DNA from: a virus
Length of the DNA stretch: 35,029 bases
IMG/VR virus record: IMGVR_UViG_3300022745_000106
Span: 1-35,029 of that record
Strand: one strand, 5' to 3'
The translations under genes were made by a program, and so were the position numbers. Below, piece after piece: positions 1 through 35,029 of the stretch (its first letter is position 1; the number at the start of each line of letters is the position of its first letter). The notes below the pieces were generated by a model, which saw nothing but the letters and a program-made list of their open reading frames with translations, searched no databases and was not told the origin of the DNA.

Positions 1-39
1 CAACACATTCAAGGAAACACTCTTTTCGGTGAGGCGCTA

Positions 40-312
40 ATGGCGAAGAAAGTTTCTTTTGGGCCGAGAAAAGTGGCGACCGCTGGTGCGCGAGCAGTAA
101 TGACGGCGAACGGGGTTCGATTCGTCAACGCGGGGCCATACAATCCGGTGACTCACTTTGCGGGTTCTGGTGTTTCACCCACGACCGCACGCGGAAATGC
201 AGGCAAGTTTTCTGAGTACATCATCTTGTGGAACTACGTCGGCGGTGAACGCAAAACTTTTGTTCGGCACTTAGAGTGGGAGCACATCATTGTTGCTCGG
301 AGGCCACAATGA
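40..312 (+). CDS. Hypothetical protein, 90 aa
   Basis: I do not recognise this family. The 90-aa product is basic at its N-terminus (MAKKVSFGPRK) and rich in Gly/Ala in the first half. The second half is more hydrophobic and aromatic (YIILWNYVGG) and ends in a basic tail. There is no signal peptide, membrane helix or cysteine cluster. The ATG at 40 is preceded by a good ribosome-binding site (GGTGAGG, about 6 nt upstream). The stop codon overlaps the ATG of the next gene (ATGA at 309-312), so the two are translationally coupled. It lies on the plus strand, opposite to the long structural operon, and is part of a small gene set that continues beyond the left edge of the window. Confidence 0.7.
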   Translation: MAKKVSFGPRKVATAGARAVMTANGVRFVNAGPYNPVTHFAGSGVSPTTARGNAGKFSEYIILWNYVGGERKTFVRHLEWEHIIVARRPQ

Positions 313-491
313 AGATTTACAGCACAAACTACGTTCTCGTGTTTCGAGCAACGCACCCCACGCGAATAAAAATCAAGGATTTACCCGTCCAGGTGAAGTT
401 GACGAACAAAACTGCGCCGTATTTAACCGGAACGGTCATATCAGGACCACAGCACATTTTTTCAGCAAAAAAGTCGGACAGTCAGGGATGA
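309..491 (+). CDS. Hypothetical protein, 60 aa
   Basis: A small basic protein of unknown function (MKIYSTNYVLVFRATHPTR...) with a beta-strand-like N-terminus and a polar, Lys/Ser-rich end. A longer reading from 276 in the same frame is possible. I chose the ATG at 309 because a strong ribosome-binding site (CGGAGG) sits 5-6 nt upstream and the start overlaps the previous stop as ATGA, the usual coupled arrangement in phages. The next plus-strand gene follows 10 bp later. No domain, membrane segment or metal motif is visible. Confidence 0.6.
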   Translation: MKIYSTNYVLVFRATHPTRIKIKDLPVQVKLTNKTAPYLTGTVISGPQHIFSAKKSDSQG

Positions 492-501
492 GGCATACGC
501 G

Positions 502-1020
502 ATGATTTCGGAAGGTTTTACTGAGCGGTTGTTCACTGACCATTGGCTTGCACACTCTCCCTCTTTCTCAGAGGTCATCATTAACGCTGTGAGGCCGAGA
601 AATAACCCTTCCCCCTCCCCACTTACCTATGACGAGTTCCAAGCGATTCTAGGTAGCATTACGGGCAACGTAGCGGCTGCTTATGACAAGACCCTGTTCG
701 ATATGTTGACGAGAGCATCCTCCCCGCAACTTTTCGCCAATAAGCCGGTCACATTCCAGTTTGCTGTGAAACCGCCCAAAGAAAGTTTCTACCCGAACTT
801 TCCCACTAAGCCGTCTCCCAAGGGTGCGATCATCCAGCACACCGCCATTGACGAATGGGACCGCATTACCGAAGAAGCCGCCAAGAACTTGATTGCTCCC
901 AATCCCCGCCCACTTGCAGAAATCTTTGAGCAGGAAGCGATTGCCAGCGTCACCAAGGCCAACCCCACTGCCACTTCCATTGCCAGAAAAATATTCAGAA
1001 AAAATAATCGCCAAAAATAG
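502..1020 (+). CDS. Hypothetical protein, 172 aa
   Basis: A 172-aa soluble protein that I do not recognise. It has a Pro/Ser-rich patch near residues 35-45, a central segment with alternating hydrophobic and polar residues, and a basic C-terminus (KIFRKNNRQK) that could contact nucleic acid; that last point is inference from charge only. The ATG at 502 is preceded by AGGGATGAGG, a plausible ribosome-binding site. It is the last of three closely spaced plus-strand genes and converges on the terS-like gene, with a 240-bp gap holding only weak inverted repeats. The codon pattern and length favour this strand over the 167-aa minus-strand reading of the same DNA. Confidence 0.7.
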   Translation: MISEGFTERLFTDHWLAHSPSFSEVIINAVRPRNNPSPSPLTYDEFQAILGSITGNVAAAYDKTLFDMLTRASSPQLFANKPVTFQFAVKPPKESFYPNFPTKPSPKGAIIQHTAIDEWDRITEEAAKNLIAPNPRPLAEIFEQEAIASVTKANPTATSIARKIFRKNNRQK

Positions 1021-1238
1021 CCTGCGATTCCTTACCCCGTCGCCCCCATGCTCAGGGTTCGTGTGTGTCAGGTTTTGGCGGAAGCAGTGTGCCGTGCTCG
1101 ATGTGGTGCAGGGGCGGAATGTATGTGTGCCGGTCTTCTTCGGCCCATCCACTCGATTTCATGTCATTGCGCGTGATTGTGTGATGCGTGCATGTACTCG
1201 CGTTGTGTCTAGATCGCAATGAGTACACAGATTTTTAA

Positions 1239-1256
1239 TGGCATACATATATGCCA
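1239..1256. repeat. Short perfect inverted repeat between convergent genes
   Basis: TGGCATA - CATA - TATGCCA forms a 7-bp stem with a 4-nt loop, just past the stop of the terS-like gene. There is no adjacent T-tract in the direction of terS transcription, so it is not a standard intrinsic terminator. Two further 7-bp inverted repeats lie just upstream (1165-1171 with 1215-1221; 1193-1199 with 1221-1227). Apart from these, the 240-bp stretch from 1021 to 1260 shows nothing I can name. It may slow or end converging transcripts. Confidence 0.35.
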
Positions 1257-1260
1257 ATGG

Positions 1261-2235
1261 TTATGAGTCTTTCAAAAACTCATCATCCACAATCTCAGCA
1301 TCCACAATGTAAGAATCGTTCTCATATGCAGTGCTTTCTAAGGCGCGCCTAATAGGGGCATCTGGTACAGGCTTTCCTACCTCCACTTGTTCCAAGTATG
1401 TGACGGCTTCTTGGGAAGAAGGGTCTACGCCCAGGCTTTGCATCATTGCTTTAACAAAGTCTTGCTCTGTACCTTGGATAACTTGAACGCCGTTGTTCTG
1501 CACTGTAATCCCGAAGTGTTGGTGTAGTTCGTTGACTGTCTCTTCACCCACGCCCAAGATTCGATATTTCATATCCATGATTCGCATGAGCCGGTCGATC
1601 TGAGAAAGATCACCACTTGCACGTAGTTTGTCAGTGCAACGCATCATGTACTCATCGAGTCGTTGTAGATCAAGCAGCACAACATCCTTTGCCGCTTCCC
1701 ATTCTTGCTTGCGGAGGTAGTTGTCAATCGCGTTCTTTACTGCGCCTGCCGAGGAATAGGTTCCAGACATTGCATCCGCGATCTTCTGGTAACTGATACC
1801 GGCTTTGCGAAGTTCCAGTGCTTTGATTGCGTTTTCTCTGGCTTCGATTGCTTGCTTGCGTCGTTGGGCGATTTGGTTGGCCGTGTACTCTCGCTTCTTT
1901 TTCTTCAACCGCAGTTGCTTGGCAGTGAGTTTCTTTGCGGGAGGCTTACGAATCACTACCTTTCCGGCAAAGGGTCCACTATCGGGGATGAAGGATTCCC
2001 TCTTGCGGCGTGCTTCCTCTTCATTTATCTGTGCGAGTGCATCCTCAACACTGATTCCACGTTTGCGTGCAAGAACTTTACTGAGCCGGTGCTTGGATGC
2101 TTCAGAAAGCGGGTGAAAGACTTGCTGTTCCACTTCAGGAACAATGCCGGTAGTAGAGGTCAGTCGTGTGTTATTTCCTGGGAACTCTGAGGCTGTGTTG
2201 GATGCGGGGGAGGTTTTAAGGTGATCTACGCTCAT
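1261..2235 (-). CDS. terS: Putative terminase small subunit
   Basis: A 324-aa protein with the layout of a terminase small subunit. Residues 1-90 are polar. Residues 95-135 are strongly basic, with Lys/Arg runs. A helix-turn-helix follows at about 139-172 (LRKAGISYQKIADAM then a recognition-like helix). Residues 178-228 form a helical segment of the kind that oligomerises TerS rings (LLDLQRLDEYMMR ... GDLSQIDRLMRI ... YRILGV), followed by an acidic C-terminal tail. TerS would recognise the packaging site and regulate TerL. It is longer than many TerS proteins because of the N-terminal extension. The ATG at 2235 has an AAGGAG site 9 nt upstream. It is unusual in lying about 31 kb downstream of terL, beyond the lysis genes. 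A different DNA-binding regulator is the main alternative. Confidence 0.65.
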   Translation of the reverse strand: MSVDHLKTSPASNTASEFPGNNTRLTSTTGIVPEVEQQVFHPLSEASKHRLSKVLARKRGISVEDALAQINEEEARRKRESFIPDSGPFAGKVVIRKPPAKKLTAKQLRLKKKKREYTANQIAQRRKQAIEARENAIKALELRKAGISYQKIADAMSGTYSSAGAVKNAIDNYLRKQEWEAAKDVVLLDLQRLDEYMMRCTDKLRASGDLSQIDRLMRIMDMKYRILGVGEETVNELHQHFGITVQNNGVQVIQGTEQDFVKAMMQSLGVDPSSQEAVTYLEQVEVGKPVPDAPIRRALESTAYENDSYIVDAEIVDDEFLKDS

Positions 2236-2618
2236 AATGTCAGTCTCCTTCGGAAAAACGCTTCTGTCCTCTTGGGTAGGGAGCGTACACGAAAACGCTT
2301 TTGAAAATATGCGGCATGTACTATCCGCGTGTCAAGAGGTATTTCTTCTTTTCTTTTTCTTGCTCTTCTACCTATGCCTGACCCCTATGTGTCTCTCTAT
2401 GTGTAGGACCGATAGAGCATCCCTTTGACCTTTCCGCCGATTTTTGAAAATGGGCATGGTGCGCCCATCAGTGGCAAGAGATTTATCTTGACTTTTTGCT
2501 ATGGGCTGGGCGGCTGACGCTTCTGGGCGGGGCGCTCCCTCTTGCGCGATTTACTTTCATGTGTAAAGATCACTCAACTTTGTTTCTCAAACGGCTTTAA
2601 GAAAGGGAGTGAATCGTC
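2236..2618. promoter_or_regulatory. Divergent intergenic region with structured terS leader
   Basis: This 383-bp gap separates the minus-strand terS-like gene from the plus-strand zinc-finger gene, so promoters for both should lie here. I see no convincing -35/-10 pair; the best fragments are a TTGACT near 2487 and TAAAGAT near 2567, both weak. Positions 2268-2339 can fold as a three-way junction. The closing stem is CCTCTTG (2268-2274) with CAAGAGG (2333-2339). It encloses AGCGT/ACGCT (2282-2286 with 2295-2299) and GCGG/CCGC (2311-2314 with 2325-2328). The sequence AAAACGCTT occurs twice (near 2256 and 2292). If transcribed leftwards, this would be part of the terS 5' leader. Confidence 0.35.
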
Positions 2619-2777
2619 ATGGCAACCAACACTCGTACCGAAGTGAACCCTCTCGCCCAGAAGTATTTCTGCGATGTTCACGACCTTTGGACCCTGACCG
2701 GCGAGGATTGCTTGTTCTGTCAGGGACTTGAAGCGATGCCCGTTGCCCCGCGACCGTTGCAAACGGCAAGTCGCTAA
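2619..2777 (+). CDS. Small zinc-finger-like protein, 52 aa
   Basis: A 52-aa plus-strand gene. Its product has a compact Cys/His pattern, CDVH at residues 18-21 and CLFC at 31-34, consistent with binding one zinc ion; the function is unknown. Small proteins of this kind are common in actinophages and often have unknown or regulatory roles. The ATG at 2619 is preceded by GAAAGGGAG about 9 nt upstream, a strong ribosome-binding site. The minus-strand reading of the same DNA is less convincing. The gene is followed by a structured non-coding stretch and a terminator shared with the converging minus-strand locus. Confidence 0.7.
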   Translation: MATNTRTEVNPLAQKYFCDVHDLWTLTGEDCLFCQGLEAMPVAPRPLQTASR

Positions 2778-2814
2778 AACGCAAACTGAGGGTTAAGTCT
2801 CCTGTGGGCTAGCC

Positions 2815-2928
2815 AAGGTATGTACCTTCCAAGGTTCATCCGCTTGCGGCCCGTTCTAGGGGCTGCAAAGGTAGTTCTGTTCTACCCATCCCAAGTGGCG
2901 AACCCTTTCATCCTTCCCCTGGATGCAG
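2815..2928 (+). ncRNA. Candidate structured RNA / structured 3' UTR
   Basis: Downstream of the zinc-finger gene the plus strand can form several consecutive small hairpins. These are AAGGTA-TG-TACCTT (2815-2828), GCGGCCC with GGGCTGC (2846-2852 with 2860-2866, one G-U pair, 7-nt loop), GGTAG with CTACC (2870-2874 with 2882-2886, 7-nt loop) and CATCC with GGATG (2909-2913 with 2921-2925, 7-nt loop). The intrinsic terminator follows. No open reading frame of note covers this stretch. I infer a structured 3' UTR or a small RNA ending at the terminator. It does not fit a tRNA. Confidence 0.35.
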
Positions 2929-2969
2929 AAAAGTCCCCGTACCGTGTTAGTGGCGGCGCGGGGACTTTT
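2929..2969. terminator. Bidirectional intrinsic terminator
   Basis: A perfect 11-bp inverted repeat, AAAAGTCCCCG (2929-2939) with CGGGGACTTTT (2959-2969), with a 19-nt loop. On the plus strand it is followed by CCGTTTTT. The A/T-rich ends of the stem give a T-run in both directions. It lies exactly between a plus-strand gene and a minus-strand gene that converge, so it probably stops transcription from both sides. Confidence 0.8.
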
Positions 2970-2980
2970 CCGTTTTTGGG

Positions 2981-3166
2981 CTAGACGATTGCTTCCATTC
3001 CCAATGTTGCAGGGTCGGCGGCGATGACTCGACCGCTGTAATCATTCAACACTTCGTAGCCCATGCTCTTCAATCGGTTCGCTACCGAGTTCTGCGCTTC
3101 CTGCGGGTCGTCCACCGGCACGCAAATGTCCACTGCTATCCAAGTCTTTCCATCCACTTTTTTCAT
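2981..3166 (-). CDS. Hypothetical protein, 61 aa (possible 3' part of a split gene)
   Basis: The reading looks genuinely protein-coding: a strand-rich start (TWIAVDICVPV), then a helix (EAQNSVANRLKSMGYEV) and further strands. I do not recognise it. The ATG at 3166 is poorly supported, because the only purine-rich stretch (AGGGG) abuts the start codon. The upstream reading (3296-3042) overlaps it in another frame and has a good start. Removing one base from the run of six T (plus strand, 3158-3163) would join both into one 104-aa protein. It may therefore be the C-terminal part of one gene, either broken or mis-sequenced, or a separate overlapping gene. Confidence 0.5.
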   Translation of the reverse strand: MKKVDGKTWIAVDICVPVDDPQEAQNSVANRLKSMGYEVLNDYSGRVIAADPATLGMEAIV

Positions 3167-3296
3167 CCCCTGACTCGATGCGATTTCTTTTCACACGATT
3201 CGCCCAATAGGAGGCAACAGCGGATTGGAGCATTTCTTCCCATTGTTGACCCGAGAGAGTGAATGGCCGTTTTTGTTCTTTCGTCATTACACTCAC
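3042..3296 (-). CDS. Hypothetical protein, up to 84 aa (probable 5' part of a split gene)
   Basis: The first ~46 residues look real (MTKEQKRPFTLSGQQWEEM followed by an amphipathic helix and a basic stretch). The rest overlaps the 61-aa frame and reads like an out-of-frame shadow (SSGHLRAGGRPAGSAELG). It starts at GTG 3296 or ATG 3287, behind a very purine-rich ribosome-binding region (GAGGAAAGGGGAGGGG). It is the first minus-strand gene after the lysis cassette, separated from the endolysin by 115 bp with a possible terminator. The function is unknown. The likely intact product is the first 46 residues joined to the downstream frame across a homopolymer. Confidence 0.45.
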   Translation of the reverse strand: MSVMTKEQKRPFTLSGQQWEEMLQSAVASYWANRVKRNRIESGDEKSGWKDLDSSGHLRAGGRPAGSAELGSEPIEEHGLRSVE

Positions 3297-3329
3297 GCCC
3301 CTCCCCTTTCCTCTAACTCACCCAAAAGC

Positions 3330-3347
3330 CCTAGAACGGGGTCTAGG
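3330..3347 (-). terminator. Possible terminator downstream of the lysis cassette
   Basis: On the minus strand CCTAGA - CCCCGT - TCTAGG forms a 6-bp hairpin followed by GCTTTTGGG. It lies in the 115-bp gap after the endolysin gene, where the late operon would be expected to end. The stem is short and the T-run is only four bases, so the call is tentative. Confidence 0.35.
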
Positions 3348-3411
3348 AGCGATTGGGCGGCTAGACGGTTACGCAACTACCCAGAAAGGGCGCTCGCGTC
3401 TGATTTATGGC

Positions 3412-3876
3412 TTACTTGCCCGGCTTCTTGTACGGGAGCACCTTCACCGGAAGTGCGTACCCTTCAAGCCAGTCAGACCAGCCAAGGTACTTCATGTTCC
3501 AACCGCTCGGGCTAGAGAAAAATGGGAGAGCCTGCAACCCAACTTCGTTGATGATCGGGCTGTCGGTCGTCCACACGTAGCCAATCACGTCGGACTGAGT
3601 TGCAATGTGGCCGTAGCCAGTTCCATCGTGACGAACCCAGAAGTGAACCGCACCAACCGGCGCTTTCTTCGGGTCAGTGTGACGGTGCTTTGTCGGTGTC
3701 GCTTTCCACGCTGCAATCGCAGACGGTTGGAAGTGACCAGCCGGTACTTGCCATGCACGAGTGGCAACAGCAAGACAGTGGTTCAGGATTCCGAAACCGT
3801 ATGCGGTGTGAACGTGTGTGTCGCGCAACTTTTTGAGCGTGTTGGATACAGCCTGCCCACTCTTTTGCAGTGCCAT
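3412..3876 (-). CDS. Endolysin, CHAP/NlpC-P60-like cysteine peptidase
   Basis: A 154-aa single-domain protein that probably cleaves host peptidoglycan at the end of infection. It has the layout of a papain-like NlpC/P60-CHAP hydrolase: a catalytic-type cysteine at the start of a helix (NHCLAVATRAW, Cys34), then a strand carrying GAVHFWVRHDGTGYGHIA. His90 is the expected catalytic histidine, and a polar residue in the following VWTTD strand could be the third. There is no separate cell-wall-binding domain, although the C-terminal WSDWLEGY region is aromatic. It has no signal peptide, so release would depend on the holin gene immediately upstream (7-bp gap). The family assignment is by motif only. 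Confidence 0.7.
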   Translation of the reverse strand: MALQKSGQAVSNTLKKLRDTHVHTAYGFGILNHCLAVATRAWQVPAGHFQPSAIAAWKATPTKHRHTDPKKAPVGAVHFWVRHDGTGYGHIATQSDVIGYVWTTDSPIINEVGLQALPFFSSPSGWNMKYLGWSDWLEGYALPVKVLPYKKPGK

Positions 3877-3883
3877 GATTACC

Positions 3884-4234
3884 TCAGTTCTTAGGTGTAG
3901 TTGTTTTCTTAGCAGTGGTCTTCTTCACGGTGTTCACTGCTTTCTCGGCAACCTGAGCGGCAACGTCCTCAACCGCTTGTTCTTGCTCAACAGTGGTATG
4001 CGAGCCAACACCGTATTGACCCGTCAACTTTGTGAACCATGCAGCCGCGTAGGTGAGTGCGCTTCCAAAAACTGGAATGACCCATGCCCAACTTTGCGGA
4101 ATCACGTTGTCGAGAACGTGCTGGTTCACGATGAAGCCACCAACGCCAATCAGCGCGGCAATCGCTAACAGAATGAAGTGCCGAATCTGTGGACTGTATG
4201 AGTCCATCCATCCCTTTGCCTTACTCATAATCAT
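3884..4234 (-). CDS. Putative holin, two membrane segments
   Basis: A 116-aa protein. A short polar N-terminus is followed by a hydrophobic helix at about 17-39 (FILLAIAALIGVGGFIV), a turn and a second helix at about 48-68 (WVIPVFGSALTYAAAWF). A charged, Thr/Lys-rich tail (KKTTAKKTTTPKN) completes it. This is a typical small-holin layout: pores in the inner membrane that let the endolysin out. It directly precedes the endolysin gene. The ATG at 4234 gives only about 3 nt to the AAAGGG site. The second in-frame ATG at 4228 gives about 9 nt and is the likelier start. Dual starts six bases apart could also allow two holin forms, as known in other phages, but that is speculation here. Confidence 0.65.
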   Translation of the reverse strand: MIMSKAKGWMDSYSPQIRHFILLAIAALIGVGGFIVNQHVLDNVIPQSWAWVIPVFGSALTYAAAWFTKLTGQYGVGSHTTVEQEQAVEDVAAQVAEKAVNTVKKTTAKKTTTPKN

Positions 4235-4400
4235 CTACCCTTTCTTCGTGCGCTTCGTCGTTTTCGTCTTCTGTTGTATTGGCGGTGGTGAACCTCTCAA
4301 CAAAAGTCCAATGCCGTCCCCTTGGGAATAAGTAGTCGAGCGCACGAAACGCTGCCACTGACACGAACCCTATGAGTGCCGCCCATGCGGAGTCTTTCAC
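4221..4400 (-). CDS. Small one-TM lysis-cassette protein, 59 aa, GTG start
   Basis: A 59-aa gene with a GTG start at 4400. The GTG immediately follows the TGA of the upstream membrane protein, and AAAGGGG lies just upstream as the ribosome-binding site. Residues 5-25 (AWAALIGFVSVAAFRALDYLF) are a hydrophobic helix. The rest is basic and then strongly acidic (TTEDENDEAHEERVDDYE). Its end overlaps the start of the holin gene. Position, size and single membrane segment suggest a lysis accessory (second holin, antiholin or small spanin-like protein), but no family is recognised. The competing frame on the same strand (4569-4297) overlaps the 138-aa gene and reads as a shadow. Confidence 0.6.
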   Translation of the reverse strand: MKDSAWAALIGFVSVAAFRALDYLFPRGRHWTFVERFTTANTTEDENDEAHEERVDDYE

Positions 4401-4817
4401 TCATCCCCTTTCTTCCCCATCGTCCATCCCAAGACGAGCAAGGTATAGCCCAAGTGCGATCACAATAAAACAGCCAGATAACCAAAGTCCGAGGGAATGG
4501 AACTCTTGCTCTAAGGCGAAGAGTGTGAAACAGGAAGTCCATGTTCCGAAAGATAGATAAAGACTCCACTTTTCTACCGCAGAGTCAAAGCCCTTTCGCA
4601 TCAACCACGACACCAGTATAAGTGCCGCACCTGACAATGCCATAAGTCCAATGAGGTTGTCCCAAGGACTCACATGAACGTCAAGAGGAATGTCAATCAG
4701 GTCGCCGCCCAAGAACATCAAAGTTATAACGATGTTCGCTAGAAACAGCGAAAAGTGGAAAGGTCGGAACGGGCGTCCGGCAAATGACCACTTCAACACT
4801 TCTAGGTTCCTTGTCAT
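4401..4817 (-). CDS. Membrane protein with four predicted helices
   Basis: A 138-aa protein with four hydrophobic segments, at about 21-42, 54-73, 83-105 and 112-130. Its N-terminus is basic and its C-terminus acidic (ARLGMDDGEERG). It opens the presumed lysis cassette, ahead of the 59-aa one-TM protein, the holin candidate and the endolysin. Four-TM proteins at this position are frequent in actinophages and are usually annotated only as membrane proteins; a role in lysis timing or membrane disruption is inference. The ATG at 4817 has a GGAG site about 9 nt upstream. Cys96 is the lone notable residue in helix 3. Confidence 0.65.
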   Translation of the reverse strand: MTRNLEVLKWSFAGRPFRPFHFSLFLANIVITLMFLGGDLIDIPLDVHVSPWDNLIGLMALSGAALILVSWLMRKGFDSAVEKWSLYLSFGTWTSCFTLFALEQEFHSLGLWLSGCFIVIALGLYLARLGMDDGEERG

Positions 4818-4829
4818 TGTAGATTTCTC

Positions 4830-5531
4830 CTACGCCGCATTACCAATGCGAGCGACTGACAGTTGTGGGGTTTGCGTTCCCAAAACCGGAGTCATTGCAG
4901 CGCCAGTGTCTTGCCACATACCAGCCGTGACAAGTTCCCCACCCACTGACTTGAACAATGCAGATGTAGACAGCCAGTGACCGGCTGCGTTGCTCGCCGG
5001 AGACATAAGTGCTGACTCACCGATTGCTGTGCCATTAGCAGTGACGTAAAACAAGCGGCGAGTGACAGAAGCAACACTGACTCCTGGCAACTGCACCGTC
5101 GCGTTGATCTGGTAGATGCCACCTGGAAGCGGCAACTTGATTGACGCACCACCCGCGTTATACATGCCATATGGGTCATGGATAACGGCATCGAACGTCA
5201 AGTTCGTGTTTGTTGTTGTCGGTACTGATTGAGCAATGGCTTGGTAGAGAATGCACGCGGCATTCATTCCACCGTTACCTGCGAGTGGTCCGAGAATAAG
5301 CCAACCGTTAGGGGTTGGCCCAACCCACACTGTCTCCCCAACCACGGGAAAGTACGAGGCAAGGTATTTCAGGTAGATAACCGCACCGTCAACTGATACG
5401 GGAATCTTCCTGTTGGTCTGAACGTCCGTTGCGGTGAACGTTTGAACAACACCCTGCTTCATGTTGTATTGCCGTGGCGTATTTGCTTTCTTGACCACCT
5501 TGGCGATCTTGCGAATATTCTGCTGAGTCAT
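4830..5531 (-). CDS. Tail-tip protein: OB-like domain plus C1q/TNF-like domain
   Basis: A 233-aa protein in two parts. Residues ~20-80 look like a small beta-barrel of the OB kind often found at tail tips (QTFTATDVQTN, VDGAVIYLKYL, then VGPTPNGWLILGPL). Residues ~90-233 resemble a C1q/TNF-like jelly roll (NLTFDAVIHDPYGMY, then LPLPGGIYQINATVQL and RRLFYVTANG). Such domains usually form trimers that bind cell-surface sugars or proteins. It is the last gene of the tail block and starts at the stop of the hub-like gene (1-bp overlap). I infer a receptor-binding or tail-tip component. Confidence 0.6.
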   Translation of the reverse strand: MTQQNIRKIAKVVKKANTPRQYNMKQGVVQTFTATDVQTNRKIPVSVDGAVIYLKYLASYFPVVGETVWVGPTPNGWLILGPLAGNGGMNAACILYQAIAQSVPTTTNTNLTFDAVIHDPYGMYNAGGASIKLPLPGGIYQINATVQLPGVSVASVTRRLFYVTANGTAIGESALMSPASNAAGHWLSTSALFKSVGGELVTAGMWQDTGAAMTPVLGTQTPQLSVARIGNAA

Positions 5532-6658
5532 CAGACCGCCCTCGCCGTTCCGGTCATCTGACCAGTCATCAGCGGCACTTCAAGCGTCTGGATTTGGAAC
5601 AACTGTCCACCGTCAACAACACCGGCGCGCGACACAAAGATCAAGTCGCCACCGTCGTGTGCGGGGTTAACAATCATGTCCCACGTAATCCCTTCGGACT
5701 GACCAGTTTCCTCTTTCAGTAGCAGAGTAGCGGCTGTGTTCATTCCACCGATAGTCATTTCGGCTGGCATATCCACAAACTTTGGAGCCTTACCGAACTT
5801 GCCAAGGTAATACGTGGGTGAAGTGGGGTCAGTGTCCCAGATAGTCAAGATCAGTGGGGCGAGCAAATCGGTGTGTGACGAAGAAGCAATGATGCCGTTG
5901 AAAGTGGTCGAGGTATCCCATACACGGTTAATGCGATTGAGTACCGCATCTGCACCGTCTTGGTACAAGTAGTTTGTCGTTCTGTTTGTTACTTGCTTGC
6001 TTCTCAACCGCAAAACGCCTGTTGCGTCAAAGTAAAGGTAGTAGCCAGCATTCCACGCGAGGTTGTAAAGGTCACTCCACGCATTTGCTGATGAACCTGC
6101 TTCGAATGTCAACTGGTTAATGAGACGACCAGTTTTGTCGAGGTTATTAGGACATGAGGGCCAACGGTTCAACACGGCATTAAGAATCGTGTCTTCTAGT
6201 GCAGACGGTCCTGCAAGAGTTTGGAACGGTACTGCCCAAGGGTTCCGAGAGATATACCACGAGCGGTCAATGCCGGTGATGGTTACCGTCACTCCGGCTG
6301 CTGTCTCTTCTACCTCAGAAGTTTGAATGACAAAAACTCCCATTGGTAGCAACTCGACGGTTGAACCATCAAGCCACAGGCCACGCTCAACCTTGATTTC
6401 GTTGCCAAACGGTGCAAGTAGTGATGCTGCACTCTTCACCGTCAACTCACCAGACGGGTCTTTGATCGTCATACGCACGGTTCGACGCGCCGCACGAGTT
6501 ACGTCAATCGAGACACTTCCATCAGAGGGGAACAAAGAGACACCGTTGCATGTGACACGGTTTGCAACGGTGTGACTTTGACGAGCGGCAATAAGAAACT
6601 CGGGTGATGGTTCTGTGTTTGTGTTTACAGTTACGCCAGCGTAGGGAGTCCATGCCAT
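5531..6658 (-). CDS. Tail hub-like minor tail protein
   Basis: A 375-aa protein following the large 1246-aa tail protein with a 1-bp overlap. The first ~110 residues contain strand-rich sequence typical of tail-hub proteins (SVSIDVTRAARRTVRMTIKDPSG). Next comes a segment about scaling or frame (FGNEIKVERGLW ... LPMGVFVIQTSEVEE) and GVTVTITGIDRSW. The remainder is mixed alpha/beta (YLYFDATGVLRLRSK). Members of this class form the ring connecting tail tube to the receptor-binding tip in siphophages. The assignment rests on gene order (tape measure, distal protein, hub) and these motifs. No catalytic motif is apparent. Confidence 0.6.
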   Translation of the reverse strand: MAWTPYAGVTVNTNTEPSPEFLIAARQSHTVANRVTCNGVSLFPSDGSVSIDVTRAARRTVRMTIKDPSGELTVKSAASLLAPFGNEIKVERGLWLDGSTVELLPMGVFVIQTSEVEETAAGVTVTITGIDRSWYISRNPWAVPFQTLAGPSALEDTILNAVLNRWPSCPNNLDKTGRLINQLTFEAGSSANAWSDLYNLAWNAGYYLYFDATGVLRLRSKQVTNRTTNYLYQDGADAVLNRINRVWDTSTTFNGIIASSSHTDLLAPLILTIWDTDPTSPTYYLGKFGKAPKFVDMPAEMTIGGMNTAATLLLKEETGQSEGITWDMIVNPAHDGGDLIFVSRAGVVDGGQLFQIQTLEVPLMTGQMTGTARAV

Positions 6659-9600
6659 TACACTTCCACCCCGCTAAGAGTGGTGATGAAGAACGGCTGT
6701 GTACTCGTGCCACCGATTGACTCGGTAATGTCCTTGGGCCAGATTTCGTAAGTGCGACCAAACGGGTCGAGAACGAAAACTGTCTTGCTTGCGGTAAGGC
6801 ATTTCAACATTCGCTGACGGTCAGACTCGGTGAACGTCTGGAAGTTGAGTGACATATCCACACCACTTTGCCAGTCAGCAGAAACAATGACCGGCTTGTT
6901 GAGTCCACTCTGCAAACGACCAATCGGGTAGTACGTCTCAGTTGCACGAGAGCGACCACGCTGAATAGCAGGACCGGCTACATCACATACACCGTATGAG
7001 TTAGACCAGTTGCTCGGGTCATGCAGATACCACTTACCGTCATTGGTAACGGTGATGCTAGATACCGGCGACCACTTTGAAACCATAAATACTTGGCTCA
7101 GTGCAGCAGGATACGTCGGTGCAGTTGTTGGGTCAGGATAGATGATATCTCGTGCGCGGTAGTACACCGTTGCTGATGAAGCGGCGCGAGGAACCTGACG
7201 ATCTTGCAATGCTTCGGTAGACGCAGCAACCGTCATTGTCGTTGTATCGCTGTAAACGTTAATCGAGGGGAACGCGTCATTGAGAACATCAGTCCACGTA
7301 GCGCCGTCAGTCGAATGTTGAATCTGAGTCACCGTTGTAAACGCGCTAGTGCTGTACGGTGTTCCGATTGTTCCCGCTTGCAAGTTCGGTGCGACGTATG
7401 CGTTAAGGCATGACCCACTCTTCATATCCATGCCGAGAGAGTTGTTCGCAAGATGCGAGAATCCCGTTCCCGCTGTTGCAGCGGTTTCAAGTGTCACATC
7501 GTAGAAGGCTGTGGTATCGCCAATGGCGAATGTGTTTGGGCTAGTCAAGTTGACTCGCATATAAGCACTACCAGCAGGAATCGTGTATCCGTTAACCACT
7601 GATTTTGCTGTCATTGTCGAGTCTGCGGTAACCAAACTTCCAGAACTACTTCCGGTAGAAACCATTGCCGCGTTATATGCAGAAATAGTGATCTGCCACT
7701 GTCGGGTTGAGTTTCCTGCAACGTAAGCAAGAATCGCAGAAGCAGAAACAACTTCGCCTGGGGTACACGCAACAACGCCAAGTCCAGCAAACGGTTGACC
7801 ATACATTGCCCCTGTAAGCCCATTGCCGCCAATCTGAGGGGCTACGTTCGCTGCGGTGTGTGTGACACTAAACCCTCTAGTTGAACCGCTTGGCGATGCC
7901 ACGGTGGACGTTGCAGCGGCAATCGTTCCAGTGCCACTAAGGAATCGGTACTCTGTCGGGTCTTGCGCGCAGTAGTTAACTCGCAAAGAGTTAATGGAAT
8001 CAGCAACAATCGTCGGTGTAAGGAATCGAACCTTTTCTGTTGTTGCACCAGAGGCAGAGAAAATCATGTCATCAAAAAGATGAACCTCTGACGCTGCACC
8101 AGTGGATTTAACAAACGGCGCGAATCGAGCAAACACAGCAAGGGCAGGAGCAGTAACCAAACCACTGATCTTTGTCCAGCCTGTCGTTGTATCTGCCACA
8201 CCGACAAAAGTTCCACTGTTGTTGGTCGCGTAAGAAGAACTGATGAGCGTCAAGCCAGAGTTGTACCAGTCAATACGGATATCCGTCTGCCGCGAAGTGA
8301 CAGCAGTACGGACATACCCCTCAACGTAGTAACTGTTTCCCGCAATGACTGGCTTAACTGGTGTTGCATCACTCGCCGTTGCCATATCACCAGCAGCGGT
8401 GGAAGACAGTTGCAGTGAACCAGCGCCAGTACGGAATGTTGTCGTGTTACGAGTCGGCGTGCAGTTTGTAGAAGTTCCCCAACCAGTAACGCCTGTTTCA
8501 ACACCCGCTTGGTCAACGGTGAGTAGGTTCGCTTCCCACACTGCGAACTGGTCAGAGTAATGCACTTCTGCTGCGCCGCTTGCAGTAAATGAAATGACAA
8601 GTTTCATCTGCGTTGTGTTAGCAGGAGCAACTGCGTTTCCACTGATCTTTGTGTAACCACCAGCAACGTCGGAGGCGCTACCACAAGTGACAACACCCAA
8701 AGATGTTGCGATTGAGTTGAAGAACTCGATTCCTAGTGTCACCGTTTGGGCAGTTGTGTTTGCACCAAAGAATCCTTCGGCGTAATAGGTTCCGCCTGCG
8801 AACGCTGGCATAAACGTAGATGTACTCGCTTTTACTGCGCCCGAAGTAGTGGAAGAAATAGTCATACGCCCTGCGCCGCTGTAAGAGTTAACGCCTGCTC
8901 CCAATGTGCAGTTAGTAGTTGCTGTCCAACCACCAGACACATCTAAGAAGGTGTCAACTCGTGCGGCGCTGGCAGCGAGAAGACTTGTTCCATACGCTTG
9001 CTGCAATGCAACACGGGCTTTCACCGTGTAAGCACCAGCAGGAGCCGTAGTCGCAACAGACAATGGTTGGAAAATCTGCTGCGCGAAAATCCACTTGCCA
9101 AAAGTTTCAGTACCGATGATCGTTCCAGTGTTGTCATACCAAGAGACACCGAGACGAACGGCGCGAGGTTGAGTCACACTCGGCATACGGAACACGGTGG
9201 AGATAACGTAGTTTGCTCCGACCGTGAACTTTCCAGCAGAGTTCCCCGTACCCGCCCACAACGCGTCGGCAGCACCAGGAGCGAGCGGCGTTAGTTCCTT
9301 GGCATACAAGCCAGAAACAACTTCGGTTGAAGCAGGAAGCAAGCAGTTTGTGTTTGTGTACGAGTCGTTTCCCACAATGCGGTTCAAGTGGTGGTACGTC
9401 GTAATGTCCACATACCCGTTTGCCACATTCCACGAAGGCGAGATTGTCGGCGCAGGAAGTGAAATGAAGTTGTTAATGAAAACAGCGGAGAACCACGAAG
9501 ACCATGTAACACCGTCAGTTCCAGCGGCATAGACAGTGTACGAAACGTTGTCTTCAAGAACAGACGTTGTAGTAGCAGTGAAGATATCGCCTGGGTTAGC

Positions 9601-10398
9601 AGAGCCGCCGTTCATCTGCACTGCACCAGAGTCCCAAACAGCCAATACGTTTGATGTACTAGGGTTGAACTTTGTGCCGTACACAAGAACATCAGCAGTT
9701 TTATAAACTTTAAACCACTGTGTTGAACCAACAGCAGAACCAGTGTTGTTCCATCGAGCAGAAAGAATCGCAGAGTTTCCAGGCGTTACCGTGATGAGGT
9801 CAATGGTGGGTGGCGGTGGAGCATCAACTTCTACCCAAACCTCATAGATGAATGGCCGAACAAGAGAAGCAGTTCGCCCAGAGTCATAAACCTGAACTTG
9901 CAACGCCGCGATAGAAGCGTTAGTCCACGGGTTACCGGAAGGGTCGAGTGTTTGCCAACCGCTCAGGAACGGAGTGTCAGTAATAGTGTGGCCCTGATCT
10001 TCACCGGCCTCACCGCCAAGGTCCATCTTGTTGCTTCCAACCCAAATGGCTACACCGTAAGCGCCACCATTAGTGGCAACTGAGCGCCTTACCCCGACCC
10101 GCACACGCGACGGTGACTGAGTAGCAGTGTTCCACTGGATTGCGCCAAGGGTCATGTAGACGGATTGCTGATACGCAAGACGAAACGCAGTGCTGTTAGT
10201 GGCGTAAGTGATATTGCCTTCGTAACCCGCAACACCAGCACCAGCGTAAGTAGTACCACCAGCAACGGTGGCGAGGTTCGTTTCACCGTCGCTCGATGCC
10301 TGCCATGCACTAGTAGCACCGCCAGCGTATGACTCGACAGCACCGCCAACTGGAACAGCGTAACCAGCAGGCCGTAGTGCGTAAATCGTCGCTGCCAT
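6658..10398 (-). CDS. Large minor tail protein with repeated carbohydrate-binding-like modules
   Basis: A 1246-aa modular protein directly after the tape measure gene (2-bp gap). The first ~195 residues form a beta-rich domain, followed by a fibronectin-III-like stretch introduced by a proline run (about 195-310). The middle, roughly 320-1000, holds several jelly-roll modules of the CBM4/9 type. They share the pattern of Trp or Tyr near the start, a 'G..Y..EG' strand, and 'GWTKISG...AP' (for example near SASDVAGGYTKISG and ADTTTGWTKISG). The C-terminal ~200 residues are different (SRATETYYPIGRLQSG ... FVLDPFGRTYEIWPKD) and resemble the conserved end of actinophage minor tail proteins that attach to the tail tip. 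A role in adsorption to surface sugars is inferred. Confidence 0.7.
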   Translation of the reverse strand: MAATIYALRPAGYAVPVGGAVESYAGGATSAWQASSDGETNLATVAGGTTYAGAGVAGYEGNITYATNSTAFRLAYQQSVYMTLGAIQWNTATQSPSRVRVGVRRSVATNGGAYGVAIWVGSNKMDLGGEAGEDQGHTITDTPFLSGWQTLDPSGNPWTNASIAALQVQVYDSGRTASLVRPFIYEVWVEVDAPPPPTIDLITVTPGNSAILSARWNNTGSAVGSTQWFKVYKTADVLVYGTKFNPSTSNVLAVWDSGAVQMNGGSANPGDIFTATTTSVLEDNVSYTVYAAGTDGVTWSSWFSAVFINNFISLPAPTISPSWNVANGYVDITTYHHLNRIVGNDSYTNTNCLLPASTEVVSGLYAKELTPLAPGAADALWAGTGNSAGKFTVGANYVISTVFRMPSVTQPRAVRLGVSWYDNTGTIIGTETFGKWIFAQQIFQPLSVATTAPAGAYTVKARVALQQAYGTSLLAASAARVDTFLDVSGGWTATTNCTLGAGVNSYSGAGRMTISSTTSGAVKASTSTFMPAFAGGTYYAEGFFGANTTAQTVTLGIEFFNSIATSLGVVTCGSASDVAGGYTKISGNAVAPANTTQMKLVISFTASGAAEVHYSDQFAVWEANLLTVDQAGVETGVTGWGTSTNCTPTRNTTTFRTGAGSLQLSSTAAGDMATASDATPVKPVIAGNSYYVEGYVRTAVTSRQTDIRIDWYNSGLTLISSSYATNNSGTFVGVADTTTGWTKISGLVTAPALAVFARFAPFVKSTGAASEVHLFDDMIFSASGATTEKVRFLTPTIVADSINSLRVNYCAQDPTEYRFLSGTGTIAAATSTVASPSGSTRGFSVTHTAANVAPQIGGNGLTGAMYGQPFAGLGVVACTPGEVVSASAILAYVAGNSTRQWQITISAYNAAMVSTGSSSGSLVTADSTMTAKSVVNGYTIPAGSAYMRVNLTSPNTFAIGDTTAFYDVTLETAATAGTGFSHLANNSLGMDMKSGSCLNAYVAPNLQAGTIGTPYSTSAFTTVTQIQHSTDGATWTDVLNDAFPSINVYSDTTTMTVAASTEALQDRQVPRAASSATVYYRARDIIYPDPTTAPTYPAALSQVFMVSKWSPVSSITVTNDGKWYLHDPSNWSNSYGVCDVAGPAIQRGRSRATETYYPIGRLQSGLNKPVIVSADWQSGVDMSLNFQTFTESDRQRMLKCLTASKTVFVLDPFGRTYEIWPKDITESIGGTSTQPFFITTLSGVEV

Positions 10399-10400
10399 GA

Positions 10401-13400
10401 CTACGCTCCTTGCATTTCAGTGACAAGTCGAGAAAGCATTTCGTCGTGCGCTTGCTTGACTACGGCCTTAACCGATTCGGTGTTGTTCGGGTCAACACCG
10501 TGAATAGTAACCGGCGCACTGATCGTAACGTTTGCTCCACGCGAAGCGGTCGGTCGAACGTAACCAGGAGGCGTTGCTGTCTTCTTCGGTGTATCCGTGT
10601 ACTTCGGAACTTGACCAGTCGCTTGACCAAGTTGCGTTCCAGTCTGTGCAACAGCGGGTGGCTTACCGTAGTAAATCTTGCCGTCCGTGGTAATCGAGAA
10701 TGTCTGCAACTTCTTGTTAAAGATTGTTCCAATAGTTGCGTTCCACACTCGGATGATCGCGTTGGCGATATGCACAAATGAGGTAAGCAGCGGGTTCCAC
10801 AACTTTCCAATGAAACTAAACGCCGCTGAGAAAATCTTGCCCCACACCTTCACGTAAGTTGTGATCGAGTCAACGATTACGTGGAACACCTTCTTGATGA
10901 TTCCCCATGCCGTTGACCAGTAATCCTTAATGAAGTCAACAACAACTCGGAACGCTGTCGAAAGAATCTTCCAGTACACCTTGAACACAGCGATGTAGAC
11001 CTGGATGACCTTGTGCAGTACAGGCCACAACCAGTTCCATGCTTTCACGATTGCGTCAATGACTACATGGAACACAGCCTTGAACCCAAGCCATGCAACC
11101 TTCAAGAACGACACAAACTTAGCCCAGATTTCTCGACCGATCTTTGTCTTTGTAAAGAACAATACGAGTCCGGCAATGAGGGCCGCAATAGCAATGACAA
11201 TCAGACCAATGGGGTTAGCGTCCATTGCCACGTTCCACAACCACTGCAACGCGGTAGCGGTTGCTTGAATGACCTTCCATGCAATACCGGCTGCGTTGAG
11301 TAGCAGTTGCTTCGCAAGGGCAAACGCGATTTTTCCACCGAGAGCAGCGTAGTGAGCAGCCGTAGTAGCAATGGACTTACCGTGTTCAAGTGCCCACTTC
11401 GTACCCGTCTTTAGATGCTCGACCACAAATCCAATGTGCTTCTTGGCGGCTTCACCGACCTTCTTCAAGCCACTCGTGATCTTGCCACTACCACCGTCAC
11501 CGATTGCGGTCATAAAGCCCTTGTCGCCCTTTGCAGCGGCCTTTAGGCGGTTGAATGCTCCACTCTCACCGATCTTCTTACCAATGGCAGCACCGACCTT
11601 CACAGTGCCCTTAGCATCCTTGAACTCGTGACCGCCAGCGGCCATAGCAAGTGAACCAAAAAGTTTCGCGCCACCAATGACCGGAGACATTAACTTTGAG
11701 ATACCGCCGAGCATAATCATCACAGGGCCAAGCAAAGCGGCGAAGATTCCTACGTCGGTGATGAGTGTCTTGAAAAGTTTCGGGTTCTTGGAATCGAGTC
11801 CGTTAATCCACCCCGCAACCTTGTCAATGACACCCCATACCTTCATGCCTGCATCGCGCAGTGCCCAGATGATTTTGATGACCGCTTTAATCGCGTCAAC
11901 AATCGTGTTCCAAATCTTCGGGCCGTTCTCCTTGACCCACTTCATAAAGTCTTGGAAGCCCTTGTTCTTGTCCAAGTGCTGTGACCACGTAAGGAACTTC
12001 TTGCTCATATCGGTAACGCTGTCACCGACCGTCTTCCCCATTGGGAGGAAGGCCATAAGGAGGTTCATCAAGCCCTGGAAAAAGTTAATCATCGCAATGC
12101 CACCCTGCGAAATGAAGGAGCCAGCACTAGAGGCCATGTCCTTCATAAACGCAGCGAAGTCTGCACTCTTCGTCATTTGAAGAATGTAGTCAGCGAGTAC
12201 ACCCATTGCTTTAGCCACAGACTGAACGACCGGAGCAAGCGGCTTCAAAATCGGACCAACGATCTTGAAAAACGCCATGATCGAATCAAGCACTGCGGGA
12301 GCGAGCGCGTTAGAGAAGTCCTTCAACTCCTTCTTTAGCGCCTGCCAACCTTCGTAGAACTTTCGCTGTGCGGGTGTGAGTGCAGCGAGGATGATCTGCT
12401 GACCCATGAAAGTGTCGTTGGTCTTTTGGATTCCCGCTGCTGCTTGCGGTTGCAACTTTGCGTGTGCAGCAATGGCGGCGTTGGCGTCCTTCAACTTTGC
12501 AGTAAGACCGTCAACAACTTTCTGCTGCTCGTTTACCTTTGCAGAGGTAGCGGCGATCTGCTTTCCATATGCAGCATCAGCGAAAGTCTTGCCGAGAGAA
12601 TCCGCAACGGAGTCAATACTCTTCTGCAAGGCGTTAGTAGTGGTGATTGCTGACCCACCACCGTTAATCAAACCCTTGGCGAGTGCGTCACCCTGCTCTG
12701 GCCCCGCTTGCTGAATGCTTGCAAGGGTGTTCTTGTTCAACCCCATGCCGCGCAAAGTAGTGAGGTCTGCTGCAAACTGCTTGATGGTCGCCAACCGTGT
12801 ACGCATGGTGGCGATGATCGAGTCGCTTGTAGGGATTGACGCTTTCAGTGCGGCATCGTACTGAGTCTGTGCAGCGGTCAACTGGTCCTGAGCGAAAACT
12901 GCTTGCAACGAGTTCTTTCCAAAAATCGAAACAACATCGTTGTACGCAGATTGCAGGCCAATGAGGTTACTCACGATCTGCGGGTTCATCGGAGTAACTG
13001 GTGTGTTGCTGATATCACCGTATGACTTCAACGGGTCAGCAACAGCGTTTTGCATGTTGGAGTGCGCCGCTTGCAATCCCGCCAAAGTTGCTTTGTAAGA
13101 GTTCAACTTTGTTTGTGCTGCGGTCAATGACGCTTGCAACTTCTGTGCATACGCTTGTAGTGCTTGCTGCTCTTTTTGCCATGCCGCGGAGTTTGTTGCA
13201 GCGTTGGCTTTATGCTGGTTCGCGTATTTTGCGCTCTGGGAACTCATGCCCATGATCGCGCCAAACGCCACGCCTGCGAATGCTGCTAGTCCACCCATAG
13301 CAAGGATTAACGGACCCGCTATGGCTGCTGCTAGAGCCAGGATGGGGCCAATGGCTGCGGCTGCTGCGAGTACCAATGCAGCGATACCGCTCACCATCAT

Positions 13401-13817
13401 CATTGCGGAACCGCCAGCGAAGAGGAAACTTCCAGCGGCGGAGAATGCTGCCTGACCCATAGAGAGAATGCCAAGGCCGGCATTTCCTCCACCCGCGTCA
13501 CGCAACTTCTTCATAAGACCCTCGATAACGCCCAAGTCTTTCTTGACCTTATCGGTTGCCTTCGTGTCTACATCTACCTTCACCTTGGGGTTCATCTTCG
13601 AAACCGCAAGGAGTTCGGCCTTCAACTTTTCAAGTTCTTTAGTGTCGGCTGCAACTTCGACTTCGACACGCTTGCCCGACAGTTCCTTAATGTCCTTGTC
13701 GAGTTTTCTTACGGCCTTGTCAGTCTCAGTCAACTTTGCGATTGACTTATCGAGGTTCCGAATGAAGTTGAGAACGTCGAGGGTAGCCCGACCGCTTACT
13801 GTGTAGTCAGCAGACAT
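10401..13817 (-). CDS. Tape measure protein
   Basis: At 1138 aa this is one of the longest proteins here, and it directly follows the tail assembly chaperone genes, the diagnostic position. The N-terminal ~110 residues are charged and coiled-coil-prone (NLDKSIAKLTETDKAVRKLD). A long hydrophobic, Ala/Gly-rich stretch spans about 128-190. Further coiled-coil sequence follows at 210-480. Several hydrophobic segments lie in the second half, including one near NPIGLIVIAIAALIAGLVLFF. It would set tail length and pass into the host membrane during DNA entry. By the usual rule of about 0.15 nm per residue the tail would be near 170 nm (inference). No lytic transglycosylase or peptidase motif is seen. 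It starts at 13817, 27 bp after the frameshifted chaperone stop. Confidence 0.9.
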   Translation of the reverse strand: MSADYTVSGRATLDVLNFIRNLDKSIAKLTETDKAVRKLDKDIKELSGKRVEVEVAADTKELEKLKAELLAVSKMNPKVKVDVDTKATDKVKKDLGVIEGLMKKLRDAGGGNAGLGILSMGQAAFSAAGSFLFAGGSAMMMVSGIAALVLAAAAAIGPILALAAAIAGPLILAMGGLAAFAGVAFGAIMGMSSQSAKYANQHKANAATNSAAWQKEQQALQAYAQKLQASLTAAQTKLNSYKATLAGLQAAHSNMQNAVADPLKSYGDISNTPVTPMNPQIVSNLIGLQSAYNDVVSIFGKNSLQAVFAQDQLTAAQTQYDAALKASIPTSDSIIATMRTRLATIKQFAADLTTLRGMGLNKNTLASIQQAGPEQGDALAKGLINGGGSAITTTNALQKSIDSVADSLGKTFADAAYGKQIAATSAKVNEQQKVVDGLTAKLKDANAAIAAHAKLQPQAAAGIQKTNDTFMGQQIILAALTPAQRKFYEGWQALKKELKDFSNALAPAVLDSIMAFFKIVGPILKPLAPVVQSVAKAMGVLADYILQMTKSADFAAFMKDMASSAGSFISQGGIAMINFFQGLMNLLMAFLPMGKTVGDSVTDMSKKFLTWSQHLDKNKGFQDFMKWVKENGPKIWNTIVDAIKAVIKIIWALRDAGMKVWGVIDKVAGWINGLDSKNPKLFKTLITDVGIFAALLGPVMIMLGGISKLMSPVIGGAKLFGSLAMAAGGHEFKDAKGTVKVGAAIGKKIGESGAFNRLKAAAKGDKGFMTAIGDGGSGKITSGLKKVGEAAKKHIGFVVEHLKTGTKWALEHGKSIATTAAHYAALGGKIAFALAKQLLLNAAGIAWKVIQATATALQWLWNVAMDANPIGLIVIAIAALIAGLVLFFTKTKIGREIWAKFVSFLKVAWLGFKAVFHVVIDAIVKAWNWLWPVLHKVIQVYIAVFKVYWKILSTAFRVVVDFIKDYWSTAWGIIKKVFHVIVDSITTYVKVWGKIFSAAFSFIGKLWNPLLTSFVHIANAIIRVWNATIGTIFNKKLQTFSITTDGKIYYGKPPAVAQTGTQLGQATGQVPKYTDTPKKTATPPGYVRPTASRGANVTISAPVTIHGVDPNNTESVKAVVKQAHDEMLSRLVTEMQGA

Positions 13818-13844
13818 ACCCTCGACCCTCCCAAACCATCGTGG

Positions 13845-14451
13845 CTACTTCTTAGAAGCCTGTTCCTCGTAGTGCGCTTTGACCGCGTAGAACGCTTGCC
13901 ACTCAACAAACTCTTTGTTCGAAAGCGGCTGCTTCACTCCTGTTAACAACTCTGCGACCGTCATCTTTAAATCCTGCGCTATAAAGAAGAGGGCGAACTT
14001 GTTGTTATCAAACAGGAAACTGGCGCTCTTCCTTCTTCACTGCCTCCTTGACCTCACCGGAAGCACCGAGAATGGCTTGCTGGATGCGTCCGACCACGAG
14101 GAACGACTTGTCCTTGAAGATTTCGTACTCTTCCTCGGAAACTCTCGGGTCCACCATGCCTGCCACAAACGAGAACTTCTCGACAAGATCAGTGTCAACG
14201 GTGTCTTCGCCAAACTGGTCCTTCACCGTTGCCTGCTTGCGAATAATGTCCATGTCGCGCTTCGTCAACGAACGGACGACAACTGCACCACCCCACTCAG
14301 GAACCTCGACCGTCTGCTCGCTTACGTCAGCGGCAGCCAGAATATCCTTCAAGGTGATGATGCGAACTGATGCAGTTGCCGTACCCACGGGAACAGGCGC
14401 AGTTTCAACAACAGCGTCCACTACCGTCTCGTCAATGTTCGTTTCAGACAT
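13845..14451 (-). CDS. Tail assembly chaperone fusion gpGT by programmed frameshift
   Basis: After the upstream chaperone frame stops at 14008, a second frame continues to a TAG at 13845. It encodes ...FLFDNNKFALFFIAQDLK followed by MTVAELLTGVKQPLSNKEF and WQAFYAVKAHYEEQASKK, the classic look of the gpT half of a tail assembly chaperone. That frame is open only from about 14036, so ribosomes must shift between 14036 and 14011. The shift required is +1 (or -2), not the usual -1. Candidate sites are TTT-C (14019-14016) and GTT-TGA at the stop (14013-14008), which resembles the +1 site of prfB. The fusion would bind the tape measure protein during tail assembly. An independent start at the internal ATG is less likely. 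Confidence 0.65.
14008..14451 (-). CDS. Tail assembly chaperone, gpG-like
   Basis: A 147-aa acidic protein just upstream of the tape measure gene and downstream of the tail-tube genes, the standard place for the gpG-type chaperone. Residues ~30-60 (ITLKDILAAADV ... VEVPEWGGAVVVRSLT) and ~75-120 (KDQFGEDTVD ... FSFVAGMVDPRVSEEEY) match the conserved pattern of siphophage chaperones, in which a short tube-binding-like segment precedes a helical domain. It coats the tape measure during tail assembly and is absent from finished virions in related phages. The C-terminus (EAVKKEERQFPV) is where a fraction of ribosomes should shift frame to make the longer gpGT product. Confidence 0.8.
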   Translation of the reverse strand: MSETNIDETVVDAVVETAPVPVGTATASVRIITLKDILAAADVSEQTVEVPEWGGAVVVRSLTKRDMDIIRKQATVKDQFGEDTVDTDLVEKFSFVAGMVDPRVSEEEYEIFKDKSFLVVGRIQQAILGASGEVKEAVKKEERQFPV

Positions 14452-14480
14452 TTCAAACTCCTACCTCTGAGTGTCAGTTG

Positions 14481-14900
14481 TTACTGAGCAACGCGAGTTA
14501 CGTCGCCGGTGATCTGGAAGTTGACCTTCAAGGTGTTGTTGTCACCAAGAGTCGAGCCAACATCGTAAGTCTCGATGATGACACTGCCGCTGTACTTAGG
14601 GCCAAGACCAGCACCAATGCCACCTGGGTAATACTCAAAGTTCACCGCAGTGCCAGTGTTGTAAATGTCCCAAAGAATCTGGTCAATCACAGCGTCGAGC
14701 GGAAGTTCACCGCTCATCGTGCCGTCCTTCAAACCAGTGATGTACGTCTTGCTCGTCTTCTGGAACGTGGTCGTCTCAGCCTTGTCACGGGTAAGCGTGT
14801 CCGTGAAGTTTGAGAAGTACGTCGAGTAGTCAACGAGAGTTGACGGTAAAGCCTGCGACCCCAACTTGATTGCGGCCTTAGAACCGTGTGAAGCAGCCAT
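14481..14900 (-). CDS. Major tail tube protein (paralogue 2)
   Basis: A 139-aa protein next to the tail chaperone gene, the usual position of the tail tube subunit. It carries RDKAETTTFQKTSKTYITGL, a block typical of actinophage tail tube proteins, then alternating strands (SGELPLDAVIDQILWDIY; NFEYYPGGIG; KYSGSVIIETYDV; LKVNFQITGDV). The gene immediately upstream encodes a clear paralogue that shares the same block but has a longer C-terminus. The short form, being nearest the chaperone and of minimal tube-fold size, is my choice for the main tube subunit, but the order of roles is not certain from sequence. Confidence 0.75.
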   Translation of the reverse strand: MAASHGSKAAIKLGSQALPSTLVDYSTYFSNFTDTLTRDKAETTTFQKTSKTYITGLKDGTMSGELPLDAVIDQILWDIYNTGTAVNFEYYPGGIGAGLGPKYSGSVIIETYDVGSTLGDNNTLKVNFQITGDVTRVAQ

Positions 14901-14917
14901 TTGTAGTCACTCCCTAA

Positions 14918-15628
14918 TCAGACTCGGCTGAGGATTGCAACGAAAGTTCCCGTTCCCGTGAATGAGATTCGGGTGTAACGGCGAATGGTTCCTGGCAAGA
15001 ACAATCGCTGTGAAGAACGACCGGACGCAACCGAAATACTTCCACCAGCGATTGCGGCGAACGAAGAGTTGTCAGCACTGTCATTTGCGGTGACAACAAG
15101 TGAAGTTGCAGCAGTGGCGTGAACACTCAGGTACGCGCCGTTTGTGGTGCTTGTCACCACACCGTCAATGCTTGCGGTAGGAGAAGTCGAGTTGTTGAAC
15201 GGCGAGTACACAAAACCTCGGACCATTCCACCTTCATCCGACATGTCCAACTTTGCAGTGATTGACGAAACGTTGCCAACATCGGTGTTAATCGCGTACT
15301 CACTTTGGATTGCATCCCATGAGTAAGCAGGGTTACCGAAAGAGGCAGCGACAGTGCATCCGGCAGGAACATATGACCAATAGGTTTTTGTTCCCGCGAA
15401 AAACACCTGCGTGAAAATGTCGTCATCTGCCCCCACAACACCGTCGAAAATACCGGCGAGAGAAACAGACAAATCCTTCAACCCTGGAATGTACGTCTTG
15501 GACGTTTTTCCAAAAGTTGTTGTTTCCGACTTGTCTCGGCTTCCGGTCCACGACGCGCTATTCAGGAATGAAGAGAGGTCGTAACCATTGCCAAGAACTG
15601 CGGCATTGGAACCATGCACAGCAGCCAT
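14918..15628 (-). CDS. Tail tube-like protein with extra C-terminal domain (paralogue 1)
   Basis: A 236-aa protein that begins MAAVHGSNAAVLGNGYDL and carries RDKSETTTFGKTSKTYIPGL, nearly identical to the block in the downstream 139-aa protein. The first ~145 residues are therefore a tail-tube fold. Residues ~145-236 are an added beta-rich domain (SIDGVVTSTTNGAYLSVHA; RISFTGTGTFVAILS) that would project from the tube or cap it. It could be the major tube protein with a surface domain, or a minor tube or tail-terminator-proximal subunit. There is a 1-bp overlap with the upstream 141-aa gene and a 17-bp gap to the paralogue. Confidence 0.7.
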   Translation of the reverse strand: MAAVHGSNAAVLGNGYDLSSFLNSASWTGSRDKSETTTFGKTSKTYIPGLKDLSVSLAGIFDGVVGADDDIFTQVFFAGTKTYWSYVPAGCTVAASFGNPAYSWDAIQSEYAINTDVGNVSSITAKLDMSDEGGMVRGFVYSPFNNSTSPTASIDGVVTSTTNGAYLSVHATAATSLVVTANDSADNSSFAAIAGGSISVASGRSSQRLFLPGTIRRYTRISFTGTGTFVAILSRV

Positions 15629-16053
15629 TACGGAACACTCCCTTCAATGGCATCAGTGGCGGGGCTAGAAGTGGCCTCAGAGTTGTCAGGAGTGGTAAGT
15701 GGTGCATCGGGTAGTACAACAGTATCGGCAACCTCTACGGGTGCTTCTACTGTCTCAACAGTGGGCGTGTCAAGAGCAGGCTCTTCGACAACGGGTTCAA
15801 CCACCAGTGCTGGCGGAATGTTTTCATTTGCCTCGATGCTTGCCATGACAAAATCGGGCAAGGGCCAAGGGTCACTTGCGAGTTGGATTTTTCCGTCCCG
15901 CAGTTCAAGTTCGACCGATGAAGCAGACATATCTGAGAATGTCCCACCGGCTGCAACTTCGACTTCCTCGCCCGTGACGGTTGACGGATACGCGTGACCC
16001 ACGAGGGAGCGATATTCGGTACTGCCTTCTGCCTTGCTCTTAGGAGGTGTCAT
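15628..16053 (-). CDS. Hypothetical protein with Pro/Val/Glu-rich tail, 141 aa
   Basis: A 141-aa protein between the tail terminator and tail tube genes. The N-terminal ~60 residues could fold into a small beta domain (RSLVGHAYPSTVTGEEVEVAAGG ends this part). From ~75 on it is low-complexity and acidic, rich in Val, Glu, Pro and Thr (VVEEPALDTPTVETVEAPV), and probably disordered. It overlaps the upstream stop by 4 bp (ATGA) and the next gene by 1 bp. I do not recognise the family. Location suggests a neck or tail accessory protein. The layout (small folded domain plus disordered acidic tail) loosely echoes the 111-aa and 150-aa proteins after the capsid gene. Confidence 0.6.
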   Translation of the reverse strand: MTPPKSKAEGSTEYRSLVGHAYPSTVTGEEVEVAAGGTFSDMSASSVELELRDGKIQLASDPWPLPDFVMASIEANENIPPALVVEPVVEEPALDTPTVETVEAPVEVADTVVLPDAPLTTPDNSEATSSPATDAIEGSVP

Positions 16054-16469
16054 CCCATTTCCTTACTGACCTCGTAGTTTGTCATTACCCGTTCCAGATT
16101 CTTTGCGTCTGGGCCAATCTCAAAAGGCGATGAAACGGTTCTGACTCGGAGAAACCTAACCCCGCCAATCGTCTGATTCTTAATGGAGGTTAGCACTTGC
16201 ATGATCGAATAGGACCAAGAAAATGCCGTCGCAATGTCTGAGTGTCGAACGGTGACTTGCAGACGTGGGTGCTCTTGAAGCAGCGGCACACCGAATGTCT
16301 CGGTCGGTGGAGTTCCACCGTATTGCAATAGGCCAACTGAGTTATCCGGTAGTTCTGGCAAATCGTAAAGGAACAGATTGCCAACAGTGTCGCCACTCGG
16401 GGCAGGCAAGTTGAGGAATGACAAAGTGCCATTTGCGTCTAGGTAATCACCTAGCAGTTCGACCATCAT
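16050..16469 (-). CDS. Tail terminator protein
   Basis: A 139-aa protein in the standard connector order (adaptor, stopper, gp10-like, terminator, tube). It has the alpha/beta pattern of tail terminator / minor capsid proteins: an N-terminal helix (MMVELLGDYLDAN), a strand-rich middle with LLQYGGTPPTETFG, then a strand LQVTVRHSDIATAFSWSY with a long helix (SIMQVLTSIKNQ), and a last strand pair (GVRFLRVRTVSSPFEIG) with a conserved-type end (RVMTNYEVSKEMG). Terminators form a ring that caps the tail tube and joins it to the head. It overlaps the gene before it by 1 bp and the gene after it by 4 bp. Confidence 0.7.
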   Translation of the reverse strand: MMVELLGDYLDANGTLSFLNLPAPSGDTVGNLFLYDLPELPDNSVGLLQYGGTPPTETFGVPLLQEHPRLQVTVRHSDIATAFSWSYSIMQVLTSIKNQTIGGVRFLRVRTVSSPFEIGPDAKNLERVMTNYEVSKEMG

Positions 16470-16873
16470 TACTTGAACACCTTCGCCTTCGCTTTATCTA
16501 TTGCTCCGGCCAAATGCTCTGGCAAAGAATGTGATTCCTCGATTAGCGGTTGTTCCACAAACTTTGCTTGGGTGGGTGGCTCGTGACGGGCGCGGAGGAT
16601 TTCGTGAACTGCGGCGGCGTAATCAACACCAACGCCATTAGTAGCAGCAGGGTCACCATACTCAACTGAATAGTCACGGTCACCGTTACGATAAAGAGTT
16701 CCAGTCGCTTTAAGTGCGCCGGTATCCACTGGTACAAGAATCTGCGAGTGGTCGAAAACCCTTTCCGTGCTGTTGTGCATTTCTTGGTCGAGTTCACGAA
16801 GAGCCTCTTTCTTGAACCGTTCAAGTTGCTTTTGCAACCGCTCGGTGTTTAGCGTGAAACCGTCAATAGGCAT
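16469..16873 (-). CDS. HK97 gp10-like neck protein
   Basis: A 134-aa protein with the hallmarks of the HK97-gp10-like family. An N-terminal amphipathic helix (RLQKQLERFKKEALRELDQE) is followed by the signature LVPVDTGALKATGTL. Then come a short strand region (DYSVEYGDPAATNGVGVDYAAAVHE) and a C-terminal helix. Proteins of this family take part in head-tail joining and tail completion. It starts at the stop of the stopper gene (1-bp overlap) and ends at the start of the terminator gene. The VPVDTGxLxxS-type signature makes this one of the firmer assignments in the connector block. Confidence 0.8.
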   Translation of the reverse strand: MPIDGFTLNTERLQKQLERFKKEALRELDQEMHNSTERVFDHSQILVPVDTGALKATGTLYRNGDRDYSVEYGDPAATNGVGVDYAAAVHEILRARHEPPTQAKFVEQPLIEESHSLPEHLAGAIDKAKAKVFK

Positions 16874-17229
16874 TATGAGAACCCCACTTCAATGTTGTGG
16901 AGTGTTCCGTCAGTGTCATAGTTCCGACTGATTGACGCGAGTGGACGCTGAGGCCAGTTAGCGGGAGAAGTCACGATGATTTGATCTTTCTCGTCAATGT
17001 CCACCGGAACTGTGCCACCGATAGGAATAGCCTTGATGTAGGCCACGTTTTGCATCGAGATATTTACGCCACCCGCATTTGACGTTTTCGTTTCTCGCAC
17101 CGTGAGCAAGCATTTGTAGACACGAGAGTTTGAGCCAACCGTGTCACGACCGTATTTGTCCTTGCCTGCAAAACTCGTCACCGTGATTCGGTGAAGCATG
17201 AGTTCATCAAACTCGTCACCGATTGCCAT
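16873..17229 (-). CDS. Head-tail stopper (head closure) protein
   Basis: A 118-aa, beta-rich protein between the adaptor and the gp10-like gene. It begins with a short helix (IGDEFDELMLHRITVTS) and continues with strands (DTVGSNSRVYKCLLTVRE; VAYIKAIPIGGTVPVDIDEKD; QIIVTSPANWPQRPLASISRN), a pattern common to stopper proteins that close the portal channel after packaging. The YKCLLTVRE and DEKDQIIV segments are where small beta-barrel stoppers carry their conserved strands. Overlaps of 1 bp on both sides imply coupled translation. The call relies partly on position. Confidence 0.65.
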   Translation of the reverse strand: MAIGDEFDELMLHRITVTSFAGKDKYGRDTVGSNSRVYKCLLTVRETKTSNAGGVNISMQNVAYIKAIPIGGTVPVDIDEKDQIIVTSPANWPQRPLASISRNYDTDGTLHNIEVGFS

Positions 17230-17999
17230 TAGTCAGTCGCCCCCCATGTGTAAGAAGAAACGTTGGCGTTCAAAAGATTGCCTGCTGAGTCAATCGGTGC
17301 AGGGTAATCGAACTGACCAATGCCAAACATATGAGTGTCGGTGGTCTGAGTCATTTGCACCGTGAAACCAGTCTTACGACGGCGACGTTCACGGATTGAC
17401 TTTGCAAGATCGTAGTAACGCTGCGCCATTTGCCCGTGCATCAAACGCAACGGACCAACAACCTTGTCTTCCTTACCGCTGTATCGAGCGGCGATTTGTT
17501 CTGCAAGATTTGCAGCAGCAGCGTATGGCTCTTGTGCTGTCTCGGTGAGCAAGTAGTTAATCTCGCTGTCGCTGCAAAACGGAGCAGACATATCCGTGTC
17601 GCCCACCATGAAACGAACGGCGTCAATCTTCCTGGCAGATGGGTCACCGGAGTAAGTCGCATATCCCAGAGCAGGAGAAGTAATGAGCAGCGACATGAAA
17701 CCGTCGTTTGGAACTCTCAGATTCTTTGACCCCGTGTAGGTGAGGTCGAAGTAGGAAGCGTAAACACCGGCAGGGATTGTGGCAGTGTCCGTAGTCGTCC
17801 ACGCATATTGCAGAACGCCACTCGTTGCAGGGTTGACAATCGTTGCGTTTTGACGCAGTAGTTCGACCGGCGTTGTGGCAAGTGTCTGAATGACAAACTG
17901 AGCAGTTGCACCAGTCAAGTCAATGACGGTGCTCCCCTGCGAGGCTGTGCGCTGGACAATGGGGAGTTCATCGCCCTGCCGAATCACAATGTCAGCCAT
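17229..17999 (-). CDS. Head-tail adaptor fused to a BppU-like beta domain
   Basis: A 256-aa protein that appears to be a fusion. Residues 1-110 have the pattern of the immunoglobulin-like domain of BppU-type baseplate proteins (GDELPIVQRTASQG, DLTGATAQFVIQ, IPAGVYASYFDLTYTGSKN). Residues ~117-215 look like a gp6-type connector: GDPSARKIDAVRFMVGDTD, then SDSEINYLLTETAQEPYAAAANLAEQIA, then a helix ending in RERRRRK. The adaptor part would bind the underside of the portal and start the neck. The beta domain could decorate the collar. The gene follows the repeat protein by 2 bp. The adaptor assignment is stronger than that of the fused domain. Confidence 0.65.
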   Translation of the reverse strand: MADIVIRQGDELPIVQRTASQGSTVIDLTGATAQFVIQTLATTPVELLRQNATIVNPATSGVLQYAWTTTDTATIPAGVYASYFDLTYTGSKNLRVPNDGFMSLLITSPALGYATYSGDPSARKIDAVRFMVGDTDMSAPFCSDSEINYLLTETAQEPYAAAANLAEQIAARYSGKEDKVVGPLRLMHGQMAQRYYDLAKSIRERRRRKTGFTVQMTQTTDTHMFGIGQFDYPAPIDSAGNLLNANVSSYTWGATD

Positions 18000-18001
18000 G
18001 A

Positions 18002-19876
18002 CTACTCTCCATCCACAATCGTTGCTGCCCCAGAAGTGCTAACACGGTTCGAATCTCCTGCCGCTCTGACTCTGGTTATACCACTTGACGCCACTCGATC
18101 ATCGGAACTCTTCACTGCTGAAACGTCAGTTTTTGCTCCAACACCGTGAACTCGGATGAGCGTGGCATCCATATAAGGCAAGTTCATGTGCCCTGTAAAG
18201 AGTGCAGCGAAGTTCGGTACAACAGGGATTGGGTCACCCGTTGAGGTAATCGTTCCCGCTTGCTGAGAAATGACGGCAGAAATAATAGGAAGTACCGAGA
18301 TAACTAGACCGCCACCAGAAACCACGCCCTGCTGTGCGCCGGTAACCGTGTCCCTACCAGGAATGACGTGGGTAGTGATTCCACTCGGAGTGACAACCCC
18401 TACTGTCCCCGTCGTCACCGTTGTCGAACCAGGAATGACCGGCGTTACGTCAACAACAACAGTGACGGTTCCACTTTGAACACCAACGACGAGTTGCTGA
18501 TTTGGCACAACTGCGACGGGTGCATCAGTGGGTGCAACGGCTCCTTGTTGCTGACCAGTCACCGTATCCGTATTGGGGATGCGAGGAGTGGGAACGCCAA
18601 CAGGAGAAATGGAGCCTACTTGTTGCCCCGCTACCGCCGTAGAGCCTGGAACGACGGTAACGGGGAGTCCAGTGGGAGCAACGGTTCCGTTTGTGGGGTT
18701 GCTCGATACGCCATTGACACTAGTGCTGTTTGGAATAACAACGATAGGTGCATCAGCAGCAGTGACAACGCCTTGTTGAATACCAAGAACAGTTGCCGCA
18801 TTGTCAAAGACTGGAACTGGCTCACCAACAGGAGCAACGGTTCCCTGCGATTGACCAGTTGCAGTAGTCGAGTTCGGTTGAACGGCTACTGGAATCCCAA
18901 CAGGGGACACCGTTCCGTTTGTGACAGTGCTACCAGTCGCGGTTGTTTGGTTCGGGATGACTGGAACATCAAGGCCGACCGGAGAAACTGTTCCCTGCTG
19001 AACAGCGATTACTGTTGTTGAAGCGTCAATGACAGAAATCGGTAGGCCGCTCGATGTGACTACACCTTGCAGGATTCCGAGCACATTTGTGGTGCTGTCA
19101 ATGACCGGAACAGGAATGCCGATCGCACTGACCGTTCCAGCGTTTTGTCCTACCGCAGAAGTTGTTCCACCTTCGACAAAAACTGGAAGGCCGGTAGGCG
19201 TAACAGTTCCATTTGTCGGGCTAGAAGAAACTCCCGTTGCACTAGTCGAGCCAGGAATAACTGCAATCGGGGCATCGGTGGGGCTGACAATGCCTTGTTG
19301 CAGGGCCAAAACGGTGTCTGTGGCGGGTTGAACGTGTACGGGTGTCCCTGTGGGAGCAACCGTGCCCTGAGACTGTCCTACGGCCCCTGAAACCGCTGGC
19401 TCGACCGGAATGACGATTCCAGTAGGAGTTACCGTTCCCTGCTGTCTTCCGACAGAAGTTGTTTGACCAGGAATAACCGGAACATCTACGCCGGTAACAG
19501 TTATTGTCCCTGCGCCCTGACCGACCGCGTTTGTCGAACTCGGGTCAACAAAAACTGGCAGACCAGTGACGGTTACTGTGCCTTGCTGCAACCCCGTGGC
19601 GGTAGTGGCATTTGGCTCTACCGCGATAACAATCCCTGTCGGCGTAACTGTGCCGTTTGTTGCGCCACTGCTGACACCCGTAACCGTTGTCGAGTTCGGA
19701 ATGACAGAAACAACTTCGCCAACCGGAGTGACGGTTCCAGAGACAGAAGTTGATTGTGGCAAAACCCACTGACCAACAACGGCCTTCGCGTTAGTGGTGG
19801 GGCTGAAAGTTCCAACCGGAAAGAAGACGGCATCAAGATCAAATGGTGTGATTCGGTTGCCAAGAGGTAGCGCCAT
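18002..19876 (-). CDS. Repeat-built virion protein (about 21 units of 24 aa)
   Basis: A 624-aa protein made mostly of a repeat. After an N-terminal segment of 46 residues, residues ~47-565 hold about 21 consecutive units with the consensus GTVxPxGxPVxVxPxSTxxxGxQQ. Most are 24 residues; three are 28 (units 1, 7, 14) and one is 26 (unit 11). The last 59 residues are different and charged (LPYMDATLIRVHGVGAKTDV...). There are no cysteines and almost no aromatic residues in the repeats, which suits a beta-helix or fibrous shaft. It lies between the 270/272-aa paralogues and the adaptor gene, so I infer a head fibre, collar whisker or long decoration protein. I recognise no named family. Confidence 0.7.
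   Translation of the reverse strand: MALPLGNRITPFDLDAVFFPVGTFSPTTNAKAVVGQWVLPQSTSVSGTVTPVGEVVSVIPNSTTVTGVSSGATNGTVTPTGIVIAVEPNATTATGLQQGTVTVTGLPVFVDPSSTNAVGQGAGTITVTGVDVPVIPGQTTSVGRQQGTVTPTGIVIPVEPAVSGAVGQSQGTVAPTGTPVHVQPATDTVLALQQGIVSPTDAPIAVIPGSTSATGVSSSPTNGTVTPTGLPVFVEGGTTSAVGQNAGTVSAIGIPVPVIDSTTNVLGILQGVVTSSGLPISVIDASTTVIAVQQGTVSPVGLDVPVIPNQTTATGSTVTNGTVSPVGIPVAVQPNSTTATGQSQGTVAPVGEPVPVFDNAATVLGIQQGVVTAADAPIVVIPNSTSVNGVSSNPTNGTVAPTGLPVTVVPGSTAVAGQQVGSISPVGVPTPRIPNTDTVTGQQQGAVAPTDAPVAVVPNQQLVVGVQSGTVTVVVDVTPVIPGSTTVTTGTVGVVTPSGITTHVIPGRDTVTGAQQGVVSGGGLVISVLPIISAVISQQAGTITSTGDPIPVVPNFAALFTGHMNLPYMDATLIRVHGVGAKTDVSAVKSSDDRVASSGITRVRAAGDSNRVSTSGAATIVDGE
18185..19738 (-). repeat. Tandem coding repeat, ~72-bp period
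   Basis: This part of the 624-aa gene encodes the ~21 degenerate units. The period is 72 bp, with 84-bp units at the 1st, 7th and 14th places. Units have diverged enough that the DNA is not a simple satellite, yet the frame is kept throughout. Confidence 0.8.
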
Positions 19877-19883
19877 TGTGGGC

Positions 19884-20702
19884 CTACCCGTTAGCGATTT
19901 CTAAAGAAAAGTCCGTAATGCCAGTAGAAGTCGAGTCTGCATTGTAAACAAAAAGCAATGCGGAAGTGTCATACACAATCGGCATACCAGTAACGCCAGG
20001 GCCGTGATTGGGGAGGATGGGAATAGTACCCTCACCGACCATTGCCCTACCACTCCACAAGCGGCGACCAACACAAAAGTTAACAACGCCAGTTGTAGCA
20101 ACAGTTCCACCGACAATGACTGACTCCAACTTTTGAATACCCGAATCGCCAGAGGCAAGTTGGTACTGCTGGCATCGGTGAAGAGTCAAACCACTATAAC
20201 TAGAAAGTTCTGCTGTTGCTGACTTTCCCGTTGTTCCCGCCTGATTTGTGTAAGTAACTGTGGCAGTAGTAGCAGTTGCCGATACAGCAGTAGTAACCCA
20301 TGAGAAAAGTTCAAGGTTTGAGTAATCAGTGTTGGGCACTCGCGCAGCGTATGAAGGCGGCGTGGTGATCGTCGTTGTGGCAAGCGCAGTAAGAGGGACG
20401 CTGACGGCGTAAAGAAGATCGTAAATCTTCACAAACCCCGCAACGCCAGGACCACCGTGTACTCGGGTGAGGTATCCAGTATTACCAGCACCGAAAGAGT
20501 CAATGGGAGGGAAGCCTGTAACGGCATCCGTAGGAACCTGACCAGGGGTTGTAGCGAATGCCGCAGTACCCGCAGCAGGGTCACCAGTTGTAGTGAAGTT
20601 GACAAAACTTCTTTGGGCAACAGTGGTAACAGAAGAGGTCTTGTACCACTTGATGATCTGCTTGGCTGCCGCAGCGTATTGAGCGCCCGTTGTGATAGCC
20701 AT
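19884..20702 (-). CDS. Virion structural protein, paralogue B, 272 aa
   Basis: A 272-aa beta-rich protein, one of two adjacent paralogues. Shared blocks include GNTGYLTRV (near residue 75), KIYDLLYAV, WVTTAVSATATT followed by YTNQAGTTG (near 135-155), SGDSG then KLESV, GGTVATTGVVNFCV and the final DFSLEIANG. I do not recognise a named family. Proteins of this look in actinophages are virion-associated, so a capsid or collar accessory is inferred from position between capsid and connector genes. It begins on the stop of its paralogue (TAATG, 1-bp overlap) and ends 7 bp before the repeat protein gene. Confidence 0.65.
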   Translation of the reverse strand: MAITTGAQYAAAAKQIIKWYKTSSVTTVAQRSFVNFTTTGDPAAGTAAFATTPGQVPTDAVTGFPPIDSFGAGNTGYLTRVHGGPGVAGFVKIYDLLYAVSVPLTALATTTITTPPSYAARVPNTDYSNLELFSWVTTAVSATATTATVTYTNQAGTTGKSATAELSSYSGLTLHRCQQYQLASGDSGIQKLESVIVGGTVATTGVVNFCVGRRLWSGRAMVGEGTIPILPNHGPGVTGMPIVYDTSALLFVYNADSTSTGITDFSLEIANG

Positions 20703-21514
20703 TACCCGTTCGCAATCTCTATCTGGAAATCAGAAATACCACCAGCAGTGGAGTCGGGAACGGTTGTAATGAAAAGTGCAGAAGTGTCAAACACCTGCGG
20801 CATACCAGTCTTGTCAATCGTGTCAGCAACAGCAGCGTTTGTCAGAGGAAACCTGCCTTGCCACAATGGTCGAACAACGCACACGTTCACTACACCAGTA
20901 GTCGCCACGGTTCCACCGACCGTCACGGACTCGATTTTCTGAACACCACTGTCACCAGATTGAAGAGAAATCGGCACAATGCGGTGGATTGAAAAACCAG
21001 ACAATGACGAGGTTGTGGCAGATGCTCGACCAGTTGTGCCTGCTTGGTTCGTGTAGTTCACCTGCAACGTGGTAGCCGTCGCTGACACTGCGGTTGTAAC
21101 CCACGCAATGATGGACAGATTAGAAAAGTCTGTTCCACCAGGAACACGAGCAGAGTAAGACGGCTGACCACTTAGGGTATTTGTGGCAAGTGTAAGAAGA
21201 GAAATATTGACACCAAAAAGAATGTCGTAAATCTTCATTCTTCCGATTTGCCCATACCCACCCATGACACGAGTGAGGTAGCCGGTATTGCCACCACCAA
21301 AAGTGTTAATCGGTGGATACCCTGCAACCGTATCGTCAATGATTTGTCCAGTTGGCGTACCAGTGAAGACAACGGATGCAGGCGCACCAGGGTTACCTGG
21401 AAGTTGCACAGTGGCAAACTCAGTAGCCGCAACGGTAGTAACGAAGGTTGGCTTTTGATAAGTAATAAGTTGCTTCGTTGCAGCAATGTACCCATCGCTC
21501 GTGGTGATTGCCAT
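20702..21514 (-). CDS. Virion structural protein, paralogue A, 270 aa
   Basis: A 270-aa partner of the 272-aa protein downstream. Both start MAITT, share GNTGYLTRV, WVTTAVSATATT, NYTNQAGTTG or YTNQAGTTG, SGDSG and GGTVATTGVVN, and end in EIANG, so a tandem duplication is clear from the protein alignment. The most divergent parts are the N-terminal ~60 residues and the stretch around 215-245. The shared fold is probably a beta sandwich, with one Cys in GVVNVCVVRPLW. Function unknown; virion component inferred from its place between the capsid and neck genes. Confidence 0.65.
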   Translation of the reverse strand: MAITTSDGYIAATKQLITYQKPTFVTTVAATEFATVQLPGNPGAPASVVFTGTPTGQIIDDTVAGYPPINTFGGGNTGYLTRVMGGYGQIGRMKIYDILFGVNISLLTLATNTLSGQPSYSARVPGGTDFSNLSIIAWVTTAVSATATTLQVNYTNQAGTTGRASATTSSLSGFSIHRIVPISLQSGDSGVQKIESVTVGGTVATTGVVNVCVVRPLWQGRFPLTNAAVADTIDKTGMPQVFDTSALFITTVPDSTAGGISDFQIEIANG

Positions 21515-21526
21515 ACAGCATCACCC

Positions 21527-22183
21527 TTACGAGGCAGGAACCCAGAAGATCGGGTTGGGCGAGGTCACGGTCATGGTTCCACCGTTGTTTGCGGTCTGCG
21601 GAGTACCGGAGTAATCCACGTAGCACAGAACGGGGTTTGTCGCGGCAGTACCAGGAGTCGAGTCGTAGTAAACCGCGTAGTACGAAGTGAAACCAGTCGT
21701 CACAGAAGTCCATGCGGGAGTGGTCGCAGTAAGGGCCGTGATCGCTGAACCAATATTCAGCCACGTCACCGTACCGTCAGTGACCGTTGCGCCAACAGTG
21801 GTCGGCCAAGTCGGAGCAGCACCACCAGACGTGCCACCCACTGTGGCAACGTACAAGAAGCCGTTGCCAGCAGCAGGACGAACAACCGTACCGACCGTGT
21901 ACGCAGTAGTGACCGCAGCAGCAGTACCCCACGAGTTAGCGGCAGTGGTGGCCCATGCCTGACCAGTAAGCGTGTTTCCACCAGCGGTGTATCCACCAGC
22001 AGTGGTTAGTTCGGTGTTGACCGCAACAACGTCCGAAACGAACTGCGCGGTCTGAACTAGAGAGGCAATCGAAGTGACGTTTGCAAGCAACATGCACTTC
22101 AAAGTGTCAGTGCCAAGATTCGCAAGTTTCTGACCAAGCGAAAGACTTGCCTTGGCGAAGATGTGCTGAGTGCCAGTTGCCAT
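21527..22183 (-). CDS. Virion protein with surface-binding-type beta module, 218 aa
   Basis: A 218-aa protein whose centre (residues ~90-150) holds a small motif widespread in phage tail and head fibres: VGTVVRPAAGNGFLYVATV, then GGTSGGAAPTWP, then TVTDGTVTWLNIG. This module usually forms a compact beta domain that exposes a binding loop. The N-terminal ~85 residues (KASLSLGQKLANLGTDTLKCML) and the C-terminal part (FTSYYAVYYDSTPGT ... GTMTVTSPNPIFWVP) flank it. The full layout matches proteins seen in many phages near virion genes, with no proven activity. A role as capsid or collar decoration is inference. A 12-bp gap separates it from the next gene. Confidence 0.6.
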   Translation of the reverse strand: MATGTQHIFAKASLSLGQKLANLGTDTLKCMLLANVTSIASLVQTAQFVSDVVAVNTELTTAGGYTAGGNTLTGQAWATTAANSWGTAAAVTTAYTVGTVVRPAAGNGFLYVATVGGTSGGAAPTWPTTVGATVTDGTVTWLNIGSAITALTATTPAWTSVTTGFTSYYAVYYDSTPGTAATNPVLCYVDYSGTPQTANNGGTMTVTSPNPIFWVPAS

Positions 22184-22195
22184 GATTTCCTACTT

Positions 22196-22525
22196 TCAGG
22201 AGAAGTTGGCGAGGACAGCAACGGTAGTCGTTGCAGTTGCCACTACTGAACGCACACGGTAGAACGGCGCGCGGATTGGGAAAGTCTTCACGACGTTCTT
22301 TGTCGTGCTGATGGTAGTAAGAGCGTCAGGAGTTTCCGTGTCGAAGAAAGTAGTGCCGTCAAATGACCACTGAACGTCAACAGTCACCGTTCCAGTAGTA
22401 ACGGTTGCACTCACGCCGATAGAAAGATTGACCGCGTTTTCCAGAACAGAGAAAAATGGAGAAGTCACCGTTCCAACGTTTTGTGGTGCGGAGGCGATAA
22501 CGGTGACGTTCTTTGGATTCGACAC
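22196..22525 (-). CDS. Small beta-rich virion protein, 109 aa
   Basis: A 109-aa protein made of alternating hydrophobic strands rich in Thr and Val (NLSIGVSATVTTGTVTVDVQW; FDGTTFFDTETPDAL; FYRVRSVVATATTTVAVLANFS). It has no cysteines and no membrane helix. It is the first gene after the intrinsic terminator hairpin and begins the set of accessory virion genes. The fold resembles small decoration proteins, but I do not recognise the family. Confidence 0.6.
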   Translation of the reverse strand: MSNPKNVTVIASAPQNVGTVTSPFFSVLENAVNLSIGVSATVTTGTVTVDVQWSFDGTTFFDTETPDALTTISTTKNVVKTFPIRAPFYRVRSVVATATTTVAVLANFS

Positions 22526-22546
22526 GGTTTTACCTTTCTAAGAAAA

Positions 22547-22594
22547 GCAAGAGGGTGGGGTCAAAGTCTCGGGCCTCGTCACCCACCCTCTTGC
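22547..22594 (-). terminator. Strong intrinsic terminator inside the structural operon
   Basis: A perfect 13-bp stem, GCAAGAGGGTGGG (22547-22559) with CCCACCCTCTTGC (22582-22594), with a 22-nt loop. Read on the minus strand the stem is followed directly by TTTTCTT, as in a Rho-independent terminator. It lies in the 77-bp gap between the 150-aa and 109-aa genes, within an otherwise gapless operon. It probably reduces transcription past the capsid genes, or defines an mRNA 3' end by processing. Confidence 0.8.
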
Positions 22595-22602
22595 CGTCTG
22601 TG

Positions 22603-23055
22603 TTATTCGCTCGCGTTGAGAGCGTCGAGTGTTGCGCTTGTACCAGATGCTCGGAGTTCAGAGGCGATAACCTGCTTCAACTCAGAGTTGGCAACTACCT
22701 TGTCAAGAATCTGGTCAACCTCGTCGTCGGTGAGAGCGTAACCAGGAACGCGTTCGACGGGAGGAAGATCAGCCTTGATTGCATCGAGCGTTTCACTCGC
22801 ACCAGTCGAACGGAGTTCAACGGCGATAACACCCTTTGTCTCGCTGTTTGCTGGCAGTGCGTCAAGAACAAGGTCAATCTCGTCTTCCGACAATCCTGAC
22901 GTGTTCTCTTCGACCGCTGGCTCTTCTGGGGCTGCGTCCGTTACGTCCGGCGCGGCATCAGGAGCCACATCAGGAGTCGTATCAGGTGCGGGGGTATCCG
23001 TACCATCCACAACGTCAGACGGATTGCTCTGTGAGTCGTTCTGCGTTGTCGCCAC
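22603..23055 (-). CDS. Acidic protein with two-copy helical repeat, 150 aa, GTG start
   Basis: A 150-aa acidic protein. Residues 1-53 are low-complexity (Asp/Pro/Ala runs such as TPDVAPDAAPDVTDAAPEEP) and probably disordered. Two copies of a ~41-residue helical unit follow, at about 55-95 and 108-148. They share LSEDEIDLVLDALPANSE / LTDDEVDQILDKVVANSE and then VELRSTGASETLDAI / SELRASGTSATLDAL. The units look like small helical bundles that may bind a partner. It starts at a GTG inside the end of the 111-aa gene (41-bp overlap) with AAGG upstream, and lies just before the terminator. Its function is unknown. A head-completion or scaffold-like role is only a guess from position. Confidence 0.6.
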   Translation of the reverse strand: MATTQNDSQSNPSDVVDGTDTPAPDTTPDVAPDAAPDVTDAAPEEPAVEENTSGLSEDEIDLVLDALPANSETKGVIAVELRSTGASETLDAIKADLPPVERVPGYALTDDEVDQILDKVVANSELKQVIASELRASGTSATLDALNASE

Positions 23056-23350
23056 TTGCCGTCACCTTCTTCTTGACTACTCGCTTTTTGGGTGCTTCTG
23101 CAACTGCTTCCTGTGCCTGTGAAACGAAACCACTCGCTGCACGATCTTCCGCGTGCTTGGCTTCCCATGCAGCGAGTTCGGTTTCGTCTACAAGTGCTGC
23201 GGCGAGTTGGCCCAAGTGAATGTAGACGTTCCGGTTCGGCCAATCCGCTGCCTCTGGCACAAGATCGCCAGGGTAACGGTCATTGACAAAACCTTCACTG
23301 TCACCAACTCGTAGAACAGTAACGGCTCTCCAAGTGTTAACGAATGCCAT
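23015..23350 (-). CDS. Hypothetical head-associated protein, 111 aa
   Basis: A 111-aa protein immediately after the major capsid gene. The N-terminal half seems folded (NTWRAVTVLRVGDSEGF, then a helix LGQLAAALVDETELAAWEAKH). The C-terminal ~25 residues are basic and then polar (KKRVVKKKV...), perhaps contacting DNA or the capsid interior. No family is recognised. The next gene starts inside its last 41 bp in another frame. Small basic-tailed proteins at this position in other siphophages are often unassigned head or neck proteins. Confidence 0.6.
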   Translation of the reverse strand: MAFVNTWRAVTVLRVGDSEGFVNDRYPGDLVPEAADWPNRNVYIHLGQLAAALVDETELAAWEAKHAEDRAASGFVSQAQEAVAEAPKKRVVKKKVTASGDNAERLTEQSV

Positions 23351-23391
23351 TTCTCTACCTCGCGTTCTAAGAAAATCTGCTGTCAGTCAGA

Positions 23392-24393
23392 TTAGGAAAC
23401 AGCGGTGGCGAACCAAGTACCGAGTTCAGGAGCGGTGACCTTGAACGCGTATGCCGCTTCGATTTCGATGCGGTCAGACGCAAGGTTTTCCATGCGGTAC
23501 TTCTTGACTCGTCCACCCCAGGCGTTTGCACCCGCGTAACCCTGCCACGCGAAGCAGTAGCCAGCCGAAGGAGTCGTGCGCGATGGGTTCGGTGCTGCAT
23601 AACCCATGAGCATTGACTTACCAGCGAGGAACGCGGTGGTCGGGGCCATGTCAGCCACCAACTCTTCATCCGTGTTCGTGGACTGGATGCCGCGAGCGAC
23701 GTAGATGTTGTCAATACCAATCGCGGTGGCGATGATATCTTCGTTCAGGAATCCAGGCTGCGTGTACTGAACACGAGCGACGATTTCTGAGTGGTCAACA
23801 ATCGCGTCCCAAACGTTCGGCCCCATGAGGACGAAGTTCGGCTTCAAGCCAGTGCGGAGACGGTAGCGCAAGATCGCCTTGCGGAACGTGCTCATCGGGC
23901 TTGAACCAGCCTGATCGAACTGGATGAACTGCGTGCCAGTCGGAGCAGAGGCAACACCAGTGACAACTTCGCCACCAGTTGACCATGCGGTGCTGACAAA
24001 GAACGTGTTCAGGAACTCAAGTTCACGACGGAGCATGGTCTGTTCCGTGATGAGTCGAGTACCAGCCTCGTCCAACGTGAACGTGTCGTCCTTGTTGCTG
24101 CGCGCCTGATCTTCAACGTCAATGTGAAGACCAAAGACCTCGGCGTAGTAAGTGTCACGCGTGAACGTCCACTCAACGCCAGGAGTCTCAGTGCCAGGAG
24201 CACGGCGAGCACTCTGCGTCTGCAAGAATGCACGACGACCGAACTTGTAGAAGTAGTCCGTCTGGAAGTCAACGGGCAGGATGGGGAAAATCTTCGTCGC
24301 AACGAAGTTTGCATCCTGTTCCTGTGAGTAGGCGATTGCGACAGTCGAGAGTTCCCGATTGACGTGCAGATCACCAGGAGTAATGTTTGGCAT
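23392..24393 (-). CDS. Major capsid protein
   Basis: A 333-aa protein following the protease, scaffold-like and decoration genes. It resembles the lambda gpE-like branch of HK97-fold capsid proteins: an N-terminal arm (AIAYSQEQDANFVATKIFPILPV), then VDFQTDYFYKF, a helix-rich segment with DEAGTRLITEQTMLRRELEFLNTFF (residues ~115-140), and LRTGLKPNFVLMGPNVWDAIVDH (~185-205). A late segment typical of the family follows (KKYRMENLASDRIEIEAAYAFKVTAPELG). Its first residues, MPNITPGDLHV, are nearly the same as those of the 964-aa protein. A good ribosome-binding site (AGAAGGG) precedes ATG 24393. It should form the icosahedral shell. Confidence 0.85.
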   Translation of the reverse strand: MPNITPGDLHVNRELSTVAIAYSQEQDANFVATKIFPILPVDFQTDYFYKFGRRAFLQTQSARRAPGTETPGVEWTFTRDTYYAEVFGLHIDVEDQARSNKDDTFTLDEAGTRLITEQTMLRRELEFLNTFFVSTAWSTGGEVVTGVASAPTGTQFIQFDQAGSSPMSTFRKAILRYRLRTGLKPNFVLMGPNVWDAIVDHSEIVARVQYTQPGFLNEDIIATAIGIDNIYVARGIQSTNTDEELVADMAPTTAFLAGKSMLMGYAAPNPSRTTPSAGYCFAWQGYAGANAWGGRVKKYRMENLASDRIEIEAAYAFKVTAPELGTWFATAVS

Positions 24394-24423
24394 TTCTGTT
24401 TTCCCTTCTTACGTCTCTGGTGA

Positions 24424-24792
24424 CTATGCGACCGCTGCGAGCGGCTTCAAGAGGACGGAAACGATTGTGCCTGCACCGGACGATGCGGTTTCACTGATGC
24501 CAACCGCGACGTTTGCAGCCTGCGTGTCAGTTGCCTGACCGGATGCGGTGATGTAGATGGGAACACCTGCGGCAATCGCCTTAGATGCCACCACCTTGAC
24601 AACGCCCGTGATCGCAACCGTGGCTGCACGACCGGACGTGGGCTTGTTGAGCAGAACGCCAACAACCTTGTCCGTAGCAGCGGTGGGGGCAATGACGGTC
24701 GTGCCGCTCATCTTGACGAACGTGTACTGCAACGCAGACAGATCAGCGCCAGCAGGGTATGAGCGGTTAACGCCAACAATGTCAATAGCCAT
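24424..24792 (-). CDS. Capsid decoration protein, DUF2190-like
   Basis: A 122-aa protein rich in Ala, Val and Thr with a repeating strand pattern. The N-terminus (YPAGADLSALQYTFVKMSG) leads into ATDKVVGVLLNKPTSGRAATVAITGVVKVVA, then IAAGVPIYITASGQAT and VGISETASSGAGTIVSVLLKP. This order (adjustable first strand, GVVKV, AG.PIY..ASG, G.ISE.A) is characteristic of DUF2190-type decoration proteins that trimerise on the capsid surface, commonly encoded just before the major capsid gene, as here. It lies 28 bp after the scaffold-like gene and 30 bp before the capsid gene. Confidence 0.75.
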   Translation of the reverse strand: MAIDIVGVNRSYPAGADLSALQYTFVKMSGTTVIAPTAATDKVVGVLLNKPTSGRAATVAITGVVKVVASKAIAAGVPIYITASGQATDTQAANVAVGISETASSGAGTIVSVLLKPLAAVA

Positions 24793-24820
24793 GCTTTTTC
24801 AGTCCCTTCAAAACTCAGAG

Positions 24821-26098
24821 TCAGGCGGTCTGACTGTCGCGGAGTGTGGGGTCAGACTTCATCAAGTGGACCTCGGCCTGCTCGATGGTCTTGAACTGTC
24901 CCTTTTCGACCAGTTCAGCAGCGGCCTTGGCGCGCTTCTCAACGACAGTGAGGACTTCGCCCTCACCTGGCTTACCAAAGGACTTCATCACGCCAGATGC
25001 CTTGGCGTTTTCGTTCGCAGCGGTGAGCGTGTCAATCATGGCGTTGTACGCCGTCTCGTCACTGCTCAGAGTGCGAAGACTCTTTGCAAGGGCCTCCTTG
25101 TCACCAGGAACGTGAGTGAACGACTCAGCGATGCTCTGGTACTTGGCAACCTCGTTGTCCTCAACGACCTTTGCGGCGTTCTTGACAATCTCGGCAACCT
25201 TCGGGTCGAGACCCTTGAAAATGTCTTCCTGCGAAGACACGCCTGCGGCACTTTCCAACTCACCGATGTACTTGGCAACGTCGGTTGGAATATCGAGGCC
25301 GTCAAGCGCGGTGGGGCGAGTTGGTGCTGACATGACTCCACCTTCCGTGGCTGACTTAAACAACTCTGACAGTTCTGAACGAACAGCAGATGCCTTGTTC
25401 CCCGCGTCTTTTGCAACGGGGGTTTTTCCTGCGAACCACTTTGTAACTTCCGTGTCCATGAGGGTGTTGAAGTTCACCATCGTGGCCTCGTAGTCAGTGG
25501 CGGAACTCTTTGAAACGTCACCCGAGAAAATCTCGGTGATTGACTTGGCGAACTCAACCGCGTGACTGGCAACCTCAACTGCAATGCTGCCGGTTTCCGT
25601 GGGAGTGTAGTTCTTCTTCACGACCGGAATATCGGAATCTTCGTCCGACTCATCCTCGTCGTCTTCGCCTTCGTCATCATCTTCGTCTTCGCTGCCGTCG
25701 TCCTCTTCATCCTCTTCATCGGAGAAGTCAACGTCGTCAGGGTCATCCCCTTCGCTGTCTGCGCCGTCCTCGGGAGTCCCCTCCACCGCAGCATCCAGAT
25801 CGGCGTCCGTCGCGTCATCCGGCAAGGCTTCCTTGCGAACAATGATGAGCGACTTCTTGATGTTCTCGCTGCCGCACTTCGCGCAATGCGAGTCTTGGCG
25901 GTCAACCTTTGCGCCACAGTCAGCGCAAGTGCGGTCGCCCATTTTCTTTTCGACAACCTCTCGGGTCTTCACTGCGCCTCCTGGCTTTTGCTTCAACAAA
26001 GCGATTCTGGCTCCACGGTTGTCGCCAGCGTCAACAAATGAAACACCGTTGTACGACATACGTGAGAGACGAGTTCGCTTATTCACGCCACTCATCAT
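24821..26098 (-). CDS. Zinc-ribbon and acidic scaffold-like protein
   Basis: A 425-aa protein with three parts. The N-terminus (NKRTRLSRMSYNGVSFVDAG) leads to a zinc-ribbon with Cys58, Cys61, Cys72 and Cys75 (CADC ... CAKC). Then comes an extremely acidic run at about 105-160 (Asp/Glu/Ser only, e.g. DFSDEEDEEDDGSEDEDDD). The remaining ~260 residues are helical, with heptad-like sequence near the end (VVEKRAKAAAELVEKGQF). The acidic, helical character and its place between the prohead protease and the capsid gene fit a scaffolding protein, removed during maturation. The zinc ribbon is not usual for scaffolds. It overlaps the protease gene by 4 bp (ATGA). Confidence 0.6.
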   Translation of the reverse strand: MMSGVNKRTRLSRMSYNGVSFVDAGDNRGARIALLKQKPGGAVKTREVVEKKMGDRTCADCGAKVDRQDSHCAKCGSENIKKSLIIVRKEALPDDATDADLDAAVEGTPEDGADSEGDDPDDVDFSDEEDEEDDGSEDEDDDEGEDDEDESDEDSDIPVVKKNYTPTETGSIAVEVASHAVEFAKSITEIFSGDVSKSSATDYEATMVNFNTLMDTEVTKWFAGKTPVAKDAGNKASAVRSELSELFKSATEGGVMSAPTRPTALDGLDIPTDVAKYIGELESAAGVSSQEDIFKGLDPKVAEIVKNAAKVVEDNEVAKYQSIAESFTHVPGDKEALAKSLRTLSSDETAYNAMIDTLTAANENAKASGVMKSFGKPGEGEVLTVVEKRAKAAAELVEKGQFKTIEQAEVHLMKSDPTLRDSQTA

Positions 26099-28002
26099 GC
26101 CTCCACTACGGTTCGGTATCCAGTTCCCTCGACAGAAAACATCGGGTACTTACCACTCTTAATATCATGCCAAAGGGCGGAATCGTGGACTTTCAGCCCA
26201 ATCCACCAAGCGGCGTCGGGAAGGGATTCCTGAGGAATGCCCATTGCTGCCTTCTTTTCCTTCGTGATTGCGAAGGATTCAACCATTGTGGCAACGCCCT
26301 TTTTCAAGTGCATTAGCCCACCGTCACGGGATTGCAATGCGTAGTCATACGCCGCTTTCTCCACGTCTTCGGGGTTGTCAATGAAGTCACCTGAGTGGTC
26401 AGTTTGCACGTTGCCATTTGCGTCAATAGCGAGCGTGGCGTAACCAAAGGCGATTTGCAAGTCATCGTCCCGCTTCTCGATCTTGAAACGGACTCCCTCT
26501 TGCTCTTCGTCAAACGCTGCCTTGTAGAAAGCAATGGCTTCTGCTGTTGGCATCGAGCGACTAGCGATTCGGTAGTTGACGAGTCGTGCTTCATTAAACG
26601 CCGCATTATGTGACTTGCCTCTGCGACGCAAAGACAGATACCGCTTGATTTGAGTGTTGTTCATATCAGTAAGAACCGAGTTCATTTGAATAGGGTTCAA
26701 ACCGAGAGATTCAAGGTCTGGGTGAGAGGCACGAGTAACAGCGTAGTAGTGGGCCATATCGCCAGTAAGTTGACGGTAGTTCGACTGATGACGCCACACC
26801 TTGCCCGTGTACCGACTCTTTCGGTTCGCCTCTGTTGCAAGAGCGATTTCCTGCTCATTCGGACTTGGGTTGAAACCAAGGGGTTTTAGGCGAGTGCCCT
26901 GTGACGGTAGTGACTTTGCCTTTACTGGCTTGCCACGGTTTGCTTTCAATGAAGCGGCAACGTCTTTTACAGAAACCTGTGTCTGAGTGTCAAGGTGGCC
27001 CATGTTGTTGTCAGCACGCCAACGTTGCTGGCGCTCAATGGTGTATAGGACTTCGTAAGCAATGCGCCTTTCCTTGTCATTTCTACTTAACTTCACATGC
27101 TTTGATGCAAGGGCACGAAGTTCAGACAGTTGGTTTTTGTCGAGTTTGTTAAACTTTTCGAACTGCTTTTCCCACGACATAGCGGTAATACCAGCCAGCA
27201 GTTTGCGCTCCGATGTAAGTTTGTCGCCTTTGTAGCCATACAGAGCATCCAACATGGTCTGCGCGTCTGTGTGTGCGGATACTTGGGAAGCAGTAAACGG
27301 CTTCTTACTGCGACCACGCTTTGAGTCAGCAATGACCTTATTGGGAACAGCAACCTTTTTGCCGTTCACCGTGGCAGTCTTTGAACCCCTTGAACTACCC
27401 CGAATCGGCTTGGGGTCATGCGCGAGGTGTCGCTGCAATGCCGCCTTCGCTGCACTCTTTGTCGAGTACGTCTTGATTGGGGTTTGCTTTCCGTCCACAA
27501 ACAATCCGTGGCGACCGTCCTGCAACTCCCAGACTCCCGCTTTCTGGTGCTGAGATTTTGAACCGGCCTTAATCCACCGTCCGTGCCACCCGCGAAGTTC
27601 GTTCGACACGTCCCAATGGGCTTTGCTGACGGGAGTACCGTCCAACTCTCCAAGAAGACCGGCGATTTCTTCGTCGGTCAGGTGAAGGCGCTTCCCCTTA
27701 GAGACGTGCGCTTTCACTTTCTTGGCCTCCCAATCCGCAATAGCGGCACATGCTTCGGCTTGATGCTGTGGCTTGACGTGCTGAATCCCGTGGTAGTTCA
27801 AGTCACCTGTACCACACATTCGGCGGCAAGCGTTGACCGCAACCGCAATGGCGTGTCCGATTTCCATTCCCTTTTCGTAATGCAAGTGCTTGGCGATGCG
27901 CTCGATATACGAGGGAAGTCCACCGGCATTCTCGACCCAGTTATCGTGCTTTCCTGGGGAACGCTCCAATGACGGGAGTGCTTTTGAGTCCACCATTGTC
28001 AT
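26095..28002 (-). CDS. Prohead protease polyprotein (XkdF / peptidase S78_2-like C-terminus)
   Basis: A 635-aa multidomain protein. Residues ~18-98 form a helical domain common in actinophage proteins (DNWVENAGGLPSYIERIAKHL, AIAVAVNACRRM, EACAAIADWEAKK). Residues ~128-192 carry the HWDVSNELRGWHGRWIK motif followed by HGLFVDGKQTPIKTYSTKS. The middle (~200-500) is charged and unassigned. The C-terminal 131 residues match XkdF-type prohead proteases: QIAFGYATLAID, DHSGDFID, EKAAYDYALQSRDGGLMH (His565), ATMVESFAITKEK, WWIGLKV and the MFSVEG serine (Ser623). The enzyme should process scaffold and capsid proteins. The start at 28002 overlaps the previous stop (ATGA); 27996 is an alternative. Confidence 0.75.
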   Translation of the reverse strand: MTMVDSKALPSLERSPGKHDNWVENAGGLPSYIERIAKHLHYEKGMEIGHAIAVAVNACRRMCGTGDLNYHGIQHVKPQHQAEACAAIADWEAKKVKAHVSKGKRLHLTDEEIAGLLGELDGTPVSKAHWDVSNELRGWHGRWIKAGSKSQHQKAGVWELQDGRHGLFVDGKQTPIKTYSTKSAAKAALQRHLAHDPKPIRGSSRGSKTATVNGKKVAVPNKVIADSKRGRSKKPFTASQVSAHTDAQTMLDALYGYKGDKLTSERKLLAGITAMSWEKQFEKFNKLDKNQLSELRALASKHVKLSRNDKERRIAYEVLYTIERQQRWRADNNMGHLDTQTQVSVKDVAASLKANRGKPVKAKSLPSQGTRLKPLGFNPSPNEQEIALATEANRKSRYTGKVWRHQSNYRQLTGDMAHYYAVTRASHPDLESLGLNPIQMNSVLTDMNNTQIKRYLSLRRRGKSHNAAFNEARLVNYRIASRSMPTAEAIAFYKAAFDEEQEGVRFKIEKRDDDLQIAFGYATLAIDANGNVQTDHSGDFIDNPEDVEKAAYDYALQSRDGGLMHLKKGVATMVESFAITKEKKAAMGIPQESLPDAAWWIGLKVHDSALWHDIKSGKYPMFSVEGTGYRTVVEA

Positions 28003-28217
28003 CCCCGCCTTGGGTGATAGGGCTTAACGGATTCTTTTACCACTGACCAGTTATCCACGTCATCTGTCACAACATACGCGGTAAAAGGCTCCACGCCAAG
28101 AATAGGGTTACCGGAAACGGTGTGTTCCGAATAGATGCCCACCACCCGCTTTGGGTCATTGCCTTCTCCCGCGAGCGTGACAGCACTAACGGTGTCTCCT
28201 GGCTTGACGGTCATCAC
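27999..28217 (-). CDS. Hypothetical protein, 72 aa
   Basis: A 72-aa protein translated between the two large multidomain genes, with ATGA overlaps at both ends. It reads like a small beta-barrel of the type that follows phage head proteins (MTVKPGDTVSAVTLAGEGN, KRVVGIYSEHTVSGN, AYVVTDDVDNWSVVKE) and ends in a basic YHPRRG. The family is not recognised. The double overlap and clean reading frame make it a real gene. Confidence 0.6.
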   Translation of the reverse strand: MMTVKPGDTVSAVTLAGEGNDPKRVVGIYSEHTVSGNPILGVEPFTAYVVTDDVDNWSVVKESVKPYHPRRG

Positions 28218-31108
28218 TTGCCCCTTCGACCCTTGGCGCGGCGCAGTTGGGCTGCGTAAAGCCCTCCCACGTTGTCCTTTGCCATGATGCGACGGTAGGA
28301 CGCGGGACTCATTACGTCGCGCAACTTCACGATATTGACGAGCACTTGTTCTAGGTATAGATGGGCGTTCTCAGCGTCGCCAATGGCCTTTTGTCCCCAA
28401 GCCCTGTTGCAATCCTTGTGAGACGGCGCGAGATTACCCTTCACGTCGTACCGTCCACCACCCTTGGCAGGATTCAACTTCTCTAGTTCGAAGTTGGATA
28501 CAGAGTAGATTCGACGTGCCTTAGCGGTACTCATGCAGTGAACGCAGACCACGTAGGGCTTTCCGTTTTCGTCAATCTGTTGCCAATCTTCAAAAACTTG
28601 CGCCTTACGCTTTCTCTGCCCGCTAGAGTTCAGTCGAGCAATGCCACGTACTTTTTCTCGCTGTGCAGCACGGCGCTCATCACTGACGTTTGGCGACTTG
28701 TATCCAGTACCAAGTTTCTTGCGAATGTCACCAATAACCGTTACGCGGTCCTTGAAGGCAACAGAACCATCTAACTGTGACACGACGCGGAACTTTTTCC
28801 TGTCCTCGGGGAACGTCATATCAAGAACCTTGGAGGGCTTTGCACTTCCTAGCAAGGCGATTTCTTCCTTGGTCGCCACGCTCGGGTTGTTGTAAATCTT
28901 TGCAAGTCTCGCGTTTGTGATTCGCCCCTTGCCCTTTTGCATACTACGAATGTAAGTAGCCTCGCCAGGGTCAAGGTAGTAGCCACCCTCTACGAGAAGC
29001 CGAGAAATGATGACCGTCCCGTTTGCCGTCTTGTTAGAAGCAGAATCGGGGCGTCCTACATGGGCGTATTCAGCGGGACTCAGAATCCCGTTGTCAATCG
29101 CACCGTTGAAAGGAACGCGCGGGTACTCAATGGAAAGATTGTTTGGCTTTCCAGGTACATGCTCATCGTGAACAATGTGCTTGCCGCTCTTTGGTGTACG
29201 AGTCCAGCGACCGCGCCAGTCACGAATCTCACTGGTAACGTCCCAATGCTTTTTGCGAATACGGTAGCGAGACTTTTGCAACTTTTCAGATGCCGTCTGA
29301 GCGCCACGTCCAACGGGCTTACGCCCACGGTAGTCTCGCACGTTTAAGTCTGCGGAAGGAATGCTGCTGATTCCCTTTGGCTGAAGGTGCTTCAGAAGTG
29401 CATTGTGCGCCTCGTGCTTAGACTTCCATGCTGGACGTACACGGACACCGTTGACATATACGTGGAAAACTCCTGGCTTCATGCGAACGATGAACGCATC
29501 ATGCTCGGGGTAACGCCAACCCTTAAACGGCTTCGCCCGTGGCTGTCCAACCTCGTAGGCAGGAATGTCAACAATGGGCGTAACCTTTTGCGGCGCAACA
29601 ATCGGACGGTACTTAGTTGGGTCCGAGTCTTCTTTTTGGCTTCTCAAAAGTGACTGGTCATTGTGATAGAACGCGTGCCAGTAGGTATCGGTGGGGTCGA
29701 ATCCCATTGACTCTGCCCAACGACCGGCCTCTTGACGCAAGCGAGCAACACGCTCTGCATTTGTTTCTTCACCCGCTGGTGGGAAGTAAATGCCGAGTTC
29801 CTTCTGACGCTCAATCTCTGCTGCCTTGGCTGCTTCCTGACGCGCTTTGTAAGCGTCTGCTGCTGCACGATCAGATGCTTGCTTGGCGTTGTGGCGTGCC
29901 TTGCGCTGCTCTGAACCTCGCACCATTGAGTCATGCTTCGCTTCGGTCACAACAGAAACGTCACCGTTGAAACTTACCTTGACGTACTTGCCACGGTTCG
30001 GACCCTTTGTTGCCTTGAACAAGATTCCGTCGTTGCGATCAGTCCGAGTAGAGATACCCGCATCCCAACCGCGAGCAGGAATACTAACGATCTGGTTTTC
30101 AATGGTGTAACGAACGCCTCGCTTTACCTCAACGATTTTTCCGTTTCGCTCAATGTATCCAGGGACGTTCTTTCCAGTCACCCGCTGATTGGTCAATCCA
30201 ATGCGCGAGATAGTCGTTGTCGTTTCCTTGTGCGGCACAGGGAAGATGACGTGAACACTGCGACCACCGTGACGCTTGACTTCCTCTTCCTGCGCTTTGG
30301 TGACAGTCGCACCAGAGTGACCGTGCCATGTGAGTTTGCGGCGCTGGCGTGAAGTAGGGATGAACTGCTTGGGGTACATGACCTCCTTCATCGCCTGTTC
30401 AACCGCTACCAAATCTTGAACACTGAGTCCCGTTTGCTGTGCGCGCTGCTCACGGTATTGCACAGAAATAGAACTCGGCTTTGCCGTACTGCTTTTCTTT
30501 CCGATTCTCAAAACAAACAAGGCATGTTCAAGATGCTTGTCGGTGAAGTATTTATGAGCGAACTCGTTTGCAGGACGAATATTCTCAACAAGCATCTGCG
30601 GGAACTCAGTGTGCGTTGCTGCGACTTGCGCGACCTTGACTCTGCCGCTACGTGGGTTCTTGGAGCGCGCTCGGAAGTTACCGTGGCTCTCTTCATGCAG
30701 TCGTCGCAAAGCGTTTTTGGCAGAACTTAACGACGTGTATTCCGCGACAGGAGTTTTACTGCCGTCTAGGTACAGACCGTGAACCTTACGAGTTACCCAA
30801 CGCCCCGTTGTCTTGTCGTATTCAAGCGGTGTTGTGTCACCCGTGTAAGGGTCAGCGTTGGGGATGACCTTGCCAGTCCTGCGATTGACCTTTGGCTTAC
30901 CAGGAGTTGCGTCCCGAGTAAAGACCGCAGCAGTTCTATTGGGGCCGTGTGAACCCAACTTAATCCACCGACCATGCCAACCACGCGGGTGAAGTTCCTC
31001 GCTCCACTTTGCTTTGAGGACTAGTGCCTTCTTTTTGCGCTTGCGTCGCTTGCTCTCCGTGCCAACTTCCGCTGGAACGTGCAAGTCATCAGGGGTCACG
31101 TTTGGCAT
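28214..31108 (-). CDS. 964-aa multidomain head-region protein with degenerate HNH-like end
   Basis: A 964-aa protein with no single family match. Residues 1-11 (MPNVTPDDLHV) match the start of the capsid protein. Residues 35-50 are WSEELHPRGWHGRWIK, followed by a HGLYLDGSKTPVAEYTSLSS segment at ~109-130. A coiled-coil-like Lys/Ala/Glu stretch lies near 410-450. A related GVFHVYVNGVRVRPAW segment occurs in the middle, followed by a second KHWDVTSEIRDWRGRW motif. The C-terminus has Cys855, Cys858, His897 and Cys900 (CVHC ... NLAPSHKDCNRAWG), the metal site and last motif of HNH nucleases. The Asp-His normally found in the first motif is replaced by Glu876-Lys877. It may therefore bind zinc without cutting. 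It sits 1 bp after the MuF-like gene and overlaps the next gene by 4 bp. Confidence 0.65.
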   Translation of the reverse strand: MPNVTPDDLHVPAEVGTESKRRKRKKKALVLKAKWSEELHPRGWHGRWIKLGSHGPNRTAAVFTRDATPGKPKVNRRTGKVIPNADPYTGDTTPLEYDKTTGRWVTRKVHGLYLDGSKTPVAEYTSLSSAKNALRRLHEESHGNFRARSKNPRSGRVKVAQVAATHTEFPQMLVENIRPANEFAHKYFTDKHLEHALFVLRIGKKSSTAKPSSISVQYREQRAQQTGLSVQDLVAVEQAMKEVMYPKQFIPTSRQRRKLTWHGHSGATVTKAQEEEVKRHGGRSVHVIFPVPHKETTTTISRIGLTNQRVTGKNVPGYIERNGKIVEVKRGVRYTIENQIVSIPARGWDAGISTRTDRNDGILFKATKGPNRGKYVKVSFNGDVSVVTEAKHDSMVRGSEQRKARHNAKQASDRAAADAYKARQEAAKAAEIERQKELGIYFPPAGEETNAERVARLRQEAGRWAESMGFDPTDTYWHAFYHNDQSLLRSQKEDSDPTKYRPIVAPQKVTPIVDIPAYEVGQPRAKPFKGWRYPEHDAFIVRMKPGVFHVYVNGVRVRPAWKSKHEAHNALLKHLQPKGISSIPSADLNVRDYRGRKPVGRGAQTASEKLQKSRYRIRKKHWDVTSEIRDWRGRWTRTPKSGKHIVHDEHVPGKPNNLSIEYPRVPFNGAIDNGILSPAEYAHVGRPDSASNKTANGTVIISRLLVEGGYYLDPGEATYIRSMQKGKGRITNARLAKIYNNPSVATKEEIALLGSAKPSKVLDMTFPEDRKKFRVVSQLDGSVAFKDRVTVIGDIRKKLGTGYKSPNVSDERRAAQREKVRGIARLNSSGQRKRKAQVFEDWQQIDENGKPYVVCVHCMSTAKARRIYSVSNFELEKLNPAKGGGRYDVKGNLAPSHKDCNRAWGQKAIGDAENAHLYLEQVLVNIVKLRDVMSPASYRRIMAKDNVGGLYAAQLRRAKGRRGK

Positions 31109-31109
31109 T

Positions 31110-31904
31110 TTAATATTCCGTCGTCACTAGCATGAAACAGCGGCATCGAGGGTGGAACGGTGGACACTCAAACATTCCATACTCAGTATCGAAGTCGTCG
31201 TTCAACTTTGCGCTAACACCGTCGAGTACGTCGCAGTAAGTACACACTCTGTCGTCACGCCTTGTGAGAATGACCTTACGGGCGTTGCGGGGAATGCGAC
31301 CTGCATCCTTGATCGTCTGGTCATAGAACGTCACATCTTCTTGCGCCTTACGCACATCTTCATTTGCGCGCCACAATGCAAGCAATGATTGGTTGACCGC
31401 TCGGTTTGTCTCGGTGATCGCAAGCAAGTTTGATCGTGTCTGAATCGCGCTCATTGTTTTACTTCTCAATGCAGACTTTTCAGTGGAGGTCTTTGCTCGC
31501 TGGTGCATCTGCTCGATTGCTACCGCCATGCGTGGGTCAAGACCGTTTGCCTGAGCGATTCGACGGCGACGTTCCAATGCTGGAAGACCAGGAGGGACAA
31601 TGAGCGACACGGCATGTTGCGCTGCACTGTTATCGAGCGTCTTGTCAATCCCGTTGCAAAGGTTTGTCACCGTGTCTCGATAGACAGGGTTGAAAGGGTT
31701 GAACTCTAGCCCGTAAAAGTCAGCGGCGTATCTGCACGTTGCAGTGAGAATGTTCGCAAGCACTGGCTGGATTTTCACTGAGTACGGTGGCGGGTTAGTG
31801 AGTGCTTTCGTGAATGCCAAACGCATTGCAGGCTCGTACTGAGTGGAAATCGCGTCGAGCGCGAACCACTTCTTAGTCGAGAGTGCATTTGCGCTCTTGG
31901 GCAT
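31110..31904 (-). CDS. MuF-like minor head protein
   Basis: A 264-aa protein right after the portal gene (4-bp gap), where SPP1 gp7 / Mu F-type minor head proteins lie. The body is helical (AMRLAFTKALTNPP, RRRRIAQANGLDPRMAVAIEQMHQRA). The C-terminus has the family signature: ARKVILTRRDDRVCTYCDVLDG (Cys221, Cys224), then MFECPPFHPRCRC with Cys247, His251, Cys254 and Cys256. These residues probably bind a metal. Such proteins enter the capsid with the portal and can be ejected with the DNA. No toxin or ADP-ribosyltransferase domain is fused here. Length is within the usual range for the short form. Confidence 0.8.
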   Translation of the reverse strand: MPKSANALSTKKWFALDAISTQYEPAMRLAFTKALTNPPPYSVKIQPVLANILTATCRYAADFYGLEFNPFNPVYRDTVTNLCNGIDKTLDNSAAQHAVSLIVPPGLPALERRRRIAQANGLDPRMAVAIEQMHQRAKTSTEKSALRSKTMSAIQTRSNLLAITETNRAVNQSLLALWRANEDVRKAQEDVTFYDQTIKDAGRIPRNARKVILTRRDDRVCTYCDVLDGVSAKLNDDFDTEYGMFECPPFHPRCRCFMLVTTEY

Positions 31905-31908
31905 TTTC

Positions 31909-33552
31909 TTACGCCTTCGTATTCTGCTCTGCTGCTACGGACTTTGTGTTGCGTCGAGAGTTCGGAGGGAGTTTCGACTTCACCGGACCCGTTGACTTTG
32001 TGGGCGAGCCTTTCTTGGTGGCTGGATTCTTCCCTGAGACGACAACGGCGGGTGGGGCTTGTGGAGGTCCACCTGGATTCTTTTGCTGGTCCTGTGCCAC
32101 CGCTGAGGCCGCTTTGGACTGTTCCAGTTGGGCGCGCATCTGCTCGTCCCGTAGTTCCTGCTCTTGCGGCGTTGAATCCTCGGGGATTGGTCGAGTCGGC
32201 ATCTGTGCATAAGCACGGAACCAGTTTTCCAAATCCGCGTCGGGGAAAAGTTGTGCGCCTGCACCCGCAAGTGCCGAGACAAGTACAGACATATCCGCGA
32301 GAGACGGCTTCTGAATATCGTCGTGTCGGAACTTTGGAAGGTTGTCCTTGATTCCGTTGAGCGCAAACAACCGTGGCACTGCGTAGTTGTTGAGAACGTC
32401 CTGAATCCCGTCCATCCATGTGCCCAATGCTGCTTGGAACATGCCGGTCTTCGTCAGGGTCATTGCATAGGAACCGTTTGAGTCATTTCCAATGAGCAAA
32501 AAGTCTGCGAGTACCACCATTGCAATCTGCTGGTTGTAACGCTGAATGATTTCTGCCGTTGAGAACTGTCGTGTTCCACCAGAGTTAAGCAACTTGAAAG
32601 TGTAAAGTTCATTGCCTTTCTCATCCCACGCTTGCGGCCAGATGACACCCTCTTGCTGATCGCGTCGGACGTTCTTCACCGTCTCGACAATCGAAGCGAG
32701 CGCCTTCTTGTCGTCATCGCTTGCATCGTCACGCAGCATTTCGGCAGGAACTTGTGCGAACGGTAGACCCGCCAAGTCACGCTCGACGCCAACGCCTTCA
32801 ATCTCTTGAATGCGCTTCTTGTAGTAGTACGGGATATACGCGTTGCGAAGGATGCTCCGGCCTTCTGGGTTGTTCTTCCTCGACTGAGTGCGGAACAGCA
32901 GTGACTTCTCAATCGGGATTGTCAACTCTTCGTAACTAGGAGCGGGGCGCTGAACAAGACCGGCGATACCTCCGTCTTCGGGGTCGAACAACCACCGTTC
33001 CCATGAGTCCTGTGCGCGAGGGTCGAACTTACGCCAACCGATCTTTCCATCGTCGTACTTCGACTTGTGGAAGTCGGGGCCGTCACCCTCCATACCCCTG
33101 CGGTACTTGTAAAGAATCTCGTGCCATGACCAACCGTATTGGAGGAAGGAAAGAATCTCCGAGATAAGGTCAGGCCACGTCATGCTCATATCGTCCTTGC
33201 ACTCTTCCAAGAACTTCGCGTTCTCTTTCGAGGCATCGGTGTCATCGAACGGGTCAACAAACCAGTTGACCTTCCGCAAGAACATTTCAATGGCGAAAAA
33301 TACCGCGCCAACAATCGGGTCATTCTCGCGCATTTCTTTCAGTGCGCGGATACCCAAGTGGCCTCGTAGTTCGGTCAGGAACTCTTCGTTGACACCCCAC
33401 CCGTCCTGTCGCAAACCGCTACGTCCGATTTGGGCCATGCCGCCCTGGAACATCTGACCGGATGCAGGGACGTTTGCCTTGGCAATAGGGGTAGGGTCAC
33501 CCGTGGCAACAGAGGGTGGGTTCCCTGTCTTTTTAGTCGAGGGCGTAGCCAT
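31909..33552 (-). CDS. Portal protein (Mu gp29 / DUF935-like)
   Basis: A 547-aa protein forming the dodecameric ring at one capsid vertex through which DNA is packaged. It has the Mu gp29-like pattern: LRALKEM-type helix (GHLGIRALKEMRENDPIVGAV), then FFAIEMFLRKVNWFVDP, MTWPDLISEILSFLQYGWSWHEILYKYR and the segment GWRKFDPRAQDSWERWLFD. Later come KSLLFRTQSRKNNPEGRSILRN, YYYKKRIQEIEGVGVERDLAG and a helix FSTAEIIQRYNQQIAMVVLADFLL (given in parts). The last ~110 residues are Pro/Gln/Lys-rich and probably disordered. It starts within the last 20 bp of terL, so translation is coupled. Confidence 0.85.
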   Translation of the reverse strand: MATPSTKKTGNPPSVATGDPTPIAKANVPASGQMFQGGMAQIGRSGLRQDGWGVNEEFLTELRGHLGIRALKEMRENDPIVGAVFFAIEMFLRKVNWFVDPFDDTDASKENAKFLEECKDDMSMTWPDLISEILSFLQYGWSWHEILYKYRRGMEGDGPDFHKSKYDDGKIGWRKFDPRAQDSWERWLFDPEDGGIAGLVQRPAPSYEELTIPIEKSLLFRTQSRKNNPEGRSILRNAYIPYYYKKRIQEIEGVGVERDLAGLPFAQVPAEMLRDDASDDDKKALASIVETVKNVRRDQQEGVIWPQAWDEKGNELYTFKLLNSGGTRQFSTAEIIQRYNQQIAMVVLADFLLIGNDSNGSYAMTLTKTGMFQAALGTWMDGIQDVLNNYAVPRLFALNGIKDNLPKFRHDDIQKPSLADMSVLVSALAGAGAQLFPDADLENWFRAYAQMPTRPIPEDSTPQEQELRDEQMRAQLEQSKAASAVAQDQQKNPGGPPQAPPAVVVSGKNPATKKGSPTKSTGPVKSKLPPNSRRNTKSVAAEQNTKA

Positions 33553-34996
33553 TTGTGCCGACCTTCCAAGGCGAGTTCTCGCGCTTCATATCTAGCATTA
33601 CGGGTGCTGCCACACGCTTCCAAGTGTTCCTGAGCGACCACGCTAGCATTCCCGCCGCTATTGAGTCAGGAAGGTGACCGTTTTTGCTTGAACCATAGAG
33701 GTCATCCGGCGTGGCGAAACGGTGCTCGTCGTATGCCCAGAGGATGCGAGGCGCGAGGATTTTGCCCTGCTCGATTCCCGAAATGTAGTCGTTGACCATA
33801 TCGGATTTGTTGCGCCCACCAATGGTGATTGCGTGAACGTCCTGTGGCCTTACTCCACGGGGAATCTCGATGAAGTCATCCACCACGCCACCAATACCCG
33901 TGGCATCGTGAGCGACCTTTCCACCGTACTGACGTAGCCGCTCATTGAGTCGAGCAATCATGGCAGGCCAGGGACGGCGGTTGATTCTTTCAAACGCCAC
34001 AGTGCGCCACGGTTCCTCTGTCGCGTCGAACGTCCAGATCACGGTGAAGTCTTTCGATTTTGCCCAGTCAACTCCGGTGATGTAATCGCGGTCATCACGA
34101 GGCGCTTCTACCTCGATGTACTTGCCCTCGTCACCACTGGCTACACCGAACTTCGGGTTGAACATGAAGTCAACTGCTTGCTCCTGAATGGCACGGCCCT
34201 TGAAGGACGGTTCCTGCAAGTCATACTCTGCTTCCCACATTGCGGTGGGAATCTCTCGCCGCTTACGTTCAACCTCATCAGGGTCAAGCCAACCGTCTAC
34301 CGGATTCATTGACTCGCGGTAGCACCATTCGTAAACGGGCCACCCTTCCTCTTCGGCACGCTTCAACATCGTCGTCATCGTGCCTTCTGGGTACTGGTGA
34401 GTTGACGACATAACGGTATTTGTTTCAAGCAGCACACCGTCTTGATTTTTCTTACGCATTGGCTGGCCCTGTGCCGACTCCAAAACGTTCAAGTCCATTT
34501 CGTCAATCTCGTCCATACGAAGGCGCTGAGGGTGAGGACCACGGACGGATGCAGTTGACGCCATAAGAGTTCGTGCCTTTGCTCCATTTAGCAAGTAGGT
34601 GTCGAACTTCGTTGGGTCTTTGGTGAGCATCTTTTTGGGCGCTCCACCGTACTGCCATGCCTCTGTCATCGTTTCGTGAACACGCTGCGACTGAGCACCG
34701 GAACCACCGAGGATAGTAACGAAGGCTCCAAGCCCCACAAGTTCACTCATGCCAAGAATCGAGAGCAACTGAGTCTTGCCCCCGAACCCTCGTGATGCCT
34801 TCCATACACAGACAGGGTGGCGAGCGAAGTACGCATCAGCGAATGCCCTGAACGGTGGAATGTGATTGTGACAAACTTTTGTGTTTGGGATTGTCACTCC
34901 CCAAGTAGCCCTTACCCACCACCACAGTTCAGCGTCCGTCTGCGGCCACCGTTGCAGAATGAACTTCTGTCCGGTCGGTTTGATGAGTTGAGACAT
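33533..34996 (-). CDS. terL: Terminase large subunit
   Basis: A 487-aa packaging motor. The ATPase part has a Walker A-like KASRGFGGKT at residues 66-75 and a Walker B segment LRMDEIDEM with Asp162-Glu163. A coupling motif lies near TNTVMSSTH at 192-200. The C-terminal nuclease has the expected acidic triad: Asp310 (YITGVDWAKSKDFTVIW), Asp364 (VAHDATGIGG) and Asp444 (HLPDSIAAGMLAW). It cuts concatemeric DNA and drives it through the portal. The ATG at 34996 has an AAAGGGG site about 6 nt upstream. No small subunit precedes it within the window; the terS-like gene is at the far left. Confidence 0.9.
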   Translation of the reverse strand: MSQLIKPTGQKFILQRWPQTDAELWWWVRATWGVTIPNTKVCHNHIPPFRAFADAYFARHPVCVWKASRGFGGKTQLLSILGMSELVGLGAFVTILGGSGAQSQRVHETMTEAWQYGGAPKKMLTKDPTKFDTYLLNGAKARTLMASTASVRGPHPQRLRMDEIDEMDLNVLESAQGQPMRKKNQDGVLLETNTVMSSTHQYPEGTMTTMLKRAEEEGWPVYEWCYRESMNPVDGWLDPDEVERKRREIPTAMWEAEYDLQEPSFKGRAIQEQAVDFMFNPKFGVASGDEGKYIEVEAPRDDRDYITGVDWAKSKDFTVIWTFDATEEPWRTVAFERINRRPWPAMIARLNERLRQYGGKVAHDATGIGGVVDDFIEIPRGVRPQDVHAITIGGRNKSDMVNDYISGIEQGKILAPRILWAYDEHRFATPDDLYGSSKNGHLPDSIAAGMLAWSLRNTWKRVAAPVMLDMKRENSPWKVGTNGYALD

Positions 34997-35029
34997 TGCT
35001 ACCCCTTTGTCAGAAGTGGGAAGACAGGC

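Follow-up and report, generated by a model that had tools for sequence, protein, structure and literature searches.

A tandem-repeat protein encoded between head and neck genes as the candidate shaft of a virion-surface fiber with a recurrent partner family

REP is a real, strongly repetitive gene, and its product is quite probably a fiber or other appendage of the virion. On balance, we favor the more specific reading that it is the shaft of a virion-surface fiber that would work with two partner proteins, A1 and A2, and may be docked at the neck. Because the same pairing of partner and repeat protein recurs in dozens of viruses with ever-changing sequence, comparison of these genes points to an exchangeable surface fiber for gripping host cells. 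The DNA analyzed, referred to here as the window, is a virus fragment of 35,029 bases that makes up IMG/VR record IMGVR_UViG_3300022745_000106. A first-pass annotation of these bases had proposed a fibrous head or collar appendage; an appendage is also our best reading, given the recurrent pair, the head and neck neighbors, the corresponding slot of cultured Arthrobacter phages, and the enzyme domains of relatives, and the earlier interpretation is partly supported.

The repeat array of REP consists of 20 clear units and a degenerate 21st, mostly of 24 residues (Table 1), and the autocorrelation of the protein at lag 24 lies ~16 SD above residue shuffles. Tandem Repeats Finder missed the repeat at the DNA level. 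Within the unit, G1 is invariant and V3, G7, V12, and P14 are nearly so. The first-pass description of the array held: the repeat is real and occupies the span given, 28-residue units sit at places 1, 7, and 14 (unit 11 has 26 residues), and the array is cysteine-free and nearly aromatic-free, with no C, W, Y, K, or M and five F. REP as a whole is rich in V, T, G, and P, and no signal peptide is obvious by eye. Its spacing is that of a structural operon, with a gap of 7 nt after A2 and of 2 nt before the adaptor gene, and scans for promoters and terminators did no better than shuffles.

Table 1. Positions of REP, its repeat units, and neighboring genes in the window
Feature	Position	Strand	Remark
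Head-tail adaptor, Ad1 type (residues 115-203), with N-terminal BppU_N-like domain	17229..17999	-	putative docking site
REP, repeat protein gene	18002..19876	-	ORF and translation, 624 aa
REP C-terminal nonrepeat segment, residues 565-624	18005..18184	-	putative tip, from position only
Array, 21 units of 24-28 residues, residues 47-564	18185..19738	-	
Unit 14, 28 residues	18689..18772	-	tail GVSSNPTN
Unit 7, 28 residues	19211..19294	-	tail GVSSSPTN
Unit 1, 28 residues	19655..19738	-	tail GVSSGATN
REP N-terminal nonrepeat segment, residues 1-46	19739..19876	-	putative anchor, from position only
A2, partner protein, 272 aa, jelly-roll-like beta-sandwich	19884..20702	-	57% identical to A1
A1, partner protein, 270 aa, paralog of A2	20702..21514	-	
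218-aa phrog_644-type protein	21527..22183	-	phrog_20658-like stretch inside
109-aa beta-rich protein	22196..22525	-	weak match to C-terminal part of phrog_9522; module role uncertain
Major capsid protein (phrog_1005)	23392..24393	-	upstream border of inserted cassette

Two further claims, that units 6 to 8 resemble units 13 to 15 more than their neighbors and that blocks of about seven units were duplicated, stood only in part. These two triples are indeed the best matching (47 of 76 residues), but unit 8 has a closer match in unit 3 than in unit 15. In tests picked after the pattern had been pointed out, the permutation p for the triples was 0.028 for protein but 0.125 for DNA, and that for a lag of 7 across the whole array was 0.04 and 0.14, respectively; comparison restricted to 20-residue cores of the units gave nothing significant. 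Codon usage predicts a third-base identity of 0.289 at shared four-fold residues, and the observed value is 0.305. The third bases are thus saturated, so any block duplication must be old. An old seven-unit duplication is possible, on weak support.

Family scans against Pfam and PHROGs returned no match to REP, including none by sequence or family to a head fiber of the phi29 gp8.5 type, and by sequence REP belongs to no head-fiber family tested. A search of phages and IMG/VR for close homologs, of which the BLAST low-complexity filter may hide some, found only a second IMG/VR contig that is identical across 12,290 bases and holds the sole other copy of REP, itself identical. A monomer model of the shaft, made from a three-row alignment, has a pLDDT of 33, too low to bear on a beta-helix (the fold suggested earlier), triple beta-spiral, or beta-bracelet, and neither supports nor excludes an oligomeric fiber. 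That alignment was drawn from REP's own blocks, three of which were used for the model; MAFFT had shifted overlapping fragments.

The larger result concerns the setting of REP. The AlphaFold model of A2 is a confident beta-sandwich (pLDDT 90.7, pTM 0.90), and an alignment of A1 and A2 recovered 80 IMG/VR loci (217 candidates confirmed), with 258 confirmed in a second scan for the family. A scan of genome contigs found two loci only, one each in MAGs of Polaromonas and of Campylobacterota. Among cultured phages, Rhodobacter phage RcZahn (gp40 and gp41), Roseobacter phage CRP-6 (gp57 and gp56), and Pseudanabaena phage PA-SR01 have genes of the module. None of 79 family members matched PHROGs (E up to 0.01), the 79 gave isolated nonsignificant matches in Pfam, and the family profile had no sequence match in the PDB. 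The PDB folds nearest to the partner model are jelly rolls at Z ~5, a background level; the best of them include 8cjz, 3j4u, and 7eel, none clearly above background. In BFVD, seven uncharacterized phage proteins resemble the partner, with TM-scores of ~0.6 to 0.8. A literature search with limited reach into subscription journals found no paper describing the partner-repeat module, which is widespread and apparently undescribed.

In the window, REP lies directly downstream of an A-family gene on the same strand and has a repeat period of 24 (z ~16). We asked how often this arrangement recurs by scoring the gene that immediately follows the final partner gene, if at least 150 aa long, against other same-strand genes, with obvious duplicates among the loci removed. 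A tandem-repeat protein occupied this position in 33 of 43 cases, versus 9 of 472 other genes (odds ratio, 170; p = 6e-35), and 46 previously unseen loci replicated the result (23/34 versus 7/284; p = 7e-21), both p values being optimistic because some loci within each set remain related. Most of 53 repeat proteins have a period of 20 to 24 residues and their sequences are unrelated; therefore, the length per repeat is kept and the sequence is not. The repeat proteins downstream of the partner in IMG/VR contigs thus share gene order and period with the window, whereas their sequences are unrelated to the window repeat beyond a V/T/G pattern. The N terminus of REP resembles those of other repeat proteins by eye, not significantly, and a profile of nine such N termini, built in search of a shared anchor, misses REP and drifts into the partner family.

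Between close relatives, whole repeats have been gained or lost. The partners of L122 and L139 are 100% identical, and their repeat proteins, of 383 and 276 aa, are ~five repeats apart with conserved ends. L062 and L065 also have identical partners, and their repeat proteins differ by one clean internal gap of 27 residues, again with conserved ends. Between L083 and L092, the partners are 92% identical and the repeat proteins 32% identical. The earlier expectation that copy number varies is therefore borne out among relatives of the module, while for REP itself the only other copy found is identical.

Some loci carry, instead of the repeat protein, a protein of 61 to 68 residues with an N-terminal RRLFDGA-like motif and repeated xVxGxWK. 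More broadly, in many phages the partner genes are followed by a protein of 61 to 82 residues with two or three W-containing motifs (xVxGxWK or KVWxGSAWV) and by no long repeat protein; examples are L045:9478-9663, further loci (L058, L063, L074, L075, L081, L082, and L088), and RcPescado gp14. A short protein with KVWxGSAWV repeats is also the last gene of the homologous block of the RcD cluster, genes 10 to 14 (PMC8601537). The short W-motif protein is perhaps a minimal version of the repeat component. Two large proteins were seen near other modules: a 1597-residue protein with a 22-residue period (z 30) close to a partner gene on a 106-kb viral contig (L117:11067-15857), and a 2016-aa DarB-like antirestriction or methyltransferase-helicase protein directly after a partner-repeat module (L038:10775-16822).

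The minus strand of the window encodes terminase, portal, head morphogenesis, protease, scaffold-like, cement, and major capsid (MCP) proteins; these are followed by several extra genes and, beyond them, by the genes for adaptor, closure, neck, and tail. REP had been described as lying between head and neck genes, and this is so, with the MCP upstream and the adaptor downstream. The nearest relatives of the MCP, at ~33 to 40% identity, are in Rhizobium, Microbacterium, Pseudomonas, and Roseobacter phages; capsid-based recruitment of relatives in IMG/VR found nothing. Among the extra genes, the 218-aa protein contains an inserted stretch (~residues 77 to 143) that matches phrog_20658 (head decoration) and phrog_30112, and phrog_644 genes often lie upstream of the partner gene at other loci. 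An RGWHGRWIK-type motif is common to large head-region proteins at 28214-31108 and 26095-28002, twice in a 964-aa protein and once in the protease-bearing one; the 964-aa protein also has a weak HNH match close to its C terminus.

Annotated relatives have few genes between MCP and adaptor, and often just a single small acidic one. Arthrobacter phages, whose adaptor homologs sit before the head-to-tail stopper, place large appendage-type proteins between MCP and adaptor, and we thus regard this slot as a site that takes appendage genes. The slot proteins are 767 aa long in phages Ottawa (gp102) and Kovu (gp31), and that of LiSara (gp27) is of fiber type, with Ala-rich and collagen-like stretches. 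All three resemble the window in having the same MCP family, the same adaptor, and the same slot, but LiSara gp27 differs from REP in being without 24-residue units and without a partner-family match; it matched no solved structure by sequence. LiSara gp28 is a paralog of the C-terminal half of gp27 (35% identity; L177:2144-4669), and the slot is an unusual location for tail-fiber-type genes.

The adaptor adjoining REP weakly matches the N-terminal domain of lactococcal phage BppU (BppU_N, PF10651; 17.0 bits, E = 0.0048, below the Pfam gathering score of 23.1 bits), and a phrog_1084 match to its N-terminal half (E = 1.3e-5) speaks for a related domain there. The remainder matches phrog_1732 (E = 5.7e-19), which, with its position after the MCP and before the closure gene, assigns it to the Ad1 type. 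BppU is a baseplate protein, whereas the domain in the window is fused to a head-tail adaptor. In Roseobacter phage CRP-6, the two halves are separate proteins, gp50 for the adaptor (E = 1.5e-10) and gp56 for the BppU_N-like domain (E = 9e-8). CRP-6 gp56 directly follows gp57, a repeat protein that is like the module in gene order but has a period of 46, and no partner was detected among the CRP-6 genes tested. The BppU_N-like domain also comes right after the repeat gene in L024 and L068. Apart from the identical contig, phages and IMG/VR yielded no second adaptor fusion; elsewhere, the adaptor half alone matches. From these few cases, we infer that the BppU_N-like domain may hold the fiber and that the fusion would move the fiber to the neck.

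Under our preferred explanation, the N-terminal segment of REP would anchor the fiber, and the repeats would form a thin, beta-structured, and probably oligomeric shaft whose length would be set by the number of units. The C-terminal end would be the tip, which in some relatives may be a polysaccharide-active enzyme. Of the possible docking points, the likeliest is the head-tail neck, where the BppU_N-like part of the adaptor, whose gene lies 2 nt beyond REP, would hold the fiber; collar fibers of this kind could attach the particle to polysaccharide on the host surface ahead of tail binding. If REP is a fiber, we tentatively place it at the neck; the capsid surface is a less likely location, and the distal tail is the least likely of the three. 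In favor of the preferred explanation are the partner-then-repeat order, the conserved period, the differences by whole repeats beside identical partners, the head and neck neighbors, the Arthrobacter slot, the enzyme domains of relatives, the BppU_N-like domain right after repeat genes, and the RcZahn partner gene that follows distal tail genes. Several points weigh against it, namely, the shaft pLDDT of 33, the partner Z of ~5, the many unnamed neighbors, the tail genes near five loci, the gene placement in RcD phages, the unmatched N terminus of REP, and the single case of the fusion.

The best-surviving alternative, which we consider unlikely, is a head fiber of the capsid surface: A1 and A2 would be jelly-roll decorations of the shell from which REP projects, and the neck would be uninvolved. 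The order of genes in L071 (MCP, phrog_644, partner, repeat, adaptor) agrees with this, as does that in L020, where the MCP comes shortly before the partner (MCP, one gene, partner, repeat, adaptor). It could also account for the jelly-roll-like partner and for the phrog_20658 match within the 218-aa protein. The partner's fold matches do include phage capsid decoration and cement proteins, but at background level, and the BppU_N-like domain is carried by the adaptor in the window. A capsid location also fits poorly with cultured Rhodobacter phage RcZahn, in which the partner gene follows distal tail genes.

The RcZahn order would instead suit an accessory tail fiber or tail tip protein whose gene merely lies among head genes in the window, which we judge to be improbable. 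It would gain from CRP-6, where gp57 and gp56 come after a run of tail-fiber and fiber-assembly genes, and from L058, L074, L088, and L089, where baseplate genes are four away. However, the window cassette lies between MCP and adaptor, apart from the tail-tip genes, and named neighbors are head genes in a larger share of loci: a named head or neck gene is at most four genes away in 18 of 69 loci and a named tail gene in five, most neighbor genes of the module being unnamed. The module loci span at least five MCP families and at least eight portal families.

A role outside the particle, as a released or cell-surface late protein that, for example, binds or modifies host polysaccharide after lysis, is very improbable. 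Enzyme domains in relatives are compatible with it. In phage genome ctCJ8213, an alginate lyase domain (E = 1.3e-18) forms the C-terminal end of the repeat protein, and at L043, the protein encoded after the partner contains a BD-FAE esterase-like domain (E = 5e-10). Also compatible is the proximity of the partner gene to replication genes in Rhodobacter phages of the RcD cluster. The tight structural-operon spacing, the recurrent location among head, neck, and tail genes, and the lack of an obvious signal peptide argue for a particle protein instead. Finally, a low-complexity reading frame without protein function, as the composition might suggest, deserves next to no credence, since it is contradicted by the conservation of the module, as well as by conserved amino-acid units with third bases at codon-usage expectation, the operon position, and the recurrence of this kind of gene at an equivalent position across many unrelated viruses.

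Joining these strands, we speculate that the module is a widespread, undescribed appendage system in which a jelly-roll-like base carries a hypervariable shaft built on a 20- to 24-residue rung. It would travel as a cassette among unrelated structural modules, change its length by whole repeats, and in the window be reattached to the neck by the adaptor fusion. Two large groups of environmental phage proteins, almost all of them now annotated as "hypothetical," gain from this work a function that can be tested. The repeat proteins also provide a natural series of fiber shafts that vary in the number and sequence of their units beside a constant partner protein. If confirmed, it would reveal a general way to swap host-gripping fibers with head and tail unchanged, and the partner family would be a handle for finding more of them.

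Known particle-surface proteins provide partial parallels. The fiber of Orsay virus CP-delta is made of beta-bracelet repeats (PMC7565637) and, as a thin shaft of short repeated beta segments, is like the structure proposed for REP, although Orsay virus infects nematodes and is no relative of the window virus. The decoration proteins phi29 gp8.5, T4 Hoc, T5 pb10, and SPP1 gp12 are adhesive and are thought to aid binding to cell-surface carbohydrate (PMC7602432). Like the proposed fiber, phi29 gp8.5, whose type attaches to the capsid at quasi-threefold sites, is an accessory particle-surface protein with a base and an elongated shaft. Its beta-tulip base and helical supercoil shaft are parts of one chain, whereas the jelly-roll-like partner and the 24-residue, presumably beta-type repeat of the window are separate genes with no sequence match to it. 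No RcGTA chain is among the partner fold matches listed, which decides nothing on homology. As PMC6854486 describes them, citing Westbye 2016, the RcGTA head spikes GhsA and GhsB are needed to bind the host polysaccharide capsule, and as a surface structure encoded by two genes they are a parallel to the proposed fiber.
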